DNA of 64,000 nucleotides, taken from assembly GCF_008326425.1 (NCBI RefSeq), contig NZ_AP018929.1, forward strand, positions 1,068,875 through 1,132,874. The letters run 5' to 3'. The position numbers and the translations under genes are program-made. How positions within the stretch are numbered: position 1 is the stretch's first letter; each line of letters opens with the position of its first letter. Under the pieces are notes generated by a model. It worked only from the letters and a program-made list of their open reading frames with translations. It had not been told where the DNA came from and searched no databases. Positions 1 through 64,000 of the stretch are shown here, one piece after another. This stretch comes from Sulfuracidifex tepidarius. GTDB lineage: Archaea > Thermoproteota > Thermoprotei_A > Sulfolobales > Sulfolobaceae.

Positions 1-1
1 G

Positions 2-478
2 GATGAATCCGAGGTCTCTAAGAAAGTTTTCGTAGGTGGAACCTTCGACATATTACACCCGGGTCACGTAGAGTTCCTTAAGGAAGCTTCGAAATACGGT
101 CGTGTTTTTGTGTCGGTTGCCAGGGACGATAATTCAGAGAAGGTGAAAGGAAGAAAGCCAATTAATGATGAGAACACACGTCTGGCCGTCATAAAAGGTA
201 TACGTTACGTCCATGATGCTTTCCTCGGTGACAGCAAGGATTTCCTTAAGAGCGTTGAGAGGGTAAACCCTGATATAATCTTCCTGGGTCCAGACCAAAG
301 AGTGAACGAGGAGGAGCTAAAGAAGTCTCTTAAGGAGAGAGGAATAAATGTGGAGGTGATCAGGCTAAAAGAGAGAGTCAACAAATGGACTCACTCGAGT
401 TCTAGCCAGATAATCAAGGAAATAGTTTCTAGATATTGTGACGATCCAAATAAAACTGAGGGAAAAGGAGGAAGTTAA
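2..478 (+). CDS. ribL: FAD synthetase RibL (5' end outside window)
   Basis: Archaeal FAD synthetase, an adenylyltransferase of the HxGH nucleotidyltransferase superfamily that makes FAD from FMN and ATP. The frame is open from base 2; the start codon lies just upstream of the window. Visible motifs are [11 protein letters not shown] (from base 35) with the HxGH nucleotide-binding signature, then a VARDDN segment, RKP-I-x-x-E-x-R-L, LGPDQ and a tail ending SRYC, all in the order known for RibL of methanogens. It faces the gene for the CTP-dependent riboflavin kinase, the previous step in flavin synthesis, which supports the call over other cytidylyltransferases. The two genes converge, so they are not one operon. 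Confidence 0.85.
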
Positions 479-554
479 TATTCACGGATAGTTTTTACAA
501 AAGAAAAGAAGAAAAGATCTAAGTGATTCGGTGAAGGTAAAGCTTCGCATCTTG

Positions 555-1223
555 TCATGTCATTACTATCACTTCTACGTCGTCTCCGTCCTTTAAATTA
601 AGCTTCTCTCTTAAAGAGAACGGAGAAATCAGCTCGATGACGCTCTTAGGGTGCACTGTCCTAAGCGGTATTACTATTGCCGCAGGACCTATACCATTTA
701 CAGTAGCAGGGAACATCTTGACTGCCCCGAGAACTCTGTCCTCGAATTTGTGCTCAGGTATCAATATGCCGCTGTTTGCATCTAGTATTATCCTATTTTC
801 CACGGAGCTCTTATCATAAAGATTAAGGTTTAATGTTCCAGGGTACGGCACGAAGCCCATTCTCCTTGAGATTTCCTCCTCATAATACTTTATTGACAAG
901 AAAATCTTTCCTTCTCCGAGCCCAGATACTACTTTACCCTTAAACCTGAGTTCCCTCTTAGTCTCTATTGCTTCTTTGATCATCTCTAAACACCGTAGAA
1001 GTAACGTTTCCCCCTCATTGGTGAGGCTTATGATCGCACCGTTCTTAGTCTCTGATTTGTTGATCAACCTCATTTCTTCTAATTCGTTAAGCTTTCTCGA
1101 TACCGATTGTTGTGATATGTCGAGTAACTTAGATAACTCTAGCTGCGTTATACATTCCTTATCCTTTGAGAAAGAAATAATCTTAGCTAGCGTACAAGCT
1201 ATATCAATTTCTTTAGAGTTCAT
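555..1223 (-). CDS. rbkR: RbkR: HTH regulator fused to CTP-dependent riboflavin kinase
   Basis: Bifunctional protein of 222 residues. Residues about 15-65 form a winged helix-turn-helix (with S-Q-Q-S-V-S-R-K in the recognition helix) and residues about 90-220 a CTP-dependent riboflavin kinase (RibK) domain, which makes FMN. Kinase motifs are GLGEGKIFL (101-109) and [11 protein letters not shown] (123-133). This architecture is known as RbkR, which both synthesises FMN and regulates riboflavin genes in archaea. It is the last gene of the cutA-gatC-gatA-taw1-rbkR run and its ATG overlaps the taw1 stop (ATGA), implying translational coupling. No operator was identified by eye. Confidence 0.9.
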
Positions 1224-2263
1224 TCCTCAGTACAACCTTTTTCAGCTTCTTTATATTCTCCGTTGATATCATCTTCTGTGTCCTTTGTAGACCAGTCCCA
1301 TTTTTGGTTCCATGCATTGCCTATCTGAATTGGTCTATCTAACTGACTTAGAAGTACTATTCTGCTAGGTGCGTGTTCTGAAAGTATGTGATATCCAGTA
1401 GCTTTCTCAAGTTTTTTGGAGAACTCCCTTATCTCTTGGTGTCTGGGCATCGCATCGCGGGAAAGCCTATACGTAGAAGGACCTACATGCATGTAAGCTT
1501 TTGCCTCTATGTAAGTAGGCCTAGAGATATCGATCAACTTGGAAAACTGCTCTATGTCTTTATCTGACATATTCATACCCTTGATTAAAGTTAACCTCAG
1601 AACCGTTGGGCTGCTGAAACTGGGTAACATCTGTAAGGTTCTCATAACTAGATTCCATGAGTTAGGAACTACGGCTCTGTTTATGATCTTGTGTTTCATT
1701 TCGTTTGGGGCTTGAAGAGATACGAAAAGTTGAGTTGGCTCCTCTTCAAGGGATGCGAGCACGTCTGGCCTCACTCCACTAGTTACTAGAAACGTAGTCA
1801 TGCCCCTCCTGTGATATTCCTTTATCAAGTCTCCAAGTTTTTCATACAAGGTAGGTTCGCCGGTTAGGCTTATTGCAACATGTTTAGGACTAGATGCATC
1901 CTTCACTCTTTCTGGTCTAACTCCTTCTCTTCCGTAATATCCTGACACAGCTCTTCTATGCTCTTCTATGCTCCTCTCAGCGATGAACTCTGGATCGTCG
2001 AAACCTTGCATTTTGGTGTCGTCCCAGTCTAACCCTATATCCTCTGGTTCTAATCTCCAACAATGTACACACCTAAACCAACACCATGCAGCAACGGGAG
2101 TCATTTGTACGCATCTGTGACTCTCAATCCCGTAGAATTTACCCTTATAGCATGACCTACCTGTTACTAAATATTCGTGAGTCCAGTGACACTTCTTGTA
2201 TGCACTATGACCTCCGATTATGTGATATTTTTCCTTTTCTAATTCTTTGAAGATTTTACTCAT
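1220..2263 (-). CDS. taw1: 4-demethylwyosine synthase Taw1/TYW1 (radical SAM)
   Basis: Builds the tricyclic base of wyosine derivatives at position 37 of tRNA-Phe, condensing N1-methylguanosine with pyruvate. The radical SAM cluster is C61-x3-C65-x2-C68, and three earlier cysteines (C25, C38, C51) match the spacing of the second Fe-S cluster of archaeal TYW1. Residues such as SLTGEPTLY and SLQAPNE are family-typical. I start it at the ATG at 2263, preceded by GGAGAG, rather than the in-frame TTG at 2302; this gives 347 residues. The stop overlaps the rbkR start by 4 bases, and gatA ends 71 bases upstream. Confidence 0.9.
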
Positions 2264-2334
2264 AACATCTATTTTGAGCTCTCCTTGTTCCAAGAGTATC
2301 AATGAAAGTTCTCAGCTTGCGGTAAAAAACCTGC

Positions 2335-3739
<1,405 letters not shown>

Positions 3740-3747
<8 letters not shown>

Positions 3748-4033
3748 CGTAAGTTCTAGGACCTACTATGTATCCGTTTTCCTTTCTCTTAACGTTCTTG
3801 AGCGCCTCATCTCTATCTAGCCCTTTAGAAGGCTCGTCTTTTCTCAGCTTCCCCGTAGGAAGGGGATGGAAGAGGGGTTCTATGTTGTCCAAGTCAGCTT
3901 CATTAATTTTGTCAAAGAACTCAAGTATTTGCTTTACGTCCTTTTTCACTCTCTCTTTCTCTTCCTCGTTTAAAGTGATCAGCGCAAGTCTCTCTAGTTT
4001 TCCTATTAGATCGTCATTTACCTCGATTTTCAT
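3740..4033 (-). CDS. gatC: Glu-tRNA(Gln)/Asp-tRNA(Asn) amidotransferase subunit C
   Basis: Small subunit that wraps around and stabilises the GatA/GatB interface. The 97-residue protein has the typical N-terminal helix pair (L-x-x-L-A-L-I-x-L then I-L-x-F-F-x-x-I), followed by the extended segment with N-I-E-P-L-F-H-P and a C-terminal VGPRTYGE. I prefer the ATG at 4033 over the in-frame start at 4042 because the family normally begins a few residues before the first helix. It overlaps cutA upstream by 20 bases and gatA downstream by 8. Confidence 0.88.
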
Positions 4034-4349
4034 GAGACACACTTGACATCATCCAATTAATATATTCTTCTAGTCCATTTTCGATATCGAAGGAGAGAAC
4101 TTCAGGTACTTGGTAGGGATGTATTCGCTTCACTTCATCTATGATCATTTCCTCCATGTCTTTTATAGTTTTAATTAGGAGCAAAAGTTCAGAATCCTTC
4201 TGTAACTTTCCTTGCCAGAAGTAAAACGATGTTATTTTAGGGATTACGTTAACGCAAGCTGCGAACTTTCTCTCTACTAGGTGTCTAGCTATTTTCTCAG
4301 CATCTTCTTCAGAAGACACAGTTGAAATGAGTAGTATACCTTTGCTCAT
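4014..4349 (-). CDS. cutA: CutA1-like divalent cation tolerance protein
   Basis: A 111-residue CutA1 family protein. These form very stable trimers with a ferredoxin-like fold, and the cellular role is not settled (originally copper tolerance in E. coli). Family hallmarks are the start ILLISTVSSEEDAEKIA, AACVNVIPKITSFYFWQGK and HPYQVPEVLSFDIENG. It is the first gene of the minus-strand run with gatC, gatA, taw1 and rbkR, so it is probably co-transcribed with translation genes without an obvious functional link. The divergent gene starts 38 bases away. Confidence 0.9.
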   Translation of the reverse strand: MSKGILLISTVSSEEDAEKIARHLVERKFAACVNVIPKITSFYFWQGKLQKDSELLLLIKTIKDMEEMIIDEVKRIHPYQVPEVLSFDIENGLEEYINWMMSSVSHENRGK

Positions 4350-4387
4350 AGGTACACATAAAAAGAAGAGGAATATAAGGAGTCCTA

Positions 4388-4762
4388 GTGCTGTTGCGGG
4401 AAATCATAGAGAAATGTGATCTCCCTGGACTCAGGGAATCTTTATTCTTAGGCATTGCGGAGGCGCAAGAGCTAGGAAAGGAGTTCATAGGGGTGACCTT
4501 AAGCGATGGTAAAGGTCTGATCTTTAAGGTAAACCCATTTGATGAAACAGTTTACTCCCTTTTTCTTATGTCTACAGACAATATAGACGGTCTTCCAAGG
4601 ATAGGTGTATTCAAAAATAAAGAGGATATTACCTATTTTATATACGAAATTAATAATTACGGCGATTTCTTTAAGACATTATCTGAGTCTGTTTCAGCAG
4701 TTTACGTTGAAGTGATAGGAGGTGATCTTGAAGACTTTCTGTATAGAGCAGAAGGTGGATAA
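4388..4762 (+). CDS. Unknown protein translationally coupled to XPB
   Basis: I do not recognise this 124-residue protein. It starts at GTG 4388 behind AAGGAG (4378-4383) and contains no helicase or metal motif; it is a mixed alpha/beta soluble protein by appearance, with hydrophobic strands near residues 35-50 and 100-110. Its 3' end overlaps the xpb start by 35-41 bases and carries the strong Shine-Dalgarno sequence for xpb, so the two are co-translated. Known archaeal XPB partners include the nuclease Bax1; this protein does not look like Bax1. A role with XPB is inference from coupling only. Confidence 0.75.
   Translation: MLLREIIEKCDLPGLRESLFLGIAEAQELGKEFIGVTLSDGKGLIFKVNPFDETVYSLFLMSTDNIDGLPRIGVFKNKEDITYFIYEINNYGDFFKTLSESVSAVYVEVIGGDLEDFLYRAEGG
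4718..4727 (+). promoter_or_regulatory. Strong ribosome binding site for xpb inside the upstream gene
   Basis: GGAGGTGATC is a perfect match to the anti-Shine-Dalgarno end of archaeal 16S rRNA. It lies within the last codons of the preceding gene and 5 bases (counted from GGAGG) before the TTG at 4728. It decides the xpb start and marks the pair as coupled. Confidence 0.75.
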
Positions 4763-6326
4763 GGCAACTTTCAATGACCTAGTTAAATTCTCCAGATTTT
4801 TAGGCAAGTCTGGGTCTTGTTACCAATTCGCTATAGATTCTGAGAGAGCCATTCAAAATAGAGTCAAGCCAGACGATATATTTTCCTTGCTGGATGAACT
4901 GGGAATTCCATTGATGGAACAGGATAGGTCAAAAATATTAGAAAGTATTTATCCATACGATGCTGAATTTTTAATACATGGTGATAAATTATTATTAAAA
5001 CCTCACGTTTATTTAGCGGATATATTTAAGGGTAGAGTTTCATCTCGTGCTATCTTTTACGATAGGTACTCGAAGGTTTTTGTAGTTAAACCTTCCATGT
5101 ACTTTGCGATCAAGAGGCTTCTGGAAGAGAACGGATTAGTTGTGAAGGAGATAGATTTACCACATAACATAAAAGTCGATTTCACGGGACAACTTAGGGC
5201 CTATCAAGTCGAAGCAATAGATACTTGGAAGAACAAGGGAATGAGAGGGGTAATCTCACTGCCTACGGGGAGCGGAAAGACCGTGATAGGAGTAGCAGCG
5301 GTAGCAGAAGCTAAAGTACCAACCCTAGTAGTCTCCTTCACGAAAGAGCAACTCTTGCAATGGAAAGATGCTATGCTTAACTTCTCTACAGTAAGGGACG
5401 TTGGACTATTTTACTCCAAGGAAAAGAGGATAGAGGATGTAACAATAACTACATACCAGACTGCTTTCCGTCATATCAAGGAGATTTGGAACAAATTCGG
5501 TCTGCTGATAATAGATGAAGCACACCATTTACCTGCAGATAAGTTTAGAATCATAGCGGAGAACTGCCTGACTCAATACAAGCTCGGTCTGTCAGCAACC
5601 CCCTATAGGGAGGATGGAAGGCACGAATTTCTCTTTTCTATGATGGGAGGGGTCGTCTATTCCAAGGAAGCCTCAGAACTCATAGCCAAAGGGTACCTTG
5701 CACCGTATGAGTTAATTCAGGTTAAGGTAGACCTGATGCCTTTAGAAAAGAAGAAGTACTTTGAATTGCTAAAGAGGTTCAGAACTTTCTCTAAGGGAAG
5801 GTCAGTGATGGATCTTATAAAGAACGTAAAGAAGGGAGACCCTAACGCTGTGAATGCCATGAAGATATACTCTGAGCTAAAGAAAGTAGTGAACTTATCC
5901 GAAAATAAATTGAAGAAGGTTCAGGAAATAATAGAAGAGAACCGCGATAAGAAGATCCTGGTTTTCACCCAATACGTGGATCAGGCCGAGAGGATAGCCC
6001 GAAACTGTAACGCTTCACTTCTAACAGGTAAAACACCTCATAAAGAGAGAGAAGATACTATAAAGAACTTCAAGTCTTCTCCATCAGGGGTTCTCGTTTT
6101 GACTACGGTAGGCGACGAGGGATTAGACATACCCGACGCTAATGTCGGAATAATAGTTGCAGGAACTAGCTCTAGGAGGCAATTCATCCAACGCCTAGGT
6201 AGGTTACTTAGGTCCAGCGAAGGGAAGAAGGCATTACTTTACGAGGTAATCGTGAAAGGAACCTCTGAGGAATATCAGTCGAGGAAAAGGAAGAGTGTTG
6301 ACATCTTAGATTCTCTAGACGATTAA
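4728..6326 (+). CDS. xpb: XPB-family DNA helicase (XPB1-like)
   Basis: Superfamily 2 3'-5' helicase related to the XPB subunit of TFIIH. The N-terminal part (about 1-150) corresponds to the damage-recognition-like domain, followed by two RecA domains. Walker A is PTGSGKT (179-185), the DEAH box is D263-H266 and motif III begins SATPYR; motif VI is QRLGRLLR. I start at TTG 4728 behind a perfect Shine-Dalgarno; GTG 4722 is an alternative. The gene is coupled to the unknown gene upstream and converges with the gene ending at 6323. No bax1 is adjacent. Archaeal XPB has been linked to DNA repair or transcription, but its role is not settled. Confidence 0.9.
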   Translation: MKTFCIEQKVDKATFNDLVKFSRFLGKSGSCYQFAIDSERAIQNRVKPDDIFSLLDELGIPLMEQDRSKILESIYPYDAEFLIHGDKLLLKPHVYLADIFKGRVSSRAIFYDRYSKVFVVKPSMYFAIKRLLEENGLVVKEIDLPHNIKVDFTGQLRAYQVEAIDTWKNKGMRGVISLPTGSGKTVIGVAAVAEAKVPTLVVSFTKEQLLQWKDAMLNFSTVRDVGLFYSKEKRIEDVTITTYQTAFRHIKEIWNKFGLLIIDEAHHLPADKFRIIAENCLTQYKLGLSATPYREDGRHEFLFSMMGGVVYSKEASELIAKGYLAPYELIQVKVDLMPLEKKKYFELLKRFRTFSKGRSVMDLIKNVKKGDPNAVNAMKIYSELKKVVNLSENKLKKVQEIIEENRDKKILVFTQYVDQAERIARNCNASLLTGKTPHKEREDTIKNFKSSPSGVLVLTTVGDEGLDIPDANVGIIVAGTSSRRQFIQRLGRLLRSSEGKKALLYEVIVKGTSEEYQSRKRKSVDILDSLDD

Positions 6327-6814
6327 GGTAAAGGGATATAGTAAAATAAAGAATAGCCGAAAGCCCTAATCAATATGTCGTCAGCGAAAATTTCCACGCT
6401 TTTAGTTAATCTGTTAATCCCCGCAATAAGATGGCCCTCACTCAGAAGGATTTCTATTAAGTCATCATGCTTATCTTCATTTATCGTGACCTCCTTTCCA
6501 TCCATGAGACTTTTCAAGGTGTAGGCAGAGTGCACGTTAGGTGATTTAACCTCAACGTTAAGTTTGATTTTCCTTTGATTTTCACTATGTCTTAGATTGA
6601 CCTTTAGTCTCTCCGAGACCTCTATCCCATCGACCCAAGCTAGTGTGTCTATTCTTTCGTCACAGTTCTTTCCTATCACTGTTAAAGGTGGGACTGTAAT
6701 GTTCCTTCCTTCACTTTTGATCACTGAGGGTAAGGTGACAATTATGTCACCTGTTCTTAACTCATTATAATGCCCGACCCTACATATCGATAAGTTGTTA
6801 TCTACATAAGGCAT
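6323..6814 (-). CDS. Conserved-looking hypothetical protein
   Basis: A 163-residue protein I do not recognise. It is rich in beta-type segments (IIVTLPSVI, ITVPPLTVIG, IKLNVEVKS) and has two cysteines, C11 and C50, without a metal-binding pattern; no signal peptide or membrane segment is evident. The ATG at 6814 is reasonable, with a T/A-rich stretch about 20-40 bases upstream. Its stop overlaps the xpb stop by 4 bases (convergent). Codon use looks like its neighbours. Confidence 0.65.
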   Translation of the reverse strand: MPYVDNNLSICRVGHYNELRTGDIIVTLPSVIKSEGRNITVPPLTVIGKNCDERIDTLAWVDGIEVSERLKVNLRHSENQRKIKLNVEVKSPNVHSAYTLKSLMDGKEVTINEDKHDDLIEILLSEGHLIAGINRLTKSVEIFADDILIRAFGYSLFYYIPLP

Positions 6815-6888
6815 TTATATCATCTTATATGACTATCAATAAATGTTTGAACCTTGTAAGGTCTGATAAGTGATGTGAAACCAGGCTG

Positions 6889-7173
6889 ATGAAAATGAGA
6901 TGGTTAAAGAAAAGGGAAATAGTGGCTTACTACTTACTCTTCTCTAGGTTTAGACTTCAAGATTTCTCCTTTATTGAAGCTATGACAATTCTCTATCCTT
7001 ACTTCTCAAAAAAAGTGAGTAGGAATATCATACTATACCTTAGAAAGATAGGACTTATTCAACCCACTAGGGGATCACTGTATAGGCTTGTCGACTTCGG
7101 TGAGTTCGTTTTGTTAGATGTAGGTTATGATTATTTAAAGAGGAGGTCTACTCTTCGTCGTAGAACTCAATAG
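6889..7173 (+). CDS. Small basic protein, possible winged helix
   Basis: A 94-residue, strongly basic protein beginning with W-L-K-K-R-E and ending R-R-R-T-Q. The central part (about 25-70) reads like a helix-helix-recognition helix-wing arrangement (S-K-K-V-S-R-N-I-I-L-Y-L-R-K-I-G-L-I then G-S-L-Y-R-L), so a winged-helix DNA-binding role is plausible but not proven. Its last 26 bases overlap the convergent gene at 7148. Confidence 0.55.
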   Translation: MKMRWLKKREIVAYYLLFSRFRLQDFSFIEAMTILYPYFSKKVSRNIILYLRKIGLIQPTRGSLYRLVDFGEFVLLDVGYDYLKRRSTLRRRTQ

Positions 7174-7474
7174 TTATTTTTACCTTAACTTCTTGCTTGC
7201 TCATTGGAGGAAGGTTATTTCCGAAGTCTACGGCTAGGTTTATTGGATTTCCCATAGAATCTGAGAACCTGACGTCAGCAATGTAATGTGGCTGGGGCTT
7301 TTCACTTAAGCTCTTCATTAGGTCGTTGTAGAGCTTTGAAAGAGCCATCTGAAGTGCTATTGGGCTGGAAAAGTCCTCAGGTTTAAGGGAAAGTGCCTGA
7401 AGGTTTCCCATTACTTGTCCTACCTTAGCTTTACCATCAAATTCTACCTTAAAAGTAGGTTGACTCATACTCAT
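7148..7474 (-). CDS. Hypothetical 108-residue protein
   Basis: Unrecognised acidic protein with a strand-helix-strand layout: K-V-E-F-D-G-K-A-K-V near the N terminus, a helical middle (about 35-58) and a C-terminal pair of strands ending I-T-I-E-F-Y-D-E-E. No cysteines, signal peptide or membrane segment. Alternative start at the third residue (MSQPTF). Convergent with, and overlapping by 26 bases, the small basic gene; it is followed upstream by alba on the same strand after an 87-base gap. Function unknown. Confidence 0.6.
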   Translation of the reverse strand: MSMSQPTFKVEFDGKAKVGQVMGNLQALSLKPEDFSSPIALQMALSKLYNDLMKSLSEKPQPHYIADVRFSDSMGNPINLAVDFGNNLPPMSKQEVKVKITIEFYDEE

Positions 7475-7561
7475 CTAAAAATATCAATCGTTACAACCAT
7501 ATTAAGTGTAGTGGTCTTCTAAAGAAAACGCCGTCTAAAAAACTAGCTGAGCTTATTGTTG

Positions 7562-7858
7562 TTATGCCTTTTTCCTTATTCCTATTTCTATGGTAGATAC
7601 CCTAGATTGCCTGCCGTCTTGGCTCGTAACAACTTGGCTGCCTATCTTGATCTCTCTGACCTCTATTTTGTCTGGGAGGAATCTGTTCCTTACTATCTCT
7701 ACTGTATCAACAGCCTTGCTGATAGCTCTTCCTCTTGCCTTTATTACGATCTCGCTAACACCCTGGTTTAAAAGAGTCAGGGCTGCCAAGACGTAGTTCA
7801 TTACGGGTTTCTTACCTATTAATACTACATTACTTGGAGTTGGAGCTGCGCTACTCAT
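7562..7858 (-). CDS. albA: DNA/RNA-binding protein Alba (Alba1)
   Basis: Abundant chromatin protein of Sulfolobales, about 10 kDa, binding double-stranded DNA and RNA as dimers. The 98-residue sequence has [13 protein letters not shown] near the N terminus, with the lysine pair (KK at 16-17) that includes the acetylated lysine of Sulfolobus Alba, then [20 protein letters not shown] and a C-terminal [13 protein letters not shown] lies about 8 bases before the ATG, and an A/T-rich TATA-like box (7899-7906, minus strand) sits about 43 bases upstream. It is divergent from reverse gyrase, a partner in shaping DNA topology. Confidence 0.95.
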
Positions 7859-7979
7859 TTGTGTTTCACCTATTCGCCTTTAGAAAGAGGTTAGGTCTAA
7901 TTAAAAAAGTTATCCTGATTTCCGTATCATCTGGTCGGACATCTTAAAAGGGTTGATCTAAGAGAGCAATAATTTTGAA

Positions 7980-10900
7980 ATGCTGAAAGTAGTGTATACT
8001 GCCGCTTGTCCAAACTGTAACGGTAATCTTGAAGCTGAAAGGGCTCTCCTTTCAATGCCCTGCTCTAAATGCCTTAAAGAGGAAGGAATAGGTCTATCCT
8101 CAGTTCCCCATTCTGAGAGAGTCAAAACGATTTACAATCTTCTAGTCTCTAGTAACTCACTTAAGAATTATTGGAATATATACTATAAGATAGAAAATTA
8201 TGAGGAAATTATAAATTACTTTAAGAAGATTGTAAAATCTGATCCATGGTCTTTACAGAAGCTCTGGTTAAGACGTCTCATTGATGGAGAGAACTTCACT
8301 ATGTCAGCGCCTACCGGTTTAGGTAAATCTACTACAATATCATTGTATTCTGCCTATTTAGGCAAGAACGTGGTTTACATAGTTCCTACCAAATCCCTTG
8401 TAGATCAGACATGCAAAAAGATAAGAGAATTCGGGGGAGATGTAAGCTGTGGCACTCTAGATGAGAGCAAGATCAGCGTGATAACAACTAACTACTTGAG
8501 TAAGCATAAGGACGAATTGGGTGGAATAAAAGCAGATCTAGTTGCAGTTGATGACGCTGACGCCATAATAAAGAGCGGTAAGACAACGGATTTCCTGGTT
8601 AGGCTTCTAGGTATACCAGAGCTAGCCTATGAGAACGCCCTTAAGTTGGTGAGGCTCAGAAAATACCTTGTTAATGTATCGGGAACTCCAGATGAGGAAT
8701 TCCTAAAGAAGAGAATAAGGGAACTCGAGACCAGCCTTATTTCATTTAGAGGAGTTTACTCGCAGTTGGTGGTCTCAAGCGCTACCCTCAGACCAAAGGG
8801 GATAAAACAGCAGGCTGTGAAATTCCTTACAGGTTTTGAACCTTCCAGCGTTCAGATGTACTCTAGGAACATAATAGACGCAAAGGGAGATTTGGATATT
8901 TCTCTAGTACGCAAATTAGGAACTGGCGGACTTGTCCTAGTCTCAAGGGACTACGGTAAGAAAATGATAAGTGAGTTGAAAGAAAGGATAGAAGAGTATG
9001 GGCTTAGAGCGGACGTGGCGGTGAGCGGAAGGAAGTTCATGGAAAAGTTGAGCAGAGGAGAGACTGACGTAATTATAGGTTCAGCTTCATATTACGGGGT
9101 CGCCGTTAGAGGAATAGATGAGCCGACTAAGATAAAATACGTACTATTCTACGGTGTGCCGAAGATAAAGATATCTCTTGAAAACGCGCTTCTAAATCCT
9201 TTCACACTCTTGAAAGTGATGAAGGCAGTTGGAATCAATGACCATGAATTTGAAAGGAAAGTGATGAGTATTTCTGTATCGGAGGCTCAAGCAATAAAGA
9301 TCTCGCTTCTGAAGAAGCAGGAAGTACAAGGAGATAAATTAAAGACATTAGTAGACGCTATCTTGAAGTATAAGGACGAAGTGGTCTCAAAACTAAGGTC
9401 GAGTGCGTCATCTAAAATTGTGACCTCAGGGCTAGTAATAGTGAGTGAGAAGAAAGGGTTCTTCATCGAGTTTCCAGATGTTACCACATATCTCCAAGGT
9501 TCAGGAAGGTCTAGTAGGCTGTACAATGGTGGCCTTACACTAGGTCTTTCTGTGGTTCTAAGTGACGATAATGATTTGCTGGACATACTGGAGAAAAGGC
9601 TTAAGAGCATGGTAGGAGAGTTCCGGTTCCAAGAGGTCTCTTCTCTTAACATGGAAGAGACGATAGCAAAGCTAGATTCCTGCAGGAGGCCAGATGGTGA
9701 AACGAAGAAACTAGATGTAGTTACAAGTTTAATGATAGTCGAATCTCCTACTAAAGCTAAGACCATCGCTAGGATGTTTGGACGCCCCTCTATGAGAATA
9801 ATAGGGGGAGTACCTGTCTATGAGACGATACTAGTTGATGGAAACAAGGTAAATTTACTCGACATAATGGCAACTAGGGGCCACATTACTGACCTCACTT
9901 TGGACAGCGTCGGATATTACGGAGTCGAAGTTAAAGATAACCAGGATACAGAGGCGTTCTTCTCAAAGATTAGACGTTGCTATAACTGCAAAAGGACGTT
10001 CTCAGGGGATTCAGAGACATGTCCTTATTGCGGATCAACTGACATATCAAGCACGGAGAGCACGATCGAAGCTATGCGAAAGCTAGCTATGGAAGTAGAT
10101 CAAATATTGATAGCTACAGATCCAGATATAGAAGGTGAAAAGATAGCGTTCGATGTGGCTTCCTTCGTATCTCCCTTCAACTCTAATATACATAGGATAA
10201 AATATCACGAAGTTACAAAGAACGGCATTCTTAGTGCTATAAGAAACCCTTCTACTATCGACGTAAACACAGTAAAGGCACAAGTCTCAAGACGAATAGA
10301 AGATAGATGGATCGGTTTCGAGCTTAGTACCATACTGAAGGCTAAATTCAACGGGTTCAATTACGGTGCTGGAAGGGTGCAAACTCCGGTTCTCGGATGG
10401 ATAGTGAATACCACAAAGGACTATAAGGCAAACATGGGCTATCTGGTTTACGCTAACATAGATAACAAGTACATAATGAGGCGATTCTATAAGGAGAAAA
10501 ACAAGGCTAAAGAGTTCGTGAAAGCCAACGAGACGATCAACGTCTTAAAGGACAGGGAGGAGACTATAGTCATCTCTCCTTTCCCTCCTTTCACGACGGA
10601 AACATTGCTAGTAGAGGCAAATCAAAGGTTCAAGTTACCGGCATCGGTCGTGATGAAGATAGCACAGGATCTATTTGAAGCTGGTCTCATAACCTACCAC
10701 AGGACTGAAAGTATCCACGTTTCGCCCAGCGGGATAGAGGTAGCGAAAGCATATCTCAAGAAAGCTGGGTTGGAAAATGAGTTCTCAGGCAGATCGTGGG
10801 GTCAGGAGGGTACACATGAGGCTATAAGACCTACAAGGCCCATATCGATGGATGAGTTGAAACAAGAGGTAGAGGACAACCCTTATGCATACTTCATAAA

Positions 10901-11468
10901 GTTCACTAAATTCCACTTCCTGCTTTATGACCTCATTTTTAGACGCTTCATGGCTAGTCAGATGCGCAACGCAATAGGAAAGAAGTGCGATTTCAGGTTA
11001 GTTCATTCTGAAGGCGAGGAAAAGGTAACCTTGACCACCTCAGTAGAAGGAGGCTTCAGCAAGGTATACGACCTTAGGACGGTAGACCTCACAGAAGGGG
11101 AAAAGAAGCCAGTTTACGAAATTAAGCGCGGTTCTTACTCTAGGTTACTGTCTCAAGCTGACTTGATCCTAATGATGAAGGAGAAAGGAATAGGAAGACC
11201 TAGTACCTATTCAAAGACATTGGATTCGGTCCTCAGGCATGGATATGTAGTTTCCAGCAAGAAAAGGTATCTCCTAGTGGCGACAAAGAAGGGGATAAAC
11301 GTGTTTGAGTTCCTTGATTCTAAGTTCAAGGACTTAGTATCAGAGAAGAGGACTTCTGACCTTTTAACTAGAATAGATTTGATCTCGAACGGACAACTTG
11401 ATCCTTCAACTGTTGTTCTAGACATATACAAGGAAATAAAGGATTCAGTAAACCTTCTTAACTCTTAA
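7980..11468 (+). CDS. topR2: Reverse gyrase, TopR2 type
   Basis: Introduces positive supercoils using ATP; hallmark of hyperthermophiles. The 1162-residue protein has an N-terminal zinc finger (C10, C13, C28, C31), an SF2 helicase-like half with Walker A APTGLGKS (110-117) and a DDAD box (191-194), then a type IA topoisomerase half starting near residue 583 with IVESPTKAKTIA, a second zinc finger (C667, C670, C681, C684) and catalytic Y906 in ITYHRTES. I call TopR2 rather than TopR1 from the setting beside alba and XPB, which I recall for TopR2 of Sulfolobus. A TATA-like box (7943-7951) predicts a very short leader. The last 24 bases overlap alba2 on the other strand. Confidence 0.93.
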   Translation: MLKVVYTAACPNCNGNLEAERALLSMPCSKCLKEEGIGLSSVPHSERVKTIYNLLVSSNSLKNYWNIYYKIENYEEIINYFKKIVKSDPWSLQKLWLRRLIDGENFTMSAPTGLGKSTTISLYSAYLGKNVVYIVPTKSLVDQTCKKIREFGGDVSCGTLDESKISVITTNYLSKHKDELGGIKADLVAVDDADAIIKSGKTTDFLVRLLGIPELAYENALKLVRLRKYLVNVSGTPDEEFLKKRIRELETSLISFRGVYSQLVVSSATLRPKGIKQQAVKFLTGFEPSSVQMYSRNIIDAKGDLDISLVRKLGTGGLVLVSRDYGKKMISELKERIEEYGLRADVAVSGRKFMEKLSRGETDVIIGSASYYGVAVRGIDEPTKIKYVLFYGVPKIKISLENALLNPFTLLKVMKAVGINDHEFERKVMSISVSEAQAIKISLLKKQEVQGDKLKTLVDAILKYKDEVVSKLRSSASSKIVTSGLVIVSEKKGFFIEFPDVTTYLQGSGRSSRLYNGGLTLGLSVVLSDDNDLLDILEKRLKSMVGEFRFQEVSSLNMEETIAKLDSCRRPDGETKKLDVVTSLMIVESPTKAKTIARMFGRPSMRIIGGVPVYETILVDGNKVNLLDIMATRGHITDLTLDSVGYYGVEVKDNQDTEAFFSKIRRCYNCKRTFSGDSETCPYCGSTDISSTESTIEAMRKLAMEVDQILIATDPDIEGEKIAFDVASFVSPFNSNIHRIKYHEVTKNGILSAIRNPSTIDVNTVKAQVSRRIEDRWIGFELSTILKAKFNGFNYGAGRVQTPVLGWIVNTTKDYKANMGYLVYANIDNKYIMRRFYKEKNKAKEFVKANETINVLKDREETIVISPFPPFTTETLLVEANQRFKLPASVVMKIAQDLFEAGLITYHRTESIHVSPSGIEVAKAYLKKAGLENEFSGRSWGQEGTHEAIRPTRPISMDELKQEVEDNPYAYFIKFTKFHFLLYDLIFRRFMASQMRNAIGKKCDFRLVHSEGEEKVTLTTSVEGGFSKVYDLRTVDLTEGEKKPVYEIKRGSYSRLLSQADLILMMKEKGIGRPSTYSKTLDSVLRHGYVVSSKKRYLLVATKKGINVFEFLDSKFKDLVSEKRTSDLLTRIDLISNGQLDPSTVVLDIYKEIKDSVNLLNS

Positions 11469-11711
11469 CAATATGAAAGATAACCTTTTTTTATCTCTGC
11501 TCTCGCTACCTATCGATACAGAGCCTAGTTCTACTCCATTCCCTAGTTTATCCTTTATCATGTTGAAGACATCTACTGCTTTCCCGATGTCTCTACCAAC
11601 TCCCTTTATGTCTACTTCCTGTGCACCTTGGTTTAAAAGAGTTATAACTTCTAGCGCGTAATCTTCTACATTTTTCATGCTTACCAAGACTTCGTTCGGT
11701 TTCTTGTCCAT
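11445..11711 (-). CDS. albA2: Alba paralogue (Alba2)
   Basis: Second Alba-family protein, 88 residues. It keeps the fold-defining core NEVLVSMKNVEDYALEVI and LLNQGAQEVDIKGVGRDI but lacks the lysine pair of Alba1 (M-K-N instead of G-K-K-P). In Sulfolobus, Alba2 forms heterodimers with Alba1 and changes the chromatin structure; I infer the same here. It converges on topR2 with a 24-base overlap of coding ends, so reverse gyrase is bracketed by the two alba genes. Confidence 0.9.
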   Translation of the reverse strand: MDKKPNEVLVSMKNVEDYALEVITLLNQGAQEVDIKGVGRDIGKAVDVFNMIKDKLGNGVELGSVSIGSESRDKKRLSFILLRVKKVY

Positions 11712-11802
11712 TATAGTTCTAGAATGAGATTAAAGCATAATTTAAAAAGCTTACTCAGAAACACGAGCCTATTTCATCTTTCAATTAATAGCGCATTCAT
11801 CA

Positions 11803-14595
11803 CTAGGAGAATTTAACGCTTTGTATGTAAGTTGTCGCGTTCAGAAGTATATAAGGTATCACGTTCCTGCTTATGCCGTAAAACTTCAATGGAGTAGAAT
11901 ACGCCATGTCGTTCATGTCCATTACCTTTAGCTCTCCTATATCTTCAAATGGTATCCTTCTCCTTATTTCGTCGGGGTTCTCTATAACATCTCTAGGTTT
12001 AAAGATCAGCTCCACCTGAGAATCCCTCTCCGCTGACTTAAGGGTAGCTATGAAGGTCTCATCTACGTTAGAAGGGGTGAAAGACGTGAAATAGTCATCG
12101 GAATTCACCACGCTCTGGAAGTCCTCGATTAAGACCCACCTCACTTCCTTGTTGTCAACGTCGATGAATGAAGACACTTTGTATTTATCCTTCATTTTCC
12201 TCAACTGCTTAAGCTTGTTTTCAAGGCTCTTCAGTGGTATTCCGAGAACTTCTGAAAGTTCTGAAGCCGTGTAAGCCCCTCCCTTCAAAGCTTCATAGAT
12301 GCTCTCTACTATGTCGACTAACCAAGGTCTTATAGAGACGTGGGAGAGGACTGCGTCACCTAAAGGAGTCTCTCCATTGTAGAATACGATAGTTGTTTTT
12401 TCATCCCTTATTTTATGGATAAAGTTTAGTGTACCCTTTATAGAGAAATATTTCCTCACTGTCTGTCTGAGGGCTTCAGCGACTATGAATTTGTCGTTAT
12501 TAGGATCTATTTTCCTTCCGAGCTTTCCGAAAGACGGTTGGATCTCTTTCATTGTTGCAATAAATAGAGAGGATCTGAGGATCGATTTCTTGATTAGGCT
12601 CACTAGCTTCTCATCGTCCATTCCCTTCAACTCTTCAAGTAAATTAATTGGCGCTCCCTTTATAGAGAAACCGTATATTGACGCTCTGGAGTAAGTGCTC
12701 AGGGTATACCTCTTTGTGGTCAAGTAAAGCATCATGTGGGATATGGTGTTGGCTATTTTCTCGTCTATGATGGTAGAATATACCCATTCATCGTCCCTTT
12801 TCTCTACCACTACTGTGGAATCACTAGGGAATGGAAGATCTCTATCGCGGTAAAACTGTAACATTTCCTTTATGGTACTGTATGCATCGTGATCCAGGAT
12901 TTCCTTCTCTTTCTCTATTTCACCTCTCTTCAGTATCATGGATTCTCCCTTAGCGACTAAGTAAGACTTAGAAATGTTCTCTCCGCGCCATATGGGTATC
13001 TCCCCCTTTCTGCTGTTCTCTGGAATTACGTCTAGGCTCATTTTGTTGATGTTTATTCTGGTAACTTTCCAAAGTCTCCCGCTTATCCTTATGATGTCGT
13101 TTACCCTTATGTGTTTGTAAACGTAAACTGCATCTATCTCTCCTATCACTTTTCCTTCAAATCTAAGAGAGAAAGTATCGTTATTGTTTATCAGTGAGAA
13201 GAACTCCGAGAAATCCTTACACCATATGCTCTTAAACTCCCTATTGAAACGCCATACCCTGAAGAAGTTAGGTCCTAGTCTTATCTTCTCTCCTTCCTTT
13301 TTGATAAGCCCGTTGTTTTCTAAACATTTAACCATTTGAAGGAAAGTGCTAAACCTTACCTTGGAGAAAGCGTTGGCACCTTTCACTATTGAGTAGAACT
13401 CTTCAGCAGTTGTTTCCTGATTTTGTAGAAGATGACCCAACAACTCTCTTGCAACAACGTCAAGCGAATCGTCTACCAGGGGTCTCTCTATTTTACCGTG
13501 TTTCGCCATTTCGTATAAGGCGAGGGACTCTAAAATATCATAGTCCAACATGGATATTATCTCTCCCTTAGGCGTTCCAGCCACGGAATGGCCGCTCCTT
13601 CCTAACCTTTGAAGAAAGGAAGAAACTGACGGGGGAGGTCTGAACATTATTACTTTCTTTATTTCACCTATATGGATCCCGAGTTCAAGGGTCTTAGTAC
13701 AGATCACTGCACTGCTCTCGTTTCTTCTTAATTTTTCCTCTACCATGTCCTTTATATCCCTTGAGATAGATGAGTGATGCACAAACACGTTTTTCTGACC
13801 TAACTTTTCAAGCTCCTCGTGTAACCTTTCCGTAGAAAATCTTGAGTTAGTGAAGACAAGTGACGGAGGTTCTATTGAGCTCACTAAAGAACTTGCTGCG
13901 TCTTCCCATGATCCATTTGATATTTTCCTAATTTTTATTTCAAAGTCTCTTTTTCCTTCAAGTTTTATTATTGCTCTCTCTCTATTTGACGAACCGAAAA
14001 GGAAATCCGATACGACCTTCTCGCTACTTACAGTTGCGGAAAGCCCTATTCTCTGGAAGTCGTATCCTGAAAATCTCTTAAGCCTCTCCAGAAGTAGGGC
14101 AAGTTGTGAACCCCTTTTAGAATTTATCAACTCGTGGACTTCGTCTACAATGACCCACTTAACGTTCTTGTAGAAATCTCTGAACTTGGTCGCCCAGTCC
14201 ATATCTATTTCTAGTCCCTCCGGTGTAGTTACGAGGATGTGAGGGGCGTGCTTGAGCCTCAAGTTCTTCTCTTTTTGAGGCACTTCTCCATGTTTCCTGT
14301 TGACCAGAAAGCCAAGTTTTGACGCCCACCAGTCTATTCTGAGTGAAATATCATTGATCAATGCCTTCAAAGGAGTTATGTAAATGACTGCTACCGGCTT
14401 GACTTCATTCTTTATCATTTGGTTTAAGAGGGGTAGAATAGCTGCCTCAGTCTTTCCGTAACCTGTGGGTGCTATTATCAAAGTATTCTTTCCCGTTGAG
14501 ATACTCGAAAATGACATCTCCTGTATTTTTGTGAGAGTGGGCCAATTCTTCTGCCTTAGAAGAATCTGTATTCTGCTATCTAAATCTTGATGCAT
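11803..14595 (-). CDS. lhr: Lhr-family DNA/RNA helicase
   Basis: Superfamily 2 large helicase-related protein of 930 residues, the usual length for archaeal Lhr. Walker A is APTGYGKT (42-49), the DEVH box spans 151-154, motif III is SATVS, and motif VI resembles Q-R-L-G-R-S-G-H. A winged-helix and Lhr-core C-terminal region follows. Lhr proteins act on branched nucleic acids in repair or RNA processing; archaeal aLhr1 and aLhr2 differ, and I cannot say which this is. It diverges from the TRASH-type gene across a 70-base A/T-rich promoter region. Confidence 0.88.
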   Translation of the reverse strand: MHQDLDSRIQILLRQKNWPTLTKIQEMSFSSISTGKNTLIIAPTGYGKTEAAILPLLNQMIKNEVKPVAVIYITPLKALINDISLRIDWWASKLGFLVNRKHGEVPQKEKNLRLKHAPHILVTTPEGLEIDMDWATKFRDFYKNVKWVIVDEVHELINSKRGSQLALLLERLKRFSGYDFQRIGLSATVSSEKVVSDFLFGSSNRERAIIKLEGKRDFEIKIRKISNGSWEDAASSLVSSIEPPSLVFTNSRFSTERLHEELEKLGQKNVFVHHSSISRDIKDMVEEKLRRNESSAVICTKTLELGIHIGEIKKVIMFRPPPSVSSFLQRLGRSGHSVAGTPKGEIISMLDYDILESLALYEMAKHGKIERPLVDDSLDVVARELLGHLLQNQETTAEEFYSIVKGANAFSKVRFSTFLQMVKCLENNGLIKKEGEKIRLGPNFFRVWRFNREFKSIWCKDFSEFFSLINNNDTFSLRFEGKVIGEIDAVYVYKHIRVNDIIRISGRLWKVTRININKMSLDVIPENSRKGEIPIWRGENISKSYLVAKGESMILKRGEIEKEKEILDHDAYSTIKEMLQFYRDRDLPFPSDSTVVVEKRDDEWVYSTIIDEKIANTISHMMLYLTTKRYTLSTYSRASIYGFSIKGAPINLLEELKGMDDEKLVSLIKKSILRSSLFIATMKEIQPSFGKLGRKIDPNNDKFIVAEALRQTVRKYFSIKGTLNFIHKIRDEKTTIVFYNGETPLGDAVLSHVSIRPWLVDIVESIYEALKGGAYTASELSEVLGIPLKSLENKLKQLRKMKDKYKVSSFIDVDNKEVRWVLIEDFQSVVNSDDYFTSFTPSNVDETFIATLKSAERDSQVELIFKPRDVIENPDEIRRRIPFEDIGELKVMDMNDMAYSTPLKFYGISRNVIPYILLNATTYIQSVKFS

Positions 14596-14665
14596 CAGTA
14601 ATCACGTGAAATTAATAGCAACATTTACCGTTATTTTTAAAATTATAAAATCAACGTTGCACGAC

Positions 14666-14905
14666 ATGGCAAATTATTTCGAGTGTAATACGTGTGGTCG
14701 TCCCTTTAAAGAAGGTCAGGGTATTATCTTAACCTTGGCAGGAAAGAAGCTTTTCTTTCACAGTAAAGGATGTGCCTACAAGTTCTTCAAGGAGGTCTTA
14801 GAGCTTAGCGATAAGGATTGTATAGATGACGGAGTGGAGGAGGTTCTAAAGAAATATGAAGAGGTTATTGAAACGAAGAGGAAGAAAGCTGAGAAAAAGA
14901 TATAA
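14666..14905 (+). CDS. Small TRASH/L24e-like zinc-binding protein
   Basis: A 79-residue protein with the pattern C7-x2-C10 ... H32-x3-C36 followed by a long basic/acidic helix, typical of TRASH or L24e-like treble-clef zinc domains found in metal-sensing and ribosomal proteins. I start at ATG 14666 because a TATA-like box (14634-14644) lies about 26 bases upstream, predicting a leaderless mRNA, and because residues upstream of it do not resemble the family. The C-terminal third is a charged coiled-coil-like helix ending in lysines. Its function is unknown; metal sensing or an RNA-binding role are both possible. Confidence 0.7.
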   Translation: MANYFECNTCGRPFKEGQGIILTLAGKKLFFHSKGCAYKFFKEVLELSDKDCIDDGVEEVLKKYEEVIETKRKKAEKKI

Positions 14906-15105
14906 AAATATTACAATATTACGATTAGTATTAACACCTAAATAATTCCATAGATTATACTTTTCACTAAATTATATCAAAACGGCATAGAATAGGAAAT
15001 AACGTATCAGAAAAAGGTCTTTTCCAATCACAATTCATTGTCCGCCACAGTCCTCATCTACTATACCTTTATTAGTTGAACGGCTTTAATAAACTATGGA
15101 TCGCG

Positions 15106-17486
<2,381 letters not shown>

Positions 17487-17512
17487 AAATGCAATATTAA
17501 AGGTGAAAATAG

Positions 17513-19096
17513 TTGTCAGCTAAAGAGAAGTTCAGCAGCATTTCTCCCGCCGAGTTCTTCAAGAGAAACCCAGAGCTTGCAGGTTTCTCAAACCCAGCAA
17601 GGGCAATATACCAGACTGTTAGAGAGCTTGTAGAGAACTCACTTGATGCTACAGATGTTCACGAGCTTCTTCCTTCCATAAAGATAGTTATAGATAACGT
17701 TGATGCTGAGAAATCAATTTACAAGATAAACATAGAAGATAACGGAATAGGGATTCCACCCCATGTGGTTCCAGACGCTTTCGGAAGGGTGCTTTACAGT
17801 TCTAAGTATGTGATTAGACAGACCAGAGGGATGTATGGGCTGGGTGTCAAGGCTGCAGTACTGTACAGCCAGATGTATCAGGAGAGGCCAGTAGAAATTA
17901 TTACTTCTCCCGTGAACTCTAAGAGAATTTATTCCTTTAAGCTCAAGATAGACGTAAACAGAAACGAGCCAGTGATACTGGAACGTACTTCTACCGACAA
18001 TCAGCATGGATGGCATGGGACGTCTGTTTCGATATATTTACTCGGAGATTGGATGCGTTCCAAGAGTAGGGTATACGACTACGTCAAGAAAACCTACATA
18101 ATTACTCCTTACGCTGAGTTCGTTCTCAAGGATCCAGAGGGTAACGTGTTTTACTATCAGAGGTTGACTACAAAGATACCCAAGCCTCCTCAGGAAGTTA
18201 AGCCTCATCCTTACGGTGTAGATATAGAGTTAATAAAGAACATGATAGCATCTAAGAAGCAAAATCAAGAAATAAGGGACTTTCTAATGAAGAACTTCCA
18301 GAGTATAGGTGATACCACTGCTTCAAAACTTCTAGAAATGGCTAAGATAGACCCGCAGACAAAGATCTCCAAACTTACTGATGAGGACATTTCTAGGCTT
18401 GTAGAAGCCATGAAGAAGTTCGATGGCTTTAGGGCTCCATCTTCTGATCCTTTGTCCATCATAGGCGAGGATCTAATACAGCTCGGTTTGAAGCAAATTT
18501 TCAATCCCGAATTCGTTTCAGCAGTGAGCAGGAGACCTAAGGCGTATCAAGGACACCCTTTCATAGTCGAAGTCGGAGTAGCTTACGGTGGAAGCATACC
18601 AGAAGGAGAAGAACCCACTGTTCTGAGGTATGCTAACAAGATTCCTTTAATATATGACGAAAAGAGCGACGTTATTTGGAAGGTAGTCAGTGAAACCGAG
18701 TGGAGACGCTATGGGATTGAAGGGGACAAGATGCAACTTGTAGTTATGGTTCATCTCTGCAGTACCAAGGTGCCTTATAAGAGTGCAGGCAAGGAAAGCA
18801 TAGCAGAGGTCGAGGAAATAGAAAGGGAAATAAAGAACGGAATCATGGAGGTCTCGAGGCAACTCAAGACTTACCTTTCTGAGAAGAAGAAAGAGGAAGA
18901 AGCTAAGAAGAAATTCTTGATGTACATCAAATACGTACCTGAAGTCTCCAGATCCCTCTCTAAGTTCATATCCGACAAGGATCAAAGGGAGTACCAGAAG
19001 GAAATTGAAGACCAGCTCTTCGCATTAGTAGCAAAGAAGATAGATTTAAGGGGAATAGATGAATATAGAAAAATATATAAGGTTGAGGAATTATGA
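17513..19096 (+). CDS. top6B: DNA topoisomerase VI subunit B
   Basis: ATPase subunit of topoisomerase VI, which relaxes and decatenates DNA by double-strand passage. GHKL motifs are ENSLDA (41-46), DNGIGI (76-81) and RGMYGLGVKAA. Length is 527 residues, with the helix-two-turn-helix and transducer regions following. It starts with TTG behind AAAGGTGA, 26 bases after the deoxyhypusine synthase gene, and its stop overlaps the top6A start by 4 bases so that the subunits are made together. Confidence 0.96.
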   Translation: MSAKEKFSSISPAEFFKRNPELAGFSNPARAIYQTVRELVENSLDATDVHELLPSIKIVIDNVDAEKSIYKINIEDNGIGIPPHVVPDAFGRVLYSSKYVIRQTRGMYGLGVKAAVLYSQMYQERPVEIITSPVNSKRIYSFKLKIDVNRNEPVILERTSTDNQHGWHGTSVSIYLLGDWMRSKSRVYDYVKKTYIITPYAEFVLKDPEGNVFYYQRLTTKIPKPPQEVKPHPYGVDIELIKNMIASKKQNQEIRDFLMKNFQSIGDTTASKLLEMAKIDPQTKISKLTDEDISRLVEAMKKFDGFRAPSSDPLSIIGEDLIQLGLKQIFNPEFVSAVSRRPKAYQGHPFIVEVGVAYGGSIPEGEEPTVLRYANKIPLIYDEKSDVIWKVVSETEWRRYGIEGDKMQLVVMVHLCSTKVPYKSAGKESIAEVEEIEREIKNGIMEVSRQLKTYLSEKKKEEEAKKKFLMYIKYVPEVSRSLSKFISDKDQREYQKEIEDQLFALVAKKIDLRGIDEYRKIYKVEEL

Positions 19097-20253
19097 GTGA
19101 AATTTCTTCCAAAGTAGACAAGGAAGCGAGACAGAAAGCCGCGTCCGTCATTAGAAATAGGTTCCTCCAGCTCATAGACCAGATAAAGAAGGGTGAGCCT
19201 CCTATCATGGAGATACCGCAGAGGAACATAAACAATACTCACTACGACGAAGTCAGGAAACTTCTCCTGCTAGGTGATAAGAAGCTTAAGAGAAGCTTTC
19301 TTGACCTTAATGAAGCTAAAAGGTTCATGCAGACTTCCTTAATGGGAAGTATAATTTATGAAGCTCTAATCAATGATGAGTATCCCACCATACGTGATCT
19401 TTTCTACAGAGGCAAGCATACCTTGGTTCTGAGAGGTCCTGATAACAGGACTGTGGAGGAGAACACGTGGGATGAACAGAAGGAATCTGATAGCGTCATA
19501 GTGGACATCGAGGTTTTCACTTCACTTTTGAGAGAGGAAATGCTAATCCTCAGTAAAGAAAAAGGGAAGGTAGTAGGTGACATGAGAATAAGGAGTGGAA
19601 ACGACGTTATAGACCTGAGCAAGATGGGTCATGGCGCTTACTCCATAGAGCCTACCCCAGACCTGATTGATTTCGTAGACATAAATGCCGACTTCGTCCT
19701 TGTCGTGGAGAAAGATGCTGTATTTCAGCAACTTCACAGAGCTGGGTTCTGGAGGCAGTATAGATCCATCCTAGTCACAAGTGCAGGACAGCCGGACAGA
19801 GCCACTAGGAGGTTCGTTAGGAGACTGAACGAGGAACATAAACTACCCGTCTATATACTTACAGATGCGGATCCATACGGATGGTACATTTACAGCGTTT
19901 TCAGAATAGGCTCAATAGCACTTTCATATGAAAGTGAGAGGCTAGCCACTCCCAACGCCCGCTTCTTAGGAGTCTCAATGGCAGACATATTCGGTACGGA
20001 TAAAAAGAAGGCATATCTATCCGAGTCTGATAGAAGGAGCTTCATTATAAAGGCTAAGGACTATGACAAGAAGAGAGCCGAGGAAATAAAGAACTATCCT
20101 TGGTTCCAAACTAAGGGATGGAAGGAAGAAATAGACATTTTCATGAAGAAGCAGGCTAAACTTGAGATAGAAGCTATGGCCAGCAAGGGGCTTAAGTTCC
20201 TTGCATTCACATATCTGCCTGACAAAATACAAAAGCAGGACTATATAGCATGA
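19093..20253 (+). CDS. top6A: DNA topoisomerase VI subunit A (Spo11-like)
   Basis: DNA-cleaving subunit, the archaeal relative of Spo11. The catalytic tyrosine is Y105 in IRDLFYRGKH and the Toprim metal site contains D258-x-D260 in TDADPYGW, with the conserved acidic residue in VVEKDAVF. Length (386 residues) is normal. The ATG lies in the ATGA overlap with top6B. The next gene lies on the other strand 26 bases downstream, so transcription probably ends here. Confidence 0.96.
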   Translation: MSEISSKVDKEARQKAASVIRNRFLQLIDQIKKGEPPIMEIPQRNINNTHYDEVRKLLLLGDKKLKRSFLDLNEAKRFMQTSLMGSIIYEALINDEYPTIRDLFYRGKHTLVLRGPDNRTVEENTWDEQKESDSVIVDIEVFTSLLREEMLILSKEKGKVVGDMRIRSGNDVIDLSKMGHGAYSIEPTPDLIDFVDINADFVLVVEKDAVFQQLHRAGFWRQYRSILVTSAGQPDRATRRFVRRLNEEHKLPVYILTDADPYGWYIYSVFRIGSIALSYESERLATPNARFLGVSMADIFGTDKKKAYLSESDRRSFIIKAKDYDKKRAEEIKNYPWFQTKGWKEEIDIFMKKQAKLEIEAMASKGLKFLAFTYLPDKIQKQDYIA

Positions 20254-20279
20254 TCAGCCGAGACAGGTAATATCATCGC

Positions 20280-20450
20280 TCAAGCTTCTTTTTTCTCCTC
20301 ACTTACATCTAAGTAACCTAGTATGTCATTAAAAGTGTTTTTCCCGCAATATGGACAATACTGGTAAAGGACTTTCTGAGATGCTATATCGAAAGAAATG
20401 TTTAACGTTCTCTCCCTTCCACAGGATTGGCACCTAACTTTCCACGGCAT
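20280..20450 (-). CDS. Small zinc-ribbon protein (56 residues)
   Basis: A short gene in the gap between top6A and aif5A. The ATG at 20450 opens a 56-residue protein with two cysteine pairs, C7-x2-C10 (RCQSCG) and C32-x2-C35 (YCPYCGK), 21 residues apart, a classic zinc ribbon. The C terminus is charged and ends KKEA. It starts with P-W-K-V, typical of very small archaeal zinc-ribbon proteins. The function is unknown; transcription or ribosome association would fit such proteins, but nothing here proves it. Confidence 0.7.
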   Translation of the reverse strand: MPWKVRCQSCGRERTLNISFDIASQKVLYQYCPYCGKNTFNDILGYLDVSEEKKEA

Positions 20451-20486
20451 ATGTTAAAAAACCTGAGTTTCATATTAAATCTTGCT

Positions 20487-20540
20487 GTGAAGACGTCTAA
20501 CTCCTGAAAAATGATGATGGGCCAAAGCTCGGAGCGAAAG
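20487..20540 (+). ncRNA. Possible C/D box sRNA (weak)
   Basis: In the leader between the zinc-ribbon gene and aif5A there is GTGAAGA (20487-20493, C-like), CTGA (20504-20507, D'), then after 3 bases ATGATGA (20511-20517, a perfect C' box). A terminal D box is not convincing (GCGA near 20534), so the terminal kink-turn would be degenerate. Internal C'/D' geometry fits archaeal 2'-O-methylation guides. It could equally be chance in the 5' region of aif5A. Confidence 0.22.
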
Positions 20541-20542
20541 AA

Positions 20543-20550
20543 TTTAAAAT
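20543..20550 (+). promoter_or_regulatory. TATA box of aif5A
   Basis: TTTAAAAT lies 31-38 bases before the aif5A ATG, predicting a transcript with a leader of only a few bases. Confidence 0.6.
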
Positions 20551-20580
20551 AAACAAATTATTTAACACAGTGGGATTTAG

Positions 20581-20976
20581 ATGAGCATAACTTACACTAC
20601 TGTAGGTGAATTAAAAGTCGGTAGTTACGTTGTTATAGATAATGAACCTTGTAGGGTAGTAGATATAACTAAAGCTAAAACGGGGAAACACGGAAGTGCG
20701 AAAGCTAACGTAGTAGCTACATCAATTTTTTCTGGGGCGAAAAAGACGTTAATGGCGCCAGTGGACGCGCAAGTCGAAGTCCCCATGATAGACAAGAGAG
20801 TAGGCCAAGTGATAGCCGACATGGGAGATAAACTTCAGCTAATGGATATGGAAAGCTTTGAGACTTTCGACATAGAGAAACCCACAGAGGAAGACATAGC
20901 TGGTAAGATAAAGTCCGGTGTAGAGGTAGAATATTGGTTAATAATGGGCAGGAGAAAGATAGTTAGGGTAAAGTAA
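20581..20976 (+). CDS. aif5A: Translation factor aIF5A
   Basis: Hypusine-containing factor that helps ribosomes through difficult peptide sequences. The N-terminal KOW-like domain carries the hypusination site K36 in KTGKHGSAK, and the C-terminal OB domain begins near residue 70. Length (131 residues) is normal. Its stop overlaps the SRP54 start by one base (TAATG). Deoxyhypusine synthase, which modifies K36, is encoded upstream at 16.5 kb. Confidence 0.97.
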
Positions 20977-22313
20977 TGCTAGATAACATAAAGGACGCTG
21001 TAAAGAAGTTTTTAGGTAATTCTTCTTACGATAAAGCAGTAGAGGAGTTCATAAAGGATCTTCAGAAGGCACTCATTACATCTGATGTAAAGGTCAGCCT
21101 AGTTCTTTCCCTTTCCAACAGAATAAAGGAAAGGCTAGCAAAGGAGAAGCCTCCATCTGTAATGGAAAGAAAGGAGTGGTTCATTTCTATAGTTTATGAA
21201 GAATTGAGCAAATTCTTTGGTGGGGACAAAGCACCAAACGTGTTGCCGAGTAAGCTACCTTATACGATAATGATGGTAGGAGTCCAGGGTAGCGGAAAGA
21301 CTACTAGTACAGCCAAGCTCGCATATTTCTACAAGAAAAAGGGCTACAAGGTAGGTTTAGTCGCTGCAGATACGTATAGACCTGCAGCATATGACCAGCT
21401 TGTACAACTTGGTAAACAGATCCAAGTTCCAGTGATAGGTGATCCTTCCTCTAAGGACGCGGTCTCTATTTCATTGAAGGGAAAAGAGGAGTTCCTTTCA
21501 CAGAAGTTTGAAGTAATTATCATAGACACTGCAGGTAGACACGGTTATGGGGAAGAGAGTAGCCTGTTAGAGGAAATGCAATCAATATATAACGCTGTGA
21601 AACCTGACGATGTGATATTAGTTATAGACGCTTCAATAGGTCAGAAGGCATACGACCTTGCGTCAAAATTCCACAGCGCTGCTCCCATAGGCTCAATACT
21701 CATAACTAAGATGGACGGAACTGCAAAAGGGGGAGGTGCACTCTCTGCAGTTGCAGCCACAGGGGCTCAGATCAAATTCATAGGAACAGGAGAGAGGGTA
21801 ACTGAACTAGAGGTATTCGATCCCAGACGTTTCGCTTCTAGATTGCTCGGAATGGGAGATATAAATACTATCATAGAGAAAATGAAGGAGGTCGATAATT
21901 ACGAAGACCTACAGAAGAAAATGGAAGACGTAATAGAAGGAAAAGGTAAGCTCACTCTGAGGGATATCTATAAGCAGTTCATAGCTCTCAGGAAGATGGG
22001 CCCTCTTTCCAAGATCTTACAGCACATACCCGGTCTAGGAGTTAATTTACCTTCTCCTTCGGAGGATCAGGTGAAACTAGGCGAGGACAAGATCAAGAAG
22101 TTCATGGCGGCTATGAACTCCATGACCTATAAGGAGCTTGACAACCCTTCCTTAATAGATCGTTCCAGGATAAGGAGAATCGCGGAAGGTGCAGGAATTA
22201 CAGCAGAGGAGGTCAGGGAATTAATGAAACAGTACGAAGCTACAAATAAAATGCTCAAGACCTTGAAGAAGAGGAAGAAAGACCTTGAAAGAATGTTCGG
22301 GAACATGGAGTGA
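20976..22313 (+). CDS. srp54: Signal recognition particle GTPase SRP54
   Basis: Binds signal peptides of nascent proteins and the SRP RNA, and docks with FtsY at the membrane. N domain at 1-85, G domain with G1 GVQGSGKTT (102-110), DTAGRHG, and TKMDGTAKGG, then the methionine-containing M domain (KMGPLSKILQ, RSRIRRIAEG). Length 445 residues. It is coupled to aif5A (1-base overlap). The receptor FtsY is also in the window, in the ribosomal supercluster. Confidence 0.97.
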   Translation: MLDNIKDAVKKFLGNSSYDKAVEEFIKDLQKALITSDVKVSLVLSLSNRIKERLAKEKPPSVMERKEWFISIVYEELSKFFGGDKAPNVLPSKLPYTIMMVGVQGSGKTTSTAKLAYFYKKKGYKVGLVAADTYRPAAYDQLVQLGKQIQVPVIGDPSSKDAVSISLKGKEEFLSQKFEVIIIDTAGRHGYGEESSLLEEMQSIYNAVKPDDVILVIDASIGQKAYDLASKFHSAAPIGSILITKMDGTAKGGGALSAVAATGAQIKFIGTGERVTELEVFDPRRFASRLLGMGDINTIIEKMKEVDNYEDLQKKMEDVIEGKGKLTLRDIYKQFIALRKMGPLSKILQHIPGLGVNLPSPSEDQVKLGEDKIKKFMAAMNSMTYKELDNPSLIDRSRIRRIAEGAGITAEEVRELMKQYEATNKMLKTLKKRKKDLERMFGNME

Positions 22314-23379
22314 GGTAGAGAAGAAATCTCTAGACCTGCTAAGGAAATATCCCCTATGCGATTCATGCCTCGGGAGGTGCTTTGCAAGGCTATCCTACGG
22401 GCTTTCTAACAAAGAGAGAGGGAAATCGATTAAGATATCCCTGATGCTTTCCTTGGATAGAGCAGTGAAAGAGCATGAAATTGAAGAGCTATCGGATCTA
22501 AAGGAATTGATTTTCAACATGGGAAAGGTTGCTGAGCCCTGGTTCAAGTTGTATTTTCCAAAGGAAGAATTTCAGAGCAGGGCTTGCTTTATCTGCAATG
22601 ATGAAATTGAATCATTGAAGGACGATTTTGAGAGAAAGTCGTACGAAATACTGCAGGAGGACGGAATAAAGAGCTACGTTTTAGGCGTGAAACTGTCGGA
22701 TAGCGTGAAAAGCATCGAGGATGAACTCGTTATAAACGAGTCTTTGAAATATTATGAAAGTATCAAGCATGAGATAAAGAGGGAAGTTGGGAAGAGACTA
22801 GCTGAAAAGGGTTTTCCACCAGATATGGACAATTCTCAGTGGGAAGTTGTCTACGACTTGGGCACCAGATCAGTCTTCAAGCTCAGAAACATCAAGAAAC
22901 AGCTAAATTTCTTCAATAGACTTTCACGAGGCGTCCCAATTTCTAACTGGAATTCGTCTTACCCTGACTCCCTCTCTATCGAGATGGAAAGGAAAGGAAG
23001 GAAGATATATTATGCCGTTTCGGAACGTCCTGATATAAGGATATTGACGGACTACCCATTGGTCACTGATGAGGGACCTGACGTAAATGTCGAGGGTTAT
23101 TACGTGAAATCTTCGTCAAAGATAACCAGAAGGGATCTATCATTAATAGTCTCTATGAAACCTAAAAGGAGATACAGGGTAATGGTGTATTCTAACAACC
23201 CAAAGGAAGGATGGGTTAAAGTTTACGACAAACTATATGATGTCTTTGTAGACGCTAACTCTCCTGAGGAGGTTAGAGAAGCTCTAGAGGACGAACAGAT
23301 CCTCTTTATTGACTTAGTCTCATACAAGGGGAGGCTTAGCAAGGTTGCTGATTTATACATGAGGAAAGAGAATATGTAG
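22285..23379 (+). CDS. Pus10-like THUMP-domain protein without visible catalytic motif
   Basis: The N-terminal third matches the THUMP-containing region of archaeal Pus10, with YPLCDSCLGRCFARLSYG and a second cysteine pair ACFIC (four cysteines for zinc). Pus10 makes pseudouridine at tRNA positions 54/55. I cannot find the Pus10 catalytic segment (G-R-E-D-x-D-x-R with the nucleophilic aspartate) in the 364 residues; the C-terminal half instead has ISVS-type strands around DIRILTDYPLV and KPKRRYRVMVY. It may be a diverged synthase or only an RNA-binding protein. It starts at TTG 22285, inside the srp54 end by 29 bases. Confidence 0.6.
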   Translation: MKECSGTWSEVEKKSLDLLRKYPLCDSCLGRCFARLSYGLSNKERGKSIKISLMLSLDRAVKEHEIEELSDLKELIFNMGKVAEPWFKLYFPKEEFQSRACFICNDEIESLKDDFERKSYEILQEDGIKSYVLGVKLSDSVKSIEDELVINESLKYYESIKHEIKREVGKRLAEKGFPPDMDNSQWEVVYDLGTRSVFKLRNIKKQLNFFNRLSRGVPISNWNSSYPDSLSIEMERKGRKIYYAVSERPDIRILTDYPLVTDEGPDVNVEGYYVKSSSKITRRDLSLIVSMKPKRRYRVMVYSNNPKEGWVKVYDKLYDVFVDANSPEEVREALEDEQILFIDLVSYKGRLSKVADLYMRKENM

Positions 23380-23380
23380 T

Positions 23381-24250
23381 ATGAAAATAGGGCTAATCGG
23401 TCTAGGTGTAATGGGGTATAGAATAGGTGCGAACCTAGCAAAAGAAGGCAAATTGGACGGAGTTTATAATAGATCTGAAGAAAAGAGTATAAAATTCGAA
23501 AAAGAGTTTGGAGTGAAAGCGTTCAAGTCAATAGACGAGATAGTTGAGAGCAGTGACGTTATAATAACAATGTTAAGTGATGATAACGCTGTAAGCACCA
23601 CGATAGAGAAAGTGATCCCGCGTTCTAAAGGGAAGACAATCGTAGACATGTCAACAATATCTCCTAAGTTAAGTATTGCTTTGTCTAGAAAAATTCAGGA
23701 AAATGGCGGGTTCATGTTAGATGCCCCGGTTATAGGAACGTCAATAATGGTAGAGCAGAAGAAGCTCGTTGTAATGGTTGGGGGAATTAAGGAGAAGTTT
23801 GACGATATTAAGCCTATTCTTGAATCTACGGCGTCTACAGTAATTTACATGGGGAAGAACGGGTCTGGACTCTACGCAAAGCTCGTAAACAACCTTCTCC
23901 TGGGTGCTTACGTTGTAGCTATAGGAGAAGCATTTAATTTCGGGGTCACAGCCGGACTTGAAAAACAACAAGTGGAGGAGGTTCTTACTAAACTAAGTAG
24001 CGCTAGGTCTCCAACAACGGACCTGAAGGTCCCAAAACTCGTATCTCAGGACTATTCAACCCAATTCGCAACGAAACACATGAGGAAGGACCTTGAGATA
24101 ATTCAAGGTGAGGCAACATCGAAATCAATAATTACGCCGATGTCGTCTTTGGCTTTACAGTTTTACAGAATTGCGGAGTCGCTTGGGTTATCAGAGGACG
24201 ATTTCTGTTCAGTATATGAAGTCTTCAGGAGATTTTCAAAGAAAGCCTGA
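23381..24250 (+). CDS. Beta-hydroxyacid dehydrogenase family protein
   Basis: NAD(P)-dependent oxidoreductase of the 3-hydroxyisobutyrate dehydrogenase/6-phosphogluconate dehydrogenase-like family. The Rossmann motif is GLIGLGVMG (4-12), the substrate-binding segment is DAPVIGTSIMVE, and the catalytic lysine is K167 in YAKLVNN. Length (289 residues) is normal. It starts 1 base after the previous stop. The substrate (3-hydroxyisobutyrate, tartronate semialdehyde or succinic semialdehyde) cannot be read from sequence. Confidence 0.88.
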   Translation: MKIGLIGLGVMGYRIGANLAKEGKLDGVYNRSEEKSIKFEKEFGVKAFKSIDEIVESSDVIITMLSDDNAVSTTIEKVIPRSKGKTIVDMSTISPKLSIALSRKIQENGGFMLDAPVIGTSIMVEQKKLVVMVGGIKEKFDDIKPILESTASTVIYMGKNGSGLYAKLVNNLLLGAYVVAIGEAFNFGVTAGLEKQQVEEVLTKLSSARSPTTDLKVPKLVSQDYSTQFATKHMRKDLEIIQGEATSKSIITPMSSLALQFYRIAESLGLSEDDFCSVYEVFRRFSKKA

Positions 24251-24287
24251 CGCGATTTTTTAATCCTTATTTTTGTTTTTCTTCTTA

Positions 24288-25091
24288 ATGAGAATAGATA
24301 TATCAGGCAAAAGGGTGCTTGTTACTGCCTCAAGCAGCGGGATAGGGAAAGGTGTAGCAAGAGCTTTCCTCAAAGAGGGATGCAAAGTGATAATTTCCTC
24401 AAGGAATAAGGAGAATTTGGATAAGACTGTCTCAGAGCTGAAGAGTTCGATTTTTCCCTCAGTTTGGGGAGTGCAGATGGATCTAACTGATTACCACTCA
24501 ATCGAAGCTGGACTGAGACAAATTATAGACCTGATGGGAGGTATAGACGTGTTGATCTTCAACTTCGGGAATCCTACTAACGAACCCTCTTACTTTGATG
24601 AGACAACTATGGAAGACTGGGAATATTCAGTCCGCATGTACTTAGAAGGTCCAATTCAGATTTTAAAGAGACTTCTTCCTTTCATGAGACGTCAACGTTA
24701 TGGAAGGATATTTTTCCTCTCTTCATGGACTGTGAAGAGCCCGCAATCACACTTCACTTTAGCTGATGTATCAAGATCTCCAGTGATACAACTATCGAAG
24801 ATCCTTTCGAAGGATGAAGGAAGGAATGGGATCACAGTTAACACAGTCCTCATGGGAAGCTTTCCAACACCAGGGGCAGAAAGAAGTCTCAAGAGGATAG
24901 CTGAGCGCAAGAACGAAAGTTATGATGAGTTATGGAAAAGGGAAGTTCTCTCTCCTATTGCAGTAGGCAGGATAGGTGACCCGGAGAAAGACTTGGGAAG
25001 TCTCCTCGTTTTCCTTTCGAGTGAATACGGAGGGTATGTGACCGGTTCATCTATTCTGATTGATGGTGGATCTTCTCCTTATGTGCTATAG
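24288..25091 (+). CDS. SDR-family protein lacking the Tyr-x3-Lys pair
   Basis: Short-chain dehydrogenase/reductase fold, 267 residues from ATG 24288 (the ORF extends 5 codons further, starting TTG/poor context). The cofactor motif TASSSGIG (13-20) and C-terminal GGYVTGSSILIDGG are canonical. The active-site serine region is LSS (144-146), but no tyrosine occurs between it and residue 170; the place of YxxxK is taken by F-T-L-A-D-V-S-R. This resembles the atypical SDR group that has an arginine after a L-A/S-x-x-x-R segment. The substrate is unknown and activity is uncertain. Confidence 0.8.
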   Translation: MRIDISGKRVLVTASSSGIGKGVARAFLKEGCKVIISSRNKENLDKTVSELKSSIFPSVWGVQMDLTDYHSIEAGLRQIIDLMGGIDVLIFNFGNPTNEPSYFDETTMEDWEYSVRMYLEGPIQILKRLLPFMRRQRYGRIFFLSSWTVKSPQSHFTLADVSRSPVIQLSKILSKDEGRNGITVNTVLMGSFPTPGAERSLKRIAERKNESYDELWKREVLSPIAVGRIGDPEKDLGSLLVFLSSEYGGYVTGSSILIDGGSSPYVL

Positions 25092-25094
25092 GAA

Positions 25095-25118
25095 TCCTTC
25101 AATATTACCCTTGAAGGA
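25095..25118. terminator. Inverted repeat just after the SDR stop
   Basis: TCCTTCAA and TTGAAGGA form an 8-base-pair stem around an 8-base loop, starting 4 bases after the stop codon. It could fold in the mRNA end or mark transcription termination. No long T run follows, so the role is uncertain. Confidence 0.4.
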
Positions 25119-25154
25119 CTAAAGCGATCTGACATTACGTAAAGTATAGAAACG

Positions 25155-25163
25155 TTTATAAAA
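25155..25163 (+). promoter_or_regulatory. TATA box of cren7
   Basis: TTTATAAAA lies 33-41 bases before the cren7 ATG and predicts a leader of about 10 bases. It is among the best TATA matches in the window, fitting an abundant protein. Confidence 0.7.
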
Positions 25164-25195
25164 GTGTCTGAAGAATCTCTATCAGTGATTTGTAG

Positions 25196-25375
25196 ATGGC
25201 ATCTAGTAAGAAAGTGAAAGTAAGGACACCGGGAGGGAAGGAAGCAGAGCTTATACCTGAGAAGACGTGGACCTTGGCTCCAAAGGGAAGGAAAGGAGTG
25301 AAGATAGGGTTATTTAAGGATCCAGAATCAGGCAAGTATTTCAGGCATAAGCTACCAGACGACTACCCTGTTTAA
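25196..25375 (+). CDS. cren7: Chromatin protein Cren7
   Basis: Crenarchaeal chromatin protein of 59 residues with an SH3-like barrel that binds the DNA minor groove and bends DNA. Diagnostic segments are [32 protein letters not shown] and [15 protein letters not shown], near-identical in layout to Sulfolobus Cren7. Lysine residues at both ends are methylated in the Sulfolobus protein. It has its own strong promoter and sits between two metabolic genes. Together with the two Alba genes, it makes this window carry three chromatin proteins. Confidence 0.97.
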
Positions 25376-25382
25376 ACTTTAA

Positions 25383-26102
<720 letters not shown>

Positions 26103-26107
26103 TGTAA

Positions 26108-26383
26108 ATGTCAGTCTTAGATGAGCAGGAGTTTGTGACGCTTAGGAAATACAAGGGTAAGGTAGACGTTTCCAGGATCACTTCAATACTCGACTCAATA
26201 GAGGAGGAACTCAAGAAGACAGACAACGTAAGGACAGCGATCATCTATGTCTTTGCAAATAACGTAGATGAGATCAAGTCGAACAAGGAGCTATACGAGG
26301 TTATATTCAGGGCACTTGAGAAATTTAGCCCTAAACTAGGATTTGAGAATGTAGCTGAATTGATAAAAAGTTCCGTTTTGTAG
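26108..26383 (+). CDS. Hypothetical 91-residue protein after pyrH
   Basis: Unrecognised, charged, mostly helical protein (ITSILDSIEEELKKT, ELYEVIFRALEKF). No cysteines, membrane segment or known motif. It begins 5 bases after pyrH and ends 63 bases before the lysS promoter, so it is probably co-transcribed with pyrH. Codon use and spacing argue that it is a real gene. Confidence 0.7.
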   Translation: MSVLDEQEFVTLRKYKGKVDVSRITSILDSIEEELKKTDNVRTAIIYVFANNVDEIKSNKELYEVIFRALEKFSPKLGFENVAELIKSSVL

Positions 26384-26413
26384 TACGAGGTTAGAACTAT
26401 CTTTTACGTTATC

Positions 26414-26422
26414 GTTTAAAAT
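26414..26422 (+). promoter_or_regulatory. TATA box of lysS
   Basis: GTTTAAAAT centred about 29 bases before the lysS ATG; predicts a leaderless or nearly leaderless transcript. Confidence 0.55.
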
Positions 26423-26446
26423 CCTCGTCAATGAGTAGTACTTATC

Positions 26447-27829
26447 ATGAAAGTAGGCATACTAGATTCTACTTTAAGAGAAGGAGAGCAGACTCCAGGA
26501 GTAGTTTTCACGGTAGATCAGAGAGTAGAGATAGCGAAGACGATGTCTGAAGTAGGAGTCTCGATGATAGAAGCTGGTCACCCGGCAGTTTCTCCTGATA
26601 TCTATGAAGGGATAAAGAGAATAATGAGGTTAAGAAAGGACGGCGAAATAAGGTCTGAGATAGTAGGGCATAGCAGAGCAGTAAAGAGAGACGTAGAAGT
26701 GGCTGCTGAGCTGGAAGTGGATAGAATAGCCATATTTTACGGAGTTAGTGAGATCCACCTTAAGGCGAAGCATCACGCTACAAGGGAAGAAGCGCTCTCC
26801 ACAATTTCAGAAGTGATAAGTTACGCTAAGAGCCACGGTGTAAACGTCAGGTTCACCGCTGAAGACGCTACAAGGACAGACTTCGATTATCTAGTTCAAG
26901 TGGCCAGAACGGCGAGGGACGCCGGTGCGGATAGGATAGGCATAGCAGATACAGTAGGCATACTTTATCCTTCCAAGACTAGAGAGCTGTTCAGTAACTT
27001 GGTAGCCCAGGTACCGAACGTGGAATTTGACATCCATGCCCATAATGATGTGGGACTTGCGGTCGCTAATTCCCTCGCGGCAGTGGAGGGCGGGGCTACA
27101 ATTATTCACGCTACGGTTAATGGATTAGGAGAGAGAGTTGGGATAACACCATTGCAGCAAGTAGCAGCAGCTGTAAAGTACCATTTCGGGATAGATGTGA
27201 TAAAACTCGATAGGTTACAACAAGTGTCTACTTTGGTGGAGAAGTACAGCGGAATACCTATGCCTCCGAACTACCCCGTTACAGGGGACTACGCATTCAT
27301 GCATAAGGCAGGAATCCATGTTGCAGGTATACTTAACGACCCGAGAACCTATGAGTTCATGCCTCCGGAGACCTTCGGTAGGTCTAGGGATTATGTAATC
27401 GACAAGTACACTGGAAAACACGCTTTGAAGGACAGGTTTGAGAAGCTAGGAGTAAATCTTTCAGAACAAGAGATAGACCAAGTTCTCGCAAAGATTAAGG
27501 CTAATCAGAACACTAAATTCTTTAGGGACGTAGATCTTCTAGAGATAGCCGAAGAAGTTACTGGGAGAGTTCTGAAGCCTAGGCCACCAGAGAAGATTGA
27601 GTCGTTGGTTTGGGTCTTATGTGAATCTAACGTCTATACTACAGCTGTAACAAGGAGGCTTTCTGTACTCCAAGGCGTAAAGGAGGTAATGGAGATATCT
27701 GGAGATTACGACATTTTGATGAAAGTTGAAGCTAATGATACAGTAGAACTAAATCAAATTATAGAGAACGTAAGATCCGTAAAAGGAGTCAAATCTACCT
27801 TGACGTCTTTAGTTCTAAAGAAGATGTGA
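26447..27829 (+). CDS. lysS: Homocitrate synthase (LysW lysine pathway)
   Basis: Condenses acetyl-CoA with 2-oxoglutarate, the first step of lysine synthesis by the 2-aminoadipate (LysW) route used in Sulfolobales. The TIM barrel begins GILDSTLREGEQTPGV, metal ligands include D-I-H-A-H-N-D, and GLGERVG follows. Residues about 385-460 form an extra RAM/ACT-like domain (KIESLVWVLCESNVY, ISGDYDILMKVEA), expected for feedback control by an amino acid. 2-Isopropylmalate synthase is the main alternative; the C-terminal domain and layout favour homocitrate synthase. The rest of the lys cluster is not in this window. Confidence 0.88.
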   Translation: MKVGILDSTLREGEQTPGVVFTVDQRVEIAKTMSEVGVSMIEAGHPAVSPDIYEGIKRIMRLRKDGEIRSEIVGHSRAVKRDVEVAAELEVDRIAIFYGVSEIHLKAKHHATREEALSTISEVISYAKSHGVNVRFTAEDATRTDFDYLVQVARTARDAGADRIGIADTVGILYPSKTRELFSNLVAQVPNVEFDIHAHNDVGLAVANSLAAVEGGATIIHATVNGLGERVGITPLQQVAAAVKYHFGIDVIKLDRLQQVSTLVEKYSGIPMPPNYPVTGDYAFMHKAGIHVAGILNDPRTYEFMPPETFGRSRDYVIDKYTGKHALKDRFEKLGVNLSEQEIDQVLAKIKANQNTKFFRDVDLLEIAEEVTGRVLKPRPPEKIESLVWVLCESNVYTTAVTRRLSVLQGVKEVMEISGDYDILMKVEANDTVELNQIIENVRSVKGVKSTLTSLVLKKM

Positions 27830-28034
27830 ATATTATGTAATAAAAAAGCATAGAAAGAGGAAAAAAGATAAAAATAAACTATTGATGATATTTTTGCCTT
27901 TTATCTTGATAGTTCTTTGATTATTCTTGCAAGTTGATTTATATGTTTTCTTATAGAAAGATGTAGTATTTTTAATATTTTAGCCCAGAATAATATATCA
28001 ACGTAAAAATGGATTTTTACATAAGTCTATAAGG

Positions 28035-28128
28035 TGCGGGAGCGGGGATTCGGACCCCGGATGGCCTTCGCCAGCGGATCTCTCAATGGGTCTTGAGTCC
28101 GCCCCCTTAACCGCTCGGGCACTCCCGC
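28035..28128 (-). tRNA. tRNA-Leu(CAA) with intron
   Basis: Acceptor stem GCGGGAG/CTCCCGC, discriminator A, D arm, long variable arm (TGGC...GCCA) and T stem CGGGG/CCCCG identify a class II tRNA-Leu. The anticodon CAA is at 28093-28095. A 12-base intron (about 28080-28091) follows position 37; CTCAA of the anticodon loop can pair with TTGAG in the intron, as in a bulge-helix-bulge. The T loop reads TCCGAAT, so position 55 is C rather than the near-universal U. CCA is not encoded. A TATA-like ATATATTA lies about 23 bases upstream of the 5' end. Confidence 0.93.
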
Positions 28129-28211
28129 TGACCTAAATGATTTATTGATATATTACATAAAAAGCTTGTTCTCTATTTTATCAAGTTAAACCTCTTTCTA
28201 TAAAGAAAACG

Positions 28212-28219
28212 TTTTAAAC
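28212..28219 (+). promoter_or_regulatory. TATA box of the dsrE-type gene
   Basis: TTTTAAAC centred 26 bases before ATG 28241, predicting a leaderless mRNA. Confidence 0.55.
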
Positions 28220-28240
28220 GATAAAAAATCACCTTTCGTT

Positions 28241-28591
28241 ATGGCAAAAATCTTCGTTATTTTAACTGCTGGAAAAGACGATATGAATAGGGTAAATATG
28301 GGAATAAATTTTGCTATGGGCGCAAAGAAGAATGCAGGTGCTGACGTATCTTTGATGTTTCTCGGAAGAGGAGTGGAGATCTTAATGAAGGACGCAATGT
28401 ACTTTCAACAAATGTCAAAGCAGATAGAGGGTCTGAAGTCAGCAGGAGTTGAATTGTCTTACTGTACTGTATCAGTCAAAAACTTGGGACTCAGTGAGCA
28501 GATGCTTTACACTGACGGAATTAAGGGAGTAATGGGAGGAGTAGAAACAGTGAAGAAGGTATCAGAAGGCTATACTCCTATAACCTTCTGA
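28241..28591 (+). CDS. DsrE/DsrF-like protein
   Basis: A 116-residue DsrE-fold protein, the family that carries or relays sulfur as persulfides in some members. It begins KIFVILTAGKDDMNRVNMGI and has FAMGAKK, VSLMFLGRGVEIL and IKGVMGGVETVKKV. It holds a single cysteine in LSYCTVS (about residue 75), a position compatible with a DsrE active cysteine. It is monocistronic and probably leaderless. A second, cysteine-free DsrE protein is encoded at 44 kb. The specific role is unknown. Confidence 0.8.
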   Translation: MAKIFVILTAGKDDMNRVNMGINFAMGAKKNAGADVSLMFLGRGVEILMKDAMYFQQMSKQIEGLKSAGVELSYCTVSVKNLGLSEQMLYTDGIKGVMGGVETVKKVSEGYTPITF

Positions 28592-28629
28592 GCGTCTATT
28601 TTAAGTATTTTTTAGTTTGTGTTTCTTTT

Positions 28630-29016
28630 ATGGATCCTCTCATAGAGAAAGGAATTTATTATCTTGAAGCTGCAAGGCTTTTAGTATCTCAGAAACTATA
28701 CGAGCAAGCATCAATTATGGTATTTTATGGTATACCTTATCTTATAAAAGGGATAGTTAGAGATAAGACAAAGTCATACATTTACACTAGGGATGTAAAT
28801 TCTATGCTTAACTTCATTGGCAGAAGGGCAGAGTATAGTCAGATAATAAAAAGTTTCCTTTCTAGAAACAAAGAAAAAATGGAAGAACTTCTTCTCCTAA
28901 AGAGGTATCTCAATTATGATGTTATAGACGGAATAACAAAGGAGAAAGCAGAGATGTTCCTAACCTTGTACGAGGATGCCGTAAATTTATGTAAGGATCT
29001 GGGATCATGTAATTAG
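28630..29016 (+). CDS. HEPN-like helical protein
   Basis: An all-helical 128-residue protein whose first part (YLEAARLLVSQKLYEQASIM ... YLIKGIVRDKT) resembles HEPN domains such as COG2250. The RNase motif R-x4-6-H of active HEPN toxins is absent (there is no histidine after the first helices), and no nucleotidyltransferase (MNT) partner is adjacent, so it is probably not an active toxin pair. Two cysteines lie at the C-terminal end. Function unknown; the family call is tentative. Confidence 0.5.
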   Translation: MDPLIEKGIYYLEAARLLVSQKLYEQASIMVFYGIPYLIKGIVRDKTKSYIYTRDVNSMLNFIGRRAEYSQIIKSFLSRNKEKMEELLLLKRYLNYDVIDGITKEKAEMFLTLYEDAVNLCKDLGSCN

Positions 29017-29080
29017 AACCTAAATAAAAATTATTGTGATAATAAAAAATAAATTGAAATAAATAAGAGAGAAAATAGAT

Positions 29081-29638
29081 TTAACTTAGCGGAGCTCTTC
29101 CTAAAGGAGCTTTAACTCCAAGAGAAGGAGCTACAATTTGTACTAACCCAGTATACCAAGCGACTATTGCAGTCAGTATGCCAATTATTCCGCCCGCATG
29201 AGTTAATGTTATTGAGTTATCTATTGCACCAGCCCCTAAAAGGAAGAAAGTTATCCATAGAAGCAGAAAAGTTAAGAATAAGGATAAGTTAGATTTGAAA
29301 GTTGCGATCCACATCACAAAAGTGAATATACCGAAGCCTATTAGAACGGCTCCTATTCCAGAAGCTGGGGTTGGACCAGAAAGTCCAGACGCTGTGAAGA
29401 AGAACCATTCCCAAAACGCACCGTAGGTGAAGAAAGCTACGTAGCCGAAGTTATTACCTTCTTTCAGTTCCAGAATTCCGGCAATTATTTGAGCTAAACC
29501 TCCATAAAATATAGCTAATCCAAATACGCTTGAAGGACTTCCGTGGAGGATATCCGCATTATACAAGCTTAATATTAGTGTAGTTAGGGCGAACCCAGAC
29601 AACCCTAGAGGGCCAGGATTAGGTTTGTTTTGACTCAT
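29081..29638 (-). CDS. Acetate/succinate transporter family membrane protein (YaaH/Gpr1/Fun34)
   Basis: A 185-residue membrane protein with six predicted helices and the family signature [14 protein letters not shown] near the N terminus. YaaH (SatP), Gpr1 and Ato proteins move acetate or succinate with protons or act as channels. The G-G-L-A-Q-I-I-A-G segment and WFFF-type aromatic stretch agree. It has its own TATA box 26 bases upstream (leaderless). In an acidophile, it could handle organic-acid uptake or efflux; that part is inference. Confidence 0.85.
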
Positions 29639-29657
29639 GATAGTTCCTTCATAAGAA

Positions 29658-29671
29658 ACTTTAAAAAGTTT
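29658..29671 (-). promoter_or_regulatory. TATA box of the acetate transporter gene
   Basis: CTTTTTAAAG-type box centred 26 bases upstream of the ATG at 29638 on the minus strand; predicts a leaderless mRNA. Confidence 0.55.
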
Positions 29672-29811
29672 ATAATTGAGTGTAAATAGCTTAATTTTAA
29701 AAATAAATAATACTCTCGCTCTTTTCCGTTATGTTTTCTTGCTGAAGTGTTCTATCGAACATGCAAAAGAAATAAAAATAGACACATCTAAAGAGTAATT
29801 AGTCCTAGCGT

Positions 29812-29889
29812 GGACCCGTAGCTCAGCTAGGACAGAGCGCCGGCCTCCTAAGTCGAGGGTCGGGGGTTCAAATCCCCCCGGGTCCGCCA
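29812..29889 (+). tRNA. tRNA-Arg(CCT), CCA encoded
   Basis: Acceptor stem GGACCCG/CGGGTCC, D arm GCTC/GAGC, T arm GGGGG-TTCAAAT-CCCCC and discriminator G define a complete tRNA. The anticodon loop CTCCTAA gives anticodon CCT (Arg, AGG codons). No intron. The 3' CCA is encoded (29887-29889). The anticodon stem has a C27-A43 mismatch and a G30-U40 wobble as read here. Confidence 0.93.
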
Positions 29890-30209
29890 CCTTATGTTTT
29901 CAGATTTGAAGTGGCATGTGTTTTTATACAGTGAAGGCTAAAGTACGAACCATCCATCACATTAGTTCCTGTTTCATTCTTTTTGCCGACAAATAGAAGC
30001 TCTTAAGTTTGTTCGACCTAGAAGATCTAATATGAGATAGACAATGTCTAAACCGGAACTGACGGAGAGACGTATCGTATTGACATCACTTTAAGGCTTC
30101 CAGATGGGAATTACTAAGCTGGTAGTTGCTATGAGCAGAATATTGCACGGAACTCCTCCTGAAGTTCATCTTTATCGCGAGACCTTCCTCTCAGCTCACG
30201 CCAAGATAA
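29890..30209. other. 320-base gap with short ORF fragments only
   Basis: No clear gene. Short open stretches are present on the plus strand: an ATG near 30043 opens 16 codons, and an ATG at 30104 opens 40 codons (to 30226) running into the convergent gene's end. They look protein-like but are in different frames, so they could be remains of a decayed gene. I see no tRNA, repeat or C/D box here. Confidence 0.4.
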
Positions 30210-30854
30210 TTATATGTGGAATTTAATTGAGTTAATGTCTATCACGTGCTTTGCTAGATTCGTGCTTTCAGAAAGTAGATTGATAATCCTTTTCGCTTTC
30301 ATCAAAATGAGGAAATCGTTTGAAGCCACTAAGCTGTCAGAATTTATCAAAAATGAATCAACAGTCTTAGATAGGACAGTTCTAGCTCCTACGACTTGCA
30401 TGTGTTTGGCTATCTCTCCGCTTTTGCTGACCTGTGCATCCAGCACGAAAGTACATTCTTTGTTCATTGAGAAACAAAGTTCGTTTAAAATAGTTAATGC
30501 GGAGATGATTAGGTTCTTCTCTTTCTTGAATTTACCCATTCCTACGTCTCTTATATAACCGTCGTCGCAAGTATACGCTTCACCGAACGAAAGAGAAATC
30601 ACAGAAAAAGCTAAGTTAAATCCATCTACCAATACCTTCTTGAATGAATCGTTTTTGCTCTCTTCTTCTCTCTTCTTTATCCTGGCGATCTCTTGGTCAC
30701 TATGGACACATCTATATAGGATTAGCCTTTCCTCCTCAGAGAGTAGGTATCTCGAAGTTAAGACGTATAAGGATACTTGTCTGCTGTAACCTCTATTTAG
30801 GAGGAACTTGTAATCTTGGATCGCTTCATTTAAGCGACTTTCTGATGATGTCAA
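30210..30854 (-). CDS. DUF434-type protein with NYN/PIN-like segment
   Basis: A 214-residue protein of the archaeal DUF434 (COG2454) type: the N-terminal part [23 protein letters not shown]...[10 protein letters not shown] is typical, followed by VDGFNLAF and [10 protein letters not shown]. The V-D-G-F-N element resembles the start of NYN/PIN nuclease-like folds. It overlaps the alaS end by 29 bases and is the last gene of the translation supercluster, hinting at an RNA-related job, though none is known to me. Confidence 0.75.
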
Positions 30855-33507
30855 CTACGCTTCCGCTCTCTTTGATAGAGAAGCTTGCAAAGGTTCCCTT
30901 ACCTCCTCCCTTAGCGCCGGCTTTTCTCAGTTCATTTATAACATTTTGTAGATCTATATCAGCAGAGCTAGCTATTTCCACCCTATTCCCCAGAATTGCT
31001 AACGCTATACTCTTCTTCCCAGAAGTGAAGTACTTCATGATATCCTTGGTTATCTCCTGGTCTATGGGGGTGAAAACATACAGATAGACGTCACCTATTT
31101 TCTCTGGTTCCGTTCTCTCTACTATTTCCTTTATGTACATTCTCCTGTATTCTTGAAGCGCAGTCTCAAGCTTGGCTCTCTCCTCTATCAAACGTGACAT
31201 TCTCCCCTCTAACTGCTCTGGTGCTGTGTCTACCATTTTTGCAACCCTATTTAGTGAATCCTCAAGCCTATTTGCATATTCTGAAACTCTGTCTCCGGCG
31301 ACGTATTCTAGCCTTATTACACCATCTTGGATCTTTTCAGCTTTAACGATTTTCACACCTCCTATCTCTGAGGTGTTTCTGACATGAGTCCCTCCACATC
31401 CCTCCACGTCCCATCCTTTAATTTCCAGTAACCTAACAGTTGGGGTGTTCGGAACTCCACCTTCGTATATAGAGTCACCGTATTTAGTCTCGGCTTCGGT
31501 TCTGCTCAAGTGTATTGCCTTAACCTCCCTGTGGTCATTTATTATGTGGTTAGACATAGCCTCTATTTCCCTTACTTGGTCTGCCGTGAGCATCTTGTGG
31601 TGAGTTATGTCAAGCCTACCTTTCTCAGGAGTTTTCTCAGCTCCGGCTTGCCATACATGTTCTCCCAGTAATTTCTTAGCTGACGCTAGAATCACATGGG
31701 TCACCGTGTGGTGTCTCATTGTTCTAAACCTGGACTCCCAATCTATTGTACCCTTGACTGAGGTTCCCTCCTGTATTTTGACCTCTCTATCCAAAATGTG
31801 GACTATTACGTCTCCAACTTTCTGGGTGTCAATGACATGCACTTCACCTTCAGGTAGGTATAACGTACCTCTATCTCCTATCTGTCCTCCTCCTTCTGGG
31901 TAGAAAGTAGTTCTGTCTAAGACTACATATTTTCCGTTAATTACCTTGACTACTCTTCCCTCAAATTCCCTTTGGTACTGGTCCTGATAGTACAGCTTCT
32001 CTGTAGCTTGTAATCCCCTTACCTCTTTCACGACTTCGGTGGGAAGCTTGGCTTTCTCTTTTCCTTTTATCGGTGCAGACTGATGCCTCCTGGCTACGAG
32101 TGCATAGAAGTTATCTGGGATCTGGATTTCAACGCCTCTCTTTTTCAACTCCTCGGAAAGCATATCTGGAGGAACCCCGTTGGAGTCGTAGATCTGAATC
32201 AAATCTTCTGTGGACACGCCTTTCTTGGACAAGCTTGATGCTATTGAGGGAACCTTAGAGTAAAGTTCCTCAAACTTGTTCTGTTCGTTTTCTACTACGT
32301 CAAGGATATAGTCCTTGTTCTTGATGAGTTGCGGGAAGTCCTCTCCCCAGAAGTTTATTTGCTCCCGAACTAGCTCGTAGAACCTGATGTCGGATCTCAG
32401 TAACTTAGCTACTCTCATAGCTCTCCTCATAACTAGCCTACCTAGATAACCTTCTCCTGAGTTAGACGGTACTAAACCATCTCCTAACATCAATGCGACG
32501 GTTTTGGAGTGATCAAGGAGTTGGAATACCCTAGCAGCTCTAGTGAGCTCCTCGTCTACTACTTTGACGTCTTCTCCTATTTCTTTTGCTACAGCTTCCC
32601 TATGTTTCTTTATTGTTTCAGGGTTATCAGGATCTATCTTTCCTGCAAGTCTTGAAGCCTCCTTGAACATGGTTTCATCTACGTAATCGACTCCTATTCT
32701 CTTGAAGAACTTGTAAACTAGGTCTCCATAAATTGCATGGAAAGCCGTTGGGGTCTTCTGAGTTACCCATGCCAGTCTCTCAACTCCGTATCCAGTGTCG
32801 ACTATTCTGAGGGATAAGGGAGAATATTTACCGTTTTCTTCTTTCTTATATTGCATGAATACCAAGGTTGCAAGTTCTAATCCTCCCACTGTTACTTCCA
32901 AACACGGTCCTGCGTTACCTCCTCCTTCCCACCAAGATTCCTTAAAGTTCAGTTCCTCCTCAGGTATCCCCATTTCCTCTGTAAAGAACCTGGTTGCCAA
33001 CTCTACAGTTTTCTCCTTCCAATAGATTTCTTTATCGGGATAATTGAAAGCGTGATGTGCAGCCATTTCAAACGTGGTCAAATGCCTTCCGAACGTTACT
33101 CCTACGTTGTCTATATCTTCCAACCTTATCGCTGGCTGACTCACTACTAGAGGGTTAGCAGGAGGAGGAACTAGCCCGCTTGTGACGTGAGGTTGAAAAT
33201 CCACTATGCTCGCTATGGTTAGATATAAGTCCTCTCTCCATCTGGCCAGGACTGGCTTCGGCTTGATTGGTGTATGGCCATTTCTTTGAAAGAATGATAT
33301 AAACTTCTCCCTTGCTTCTCGTACAGACAGGGGTTTACTCTTTATAGGTATATCAAAGAAATAATAGTCCGTACAAGGAATGTCTGAGCATACTTCCTTT
33401 GTCTTATCCTTACTCCAGAATGGAGTCTTACACGACTTACAAGTTCTTCTAAGATAATCTCTTTCTTTGAAAAAATTGAGAGAATACTCGCTTTCACTGA
33501 TTTGCAT
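30826..33507 (-). CDS. alaS: Alanyl-tRNA synthetase
   Basis: Charges tRNA-Ala and edits mischarged Ser/Gly. The 893-residue archaeal form has an N-terminal zinc segment (CKSCKTPFW ... CSDIPC), the catalytic core with RLEDIDNVG and GRHLTTFEM, and the editing domain with H600-x3-H604 and C704-G-G-T-H708. A C-terminal dimerisation domain follows. It sits directly behind rpl12 in the minus-strand supercluster, 46 bases after its stop. Confidence 0.97.
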
Positions 33508-33553
33508 TAGAAAAGAAAAGAACGGAGATGGTTAAAGAATTTTTGGCTTCACT

Positions 33554-33865
33554 TTATCCGAAGAGGGAAGCCAGACCTCCAGCGATTTCCTCCTCGCTTG
33601 GTCCCTTCTTCTCCTCTTCTTCCTTCTTCTCCTCTTTCTTCTCCTCTGCTGGTGCTTGTGCAGGAGCTGCTACAGCTGCAACTTGCATCGTAGAAGCATT
33701 CTTCAGGACTTCCTCTATATTCACTTCTTTCAATGCTGCAGCTACTGCCTTGACCCTTACATCATCAACTTGTATTCCTGCGGCTGTTAGTACTGCCTTT
33801 AGGTTATCTTCTGATATTTCTTTCTTTGAAGCGTGGAGAAGCAAACTAGCGTATATGTATTCCAT
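33554..33865 (-). CDS. rpl12: Ribosomal stalk protein P1 (L12)
   Basis: Acidic stalk protein that recruits GTPase translation factors; several dimers bind the P0 tail. The 103 residues show the N-terminal dimerisation helix region ([19 protein letters not shown]), an alanine-rich hinge and the conserved charged tail ending S-L-F-G. Bases 33585-33667, encoding the hinge and tail, are identical to part of the rpl10 gene. It follows rpl10 by 43 bases. Confidence 0.97.
33585..33667 (-). repeat. 83-bp perfect direct repeat, copy 1 (rpl12 tail)
   Basis: Identical base for base to 33940-34022, 355 bases away. It encodes the lysine/glutamate-rich hinge and the factor-binding start of the tail in both stalk proteins. 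The identity stops abruptly at both ends. Confidence 0.9.
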
Positions 33866-33908
33866 ACCTATTTCACTCTTATGAAGTTGTTACATGTGAT
33901 ATTTAAGC

Positions 33909-34907
33909 TTACCCAAACAAGGAGGAAATGCTACCTCCTATTTCCTCCTCGCTTGGTCCCTTCTTCTCCTCTTCTTCCTTCTTCTCCTCTTTCTTCTCCT
34001 CTGCTGGTGCTTGTGCAGGAGCCTTTGGAACGTTTATTCCCAGATCAACTTTCCCTTCTAGTGCTGAAGCTAATGCATATGCCTTTGCCATAGCTCTGGA
34101 GAATACTTGTTCTGCAGTCTCTGACGTTACATAGCCGCTCTCTGCCGCTAAAGCCATTGCGTTCCTGTAAGCTTTTCCTAATGTCAGTTTCAATACTTCT
34201 GGAACTGGGTATGCTATCTCCACAGCTACTGCCATTGATTCCTGGTAGGCTTTGGCTATGTTGTTAGTATATTCATTTAGGTCTATCTTCATCTCCTCTG
34301 CAGGTATTAGTAACCCTTCATAGTAAGCGCTCTTTAGGCTTAACTTGATGTAGACTGGCATTATGCCTAATTTCTGGAGTATCGGAATTGCGTCATCGGG
34401 TATCTTGGAACCCGGCTTAGCTATTACAGTATCTTCAGCTACGAATATTTTCCCTTCTTGCACTCTCGTCTTTATCTTGAGCTTTCCGAAGGTGCTTAAC
34501 ACAGGACCCGCTGCAAATCCTGTATCTCCTGCTGGTATCATAACTTCCTCTTCTGCTATGTCTCCGGCTTTAGCGAACCTCTTTAACTTAAATTTATCGA
34601 AGAATATAGAGAAAGTAAATGGATTGTCATTAGTCAAAATGAAAATATTTGGTCCAGTAAGGTATTTCTCTAACTTGCTTACGTCTATACCAGCGTTCTT
34701 AGCTGCGATTCCAAATAAGGAATTCTTGGTAACCCTTACTGTTGCTTTTCCTCTCAACTGTTTCCTTATTTCGTGAAGTTTGTCTGCAGGGAACCCCTCT
34801 AAGCTGGCTATAATTATGGTCTTGTTTCTCTTTAGTTCTTCAGTGAGTTCCTCTACTTCATCTATCTTCCACTTTGCTATTTTCTTTTCTTGTACTTCCA
34901 TTGCCAT
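33909..34907 (-). CDS. rpl10: Ribosomal stalk protein P0 (L10)
   Basis: Anchors the stalk on 23S rRNA with L11 and carries the P1 dimers on its C-terminal helices. 332 residues: rRNA-binding domain (about 1-105 and 180-210), insertion domain, P1-binding helices with [22 protein letters not shown], then the charged tail ending SSLFG. Part of that tail is encoded by DNA identical to rpl12. It follows rpl1 by 6 bases. Confidence 0.97.
33940..34022 (-). repeat. 83-bp perfect direct repeat, copy 2 (rpl10 tail)
   Basis: Second copy of the repeat at 33585-33667. In protein terms, both copies encode the same [11 protein letters not shown] hinge and K-G-P-S-E-E-E-I segment; beyond it the two proteins differ (I-G-G-S-I versus I-A-G-G-L). 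Confidence 0.9.
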
Positions 34908-34913
34908 TTGTCA

Positions 34914-35573
34914 TCACCTTGTGCTTACTTTAATTGGCTTACCCATGGTGGTCTTTATATAAATATTTCCTACTTTCGATAAGGCGTTGGAGACTTTAGT
35001 TTCTATCACACTTAACACAGCCAAAGAGTTCTCTGCTAAGTCGTCGGGTTTCTGATCTTCCAATCCTATGAGGGCTTGCGCGTGAGGTTGATCCTTAGTT
35101 TTCAGCAAAGTGGATCTCTTGTATCTGTTTACGTACTCAGTTACGTCAGCTGCACCAGGTAGGGGAGTAGGAAACTTCCCTCTTGGACCTAGAGCCGGTC
35201 CAAGTATACGCCCGGCTAATGCCATGGAATCAGGAGCAATCAGGAACCAATCGTTTTGCGTTGCTATTTTCTTAATTGCCCTCTTATTTCCTTGGAGCTT
35301 CTGTAGTTCGTCCTTAGGCAAAAGTAGGTTAGGTTCTGCTTTCTTTGTATATTCTGTTTGCTCGAAAGTGGGAACAACTAAAACCTTCCTTTCTTTTGAC
35401 GGTGGTTTAGGTAAACTTACTACTTCTCTTAGTTTTATGTCTCCTCTCTTCATGTCAACGTCTCTGAAAGTAACTATCATATCAACGCTCTGTTTAAATT
35501 CTCTTTTAGTTTTGTTTTCCTCTTCCAAAGCTTTGCCTATAGCTTCTGCCAGTTTCTCTTTCGCGACTATCAT
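34914..35573 (-). CDS. rpl1: Ribosomal protein L1
   Basis: Binds 23S rRNA at the L1 stalk, and in many archaea also its own mRNA to repress the operon. 219 residues with the two-domain L1 layout; the signature [10 protein letters not shown] and the conserved T-M-G-K-P tail are visible. It shares a 4-base ATGA overlap with rpl11 upstream and precedes rpl10 by 6 bases. I did not find a clear L1-binding hairpin in the mRNA by eye. Confidence 0.96.
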
Positions 35574-36091
35574 TGAGTTTCACCATTCCACTTTTCTTCA
35601 TACTTATTTAACACTTCATCAAACTTTCCTTCATCAACTTCCTTTACCATCTCCTTTGGATCTCTTCCGTCAACTGTGATCCCTATTTCGTGGGCTGAAC
35701 CCAACAAGCTCTTCACGGCACTCTTGACGCTCTTGCATGTCATGGATGGCTTCTTCATTAACGCAACCTTCGCTATACTCTCAATGCTCACGTTACCTAT
35801 CTTCTTATGGGCTGTGTCTCCGGAAGGTTCATTAGCACCCGCTTCCTTCAACAGTAAAGCGGTAGTTGTAGGAATTCCTACAGATACTGTATATTTCTTT
35901 GTATTAGTATCAACTTCTACGCTGACTGGGACGCTCATTCCTTTAAACTGGGCTGTTGCCTCATTAATTTTCTTTACTACTTCTCCAACGTTAAGCTTAA
36001 GTTGAGATAGAGCTGGAGCCAACGGTGGGGCTGGCTTCGCATTTCCTCCTTCTACCATAATCTTTATGGTTTTAGTGGGCACATTTTTCAC
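35570..36091 (-). CDS. rpl11: Ribosomal protein L11
   Basis: Binds the GTPase centre of 23S rRNA together with P0. 173 residues: N-terminal proline-rich segment ([20 protein letters not shown]) and C-terminal RNA-binding domain ([21 protein letters not shown]). The C-terminal extension after residue 155 is usual in archaea. Overlaps both neighbours (spt5 and rpl1) by 4 bases, so translation is coupled. Confidence 0.96.
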
Positions 36092-36546
36092 CTCTTTAAA
36101 ACTTTAACTTGATCTATGGGCACGGTTACTGTCAAAGGAAAAGCAGATTCTAGAATATTTAACACTACCTCTCCTTTCTCCTCCTCTACCCTTACAACTT
36201 GTGCCTGCATTCCTCTGAACGGTCCGGAATTAATCTCTACCATCTGATCCTTTTCTAGTTTAACCTTTACCAAATTAGAGGAAATCATCTTAGCTACATC
36301 GTTCTTATTTAAAAGGCCCTGCGCTAATCCCTTTACGTTCCTGATTCCATTTATCAACAATTTCACTATATGAGGACCTCCAGCCTCAATAACGATGTAT
36401 CCTTTTAGAGAGTGTGGCACCAAAATAGAATATATTTCAGACAAGTTGTTGGTCTTTATTCTCTCTTCTAACATGAGGGCCACGTTGATTTCCTGGCCTC
36501 CAGTGACCTTGACTGCATAGTAGTTTCTCATCTTGGGCCTTTCCAT
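36088..36546 (-). CDS. spt5: Transcription elongation factor Spt5 (NusG)
   Basis: RNA polymerase processivity factor that works with Spt4. The 152 residues contain the NGN domain ([20 protein letters not shown]) and a C-terminal KOW domain ([23 protein letters not shown]). As in many prokaryotes, the gene lies between secE and rpl11. It ends in a 4-base overlap with rpl11; secE ends 4 bases before its start. Confidence 0.95.
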
Positions 36547-36550
36547 TGAC

Positions 36551-36793
36551 TCACCCTACAACGTAGGCCATTATTGCTTGTATAGCGAAAGCTAACAACC
36601 CAACAACCAATATAATTAAACCTGTAATTCTCAGGTTGAACTTGTAAGTTTCTTTATCAGGTTTCTTTGCTACTGTAATTATTCTGTTCCAATCTTCCCT
36701 TCTATGCTGAAACCATGCTACGACAAAGTTGCTGCTACCCTTGCCTTTTGAGCCTGCGTTCTGTTTGCTTTTTGGCGTAGATTTACTTGACAT
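36551..36793 (-). CDS. secE: Protein translocase subunit SecE (Sss1/Sec61 gamma)
   Basis: Small membrane subunit of the Sec translocon. The 80-residue protein has a lysine- and serine-rich N terminus, the amphipathic helix VVAWFQHRREDWNRIITVAKKPD and one membrane helix near the C terminus (ITGLIILVVGLLAFAIQAIM). The N-terminal tail is longer than in the shortest archaeal SecE proteins. It lies between ftsY and spt5, the typical archaeal order. Confidence 0.93.
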   Translation of the reverse strand: MSSKSTPKSKQNAGSKGKGSSNFVVAWFQHRREDWNRIITVAKKPDKETYKFNLRITGLIILVVGLLAFAIQAIMAYVVG

Positions 36794-36826
36794 ATAGTAA
36801 AGGATACTGAATTATAGAATATTAGT

Positions 36827-38053
36827 TTAACTACTGAATAGCCTATCGATGAACCACTGAGCTGAGAAAGGCTCTAAGTTCTCGTATTCCTGACCTACAC
36901 CCAGGAATATAACAGGTTTCTTTAGCTCGTAAGCTAAGGAAAGGACAACTCCTCCTTTAGCGTCAGCGTCCACTTTCGTAAGTATCACAGCATCGAAACC
37001 AATAGCGTTCTCAAAATACTTAGCTTGTTCAAGCGTGTCGTTCCCTCCCAACGAGTCCAAAACCAATATCTTAAAATTAGGCTTAGCTATCTTCATAACT
37101 CTTCTCAGTTCATTGGTTAGGTCTGCATCAGTATTCATTCTTCCTGCTGTGTCGACAAGGACTACGTCTATGTTTCTACTCTTAGCTGATTGGATCGCAT
37201 CGAAAGCCACTGCAGCAGGGTCGCCACCATATTTTCCCTTAACCATAGGTACTTCGAGTTTCTGTGCGTGTATCGCAAGTTGTTCTTGGGCGGCGGCCCT
37301 GAAAGTGTCAGAGGCTGATACTATGCACGTTAATCCGTTCTTCTTCAGCATGTAAATGAACTTCGCTATTGTTGTGGTTTTTCCTACACCATTGACACCG
37401 AAGAAAACTATAACGAAAGGCCTTTGAGACTCTTTTATTATTTTTATTATATCTATATTTTCATTTTTTGTTAAAATTTCTTCTATAGATTTTTTTAGTG
37501 TATCCATAACTGTTTGCTCCAGATCTTCACTTCGCCTTATTTTCTTCCCGACTATAGCTTTCTTTATATCATCAAGCAATTTCTCGGTTACCTCGTATGT
37601 TACGTCGCTTTCTAATAGCTGATACCGGAGCTCCTCTATTAGGTCCTCTACGTCCTTTTCTTTTATCTCTTTATATCTAAAGATATCGAAAAATCCCGTC
37701 CTTTTCTTTTCGTCCTTTCTTTCGGTTCCAGTTATGCTGGTCTCTTTCTCGACTTCGTTATCTCCCGCTTTAACTTCTGTGGAATTCTGCGTTGAAGGGT
37801 TGGGCTGTTCCGTTGTTTGCGGGACCTCCTTGCTTACCTCCTTGGGAAGATCTTTCTGCTCGTTTCTTGATACATTATCTAATTCAATATGGCTTTCTTC
37901 TTCAATTGAGGTTTTTTCCTCAACTTTTGGAGCTTCCTTTTCTCGAGGTGATTGGGAAACTGCTTGATTTTGGGGTGTCTCCTGAGGTTTTTCAGGTTCT
38001 TCCTTGAACTTTCCTACAAAATTAGAAAAAGCTTTTTTTAATTTATCGAAACA
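36827..38053 (-). CDS. ftsY: Signal recognition particle receptor FtsY, no canonical start codon
   Basis: SRP receptor GTPase. The G domain has GVNGVGKTTT, DTAGRMNTD and TKVDADAKGG. The full frame is open from the pfdA stop (38059 downwards): an N-terminal F-D-K-L-K-K-A-F-S-N-F-V-G segment, a charged proline/glutamine-rich A domain, then the N domain (FFDIFRYKEIK, LIEELRYQLLESDV). No ATG, GTG or TTG occurs in this frame before 37579, which would cut off part of the N domain. The expected initiator position before F-D-K is TGT at 38053, ideally spaced after GGTGA. Either a base is wrong or mutated there, or initiation is unusual. The start given is therefore provisional. Confidence 0.8.
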   Translation of the reverse strand, partial: CFDKLKKAFSNFVGKFKEEPEKPQETPQNQAVSQSPREKEAPKVEEKTSIEEESHIELDNVSRNEQKDLPKEVSKEVPQTTEQPNPSTQNSTEVKAGDNEVEKETSITGTERKDEKKRTGFFDIFRYKEIKEKDVEDLIEELRYQLLESDVTYEVTEKLLDDIKKAIVGKKIRRSEDLEQTVMDTLKKSIEEILTKNENIDIIKIIKESQRPFVIVFFGVNGVGKTTTIAKFIYMLKKNGLTCIVSASDTFRAAAQEQLAIHAQKLEVPMVKGKYGGDPAAVAFDAIQSAKSRNIDVVLVDTAGRMNTDADLTNELRRVMKIAKPNFKILVLDSLGGNDTLEQAKYFENAIGFDAVILTKVDADAKGGVVLSLAYELKKPVIFLGVGQEYENLEPFSAQWFIDRLFSS

Positions 38054-38059
38054 GGAGAA

Positions 38060-38491
38060 TCACCTTGGCTGTTCTGCCTGCGCCCTTTCAAGAATCTCGG
38101 CTATCTGATAGTAGGCAGTAGCAGCCTTATCCCTTTCCGCTATCATACCTTGAAGAGCTTTATTGACCTCGTCCTTCCTACTGTCAAGGAACTTCTTTGC
38201 GTGATCTGGAGAAACTTCTGCATAGTATCCTAGACCTATATTCAAAGTTACCTTTGAGTTGTCCTTAACTTCACCTTTAATCAGTAGGAAGCCTTTCCTG
38301 TCCACCGTAATCAATTGATCCCCTTTTTCATTGATGTTATCTAAAAACTGCTTCGCCGATTCTATAGACGCAAGTGAATCTGTTAGGTCAGCTATAGATT
38401 TTTGTAGCATATCAATGTATCTTTTTAGATAATCTGCTTGTGCTAACAAGTCCTCCAAGGAGACTTGCATCTCTCTATTCTGATCTGCCAT
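38060..38491 (-). CDS. pfdA: Prefoldin alpha subunit
   Basis: Subunit of the jellyfish-shaped chaperone that delivers unfolded proteins to the thermosome. The 143 residues form two coiled-coil helices (about 5-50 and 95-140) around a beta-hairpin region with VTLNIGLGYYAEVS. Its last codons carry GGTGA, a good ribosome binding site for ftsY, which follows at once. It lies 14 bases after rplX. Confidence 0.93.
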   Translation of the reverse strand: MADQNREMQVSLEDLLAQADYLKRYIDMLQKSIADLTDSLASIESAKQFLDNINEKGDQLITVDRKGFLLIKGEVKDNSKVTLNIGLGYYAEVSPDHAKKFLDSRKDEVNKALQGMIAERDKAATAYYQIAEILERAQAEQPR

Positions 38492-38505
38492 TATTAGTCA
38501 CCTTT

Positions 38506-38766
38506 TTAGATTACTATATGATCTAATTGCATAAGATCCTTTATTCTCTTATCATTTATAGAATTTGGATCTACTTCCTTTATCTCTTCTATTTTAATGT
38601 TCTTCCTCTTTATCTTGTTCTTACTGCCAAAGTTTGAATATATTATTTCCTTTGCTTGATTCTCGCTTAATGCTCTCACATACTTAACGAACTTTTGCCT
38701 TACTGGATAATGAGATTCTCCAAATAGAGCTATGCCCTTTACCAGAAATGTTTTTATTTCTGACAT
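38506..38766 (-). CDS. rplX: Ribosomal protein L18a/LX (L20e)
   Basis: Small archaeal ribosomal protein of the large subunit. From the ATG at 38766 it has 86 residues, with [10 protein letters not shown]-type start, [21 protein letters not shown] and basic [13 protein letters not shown] prefer ATG 38766 over the earlier in-frame GTG because GGTGATTG precedes it at the right distance and family members begin there. It starts 1 base after the eif6 stop. Confidence 0.92.
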
Positions 38767-38767
38767 T

Positions 38768-39439
38768 TCAATCACCAAATGCTTTTTGTATTCTTAAAAT
38801 CTCTGGTCCAGTTGTACTCGAACCTATAAGTATTCCTTTATTGTTTAACACTAAACCGCTTTTTATGAAAGTATTTCCAAAATTTATTGTACCTATATCA
38901 AAATTCACCTTAAAAACCCTTTCAAGTCTTTTTATATCATCTTCTGTTGCATCTATATGAACTAGCCCTCCCTTATCGTTTACTGCACCTACCGCGCCGA
39001 CGCTCACTATGTTGGCTATTGAACCTTTCTCTACATCATCAATGCCAGTTATTTTCTTGAGGAACTTCACTTCAGTATCTGTAAAGTCTGGGTATACAAT
39101 AGCACCCTTGTTATTAATTAAAATCGTATTTCCGAAAGCGGTTACCCTAGAATCGAAAACCTCGACCCTGCAGTCTTTCAACTCTTTCTTCAAGAAGGAC
39201 ACCTCTTCGTCCGTTGATGTCTTGGGAAGCAGAATAACGTTGTCATTTCCAGCTATGAAAACACCCAACAAGAAAGTTCCAGATATCTGAGTTTCTATCA
39301 CTTCAGTTTCTAGGTTTTCGTTTATGGCCTCAATCAGTTTCTTGTCGGTACCACGTGGAACTAGAGAATATTTGTTATTTGTAAAAATATAAATTCCTAT
39401 ATTATCTGACCCAAATATGCTTGTTCTCTGCAGATTCAT
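38768..39439 (-). CDS. eif6: Translation initiation factor aIF6
   Basis: Ribosome anti-association factor that binds the large subunit near L14. 223 residues built of five repeated pentein units, seen as recurring N-I/T-I-L-I/L-x-N-x-K-G type strands. Segments such as [15 protein letters not shown] and [13 protein letters not shown] are typical. It overlaps rpl31e by 4 bases and precedes rplX by 1 base, in the conserved archaeal order. Confidence 0.95.
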
Positions 39440-39702
39440 TCACTCTTGATTACGGGTCTTACTAGAAATGTTTTTTCTCCAATTTTAGTTACTGCTATCG
39501 TGACTCTGTTCTGTATTTTTTCCCTTCCATTTATAGAGACTACTTGGTTCAGTATCGGATCGAGAACTACCCTCTCAGCGTTAAAATGCCTAGCTACAGT
39601 ATCTCTTATTATATGCATTGCCCTTCTGCTCCTGACGTTCCTTTTTCCCATTACTGCTCTTCTAAGGTTTATTACCATCTCGAAATTATCCTTCTCCTTC
39701 AT
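39436..39702 (-). CDS. rpl31e: Ribosomal protein L31e
   Basis: Large-subunit protein near the exit tunnel. 88 residues with [31 protein letters not shown] and the C-terminal [20 protein letters not shown]. It begins 3 bases after the rpl39e stop and shares ATGA with eif6. Confidence 0.95.
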
Positions 39703-39705
39703 TTA

Positions 39706-39861
39706 TTACACCTTTAGGTCGTTTCTTCTCCAGTCTCTTCTCATTAAGTTGTACTTATATTTTCCGTTAGTTCTCAATATGACCCATACTGGTACGCTCT
39801 CATTGTTCTTCATTGCCTTTCCTAGTCTGAGCTTTTTGCCCAAATTTTTATGCGTGCTCAT
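39706..39861 (-). CDS. rpl39e: Ribosomal protein L39e (51 residues)
   Basis: Tiny very basic protein lining the peptide exit tunnel. The ATG at 39861 opens 51 codons: [26 protein letters not shown] and [11 protein letters not shown], a complete match to the family layout. It overlaps the pdcd5 end by 14 bases and is followed by rpl31e after 3 bases, the usual archaeal L39e-L31e-eIF6 order. Confidence 0.96.
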
Positions 39862-40213
39862 TCCATCCCCTCTCTCTGATTTGTATCTTAAAATCTCTTC
39901 TGTTTTGTTCTGTGAGTTGGCTCAGTATTGCCTTTAGGTCGTCGTCAGTTATGGGAACTCTTATTCTACCGCTTTGTGCCAACATGATGAGCTGGTCACT
40001 CAAGGAATTTGCGAAATCAGGCTTCACTAGTTTTATGTTGGATAGCCTCTGTCTAGCTTCTGGAGTTAGGATAGCCCGTAGTGCAGCCTCTCTTTGTGAC
40101 TCAATTTCACTTTGTTTCCTCTTTTCTGATTCTGCTCTCCTCTGTTCCTCCGCTGCTCTTTTACTTAGGAGCTCATTCAGCTCTTCGTCGTCGTAATCAG
40201 ACGTACATGTCAC
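39848..40213 (-). CDS. PDCD5-family DNA-binding protein
   Basis: Archaeal homologue of programmed cell death protein 5/TFAR19, a small helical nucleic-acid-binding protein. 121 residues: charged N-terminal coiled helix (about 8-45), then [31 protein letters not shown] and [13 protein letters not shown], all family hallmarks. Role in archaea unknown; its fixed position beside rps19e and rpl39e suggests ties to translation. It overlaps rps19e by 4 bases. Confidence 0.93.
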
Positions 40214-40671
40214 CCCTCCATATATACTTTAAGGGATGGGTTAGACTCTGCCAGTTCCTTAAATGCGTCCAATGAGATTCTATCCATTAATGACCTTCCT
40301 TTAGAAGACAACATCCTTCCCCTCTTAGTCTTGATAACCAAACCAGCTTTCTCTAACTGTTGCATGATCAACCTGGTAGAGTGCCCGGGAGCCTTGGAGA
40401 AATGAGGAGGTCTATTTCCCTTAGATTTAGGACCGCCGTAGACTACTTTGCTTTTACCTACACCTAGGAAAGTATCAATGTACATTCTTCTCATTACAGA
40501 TGCAGTCCTTACGTACCACCATTCTTCCGGATTGTCAGGTATCCTCTCCTTGAAGCTCGCGGTCTTAGTTATCATGCTCCATTCTGGAGGGTTTACTATG
40601 TTGTTCTCCTTCAAGTAAGTTGAGAGTTTTTCTATCAATTTTTCAGGAGGTACCATATTTGCAGTAATCAT
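40210..40671 (-). CDS. rps19e: Ribosomal protein S19e
   Basis: Small-subunit protein found in archaea and eukaryotes. 153 residues, winged-helix core: [31 protein letters not shown] and [16 protein letters not shown]. It leads the minus-strand supercluster that runs to 30.2 kb. A start at the sixth residue (ATG 40656) is possible. The 65-base gap to pncB contains one A/T box that may serve both genes. Confidence 0.95.
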
Positions 40672-40700
40672 TCTAAATCGATCTAAGTTACCATGTAAGG

Positions 40701-40709
40701 TTTAAAAAT
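40701..40709. promoter_or_regulatory. Shared TATA-like box between rps19e and pncB
   Basis: TTTAAAAAT/ATTTTTAAA sits about 26-30 bases from the predicted start region of both divergent genes (ATG 40671 minus, ATG 40737 plus). It is the only good TATA candidate in the gap. Confidence 0.5.
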
Positions 40710-40736
40710 TATCCTATTACTTACTTTCAGGTAAAT

Positions 40737-41900
40737 ATGAAGCTTTACATTGCGGGAGAAGAGGAGATTAAGAATGGGGATATCACAGATGTCTACTTTG
40801 ATAGGACGTTCAGAGCTTTGACCTATCTTGGTTTAAAAGACATCAGAGTGAGAATGGAATTTCACTGTTACGGACTTCCAAATGGATATTCTTGGGGAGT
40901 GTTTTCGGGTCTCGAGGAAGCCCTGAAGCTATTAGAAGGTAGGAACGTTACAGTTTATGCGATGGATGAAGGTACAATCTTCAGGGAAATAGAACCGGTT
41001 ATGATTATTGAGGGAAATTACTTAGACTTTGGTAAATTAGAGACTGCCCTACTTGGCGTTCTAAGGCATGAGAGCAGCATAGCAACTAAAGCAGCTAGAA
41101 TAAAGTCTATGGCAATCGACAAGCAGATGACTTTCTTCGGCTTAAGGGCTCTACATCCAGCCATTGCTCCAATGGCAGACAGAGCAGCTTATATAGGAGG
41201 AATGGATGGAGTGTCAGGACTCATGAGCGAACGCTACATAGGAATCAGACCTTCTGGAACCATGCCCCACGCACTCATGCTGTCAGTGGGGGACAACGTT
41301 ACTGCATGGAAGGCCTTTGACGAATCCGTTGAACCTGATGTTCCCAGGGTAGTTCTAGTAGATACTTTCGATGACGAAAGGAACGAGGCATTGAAGGCAG
41401 CCCTCACATTAAAAGAGAGACTTTACGGTATACGGTTAGATACTCCCTCCAGCAGAAGGGGTAACTTCAAGAAGATCATCAAGGAGATAAGATGGACCTT
41501 AGACATAAATGGTTTTACCAAGGTAAAGATAATCGCTAGTGGAGGTCTGGATGAGAAGGACGTGATGGAGCTTCGCGACGTCGTCGATGGTTTCGGGATA
41601 GGTACTTCCGTAGCCTTTCCACCAAGCATCGACTTCAGTGCTGACATAGTAGAGAAGTACGAAGGAGGAAAATGGACACCCTTCACGAAAAGGGGGAAGT
41701 GGCCTGGGGCTAAGCAGGTGTTCAGATGTGGAAATGAAGATAAAATAGTCCTTCTAGATCAAGCTGTAGATGGATGTGAACCTCTACTGAAGCCTTACAT
41801 GAAGGATGGAAAGCTAGTTCGCGAGCTCCCATCTCCGATGCAGATAAGGGAGAAGGTGATATCACAGCTCAAAGTTATGAACCCTGATGGGAATAATTAA
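40737..41900 (+). CDS. pncB: Nicotinate phosphoribosyltransferase
   Basis: Converts nicotinate to nicotinate mononucleotide in NAD salvage. 387 residues with the NAPRTase core: [37 protein letters not shown] (containing the conserved substrate-contact region), [12 protein letters not shown] and the phosphate-binding IIASGGLDE. The archaeal short form. It converges with the PhoU-like gene, overlapping by 4 bases. Confidence 0.9.
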
Positions 41901-42949
41901 CCTCTCAATTGGATTTCTTTCAAATTCTCTATGCTCCTATTAAATGCTATTTCCACTATAGGTTCCATCCTCCTTATAGAATTATAGAGCCTTAGATTGA
42001 GAGATCTTACTGTAGATACCAAGATGGGTGACTTTATTTCTATGATTTTATCCTCCAGTTCCGAGGCTTCAGCGATGAGCACTCTCCTTAGCGTCCTTAG
42101 TTCTTCCATTACCTCATTTATTAACATGACGTCTTCCTTAGAGAGCACCTTGACTGTATGATCTATTACTACAGCGGTCTGCTCTATGAAAATGTTTAAT
42201 TTATTCCAAAAGTTCTTAAGGACTTCCATGTCCTCCGGGTGTAAAGCTAAGAGATCGCTTGCAGCTTCGCTTATCTCATCCGCAGCCTCTTCTATTGATT
42301 TGATCAGTATCCTGTTTCCTATTATCTGAATCCTTTTCACTCCTATCATGTAAGCTAGGCTTCTGTTTATCTGGGCTAACAGGAGCTGTCTCAGGGCTAG
42401 GTAGTAGAGCCTGTCTATTTCCTTCTCTAGCTCTATCACTTCTTGCAGGAACGTCCTGCTCGATTCCTTTATGCCTAAGTCTAGGTAGTGAAGCATCTGT
42501 TTTATGGAATTTGAGAGCCTGGCTATCAAGCTACTAATGCTGTATTTTGTCGGGTCTAGAAAGGACTGTATCTGAATACTATCTACTGTCTGCGTTATTA
42601 TTTCTAGCCCAATAAGATTCCTTGATGCTTCCTTTATCTTCCTCATCGTCTCTTCTCCAATTATACCATCCTTTGATGAAATGTCTATTTTATCTATACC
42701 TAGGATATAAAGAGAGTATACAGCTCTGCTCACAACCTCAGGCTGAACTTGACCAGAAAGGGTTATTTTCACTTCCCTGCTGTTGGACTCGGACTTGAGA
42801 TTAGGAGGGTAAACCTTTAAGCTCCCGTCCTCGTCTACTTCCAAATAGACGCTTTCCCCTGCAGACAAGCTGACTTCTTTTACCCAGTCGGCAGGTAAAG
42901 ATACCATTAGCGTAGATTTGCCAAACTTCTGAACTCTTCTGACTTCCAT
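41897..42949 (-). CDS. PhoU-like protein with AbrB-type N-terminal domain
   Basis: Architecture common in archaea: residues 1-50 are a SpoVT/AbrB-like DNA-binding fold ([23 protein letters not shown]), followed by two PhoU-type helical bundles (about 120-350). Such proteins are annotated as phosphate-uptake regulators, but no phosphate transporter is nearby, so the process it controls is unknown. It may bind metal clusters as PhoU does. The upstream region (42950-43010) is A/T rich. Confidence 0.82.
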
Positions 42950-43010
42950 ATAAGTCCACTCTATTATGTATAGTAAAATACAAGGTATATAAAAGTAGTT
43001 TAAACTTAGC

Positions 43011-44000
43011 CTATATTACTTTAACTTCAGGAATATCACCAAACTCCTTAACATGTACTTTTTCGCCGTTGCTTGGTACTATTCTCATACCTATTGGTCT
43101 CATTTTAGTGAGTCTTATTGAGTATAATGCTTTAATCAGGTCAAGGAAAGTCTTCCTATCTCTACGTAGGGATATCATGTCAATTCCAGCTGCACATACA
43201 AACGTCAATTCCAGCAACTCCTTCAACGTCAATTTTCCCTCTTCTGCCCTTTCCCTCAGCAGGTTATCTTCAGCAACTGGTAACATAAGTTCAGAAAAGC
43301 CTAAAGGCTTCACCTTTGACAGAATAGCAGATTCAGTTATTTCACGGTTTATTTCATGTACTGCCCATATGTTTGATATATTGAACATAGTATCGCTTCT
43401 CTTCTCTATTATCTCTCCTACACTTTTCTCCATCCAAGGCGAGAGAGATAGGTCAGTTCCCAAGTATTTCACTTTAAGTTCTTTCTCCAGTTCCCTTCCA
43501 ATTTCATCAGCTGCTGAGAACACCTTCACTATGTTCCCTGACATAGCCTCATCAGTATATAGAAGAGCCAGACCGAAGGAGCTTGTAGCTACGTCGGCAG
43601 TGGAGATTGGAAAATAGGGAGAAACGAGAAACCAATCGTTAAAGAGGATTCCAAATCTGGTTGCTTGTTCTGGTTCTAGACTTAAGACAAGATTTAACGT
43701 CGCTTCTATGTCTTTCTCCTCTCTAAGCAAGACGTTTACATAGAAATTATCAGAAACTGAAAGGATGTCCTTCACTTCTTTCAATCTGGAATCGTTTGCA
43801 GTTAGACTTGCAACACTGTAAATCACGTCTTTCATGGAAGGAATCTCGGAAACTTTATCTAACGTCATATCCTTAGGCGTAGGAGGGAACGAGATTCTCT
43901 TGGTCCATATATCCTCCCTTTCAATGCCGGCTAATGTGGTCTCAGCTTTCTCTACTTCTGATAACTCTTTTGCGAAGAAAGTGAATGCCCTTATTTTCAT
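43011..44000 (-). CDS. DUF711-family protein
   Basis: A 329-residue protein starting MKIRAFTFF and continuing [12 protein letters not shown], the pattern of archaeal DUF711 proteins (some distantly related to glycyl-radical-like folds). The segments [35 protein letters not shown] and [12 protein letters not shown]-like [12 protein letters not shown] match that family as I recall it. No enzymatic activity is established. It is divergent from the DsrE2-TusA pair by 44 bases. Confidence 0.7.
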
Positions 44001-44044
44001 TTCTGAAATCTATCTTTTAATCTGATGACGAGCTTTAATTACCT

Positions 44045-44458
44045 ATGGCAGGTAAGCTTACAATTCTACAAGCAGAGAACAGCATGGATAAGTTTTACCA
44101 TGCACTTGTTATGGCAACTGAAGCTAGGACTTTAGGATGGGAAGTAGACGTTTTCGTTACATCCCAAGCCGTAGTTTTATTAGCAGAAGGAGAAAAAGGG
44201 AAGAAAGCTAGAACTAGACTAAGCATTGGAGGACTGGCTAGATTTTTCGTGAAGAGGCAAATGAAGAAGTTGGGGATAACTGACATAGACACCTTACTTA
44301 AAAGGGCTATGAGCGTAGGAGTCCAGTTTTTCGTTGATGAGGCTGGATTGAGAATTGCTAAGATTAGTAAGGAGGATTTGATGGAGAATGTAAAGTTATC
44401 CGGCGGTATATCTTTTTTACTCTCAGCTAAGGAATCTGATGTGGTGGTAACTCTTTGA
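44045..44458 (+). CDS. Cysteine-less DsrE2-type protein
   Basis: A 137-residue DsrE-fold protein (TILQAENSMDKFYHALVMATEA, VDVFVTSQAVVLL, long central helices, SGGISFLLSAKES). DsrE2/DsrE3 proteins normally relay sulfur through a cysteine. This one contains no cysteine at all; the usual site reads V-Q-F-F-V-D-E-A-G-L. It overlaps the TusA-like gene by 4 bases and so is made together with it. It may be a scaffold or membrane partner rather than a thiol carrier. Confidence 0.8.
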   Translation: MAGKLTILQAENSMDKFYHALVMATEARTLGWEVDVFVTSQAVVLLAEGEKGKKARTRLSIGGLARFFVKRQMKKLGITDIDTLLKRAMSVGVQFFVDEAGLRIAKISKEDLMENVKLSGGISFLLSAKESDVVVTL

Positions 44459-44691
44459 AAGTAATAAAAGCAGACGGCGTTTGTCCGATGGTCGTGATGG
44501 ATGTGTTCAAGGAATGGAACTCGTTATCAGAAGGACAACAAGAAGAAATCCTGATATCTACAGATTGGGAAGCAGCGGCTCTGGAACTTGAGAAATGGTG
44601 CAAAGAGACTGGAAACGAATATGAAGGCTATAACAAGGAGGGTGACAGATTCAATGTTAAAATAAGGTTAGTTAAGAAGCAACTCATATGA
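44455..44691 (+). CDS. TusA/SirA-like sulfur carrier protein
   Basis: A 78-residue TusA-fold protein starting at TTG 44455. The active cysteine is C10 in DGVCPMVVMD; the second proline of the usual C-P-x-P motif is replaced by valine. The rest (SEGQQEEILISTDWEAAALELEKWCKETGN) matches the family. TusA carries sulfane sulfur to tRNA thiolation, cofactor synthesis or, in sulfur oxidisers, the Hdr-like pathway. The upstream DsrE2 partner and downstream cysteine-synthase-like enzyme suggest a sulfur-transfer role. Confidence 0.82.
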   Translation: MKVIKADGVCPMVVMDVFKEWNSLSEGQQEEILISTDWEAAALELEKWCKETGNEYEGYNKEGDRFNVKIRLVKKQLI

Positions 44692-44749
44692 AAAAGCTAT
44701 AAATATAATGGTCTATGTTAATTGTTTTAAGTCGAGGTAGGTCCGTATT

Positions 44750-45655
44750 GTGTCAAGAGATCTTCATGTATTTGAGGATTCGATCGATCTTTTAGAGGGT
44801 ATGTGGCCAACCCCTCTCTTAAGGTTAAAAATAGGTAAGAATGTTTGGGGAAAATTGGAGTTTTATAACCCCTTTAGTCATAGCATAAAGGATAGAACTG
44901 CATATTTCCTTTTTAAAGAAGCAGTGAAAAAGGAGGCTAAATCACTAGTTGAAGCTACCTCTGGAAACACTGGAATAGCGCTGGCATCGATGGCTGCATC
45001 TCATGGAATAGCGTTCACTATGTTCGTTCCATCAACTGCATCAAGGGTATATCCCTTTCTAGCACAACTCTTGGGGGCAGAAGTCTTTTCGGCTGGAGAT
45101 AAAACAGTAGACTTGATACCTTTAGTCAAGCAATATGCTGCTATAGCTAATGCATTAAATTTGGATCAGTTTAATAACCCTGTCAACGTTCTTGCACATT
45201 ATAATACAACTGCTAGAGAAATAGATGAACAGTTATCGTCACAGGGGTTAAGACCGGAGAGAGTCATAGCTACTATGGGAACTGGAGGACATTTGGCTGG
45301 AATCTCGAAATACTTCAAGGAAAAATACGGAGACCATATAGAGGTTATAGGAGTTCAGCCTGCTGAGGGCTCTAGAATTCCTGGGTTAAAGAGACAAGAC
45401 TTTTCAAATAACTCCCTCTTGAGCATGGCTAAGATAGATAAGGTCCTTGATATAACGCTAGAGGAGGCGGTGAAAGGTGTGAAGCTGATAGCCCGCTCTA
45501 CAGGAATCTTGATAGGGATAAGCGCAGGTGCGACTGTATCCGCCTTCGAGAAGGTAAACGATGAGAAAGCCACTGTCCTCATATTTCCTGATGACGCGTT
45601 CAAGTACATAGAAACACTGGAACAAATTTTAAAAACAGAAGATAACAACAGATAG
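44750..45655 (+). CDS. PLP-dependent cysteine-synthase-family enzyme
   Basis: Fold-type II PLP enzyme of the cysteine synthase/cystathionine beta-synthase family, 301 residues starting at GTG 44750. The PLP lysine is K47 in [21 protein letters not shown], the phosphate loop [11 protein letters not shown] and the C-terminal GISAGATV are present. Which acceptor it uses (O-acetylserine, O-phosphoserine or a carrier-bound sulfur) cannot be read from sequence. It lies 58 bases after the TusA-like gene. Confidence 0.85.
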
Positions 45656-45658
45656 TTC

Positions 45659-45853
45659 GTGTCGGAGCTAATTGTAATTTTAAACAAGAAAGGGGATATT
45701 CTAGATTTTTATCCTAAAGTCTCTAATATTTCTGATCTTTTGGATAAGAAGCCTGAAGAAGTGTATGACGACGGCGAGTTAATAAGGATGAGAATATTAA
45801 CTGACATCAATGAAGAGCATAAAGATAGCGCCGTCGCTGTACACACAGTCTAG
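45659..45853 (+). CDS. Small acidic hypothetical protein
   Basis: A 64-residue acidic protein from GTG 45659, 3 bases after the previous stop. It begins L-I-V-I-L-N-K-K-G-D-I-L-D-F-Y and has ISDLLDKKPEEVYDDGELIRMRIL. No known motif. Its last 44 bases overlap the kinase gene in another frame. The tight spacing on both sides supports a real gene. Confidence 0.55.
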   Translation: MSELIVILNKKGDILDFYPKVSNISDLLDKKPEEVYDDGELIRMRILTDINEEHKDSAVAVHTV

Positions 45854-46481
45854 GATTGAGTATAGAGATGGAAGGAAGATAGTCTCAAAGTGTTATTCTT
45901 CAGTCTTCGGTATAAAATGGTTTCTTATTTCTAGGATGTTCTATACTTTTCCTTATGCCTCCCAGCCATTGGAGAGAATGGGAAGAGAGATCGAGTTCTT
46001 CACTTTTAGATGGAAGGACATTGGAGTACCTAAGATTATTGACATGGATTACGATCGTGTATGCTTATTTAGAGAATTTATAGATGGTAAGGAAGTTGAT
46101 AAGGATAGGAAAAGCTTCGAATTAATTGGTAATGCTTTAAGGAAAATACATGAAGCCGGTTTCGTCATGGGAGATACTAAGTTATCAAATTTCATGATAA
46201 AGGAAGACAAGGTATTTGTAATAGACGCTGAACAGGCAATAAGGAGCTCATCAAAGGACTATATAGCATGGGATATTCTGGTCTTCTTCCTCTTCTCTAG
46301 TTTCGCCTTCGTCAACGAGGTCAAAGATTACAGGGACTGTATAAGGTCTTTCGTCACAGGATACGGAATCGATGGCGAAATAGCCATGAAAATTACTGAT
46401 ATAAAAAACGTACCTTTGTTGGCTCTGTTTTCTCCACTCCATTTAATTGAAATCAAGAAGATTAGCGCAGAGTTTCTATGA
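45810..46481 (+). CDS. Small eukaryotic-type protein kinase (RIO/Bud32-like)
   Basis: A 223-residue minimal protein kinase. Catalytic-loop residues G-D122-T-K124-x2-N127 replace H-R-D-x-K-x2-N; the metal-binding aspartate is D139 in VIDAEQA. A likely N-lobe lysine is K27 (KIVSKCY). Size, lack of an activation segment and the D-A-E motif resemble Bud32/RIO-type or lipopolysaccharide-kinase-like atypical kinases. Substrate unknown. Its 3' end overlaps the zinc-ribbon gene by 20 bases (convergent). Confidence 0.72.
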   Translation: MKSIKIAPSLYTQSRIEYRDGRKIVSKCYSSVFGIKWFLISRMFYTFPYASQPLERMGREIEFFTFRWKDIGVPKIIDMDYDRVCLFREFIDGKEVDKDRKSFELIGNALRKIHEAGFVMGDTKLSNFMIKEDKVFVIDAEQAIRSSSKDYIAWDILVFFLFSSFAFVNEVKDYRDCIRSFVTGYGIDGEIAMKITDIKNVPLLALFSPLHLIEIKKISAEFL

Positions 46482-46647
46482 TTACCTTCTCGTTATCTTT
46501 TCTGGTTCTAACTTCTTGGTCGAGTACTCTGGCGCCGCAAGCAGGGCATTTATAAAAATATTTTATAGTCTTACTGGAGTCACCTAGCTCAGCTTCTACT
46601 AAGAACTCCATTTTCACTCTGCACCTTGGGCAATCAACTTCGTCCAT
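46462..46647 (-). CDS. Small zinc-ribbon protein (61 residues)
   Basis: A 61-residue protein with C6-x2-C9 (DCPRCRV) and C34-x2-C37 (KCPACGA), a zinc-ribbon pattern, and a charged C-terminal tail. M-D-E-V-D-C-P-R-C at the start is typical for archaeal zinc-ribbon proteins. It is divergent from moaA across 37 bases. Function unknown. Confidence 0.75.
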   Translation of the reverse strand: MDEVDCPRCRVKMEFLVEAELGDSSKTIKYFYKCPACGARVLDQEVRTRKDNEKVIIETLR

Positions 46648-46684
46648 AGCGTGATTTTTAACTAGCGAGAATATAAGAATATAT

Positions 46685-47602
46685 ATGCTTGACAGGTTCG
46701 GAAGGCCGGTTGAAGACCTAAGGATAACATTAACTCATACTTGCAACTTCAAGTGTTTCTTTTGTCACATGGAAGGCGAAGGCGACGCAGTATCCGGAGT
46801 ATCTAGACGTGGGATATTTAGGGTAACGGAGATTTCAAGGGATTATGGAGTCAGGTCGGTTAAACTTACGGGTGGAGAACCCACGCTCAGGAAGGATTTG
46901 TTCCAGATCATCTCAGACATATCTTCCTTAGGGTTGGAAGTTTCCATGACTACTAATGGCTTTCTCTTATCTTCAATAGCGGGAAAACTGAAGGAAGCAG
47001 GATTATCTAGGGTTAACGTGAGCCTCCACGGGTCTGATCCTACGTCATTTAAGGCTGTGACCGGTGTAGACGCCTTTCAGAGGGTAATCGATGGAATCAA
47101 GGCAGCGTTGGAATATCATCTCAGACCATTGAAAGTGAACATAGTAGTGACAAGGAAGAACTTGAGCGATATAGAAAATCTGCTTTCCATGGTTGAGAGA
47201 ATAGGAGTTGATGAAGTTCACTTGATAGAGATGCATCCAGTGGGTCATGGAAGGGAGGCATTTGAGAACCATATATTCCTAAAGGATCTGGAAGAAAAAC
47301 TAGAGAAGGTATCCGTCAGGAAGGAGCTTAGATCCAAACACATGAGGCCTAGATACGTCATGAGCTCAGGTATGGTGATCGAGGTTGTAAAGCCTTACGC
47401 CAATCCCCTGTTCTGTGCTGGATGCAACAGGATAAGACTGACTGCAGACGGAAAACTAAAGACTTGTTTATACAGGGACGAAAGGGTTATAGATATTTCC
47501 TCTGTCCTAGACGAGATTGACGATGTAGCCTATCCGTTGATAAGGTCTGCATTTGAAATTGCGATAGCTATTAGAGAGCCCAACTTCAAATATAAGTTAT
47601 GA
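46685..47602 (+). CDS. moaA: GTP 3',8-cyclase MoaA
   Basis: Radical SAM enzyme for the first step of molybdenum (or tungsten) cofactor synthesis. The SAM cluster is C20-x3-C24-x2-C27 and the second cluster is C244, C247 and C261 in [14 protein letters not shown]. The protein (305 residues) ends PNFKYKL without the C-terminal glycine pair seen in well-studied MoaA proteins. Its stop overlaps the prolidase start by 4 bases. No moaC or other cofactor gene is adjacent. Confidence 0.88.
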
Positions 47603-48666
47603 ATAGACTCGGGAAACTCCAGAAGCTCCAGGAAGAGAACGGACTAGATTGCGTCATGGTTGCAGCAGAACCAAATCTGTACTATTACTCTAACTTTGAA
47701 GGTGCAGGAGTACTCACTTTGAAGGACGGCAGATTTACCTTAATAGTTCCAGAGCTGGAGAAGAACCGTGCCCTAGAAGTAAAAGGAGTTGATGTGGTTA
47801 GCTATTTTCCATTCAAGATAGCGGAGGACACATTCGAAGGATCTCTAACTACAGCATTAAAGAACGTTTTAGGGAATTGCGGTAAACTAGGCGTGGATTT
47901 GGGATGGGTGAACACTCCTTCTTATCTTCAATTTAAGACCTTGGTAGACAACATTTCTGATATCTCTGACGTCATCCTGAATCAGAGGTCAATAAAGGAC
48001 GAGGAGGAGATAGCGATGATAAAAGAGGCAGGTAAAATCACCTCGTCTGCGATGAAGGTTGGTATGGACAAAGTTCTATCTGGGAAAGTTAACGAGAAAC
48101 AGGTCGCAGGTTACATAGACTTAACAATGAAGGAAGAAGGTGCGGAGGATTACGCTTTTCCTTCCATAGTAGCCTTCTCTGAGAACTCAGCTAAGCCTCA
48201 TCATATTCCTTCAGATAAGGTATTTGAGATGGGAAAGCCAGCAGTGGTAGACATAGGAGCTAAATTCGGCGGCTATTGCTTCGATAGCACTAGGACATTC
48301 ATCCCTTCACCTCTGGAAGAAGTGAAGAAAATCTACGAGATAGTTCTACAGGCTCAGTTGGAGGCAATCGATCTAGTGAGAGACGGAGTCAAGGCATCGG
48401 AAATAGACACGGCAGCGAGAAAGGTGATAGAGAAGGCTGGCTTCGGGAAGTATTTCGTCCATTCCACTGGCCACGGCGTAGGTATAGAAGTGCATGAGAA
48501 GCCTTACGTTTCATTCACGTCGAAGGATACGCTAAAAGAGAACATGGTGATAACGGCTGAGCCCGGAATTTACATTCACGGTAAGTTCGGGGTCAGAATT
48601 GAAGACACGCTGATAGTAAGGAAAGGGAAGCCTGAAGTGTTGGAAACCACTTATAAACTACTGTAA
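47599..48666 (+). CDS. pepQ: Xaa-Pro dipeptidase (M24 metallopeptidase)
   Basis: Prolidase-type peptidase cutting X-Pro dipeptides, 355 residues. N-terminal creatinase-like domain (about 1-125) and pita-bread catalytic domain with metal ligands D ([10 protein letters not shown]), D (CFDSTRTF), H (STGHGVG), E (TAEPGIY) and E (RIEDTL). Overlaps moaA by 4 bases, so they are one transcript. An aminopeptidase P specificity is a less likely alternative. Confidence 0.9.
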
Positions 48667-48750
48667 TCTATAGAGGCATTAAAAATAGTAGTTAGATGTT
48701 CTGTAAAAAAGTATTAATTTTAAGGAAGTACATAGTAGGTTACGGTCACA

Positions 48751-49377
48751 ATGGAAAAGATAGAATACAAAGAGAAAGCCATAGAAGAGATATCAGTTCG
48801 TGTCAAAGAAATCCTAGAGTTATTAGGAGAGGATGTAAACAGGGAGGGACTGAGAGAAACCCCTACAAGGGTAGCGAAGGCACTTTACGAGATGACCTCA
48901 GGATTGAGGACAGAACCACCCGAGATAAAGGTATTCAAGTTGTCGGAAACCGGAGACGTGGAATACGAGGAAGATCAGCTAATTGTAGCTAAAGATGTAG
49001 GCTTCTCATCTTTATGTGAGCATCATTTACTTCCATTCATAGGTAAAGTACACATAGCGTATGTTGTTGGTAAAGGAGGAAAGGTAGCAGGATTCAGTAA
49101 GCTAATAAGGATAACCAATTATTACGCTTCCAGACCCCAGATTCAGGAAAGACTGGTATCGCAAATAGCCGATGCATTGATGAACAGCGACGTGGAACCT
49201 AAAGGAGTTCTAGTAATAGGGAGTGGAGTACACATGTGTTCCTTTGTTAGAGGCGTAAAGGACAGGGAAGCCAACTTGGTCTCCATCGCTACTAGGGGAG
49301 TTTTAAAGACAAATAGGTCATTGAGAAACCAAGCTATGAGGTTGATAGAATCCTCCACTAAGCAAAACTTATTATAA
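48751..49377 (+). CDS. folE: GTP cyclohydrolase I (FolE type)
   Basis: Opens the imidazole ring of GTP to give 7,8-dihydroneopterin triphosphate for pterins or archaeosine/queuosine-type bases. 208 residues with [19 protein letters not shown], zinc ligands C89 and H92 ([10 protein letters not shown]) and C156 region (VHMCSFVRG), and the catalytic SKLIRI segment. A TATA-like ATTAATTTTA lies about 35 bases upstream. The window also encodes a beta-RFAP-synthase-like protein, which would use a related pterin/aminobenzoate pathway. Confidence 0.93.
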
Positions 49378-49406
49378 GTTATTTACAAACATATTTTATA
49401 CACGAC

Positions 49407-50303
49407 ATGTCAAGTAAGAAGCTTATTTTGTCAATACTTAGAGAGAATGGAGGCTACCTTCCGCAGTCCAGACTCAAGGAGATCACCGGTTTATCTAAAA
49501 GTAGGTTGTCGGAAATCCTTTCTGAGCTAGAGAAGGAAGGTGAGATTTCAAGAGAAAAGATAATTGGAAGGAACCTCTCCGTCTCTCTGAGGAATTCGCT
49601 TAGAATAGGCATAATAAATGCTGCAGAGTACCCTTTCATTATTCCTTTTTATAAGAAGGTGAAAGAGAAAGGTTATAACCCGAAGCTGGAAGTCTATAGT
49701 GATGGTGTTTCTCTAACTAAAGACTTAGTTCTAGGTAAGCTCGAAGTTGTCATGTCACCTCTCGTGACTCAGATTTTCTTCAATAGGATATTTGGTAACA
49801 TAACAATTCTATCTGGCGGAGCTAAAGGAGGAGGGGGTATTGTGGGCGAAAACTGTGGCAAGGTAGGCTCCACGTTTATTTCTAGCATGGAAGCTTGGAC
49901 ATTGGAGTACTGTAAAGAGGCCGACATAGTTCACATGAGAAGTCCTACTGAGCTCATTGAGAAGCTCGATAGGAAAGAAGTTGATGCAGTAGCTATCTGG
50001 GAGCCTTATCTTACTTTGCTAAAGAGTAGAGGAATAAAGGTAAATTACTTTGAGCATGAACATTGCTGTACATTAGCAATAAGGAAAGATGTCACTAAGG
50101 CTGAGGAAATTAAGAGGATTTATGAAGAGTCCTTCTCAGAGTTCCTCAGTTCAAAGGAGAGATGGATAAGTGATTACTCTAATTTCCTTAATTTCGACCA
50201 TAACGTGCTAAGTGACGCAGTCAAAACATATGAGTTCGATAGTTATCTTGATCCTAAGGAGATGCAGAAAAACAGAAAAATATCAATCAGTTTAAAAAAT
50301 TAA
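49407..50303 (+). CDS. HTH regulator fused to a substrate-binding-protein-like domain
   Basis: A 298-residue protein: residues 1-60 are a winged HTH (SKLLILSILRENGG-like start, TGLSKSRLSEILSELEKEGEI), and residues about 69-298 look like a type 2 periplasmic-binding-protein fold (IGIINAAEYPFIIPFYKKV, VMSPLVTQIFF, GGAKGGGGIVG, VDAVAIWEPYLTLL) as in NMT1/THI5 or MqnA-like domains. No signal peptide is present, so it is a cytoplasmic ligand-sensing transcription factor by inference. The ligand and targets are unknown; it may regulate itself or glnA, which converges on it. Confidence 0.7.
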   Translation: MSSKKLILSILRENGGYLPQSRLKEITGLSKSRLSEILSELEKEGEISREKIIGRNLSVSLRNSLRIGIINAAEYPFIIPFYKKVKEKGYNPKLEVYSDGVSLTKDLVLGKLEVVMSPLVTQIFFNRIFGNITILSGGAKGGGGIVGENCGKVGSTFISSMEAWTLEYCKEADIVHMRSPTELIEKLDRKEVDAVAIWEPYLTLLKSRGIKVNYFEHEHCCTLAIRKDVTKAEEIKRIYEESFSEFLSSKERWISDYSNFLNFDHNVLSDAVKTYEFDSYLDPKEMQKNRKISISLKN

Positions 50304-50356
50304 TCTATAGAAGAAAAATGAAATAATTAAATAAAATTCTTAAAAATCTTCTTATT

Positions 50357-51769
50357 TCAGGAGTCCAAGTAGTAGTAAAGCTCCATCGGATGTGGGTACA
50401 TTTGCATGGTCTTAGCTTCCTGCCTCTTAAGGTCTATGTATGTATCGATTATGGAATTACTGAAGACTGGCTTCAAGAACTCCTTGTCGCTTTCTAGCTC
50501 GTCGAGAGCCTCGTCTAAACTTCTGGGAAGCTCCCTTATTCCTTTCTCCCTCCTCTTTTCAGGTGTCAGGTGGTAAATGTTCTCGTCTACAGGATTGCCT
50601 GGGTCAATCTTTCTATTTACTCCATCCATTGCAGCCATAAGAACTGCAGAGAACAGAAGATATGGATTACATGAAGGATCAGGAGCTCTGTATTCGATTC
50701 TTTTAGCTTTCTCGATGCCTCTAAAATACGACGGTACTCTAATTATTGCACTTCTATTACCTTTGCTCCATGCAGTGTAGACTGGTGCCTCAAAACCTGG
50801 GACTAGTCTCCTGTAACTGTTTACAGATGGAGACGCTATTGCTGACAAAGCTCTAGCGTGATGAAGGATGCCTCCTATCACGTATCTGCCAATCTGGCTT
50901 ATCTCAGCATATTCGTCGTTAGGATCGAACATCAAGTTTTTACCTTCATTACTCCACAAACTGAAATGAGTGTGCATTCCCGTCCCGTTGTCTCCGTAAA
51001 TTGGCTTGGGCATGAATGTGGCTGTTAAGCCGTGTTTAGCTGCTATGTTCTTAGTAACGTACTTTAACGTTTGTACTTTGTCAGCTGTGTCGGTTAAAGT
51101 AGAGAACCTGAAATCTATTTCTCCTTGACCTGCAGTGGCTACCTCGTGGTGTGTTGCCTCAATTGTGAATCCGAAGTATTTAACTAGGGTATCTACAATT
51201 TCCACCCTCACATCCATTAGTTTGTCTACAGGAGGAGCGGGATAGTACCCTTCCTTATATCTGATCATGAACGAACCGCTGTTATCCCAAGGGGACTCCC
51301 TTGCATGGACTTTGTACCCTGTGCCAGACTGAGGTGTAGCTACGTCTAAATCTACCTTATCGAAAAGGAAGAACTCTAATTCAGGGCCGAAGAATGATTT
51401 GTATCCACGGTCTTGCTGAAACTTCTCTGCAGTGTTAGCAACTCCTCTTGGATCTCTCTCAAACCTTCCCTTTCCTCCACCCCAATATACGTCAGTGAGT
51501 ATTCTCATGACCCCAGGGGACCAAGGAATTAGGGACGCGGTTTCAGCCAACGGCATTAATACCATGTCGCTCTCGAAGATCTCTGTGAAACCTCTTATAC
51601 TGCTACCATCGAGCTTTCCAAATCCGCTCTTGAAGCTTTCAAGCTCAACATCTGTGGACGGTATAGTTATGTGATGTAACCTACCCGGTAGGTCTGTGAA
51701 CTGGAGATCTACCCATCCTAAGTTGTTCTCTTTTATTAACTTGAGCACATCCTCTGCTGACTTTGGCAT
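50357..51769 (-). CDS. glnA: Glutamine synthetase, type I
   Basis: Makes glutamine from glutamate and ammonia. Motifs: [16 protein letters not shown], the metal-binding [33 protein letters not shown] and [30 protein letters not shown] start at ATG 51769 (470 residues) rather than 51778 because a TATA box (51791-51800) is centred 26 bases upstream of 51769. The serine-tyrosine adenylylation motif common in bacterial GSI-beta is not evident. Confidence 0.95.
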
Positions 51770-51789
51770 GCACGCCATTATTGATGAAG

Positions 51790-51800
51790 AGTATAAAAAC
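51790..51800 (-). promoter_or_regulatory. TATA box of glnA
   Basis: GTTTTTATAC on the minus strand, centred 26 bases before ATG 51769; supports the second ATG as the real, leaderless start. Confidence 0.65.
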
Positions 51801-51887
51801 TTTCATTATTATTTGAGTAAAAACTATTCAATTTCTTATGCATGAAAACACCGTGAATGTTAGAAAATGATGAAATATATTTTAAGT

Positions 51888-52496
51888 CTAGTATTCTCTT
51901 TCCAATCTACCGTTTCTCATGATATAGTGGTGCTCAGCATGGTTAACGTCTTTTATATCTTGTGTGATATAGATTAATTGTATAGAATTCTTTTTACATA
52001 AAGAAATGAAACTTTGCATGAACGACTCTCTATCATTTATGTTAGAGAAGGCCTCGTCCGCAATTATGACGTCAGGTCTCCCTATTAACGCTGTGGCAAG
52101 GGAAACTCTCTCTCTGTTGCCTAGACTTAGTTCGCTGAGCTTCTTCTCAGTTACGGGTAACTTCAGCTCCTGAATTACCGTCTCTAAATCTAGAATGTTA
52201 CCTCTTTTCAGTCCTGCTTTATATCCCCATTTCAAGTGCTTAAAAGGAGTGAAATTCGGAACGAAAGAGGAAGGAGTAACTAGAACCACTCCTCTCTCTC
52301 CCGGTTTCTTGTGGGTCACGTCTCTTCCATTTATTCTAACGTAACCTTCGTCCTGTTTAAGTGATCCGCTTACTATTCTAGCGAGCGTAGATTTCCCGCT
52401 TCCGTTTTCGCCCGTTATAGCGATGTTCCCCTCTTCTTTGAGGTTAACATCGAGGAAGAAGTCTTTCAGCCTCTTCTTAACGGAACACTCCATCAT
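51888..52496 (-). CDS. Orphan ABC-type ATPase
   Basis: A 202-residue ABC ATP-binding protein: Walker A GENGSGKST (29-37), signature LSLGNRERVSLA, Walker B DVIIADEAFS with the catalytic glutamate, and an H-loop region with ITQDI in place of the usual T-H-D (no clear histidine). It has no adjacent permease or binding protein. The start codon is in a 4-base overlap with thioredoxin. It may energise a transporter encoded elsewhere or be a soluble ABC protein. Confidence 0.82.
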   Translation of the reverse strand: MMECSVKKRLKDFFLDVNLKEEGNIAITGENGSGKSTLARIVSGSLKQDEGYVRINGRDVTHKKPGERGVVLVTPSSFVPNFTPFKHLKWGYKAGLKRGNILDLETVIQELKLPVTEKKLSELSLGNRERVSLATALIGRPDVIIADEAFSNINDRESFMQSFISLCKKNSIQLIYITQDIKDVNHAEHHYIMRNGRLEREY

Positions 52497-52891
52497 TGCA
52501 GATATTTAGTTATAGCTTTCTCTAAAGTTTCCTCGTCTATAGCTCCTACGAGAGTGTCCTCAAGCCCTCCATTGACAAATATTAAGGTAGTAGGTATGTT
52601 CATGATATTATACTTGTCTGCGGTCTTATTGTTCTCGTCCACATTTACTCTGCCGAAGAAAGCTTTCTCCTTGTACTTGGACGCTACTTTCTTGAACACT
52701 GGCTCATAAAGGTGGCACGGGGCACACCACGTTGCCCAAAAATCCAGGACAACTACCCTGTTGTTCTTAAGTACTTCATCAATGTTCTCATCTTCAACTT
52801 GTTGCAGTTCAGATGGGACTTCCTTTATGGAATTAGCTAAACTCGAAAGCCTTTCAGAGACCTCCTTTACCAGCTTGTCTACTTCCGACAT
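52493..52891 (-). CDS. trxA: Thioredoxin
   Basis: A 132-residue thioredoxin with an N-terminal helical extension of about 35 residues and the fold starting V-V-V-L-D-F-W. The active site is C56-A-P-C59 in WATWCAPCHLYEP, slightly different from the usual C-G-P-C. The cis-proline region is NIPTTLIFVNGG. It overlaps the ABC ATPase by 4 bases and follows the acyl-CoA-synthetase-like gene by 4 bases. Confidence 0.9.
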   Translation of the reverse strand: MSEVDKLVKEVSERLSSLANSIKEVPSELQQVEDENIDEVLKNNRVVVLDFWATWCAPCHLYEPVFKKVASKYKEKAFFGRVNVDENNKTADKYNIMNIPTTLIFVNGGLEDTLVGAIDEETLEKAITKYLQ

Positions 52892-52895
52892 CTTC

Positions 52896-54245
52896 TCATC
52901 CTTCTATGTAAATTCTCTTCAGCCTCTTATAAAACGCTACCTTAGAGTTCACGTAGTTCATAAGGTCTTCCTCCTTCACGTTTCCCTTTACCTTCACGTA
53001 GGCTACAGGTTGCTGACCAAGGTTCCCTGCGTCCTCTCCCTTTACCTCCACCGATATCACGTCTGGGTGAGTCAGGAGGATCTCTTCTAGATCGCGAGGG
53101 AATATAGGATATCCTTTATACTTCAGCATCCTCTTCTTAACGCCTCTGAAATAGAGGAGACCTTTGTTGTCCATAGATACTAAGTCACCGCTCTTCAGCC
53201 ATCCTTCGTGGAACACTTTCTCCGTTTCTTCTTGGTCATTATATCCTAACATGAGCCAAGGGGCTTTGATCAGGAGTTCTCCAGTTTCGTTTTTCCCTAC
53301 TTCCTTGTTTTTATTGTCCACTATCTTTATTTCCGCGTTAGGTAAAGGCTTTCCTAAGGAGATGACCCCTGAAAGTTCCTTAGGTTGGAAAGTGATCACT
53401 AAACCCTCTGTGAAGCCGTATTGCTGTACTATGTCCTTGCCGTATTTTTGTTTGAACTGCTCTACCGTCTTAGGGAACAGCGGTGCCGCGGTACTGACGC
53501 ATAGTTCTAAACTACTTAAGTTAGAATCTGAAGAATTGAAAGAGTCGTAAATCATTGGTACTGTAGCCAAGTAATTTAAACTGTATTTCGATATTGCCGA
53601 GGAAGCTTCAGCAGTAGAGAACTTTTTCATGACGTACATTTTTCCGCCCGCCTCTAACGTAACTCCGAAAACGCTATTTCCGAGCACGTGGGCTATAGGG
53701 ACTGTAAGTATCGACTTAACTTCAGTTAGTGAAATAGCTTTAAGCAGAGATATGGCATTGAGCCTGACCCTTTGAGCGCTGTGTTTCACCTGCATTGTCT
53801 TTCCGGCTATTCCGGCATAATAGTAAATCAGGCCAGTCTCGTCTTCTGTGTAAGAGTAAGGTGTATTAACTTTGTTCCCTGTGTCCACATCCGTGATAGC
53901 CTTATACCCTTTCAGGTATTCTTTTTCGCGTTGAAGTATTTCCTCATCAGTGAACACAATATCAGGCTTAGAGTCGTCTAAAATGAACTTCAGATCCTCC
54001 GCTGAAGTCAGAGGATCTATAGCAACGATTTTAGCCCCAGCCCAAAATGAGGCTAGGTAAAAGAGCACAGACTTCAATGAATTGTTCATGATATGTGCTA
54101 CCGTATCTCCTGGTGAGAGGATTGACGCTATACTTGATACTCTCTCTTTTACCTGTTCAAAGGTCATGGAGGTTTCCGAATCTATTAAAAACGTAGAAGA
54201 AGGTTTTTCCTTATACCATTTTTCTAGGGCTTCTCCATAGCTCAA
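52896..54245 (-). CDS. Degenerate acyl-CoA-synthetase-like (ANL) protein
   Basis: Adenylate-forming superfamily protein of 449 residues. Later ANL motifs are visible: QYGFTEG (AMP-binding), GELLIKAPWLMLGY and the hinge-like KSGDLVSMDNKG. The usual P-loop Y-T-S-G-T-T-G-x-P-K-G is altered to Y-Y-A-G-I-A-G-K, and the C terminus (VAFYKRLKRIYIEG) lacks the catalytic lysine motif P-x-T-x2-G-K. It may be inactive, need a partner, or use a different substrate. It is the first gene of an operon with thioredoxin and the ABC ATPase. Confidence 0.8.
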   Translation of the reverse strand: MSYGEALEKWYKEKPSSTFLIDSETSMTFEQVKERVSSIASILSPGDTVAHIMNNSLKSVLFYLASFWAGAKIVAIDPLTSAEDLKFILDDSKPDIVFTDEEILQREKEYLKGYKAITDVDTGNKVNTPYSYTEDETGLIYYYAGIAGKTMQVKHSAQRVRLNAISLLKAISLTEVKSILTVPIAHVLGNSVFGVTLEAGGKMYVMKKFSTAEASSAISKYSLNYLATVPMIYDSFNSSDSNLSSLELCVSTAAPLFPKTVEQFKQKYGKDIVQQYGFTEGLVITFQPKELSGVISLGKPLPNAEIKIVDNKNKEVGKNETGELLIKAPWLMLGYNDQEETEKVFHEGWLKSGDLVSMDNKGLLYFRGVKKRMLKYKGYPIFPRDLEEILLTHPDVISVEVKGEDAGNLGQQPVAYVKVKGNVKEEDLMNYVNSKVAFYKRLKRIYIEG

Positions 54246-54289
54246 GACTATCAGGATACCCTTTAATCCTACCCTATTATTTTTTGGTA

Positions 54290-55165
54290 ATGATCGAAGT
54301 TCAGGGGCTTTCCAGGATCCATATTACGCTCATCAATATGGATAGAAGGTTGAACAGGATAGACGGAGGCGTAGGTATAGCGTTGAAGGAACCGAGGGTA
54401 GTTGTCTCTACTGGGAACTGTATGGAATTTCCCTTAGATCTGGATTTCAAAACTCCAGGGATATGCGTGAAGGAAGATTACCCAGAGCACGTTGGATTAG
54501 GTCATACCACTCAGTTCAGACTTTCACTTGCTAAACTAGCCTCTGAGTATAACCACCTACCTTACTCCGTTAAAGAATTAGCCTCCAAAGTCAAAAGAGG
54601 AACCACGTCTGGCGTTGGTATCTACGCATTTCATTACGGGGGGCTAGTGTTGGACGGAGGGCACTCTCTGAAAGTCAAGAAGGACATCCTCCCCTCCGAT
54701 TTCGCCGATTCTCCACCCCCAGCTTTGCTGGCCAGGATGGATTTCCCTTGGAAAATATACATTAATATTCCCAGAGGCAAGAAAGTGTTCGGTAGGGAAG
54801 AGCTGGATTTCTTCAAGTCTGCCAAGCCTGAGAACATAGACGAGCTTTCCAGGGTAGTATTGATGGGACTTTTACCCTCAGTCGCAGAGAGGGATCTCGA
54901 AGGCGCGTTAGACTCTATCAGGAGGATACAGACGCTAGGTTTTAAGAAGCTCGAAGTGAGTCTGCAATCTGAAGAAGTGAAGACACTAATGAGGAACATG
55001 GAGATAGCAGGATTCCCTGGCGGGTTATCCTCATTCGGACCCTTAGTCTACACTTTCCTTTCTTCCAGAAGGGAAGGCGAGGAACTAGTGTCTAGATTCG
55101 GCGGTTCGGTAGTTGAGCCCAACAACGAAGGGGCGAAAGTCAGATGGATTACGACGAATTCGTGA
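54290..55165 (+). CDS. Beta-ribofuranosylaminobenzene 5'-phosphate synthase-like protein (GHMP family)
   Basis: GHMP-superfamily protein of about 291 residues similar to beta-RFAP synthase, which joins PRPP and 4-aminobenzoate-type compounds for methanopterin-like C1 carriers. The start SRIHITLINMDRRLNRIDGG and LGHTTQFRLSLAKLAS, and the glycine-rich RGTTSGVGIYAF are the typical motifs. I start at ATG 54290 rather than TTG 54284. The 3' end overlaps the m5C methyltransferase gene by 22 bases. Sulfolobales use sulfopterin-like carriers, which fits. Confidence 0.8.
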   Translation: MIEVQGLSRIHITLINMDRRLNRIDGGVGIALKEPRVVVSTGNCMEFPLDLDFKTPGICVKEDYPEHVGLGHTTQFRLSLAKLASEYNHLPYSVKELASKVKRGTTSGVGIYAFHYGGLVLDGGHSLKVKKDILPSDFADSPPPALLARMDFPWKIYINIPRGKKVFGREELDFFKSAKPENIDELSRVVLMGLLPSVAERDLEGALDSIRRIQTLGFKKLEVSLQSEEVKTLMRNMEIAGFPGGLSSFGPLVYTFLSSRREGEELVSRFGGSVVEPNNEGAKVRWITTNS

Positions 55166-56175
55166 TTGAGGAGCTGAGGAAAGTATATGGAAACTACGTG
55201 GATTCATTTTTGAGAGAAATAACGAGACCTAACCCGAGGCTTTACGTTAGGGTCAACACTATCAAGGCCGATCCAGGGGAAGTAGCTGACAGGATAGGTT
55301 TCAAGAGGGACGAAGACTTCCCAGAAGCCCTCTTCACACCAATAAAAGGCCCGTTTAAGGTAGAGACGTATGATGATGTAGTGATTGTGGACAAAAAGAC
55401 TGCTGAGAGTGTAATGGTAGGTGCAGACGTCTTTAGACCTGGGGTCAAGAAGGTTAAGGCAAGAGTAGGAAAAAGGGTTACTGTAATAAGCGAGCGCGGA
55501 GATGTGGTAGGAGAAGGTGAATTCATAAACTCACCAGACCTCGTAGTTAAGGTAGATAACTCTCTCTATTCCTCTGTCAAACTCTCAGAACTGCCAGAGT
55601 TAGCTAAGGGAGAAATTTACGTCCAAGGCAAGTCTTCCATGTTTGTAGCTAGGTTATTGGATCCGAGACCTGGGGAAACGATAGTTGACATGAATGCTGC
55701 GCCGGGAGGAAAACTTACGCATGTAGCGCAACTTCAGCCCAAAGCCAAGGTTCTAGGTTTCGATCATACAGCGAGGAAGGTAGATAAAATGAGGTCTTTG
55801 TTGGCGAAAATGAACGCTGTGGCTCAAGTATTCGAGGGAGACTCCAGATACCTTTATGAGGATTTCAACCTCAGGGACGTTGACAGGGTCATCATAGACC
55901 CACCTTGCTCTGCGATGGGGCTGAGACCCAAACTTTACGATAAAAAGACGAGAAAGGATATCCTCACGTTCTCAGAGTATCAAAAGCAATTTCTAAATTC
56001 AGCATACAAGATACTTAAAAAAGGAGGAACATTGATCTACTCTACATGCACTGTTACCGAGATGGAGAATGAGGCAGTGGTTGAAGACGGACGCTTCGAG
56101 GTCGAGAAGGAGGTGAGGTTCCATCCAATGCAGGGGATGACAGGCTTTTTTATAGCTAAACTGATAAAAAAATGA
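55144..56175 (+). CDS. RNA m5C methyltransferase (NSUN/RsmB family) with PUA domain
   Basis: SAM-dependent methyltransferase for cytosine C5 in tRNA or rRNA. 343 residues: N-terminal segment, an inserted PUA domain (about 78-155), then the Rossmann domain with AAPGGK (185-190), the catalytic cysteine C302 (STCTVTEMENE) and the release cysteine C255 in DPPCSAMG. The target tRNA or rRNA site cannot be told from sequence. It starts inside the previous gene, and the next gene starts 1 base after its stop. Confidence 0.9.
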   Translation: MDYDEFVIEELRKVYGNYVDSFLREITRPNPRLYVRVNTIKADPGEVADRIGFKRDEDFPEALFTPIKGPFKVETYDDVVIVDKKTAESVMVGADVFRPGVKKVKARVGKRVTVISERGDVVGEGEFINSPDLVVKVDNSLYSSVKLSELPELAKGEIYVQGKSSMFVARLLDPRPGETIVDMNAAPGGKLTHVAQLQPKAKVLGFDHTARKVDKMRSLLAKMNAVAQVFEGDSRYLYEDFNLRDVDRVIIDPPCSAMGLRPKLYDKKTRKDILTFSEYQKQFLNSAYKILKKGGTLIYSTCTVTEMENEAVVEDGRFEVEKEVRFHPMQGMTGFFIAKLIKK

Positions 56176-56176
56176 C

Positions 56177-56698
56177 ATGCCTCTAGAAAGTTTCATGGGA
56201 AAGTTTCCCAGGGTAAGTGAGAACTCCTTCATACACTCAACTGCATATGTGATCGGAGACGTAGAAATAGGGGACATGTCCAGCGTTTGGCACTACTCAG
56301 TGATAAGAGGCGACAACGATTCCATACAAATAGGTAACGGTTCAAACATACAGGAGAACTCCTCAGTACACACAGATCCCGGATACAAAGTTAGAGTAGG
56401 GGACAAGGTAACTATAGGTCATAATGCAGTAGTTCACGGAGCTACTGTGGGGTCGAATGTGATAATCGGAATGGGGTCAATATTGCTCAACGGATGCAGA
56501 ATAGGGGATTTCTCTATAATCGGTGCCGGTGCAGTTGTACCAGAAGGGAAGGAAATTCCCGACTATAGCCTAGCCCTAGGAGTGCCGGCAAGGGTAGTGA
56601 GGAAGCTTCAAGAAGAAGAAATAAAAGTTATAGAGGAGAATGCAACAGAATATATAAATCATGTGAAGAGGTTATCATCAAATGGGCAGAGACATTAA
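56177..56698 (+). CDS. Gamma-class carbonic anhydrase-like protein
   Basis: Left-handed beta-helix (hexapeptide-repeat) protein of 173 residues. The zinc histidines of gamma carbonic anhydrases are at H65, H82 and H87 (NSSVH, TIGHNAVVHG). The arginine and acidic residues in VIRGDNDSIQIG are also present. It may hydrate CO2, useful for a bicarbonate-fixing autotroph, though many members are inactive. It starts 1 base after the methyltransferase stop and its end overlaps the radical SAM gene by 17 bases. Confidence 0.85.
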   Translation: MPLESFMGKFPRVSENSFIHSTAYVIGDVEIGDMSSVWHYSVIRGDNDSIQIGNGSNIQENSSVHTDPGYKVRVGDKVTIGHNAVVHGATVGSNVIIGMGSILLNGCRIGDFSIIGAGAVVPEGKEIPDYSLALGVPARVVRKLQEEEIKVIEENATEYINHVKRLSSNGQRH

Positions 56699-57650
56699 AG
56701 CAGTAAAGTGGTTCTTTGATACTCAAGTACTTAAGGATCCCTTCAATCCGGGTTACGCTACTTTCAAAGTAACTTCGAAGTGCAACCTGAGATGTACTTT
56801 TTGTAACCCCTCATATTACAGCGGTGAGTTAGGCGAAGCACCTACAGAGAGGGTCAAGAAGATGATAGATAACATGAGGGACTCCTCCGTGATAGTCCTC
56901 TCATTTGAGGGAGGAGAACCCACATCAAGACCAGACATACTAGATCTCTTGAACTACGCTCACGACGGTTCATTCTACATCATGTTGACCTCAAACGGCT
57001 ATAGACTGAGGGATGAAAACTTCCTTGCTAAGGTCGCCGACAAGATAGATTTCTTGCACTACTCTATAGACGAGTATCATTGGAACGTGAAGAACTTAGA
57101 TGACCTTTGCAGGTTCAGGAAGTACGGAATTAAGGTCAACGTCCAGACAGTTGTTACCAGATTCAACTTGGATAAGCTAGAGGAGAAGGTCAGAAAAGTG
57201 AGGGAATGTGGGTACAAGATACTCGCAATGCCTGCAGTAGACTACCCCGACTCAAAAGTTAAGTTAGCTCCAGACCCAGAGAAGTTCTACAAGGTAATGT
57301 ATGAGCTCAAGAGCAAGTATGGCTCTACCTTGAACAACTCGTGGGGCTTCATCAATGCGTTAGTGGGGAAAACACCGTCCAGAGTTACTAGTTATGCTAT
57401 AACTGTATACCCCAACGGTGATATACCTTACCCTGACGATATAAACGGAGAAGTCGTGGGCAACGTAGCAGAGAACAGACTGAAGGACATAATGAAGTCG
57501 GAAAAAGTTAGATCTCTGCAAAAGAAAATGCTAGAGAACCAAGCCAGGTTCGAGTACCTTCATCTCCAGACAGCTTCTTTCAATAGCTTAAGGGACCTCA
57601 TATCATACGCGACTGAGATGGCTAAGTGGCGCTTTACTGGAAGGGCTTAA
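56682..57650 (+). CDS. Radical SAM protein of unknown function
   Basis: 322-residue radical SAM enzyme. Cluster cysteines are C34-x3-C38-x2-C41 (KCNLRCTFC), followed by FEGGEPTSRPDIL (GGE motif) and VQTVVTRFNLDKL. There is no obvious SPASM cysteine set in the C-terminal part, which contains YPNGDIPYPDDINGEVVGN. It resembles peptide- or cofactor-maturing radical SAM enzymes, but the substrate is unknown. It overlaps the gamma carbonic anhydrase gene by 17 bases and converges with xerA (4-base overlap). Confidence 0.8.
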   Translation: MGRDIKAVKWFFDTQVLKDPFNPGYATFKVTSKCNLRCTFCNPSYYSGELGEAPTERVKKMIDNMRDSSVIVLSFEGGEPTSRPDILDLLNYAHDGSFYIMLTSNGYRLRDENFLAKVADKIDFLHYSIDEYHWNVKNLDDLCRFRKYGIKVNVQTVVTRFNLDKLEEKVRKVRECGYKILAMPAVDYPDSKVKLAPDPEKFYKVMYELKSKYGSTLNNSWGFINALVGKTPSRVTSYAITVYPNGDIPYPDDINGEVVGNVAENRLKDIMKSEKVRSLQKKMLENQARFEYLHLQTASFNSLRDLISYATEMAKWRFTGRA

Positions 57651-58501
57651 CCGAAGGCTTTTTTGTAGATTTCCTGTGCGTCGTCGTTAACCAGATGCAT
57701 ATATATCTGAGTTGTCTTAATGTCGTGATGCCCCAGTATCTTCTGTAATACGGGAAGAGGTATCCCTTTCTTTATTGCCATGGTAGCAAATGTATGACGT
57801 AATATGTGTGGTCTTAAATCCTCTATCCCGCATCTCTTTCCTGCCCTTCTGATCAGTTTGTAAAGAGCTTGGTAACTTATGTCGAATAGTCTACTCTGTG
57901 GGTCCTTTCCGCGGACGTAGGATCTAAGCTGGGTCGCAGTTTCTTCAGTGAAGAAGACCACCCTCTCCTCACCGTTCTTAGTATTTCTGAGTCTTAAGAG
58001 GTTGTGATCTAGGTCCACATCTACAACTCTGAGGGATAGGAGCTCATTAGAACGTATTCCTGTATCGAGTAATAATCTAACAGCTAGTCTACCTTTTCTT
58101 CCTCTAACTGCGTTAAGTAATGCGAGAGCTTGTTTTTCATTCAATGCCTTGTATTCTCTTCTTCTTATGCGAGGTAGAGGTCCCTTGACGTCTTTTCCTA
58201 CCCATTTCAAATACCTTTTTACCGCTATAGCGTAAGACCTAACAGTAACGGTTTTAGCCCTTTTCTCCTCTATCTCATCCACCTTACTTTTTTTCCCCTT
58301 CCTTGACATTAGTGACATCATCCAACGATTGAAGTCCGATGTTGAGACCTCTCGTGGATCCTTATTTACAAAGTTCAGGAAATCCTTAATTGCGGCGGAA
58401 TAGAGTTTAACTGTTCCCTTTCCTGCCCCAGCTAATACGAGCGAATTAACGAATGATTCGAGACTGACATCATCTGCAGCAGATCCTATATCGAGCTTCA
58501 T
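57647..58501 (-). CDS. xerA: Tyrosine recombinase XerA
   Basis: Site-specific recombinase that resolves chromosome dimers at a dif-like site in archaea. 284 residues with an N-terminal SAM-like DNA-binding domain and catalytic residues R150 (DTGIR), K175, H232-x2-R235 (HILRHT), H258 (LGHHD) and Y267 (TTQIYMH). No dif-like site was recognised in the window. This is not by itself evidence for a mobile element. Confidence 0.92.
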   Translation of the reverse strand: MKLDIGSAADDVSLESFVNSLVLAGAGKGTVKLYSAAIKDFLNFVNKDPREVSTSDFNRWMMSLMSRKGKKSKVDEIEEKRAKTVTVRSYAIAVKRYLKWVGKDVKGPLPRIRRREYKALNEKQALALLNAVRGRKGRLAVRLLLDTGIRSNELLSLRVVDVDLDHNLLRLRNTKNGEERVVFFTEETATQLRSYVRGKDPQSRLFDISYQALYKLIRRAGKRCGIEDLRPHILRHTFATMAIKKGIPLPVLQKILGHHDIKTTQIYMHLVNDDAQEIYKKAFG

Positions 58502-58603
58502 AAAAATGGACTTCTTAAGGATGAGTTAAAAAGGAAAAGGTAGAGAGAAAGGAGAGAGAGGAGAGGGAAAAAATTATATCATGACAAAATATAACTGTTA
58601 CTC

Positions 58604-59377
58604 TCAGTTTTCTTTCTCCTCCACTCTCTTCTTAGATGCACCAGCTAGATATACGTATACATTCACCTTAAAATTCCCCTTTAGATTATTCAACATAGTC
58701 TCATCCCTTTTCTCCGAGCTTCCGTCATTGATATAAACTTCCTTAAACTCCCCATTTATCATAAGAACCCTAAAAGACATCCCTTCTCCAAGTCCTGAGA
58801 TGTACACTACTGGGTATTTAGACACCTCACTGTACATATTCTCTAGGAAAACAGCGAGGTTGGGTTCTGCATCTATATTTTCTGTCTTTTCTAATTTTGA
58901 TTTCAATAATATCTTTGACACATCGGAAATTTTGCCAAGATCGAGATTACCGAAGTCCAATCCAGTTTCCATAGGTCTTTCTTCCTTCACTTGTTCACCT
59001 ACTGTCTTAGCAACCTCATTTCCGATTGTTGGTAGTGCCTTAGAGACTATCCATTCCTTCTCTCCTACATACTTAAGCATTACTTTAATGTTGCATTCCT
59101 TAGGAGTCTGATTTAGAGAAAACATTAGCTCTAGAAGAGAGCTTTTCGCCTTCAGTTTATATTCTATGAAGTCCTTTCCAATTAGTCCTATTTCAGTAGA
59201 GAACGTTTCTTTATAACTGAATATCCCCATTCTGTTAAACCTTAAAGTTACATCATCTCCCTTCAGACCCACCAGATAAGGTAAATTGCTTACCACATTA
59301 GTCTTATCCATGAGCCATTTCTCGACGGTTTTGCATGACGTTTCTGTTGAGACCTCTTGTGAGTATAATTTTGTCAT
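58604..59377 (-). CDS. Hypothetical 257-residue protein
   Basis: Unrecognised soluble protein. The first half has strand-rich segments (LPYLVGLKGDDVTLRFNRMG, SYKETFSTEIGLIG, ECNIKVMLKYVGEKEW) that could form an SRPBCC-type cavity fold, and the second half carries a linker and a helix, then strands YPVVYISGLGEGMSFRVLMING and VNVYVYLAGASKKR. No catalytic or metal motif. It ends about 100 bases before the xerA start on the same strand. An A/T-rich region follows upstream. Confidence 0.65.
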   Translation of the reverse strand: MTKLYSQEVSTETSCKTVEKWLMDKTNVVSNLPYLVGLKGDDVTLRFNRMGIFSYKETFSTEIGLIGKDFIEYKLKAKSSLLELMFSLNQTPKECNIKVMLKYVGEKEWIVSKALPTIGNEVAKTVGEQVKEERPMETGLDFGNLDLGKISDVSKILLKSKLEKTENIDAEPNLAVFLENMYSEVSKYPVVYISGLGEGMSFRVLMINGEFKEVYINDGSSEKRDETMLNNLKGNFKVNVYVYLAGASKKRVEEKEN

Positions 59378-59454
59378 GCTATGTTCTATAATAAATCATG
59401 ATTTTAAGTATGTCTATTATGTTGAAATTTTTAATATATTGTTCTTCCTTAACG

Positions 59455-59523
59455 ATGTTAAAGAAGAAACTTATTAAAAAGCTAAAAAAAGTAAGATATA
59501 GTAAAATCAAGAAGGAAATGTAA
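59455..59523 (+). CDS. Candidate lysine-rich 22-residue micro-ORF
   Basis: An ATG at 59455 opens 22 codons, 10 of them lysine and one arginine, alternating with leucine, isoleucine and valine as in a cationic amphipathic helix. A TATA-like TTTTTAATATA (59428-59437) is centred about 23-26 bases upstream, as for leaderless genes here. The A-rich base composition could also arise by chance in this A/T-rich gap, so the gene is unproven. Confidence 0.3.
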   Translation: MLKKKLIKKLKKVRYSKIKKEM

Positions 59524-59572
59524 AAATAAGAATGCGTGTGTCAACGAAGAGTCCATCATAACTTAAAAGCTC

Positions 59573-59581
59573 TTTAAATAA
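59573..59581 (+). promoter_or_regulatory. TATA box of the ornithine-cyclodeaminase-family gene
   Basis: TTTAAATAA centred about 29 bases before ATG 59606; predicts a leaderless or nearly leaderless transcript. Confidence 0.55.
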
Positions 59582-59605
59582 ATCCCTGCTCTTTAAGATA
59601 GAATC

Positions 59606-60538
59606 ATGAACGTTTTAGTTCTCTCAAAGGATGATCTGTTGAAAGTGGCTGATAGCTCCACGCTAGTTGAGTCAGCGAAAGAGGCTTTCTCTTCTTTCTC
59701 GACTGGCAAAATAACCCAGCCTGAAAGGCAAGTTTTCACTGTTAATGGCAATTGGTGGGGTTCAATGATAGGATTCAACCAGCACTCGTTCGGGACGAAG
59801 ATAGTTAACGTAATTAACGAAAATAAGGAAAAAGGAAAGGCTTCAGTCAATGGGATAGCAGTCCTTTTTTCCTCTGAAAGTGGCGAAGCGGAATGCATAG
59901 CAGAAGGCTCAACTCTTACCGCTTTGAGAACGGCAGCAGCCAGCGTCCTTTCTACGTGGATTGCGTTAGGCAGAAGATATTTCAACTCTCTAGGGGTTAT
60001 AGGAGCTGGAGAAGAGGCTTACTACCATGTGAGAGTAGCCAGAGACTTCTTTTCAATTGGTGACATAATGATAACCGCCAGATCTTCTCATGTAAAAGTG
60101 GCGAAAGAATTAGGTTTAATTTCAACGGACTTAAAGACACTCCTTTCTTCCTCCGAGGTTATATACTCTACTACCTCTTCACGTGAACCAGTGGTTTTAG
60201 GGAGGTTCTTGAAGCCTGAATTCCACGTTTCCAGTATAGGGGCTCATACTCCAGATTCTAGGGAACTTGATGATGAAGTCATATCTAAAGCCAGAACTGT
60301 CATTGTAGATTCCAAGGAAGCCACCTCGAAGGAGAGCGGAGATATAATAGTTCCGGGCAGGTTAGGGTTACTCAATGATAAGCTGATCGAAATAGGAGAA
60401 GTCATATCAAAGGGCATAAAGGTTGAAAGGCCATCTGTCTTCAAGACAGTAGGGATTGCCTCTCAGGATCTTATGGCGATGAGTTACCTCTGTAAGAAGG
60501 CTGAGAAAGAGGGAATAGGGAAAGAAGTTAGCATTTAA
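59606..60538 (+). CDS. Ornithine cyclodeaminase/mu-crystallin family protein
   Basis: NAD(P)-dependent protein of 310 residues. The family includes ornithine cyclodeaminase, archaeal alanine dehydrogenase and ketimine reductases. Visible: GTKIVNVINENKEKG with a candidate catalytic lysine (about 72), GSTLTALRTAAASVLS, the Rossmann GVIGAGEEAYYHVR and SSIGAHTPDSRELDD. The exact substrate is not determinable. It converges with the cobalamin adenosyltransferase gene (9-base gap). Confidence 0.85.
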   Translation: MNVLVLSKDDLLKVADSSTLVESAKEAFSSFSTGKITQPERQVFTVNGNWWGSMIGFNQHSFGTKIVNVINENKEKGKASVNGIAVLFSSESGEAECIAEGSTLTALRTAAASVLSTWIALGRRYFNSLGVIGAGEEAYYHVRVARDFFSIGDIMITARSSHVKVAKELGLISTDLKTLLSSSEVIYSTTSSREPVVLGRFLKPEFHVSSIGAHTPDSRELDDEVISKARTVIVDSKEATSKESGDIIVPGRLGLLNDKLIEIGEVISKGIKVERPSVFKTVGIASQDLMAMSYLCKKAEKEGIGKEVSI

Positions 60539-60547
60539 TTATTTCAG

Positions 60548-61069
60548 TTACTTACCTTTCCAAATCACGTCAGGGTTATTCGTTTCTTTGTTTACCCACA
60601 GTGCAAGCACGAAAAGTAGAGATGACAAACGGTTCAAGTAAACTATGTGAACTTCCTTTACCATCAAGTTTTCCTCTCTAATTAGGCTCACCACGCTTCT
60701 CTCTGCCCTTCTGCAAACGCTTCTAGCCATATGAAGAAAGGAAGCAGCTTCATGTCCTCCAGGCAGGACGAAATTCTTGAGGGGAGGGAGGTTCGCAGAC
60801 GTCTTCTCTATAGACGTTTCAAGGAATTTCACCTTATCGTAACCGAAGTTCATGTCAAATCCTGCTATCTCAGATGAGAGCGAGAAGATGTCTGACTGTA
60901 TCTGAGTTATTAAATCATAGAGCGGGGGATACAGAGACATGACTATACCGAGTATGGAATTCAATTCATCTAGATTACCTAGGGCTTCGACTATTCTATC
61001 GTTCTTCCATACTTCACCCATCGAAGGCACTTTCGTCTTTCCTTTATCGCCGGTTCCAGTGTACCACAT
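60548..61069 (-). CDS. Cob(I)alamin adenosyltransferase (PduO type)
   Basis: Makes adenosylcobalamin from cob(I)alamin and ATP. 173 residues with the ATP-binding TGTGDKGKT near residues 5-13, [13 protein letters not shown], and [14 protein letters not shown] containing conserved arginines. Adenosylcobalamin is needed by methylmalonyl-CoA mutase of the 3-hydroxypropionate/4-hydroxybutyrate cycle in this group. It lies 15 bases after the antiporter gene on the same strand. Confidence 0.92.
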
Positions 61070-61084
61070 TATACTGAAGTATTT

Positions 61085-62605
61085 CTATCCGCTGATTAAA
61101 AGCCTCATTATTTCTCTTTCATAAAGCACGTTTGTGAGCTTCCCTTCTTTATCTACTACTGCTATCAACGGTTTCTCGGTCTCTCTGAATTTCTTCAAGA
61201 CGTTAGAGACTTTCACTTCCTGATTTACTGTCTCTATTTCGTCGAGGTATACGTCGCATATTTTAAGTCTATCGTAATCGTTAGGGTCTATTGCTATCAC
61301 TGTGTTCATTGACATGTATCCCATAGGTCTTAAATTCTGATCCACAACCACGACTCCCCTGACTCTCTTCTCGGTCAGGATCAACACGGCATCTTTCAGA
61401 GGGCTTTCACATGTAACGTAAACCAGTTCTTTAGCTAGGTCGGAAACGCTTTGAGATAACTTCACCTTTCTGTTCTCTTCTGTTTTCTTTCCCCCTCTAA
61501 CGTTAATTCTCTTAAAGAGTATTGGTATCACTATTGTGGAAAAGGTTATGGCTAATACAGTCTGTGAGTATTCCTTTCCATTTATGTAACCCGCTGAAAG
61601 TGCAGTAATCAGAAGTGAAGTATCGACGCCTCCTTTCACTGCAGTCCCTAACGCGTTGAAGGTTGAGTTCAGATTAACCAGCCTTGACGTTATTCCTCCA
61701 ACTATTACCTTAGACGACATAGTAATGGCAGACAATAACAAACCAACTACTAATATATCTGCTGTAATTTTAACAAAGTACAATCCTATACTTACGAAAA
61801 ATAACGGTTCGAAGAAACCGTATGTGAAGGCGTGAAGCTTCTCCTTCAGTTCTGGCCTATCGCTGAGGTAATCCCTGAGAAGGAACCCTAGGAAAAGAGC
61901 TGCTATAGCTGAGTTAAACCTGTAAGTATCGGCCAAGAACCCTATCACGAGAATGGTGGAGATCAGGGTTGCGAACTCTATCTCCCTTACTTTGAAGACA
62001 GACTCCAGTCTTTCCAGCCCCATTGAAATATATCTTCCTATTAAAATTATAGCTACAACAATCGCAATCACTTCAACCGTGGAGATAACGATATGGCTTA
62101 TGTCTTGAAGAATTGCAAACATCACAACTGCAATTATTTCGTCTATTATGACTTGGTAAAACAGATAGTTTCCTTGTAACCTCTTGCTCATCCCTACATC
62201 GATCAGAAGTCTAGTTAGAGGTCCAGCACTGCTCATAGCTAAGGGGACAGATATTAGAAGGATGTTGTCGAAACCTCCTAATGCGTACAGACTCAAGACT
62301 ATTATTAAGAAAGGGAAGGAAAGTTGCAGTATAGCGGAAAGGAAGAACTTCTTCTCAATTTTAGTCTTGATTTCGAACTCTTCAGCCCCAGCTAAAAAAA
62401 GGAGGAAGACTATACCCAGAGATGTGATGAAAGAAATGATACTGTTTACATGAACTATCCCTAGTCCACCTTCTCCCATCACTATTCCAGTGACTATAGA
62501 GCCTACGAAGGGGACTAGTCCTATCCTCCTGAATCCCTCTTCTAGTGCTTTCGCTATGAAGAGCAGTATTCCTATGAAGAGTAAAGAAGTGACTTCAATA
62601 GACAT
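61085..62605 (-). CDS. CPA2-type cation/proton antiporter with CBS domains
   Basis: Membrane protein of 506 residues with about 11-13 hydrophobic helices (1-375) of the Na+/H+ or K+/H+ antiporter CPA2 family, followed by two CBS domains (about 400-505: KDAVLILTEKRVRGVVVVD and KPLIAVVDKEGKLTNVLYE) that probably bind nucleotides and gate it. Useful for pH or cation balance in an acidophile (inference). It starts with ATG 62605 and may share a transcript with the adenosyltransferase. Confidence 0.85.
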   Translation of the reverse strand: MSIEVTSLLFIGILLFIAKALEEGFRRIGLVPFVGSIVTGIVMGEGGLGIVHVNSIISFITSLGIVFLLFLAGAEEFEIKTKIEKKFFLSAILQLSFPFLIIVLSLYALGGFDNILLISVPLAMSSAGPLTRLLIDVGMSKRLQGNYLFYQVIIDEIIAVVMFAILQDISHIVISTVEVIAIVVAIILIGRYISMGLERLESVFKVREIEFATLISTILVIGFLADTYRFNSAIAALFLGFLLRDYLSDRPELKEKLHAFTYGFFEPLFFVSIGLYFVKITADILVVGLLLSAITMSSKVIVGGITSRLVNLNSTFNALGTAVKGGVDTSLLITALSAGYINGKEYSQTVLAITFSTIVIPILFKRINVRGGKKTEENRKVKLSQSVSDLAKELVYVTCESPLKDAVLILTEKRVRGVVVVDQNLRPMGYMSMNTVIAIDPNDYDRLKICDVYLDEIETVNQEVKVSNVLKKFRETEKPLIAVVDKEGKLTNVLYEREIMRLLISG

Positions 62606-62803
62606 TTGCGTAGAGATGGCTTTTGGGTCAAATATCTTTACTTATCATGTAAAATGGTTTACTTATAGCAGTTAGGAATTTCTTGATATTAAATGAAATA
62701 ATTTATAAATATTATAAATATTTTATTATATGCTTTTAAAAATAATTCGTAAGAATAATCCAAGATCCTTCAAGCCTATGTTCGTTCTAGAGAATAGTAG
62801 TGC

Positions 62804-62812
62804 TTATATTTT
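62804..62812 (+). promoter_or_regulatory. TATA box of acryloyl-CoA reductase
   Basis: TTATATTTT centred about 26 bases before ATG 62833; supports this ATG over the upstream in-frame TTG-type start at 62800 and predicts a leaderless mRNA. Confidence 0.6.
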
Positions 62813-62832
62813 TTAGACAATATAAACAAACC

Positions 62833-63834
62833 ATGAAAGCTGTAGTAGTAACTGGACACAAACAAGGGTATAAAGTTCAGGACGTCAGCGACCCTAAACC
62901 AGAGAAAGGGGAATTGGTAGTGAAAGTAGATAGGGCTGCACTTTGTTACAGGGACACACTCCAGCTAAAGGGTTTCTATCCCAGGATGAAATACCCAGTA
63001 ATCTTAGGTCATGAGGTAGTAGGTACTGTGGAACAAGTTGGCGAAGACGTGACCCAATTTAAAGAAGGAGATAAGGTAATATCCCTGCTTTACGCTCCTG
63101 ATGGAGAATGTGAGTATTGTAGAGCTGGAGAGGAGGCTTATTGCCATCATAGGCTCGGGTACTCAGAAGAACTAGACGGGTTCTTCGCAGAGAAGGCAAA
63201 GCTGAAAGTCACGAGCGTGATCAAGGTTCCTTCAGGTGCATCTGACGAAGGGGCAGTTTTAGTCCCTTGTGTCACAGGTATGGTGTATAGAGGTCTCACA
63301 AGGGCAAAACTGAAGAAAGGAGAAACTATCCTAGTCACAGGAGCCAGCGGAGGGGTAGGCATACACGCTATACAAGTCGCGAAGGCTATGGGAGCCAAAG
63401 TGATAGGTGTGACCACTTCGCAGGAAAAGGCTGATGCTGTAGGCAAATTCGCAGATCATGTCATAGTAGGTAAAGAATTTTCTTCTGAAGCAAAAAAGAT
63501 TTCCGATATAAATGTAATTGTAGATACGGTAGGTACGCCTACTCTGGAGGAAGACCTCAAGTCCCTTTGGATGGGTGGAAGGATAGTTCAGATCGGCAAC
63601 GTTGATCCGTCAGCTCCTTTCAATTTGAAGCTAGGTTACGTAATACTGAAGGATATAGAAATCATAGGGCATGCGTCGGCAACTAAGAAGGACGCTGAGG
63701 GGGCCCTGAAACTTACAGCTGAGGGTAAGATAAATCCAGTGATAGCAGGCACTCTTCCTTTGGAAGAAGTAGATAAGGGGTATGAGCTACTTAAGGATAA
63801 ATCCAAAGTGGGCAAAGTCTTGTTGAAGCCTTGA
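62833..63834 (+). CDS. acr: Acryloyl-CoA reductase (NADPH), MDR family
   Basis: Medium-chain dehydrogenase/reductase reducing acryloyl-CoA to propionyl-CoA in the 3-hydroxypropionate/4-hydroxybutyrate cycle. 333 residues; the sequence matches in detail my memory of the characterised Sulfolobus/Metallosphaera enzyme (VVVTGHKQGY, ALCYRDTLQLKGFYPRMKYP, LGHEVVGTVEQVG, VTGASGGVGIHAIQVAKAMG, QIGNVDPS). Cysteines in C-E-Y-C and C-H-H form the structural zinc site. It has its own promoter and a 160-base unannotated tail follows. Confidence 0.88.
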   Translation: MKAVVVTGHKQGYKVQDVSDPKPEKGELVVKVDRAALCYRDTLQLKGFYPRMKYPVILGHEVVGTVEQVGEDVTQFKEGDKVISLLYAPDGECEYCRAGEEAYCHHRLGYSEELDGFFAEKAKLKVTSVIKVPSGASDEGAVLVPCVTGMVYRGLTRAKLKKGETILVTGASGGVGIHAIQVAKAMGAKVIGVTTSQEKADAVGKFADHVIVGKEFSSEAKKISDINVIVDTVGTPTLEEDLKSLWMGGRIVQIGNVDPSAPFNLKLGYVILKDIEIIGHASATKKDAEGALKLTAEGKINPVIAGTLPLEEVDKGYELLKDKSKVGKVLLKP

Positions 63835-64000
63835 CGTTAAATTAGATATAACTTAAAGGATATAACTTAAACGTAGATAGTATTACTAAAACCAGTGTTT
63901 TTTCACTTATTTATTCAGTAATTCATTTTTTAAAGAAAGGAGAAAGTATTTGGTTGGGTTTCAGCAATCTCGAGATCTAGTCATTAAGAGATCTGAATGT

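Follow-up and report, generated by a model that had tools for sequence, protein, structure and literature searches.

The window, a 64,000-nucleotide stretch of the single-contig, 2.56 Mb genome of Sulfuracidifex tepidarius, contains an operon on the reverse strand in which pfdA, encoding the prefoldin alpha subunit (38060-38491; TIGR00293, 91.7 bits), is followed by ftsY and then by secE (36551-36793). FtsY is the SRP receptor, an SRP GTPase that serves as the core protein-targeting receptor and is encoded by a universally conserved gene. Its two neighbors both have ordinary ATG starts. The ftsY frame is open directly past the pfdA TGA (38060-38062) and runs for 410 codons to a stop at 36827, and its product is FtsY by the profile TIGR00064 (343.9 bits, cut-off 260.7), in agreement with the original prediction. 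The FtsY structures 5l3w and 5l3s also align with this protein, the matched structures covering the NG domain only. The closest other ftsY-like match in the genome is distant, with about 30% identity, and is taken to be the Ffh/SRP54 paralogue.

The ftsY gene has no ATG, GTG or TTG at its natural start. The earliest such codon in frame is a TTG at codon 160 (37579), within the N domain, and a TGT stands where the initiator would be expected; both had been claimed before, and the reverse-strand sequence confirms them. Read from 38065 downward, the junction consists of AGG TGA TTC TCC, then TGT TTC GAT AAA, then TTA AAA AAA GCT TTT. It includes a Shine-Dalgarno sequence, GGTGA (38060-38064), at the end of pfdA. 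A CTG in the -1 frame (38052-38054), which had no part in the earlier reading, occupies the ancestral position of an NTG start, as judged from the family and outgroup comparison, and is the proposed initiation codon. It is followed by UUU (38049-38051), the proposed slippery P-site codon, from which tRNA-Phe would move by +1 onto UUC (38048-38050). The next zero-frame codon, which would be in the A site, is CGA (38046-38048), a rare Arg codon that is expected to be slow from codon counts, and the zero frame then ends at a TAA (38043-38045). The ftsY body, from Phe2 to the stop (TTC GAT AAA ... AGT TAA), spans 36827-38050, based on the frame and the TIGR00064 match. The predicted FtsY of the window is Met plus 407 residues, or 408 aa. 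The separately assembled congeneric MAG UBA167 (L032) has an identical junction, TTCTCCTGTTTCGAT.

The junction was compared across 31 Sulfolobaceae genomes from 11 genera (g1-g11, where g1 is the genus of the window), with one genome per species. Species of the same genus are not independent, so the evidence from Sulfolobaceae amounts to 11 genera. One arrangement is found in all 31 genomes: GGTG, 6-7 nt, and then either YTG-T-TTY-GA (30 genomes) or ACG-T-TTT-GA (one genome, in g2). The GGTG Shine-Dalgarno sequence is present at ftsY in 30 of the 31, with one genome lacking it, and the commonest spacing for ordinary genes of Sulfolobaceae genomes is 5-8 nt. The codon at the ancestral start position is TTG in 21 genomes, CTG in nine and ACG in one. 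TGTTTY occurs at the site in 30/31 genomes and GTTTY in 31/31, and UUU followed by a pyrimidine is likewise found in every genome. The zero-frame codon after UUU is CGA in 17 genomes, including the window, and UGA in the other 14. The frame opened by YTG or ACG ends after 2-18 codons, and ftsY lies in the +1 frame relative to it in all 31 genomes. An ordinary start at the conserved N terminus is missing from most of the family, since 27 of the 31 genomes have no in-frame ATG, GTG or TTG ahead of the conserved CFDK. The original prediction had offered a sequence error or a fresh mutation as possible causes. Both are ruled out by the same one-base offset being fixed in 31 genomes of 11 genera, and the error also by the independent UBA167 assembly.

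In the remaining four genomes (L024-L027), which are among the six species of g10, a GTG in the ftsY frame overlaps the pfdA TGA (as GTGA), and the other two species have GTA at this place. The GTG is 1 nt from GGTG and two codons upstream of TGT, and seems to arise incidentally from the pfdA stop, although it could also act as a coupled ftsY start in these species, without any shift. The sole family member without TGT is L028 (G003), the draft genome on which the g2 state rests, and its junction reads TAATAACGTTTTGATAG. There the ftsY frame has a CGT immediately behind two TAA codons, and the start frame reads ACG TTT TGA.

The ftsY genes of the rest of the order have ordinary starts. A canonical NTG was found in 28/28 outgroup genomes from ten other families, placed directly before the same Phe/Leu in 23 and one codon earlier in five. 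TTG is the most frequent start, and examples include TTG TTC GAC AAG and GTG TTT GAT AAA TTA AGG AAA. The Sulfolobaceae sequence TTG T TTC GAT AAA is the outgroup sequence plus one T. Since the canonical outgroup start is at the same residue, the Sulfolobaceae differ by exactly one T, which in the window corresponds to 38051 (third base of the in-frame TGT), although sequence comparison does not assign an insertion within a T run to one particular position. In the NG-domain tree all 31 family genomes lie on one side of a branch with support of 100/100, and the T added after the old start codon, ahead of codon 2, maps to this one branch. UUG is the commonest codon at the ancestral position on the tree, with separate changes to CUG twice (g1 and g10) and to ACG once. 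The alignment with other Sulfolobales starts, which had been suggested as a check, thus provided the decisive evidence, one extra T in Sulfolobaceae only. It also bears on the proposal that removal of one T would restore a start. The single extra base holds up, but the start that it displaces is the conserved YTG and not the GTG at the pfdA stop, which is 1 nt from GGTG, present in few species and not conserved.

These patterns suggest that ftsY of all Sulfolobaceae is probably expressed via +1 frameshifting by the ribosome at codon 2. The ribosome would bind GGTGA at the end of pfdA and initiate at the old start codon, which is UUG in the majority of genomes but CUG in the window. UUU would then be decoded as Phe, with the next zero-frame codon being slow, either the rare Arg codon CGA or the stop UGA, and the start codon in the E site being only weakly paired with initiator tRNA. 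In this state tRNA-Phe may detach and re-pair one base downstream on UUC or UUU, and reading would resume with Asp-Lys-Leu to give Met-Phe-Asp-Lys-Leu-Lys-Lys-Ala-Phe. The slip at UUU, its efficiency and its possible regulation are inferred. The non-canonical initiation of the original prediction survives here in a sharpened form, as a YTG start with a putative +1 slip.

The junction contains known determinants of +1 shifts, namely a Phe codon that allows re-pairing, a rare or stop codon after it, a mismatched start codon that would be in the E site and a Shine-Dalgarno sequence. The GGTG 6-7 nt before the start (30/31) may act as a stimulator, but it has a role in initiation as well. Shifts by +1 are known to be promoted when the A-site codon is slow and E-site pairing is weak, and UUU_Y is +1-prone in bacteria (PMC5009743). 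The E-site codon is never AUG among the 31 family genomes, and the frequency of CGA is 0.6-2.4 per 1000 codons in short stretches of family genomes. In the 21 genomes with UUG, this is an ordinary start with a Shine-Dalgarno sequence nearly always at ordinary spacing, so that only the slip would be unusual. The g2 genome also supports the shift, as the Cys codon is lost (CGT) and yet a near-cognate start, ACG, is kept in the start frame. Phe is followed by a codon starting with GA (Asp/Glu) in 31/31 Sulfolobaceae versus 6/28 outgroup genomes, and as a result the zero-frame codon stays CGA or UGA. Part of this conservation also stems from common ancestry and constraint on the protein.

Several points count against the shift. 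RNAalifold on 14 sequences predicted no pairs downstream of the site, and there is thus no conserved downstream RNA structure in this set. High efficiency would be required, since FtsY is expected to be essential and the zero-frame product would have only 2-18 residues. The CUG of the window genome is itself a weak start, and the in-frame GTG two codons upstream in four g10 genomes could serve as a start with no shift. In addition, the tRNA-Phe of Sulfolobus has wyosine-type bases at position 37 that restrain -1 slippage (PMC7761594) and may or may not affect +1 slippage. Somewhat more cautiously, we favor a stronger form of the proposal, in which a near-obligatory +1 frameshift became fixed in the ancestor shared by all Sulfolobaceae and determines the frame of this universally conserved gene, and the near-cognate UUG, CUG or ACG persists because weak pairing of the initiator favors the slip.

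The site is conserved at the nucleotide level beyond protein constraint. Base changes were counted on the NG-domain tree for the 31 family genomes. The in-frame TGT shows no change at its third base, none at its second and one at its first, versus 2-11 changes at each wobble position of codons 1-14 after TGT, where variation is mainly at third positions. The base before TGT has three changes, compared with 5-9 at its upstream neighbors, and is a pyrimidine in 30 genomes. The FtsY of L034 (G007, g6) has a very long branch of 1.14 changes per site, yet TTTTGTTTCGATAAA is unaltered, a sign of how constrained the site is.

The frozen TGT bears on the possibility that the protein has a genuine N-terminal Cys, made as Met-(x)-Cys-Phe-Asp from a non-canonical start one or two codons upstream (TTT, ATT, TCC, AAT, AGC, ATA or GTG). 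The GTG that overlaps the pfdA stop in four g10 genomes is two codons upstream and would fit, and ATA is found at that place in g3, g5 and g7. However, each genus would require a different odd start codon, codons two places upstream are about 1 nt from the Shine-Dalgarno sequence, and the sole codon between a stop and TGT is TTT or ATT in g4, g6, g8, g9 and one g5 genome. The g2 genome has zero codons between the stop and the site, and no Cys. TGC makes up 57/128 Cys codons in the window, 37/72 in two g10 genomes and 20/25 in g11, counted in short stretches. With TGC common in g1, g10 and g11, it would be expected at the site in several genera if TGT were an ordinary Cys codon. Because of the frozen wobble base and the CGT of g2, a genuine Cys is disfavored and appears quite improbable.

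Direct initiation at UGU (CGU in g2) by the initiator tRNA, placed by the Shine-Dalgarno sequence and with no frameshift, is unlikely. In its favor, TGT is nearly invariant and at the position of Met in the other families, the spacing of 7-8 nt fits too, and avoidance of A or G before TGT would prevent an out-of-frame ATG or GTG. Against it, UGU has no in-register pairing with the CAU anticodon, and in 21 genomes it would compete with an overlapping normal UUG start. It also leaves the UUU_YGA context and the CGT of g2 unexplained. We know of no natural UGU start. The frameshift and UGU initiation could yield the same protein, Met-Phe-Asp, and mass spectrometry alone cannot separate them.

The frame may alternatively be restored in the RNA, by editing or polymerase slippage that removes one U, or be reached by read-through from pfdA, but this appears highly improbable. 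One U fewer would give YUG-UUY, as needed, but the run has just 3-4 T, fewer than known slippage requires. The frame of the pfdA stop matches that of ftsY in some genera but not in g3, most of g5, g7 and g10, and read-through is rejected because of this varying relative frame; g2 moreover has a double TAA. To our knowledge, neither RNA-level restoration of frame nor such read-through has a precedent in archaea. An internal canonical start, with the N-terminal segment untranslated, is scarcely credible. The TTG at 37579 is the first in-frame canonical codon of the window, but the position of such codons differs per genome and often cuts into the N or G domain, and an internal start is rejected because these positions are not conserved. 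The segment ahead of them, CFDKLKKAFSNF, is conserved: most of its variation falls at third positions, and it corresponds to the canonical N terminus found in the other families.

The proposed +1 frameshift at UUU_Y is of a kind already known. Influenza A PA-X (site UCC_UUU_CGU) resembles ftsY in having UUU in the P site, a zero-frame Arg CGN and +1 re-pairing to UUC (PMC5009743). PA-X is viral, and its shift occurs far inside a long ORF and adds a second product, while in ftsY, a cellular archaeal gene, the shift would be at codon 2 and give the sole product. Bacterial prfB (RF2; CUU_UGA_C), which uses CUU_UGA and in a few species UUU_U (PMC5009743), shares with ftsY an upstream Shine-Dalgarno-type sequence, a slippery P-site codon and a role of weak E-site pairing, as well as the UGA in the zero-frame A site in 14 of the 31 genomes. 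Autoregulation of the prfB type, where RF2 reads the stop codon within its own gene, does not apply to ftsY, which is not a release factor gene and has CGA in place of a stop in 17/31 genomes. Unlike prfB, the ftsY Shine-Dalgarno sequence is the one for initiation, and the proposed shift is right behind the start codon. The E. coli argI error and YopN-TyeA are +1 events at UUU_Y without an adjacent stop, as proposed here (PMC5009743), but these are error-level or dual-product events, and the ftsY site is conserved family-wide with no alternative long product.

Among archaeal cases, Saccharolobus solfataricus fucA1 involves recoding by ribosomes of the same family, but in the -1 direction, with an A_AAA_AAT heptamer and a stem-loop, and is listed as the only reported archaeal -1 case (PMC8211752). 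The haloarchaeal virus HSTV-2 has a +1 shift on archaeal ribosomes (PMC8211752), though the gene is viral and yields two products. Archaeal recoding was reviewed in 2021, with fucA1 given as the only demonstrated cellular frameshift gene, magnesium chelatase as a presumed one, and a haloarchaeal virus as the sole case of +1 shifting (PMC8211752). In the literature searched, nothing linked Sulfolobales FtsY to a frameshift or start-codon problem, although older gene papers on S. solfataricus or Acidianus ambivalens may mention it, and no conserved, start-adjacent and apparently obligatory +1 shift in a core archaeal gene was found. According to the GeneTack authors, frameshifts located within 50 nt of a start went undetected (PMC3711429), and for this reason frameshift finders would miss start-adjacent events such as that of ftsY.

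If true, ftsY would be the first cellular gene of archaea with a conserved +1 frameshift, and the recoding, coupled to the start, would be of a new type that possibly makes FtsY output depend on the translation state. It would also indicate that a frame-breaking base beside the start codon can become fixed in a core gene and persist family-wide, and the N termini annotated for FtsY proteins of the Sulfolobaceae would probably be wrong too. Even without a shift, some non-canonical start of a core gene would be conserved across the family. A search of the S. tepidarius genome with the pattern GGTG-N7-TGTTTYGA gave a single match, ftsY, and no further copy with Shine-Dalgarno spacing. The site belongs to an operon gene in experimentally tractable species.

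The downstream gene secE (36551-36793) also differs in the genus of the window. Its product has 80 residues, versus about 59-66 in other genera, and is extended at the N terminus by about 20 residues rich in Lys and Ser.
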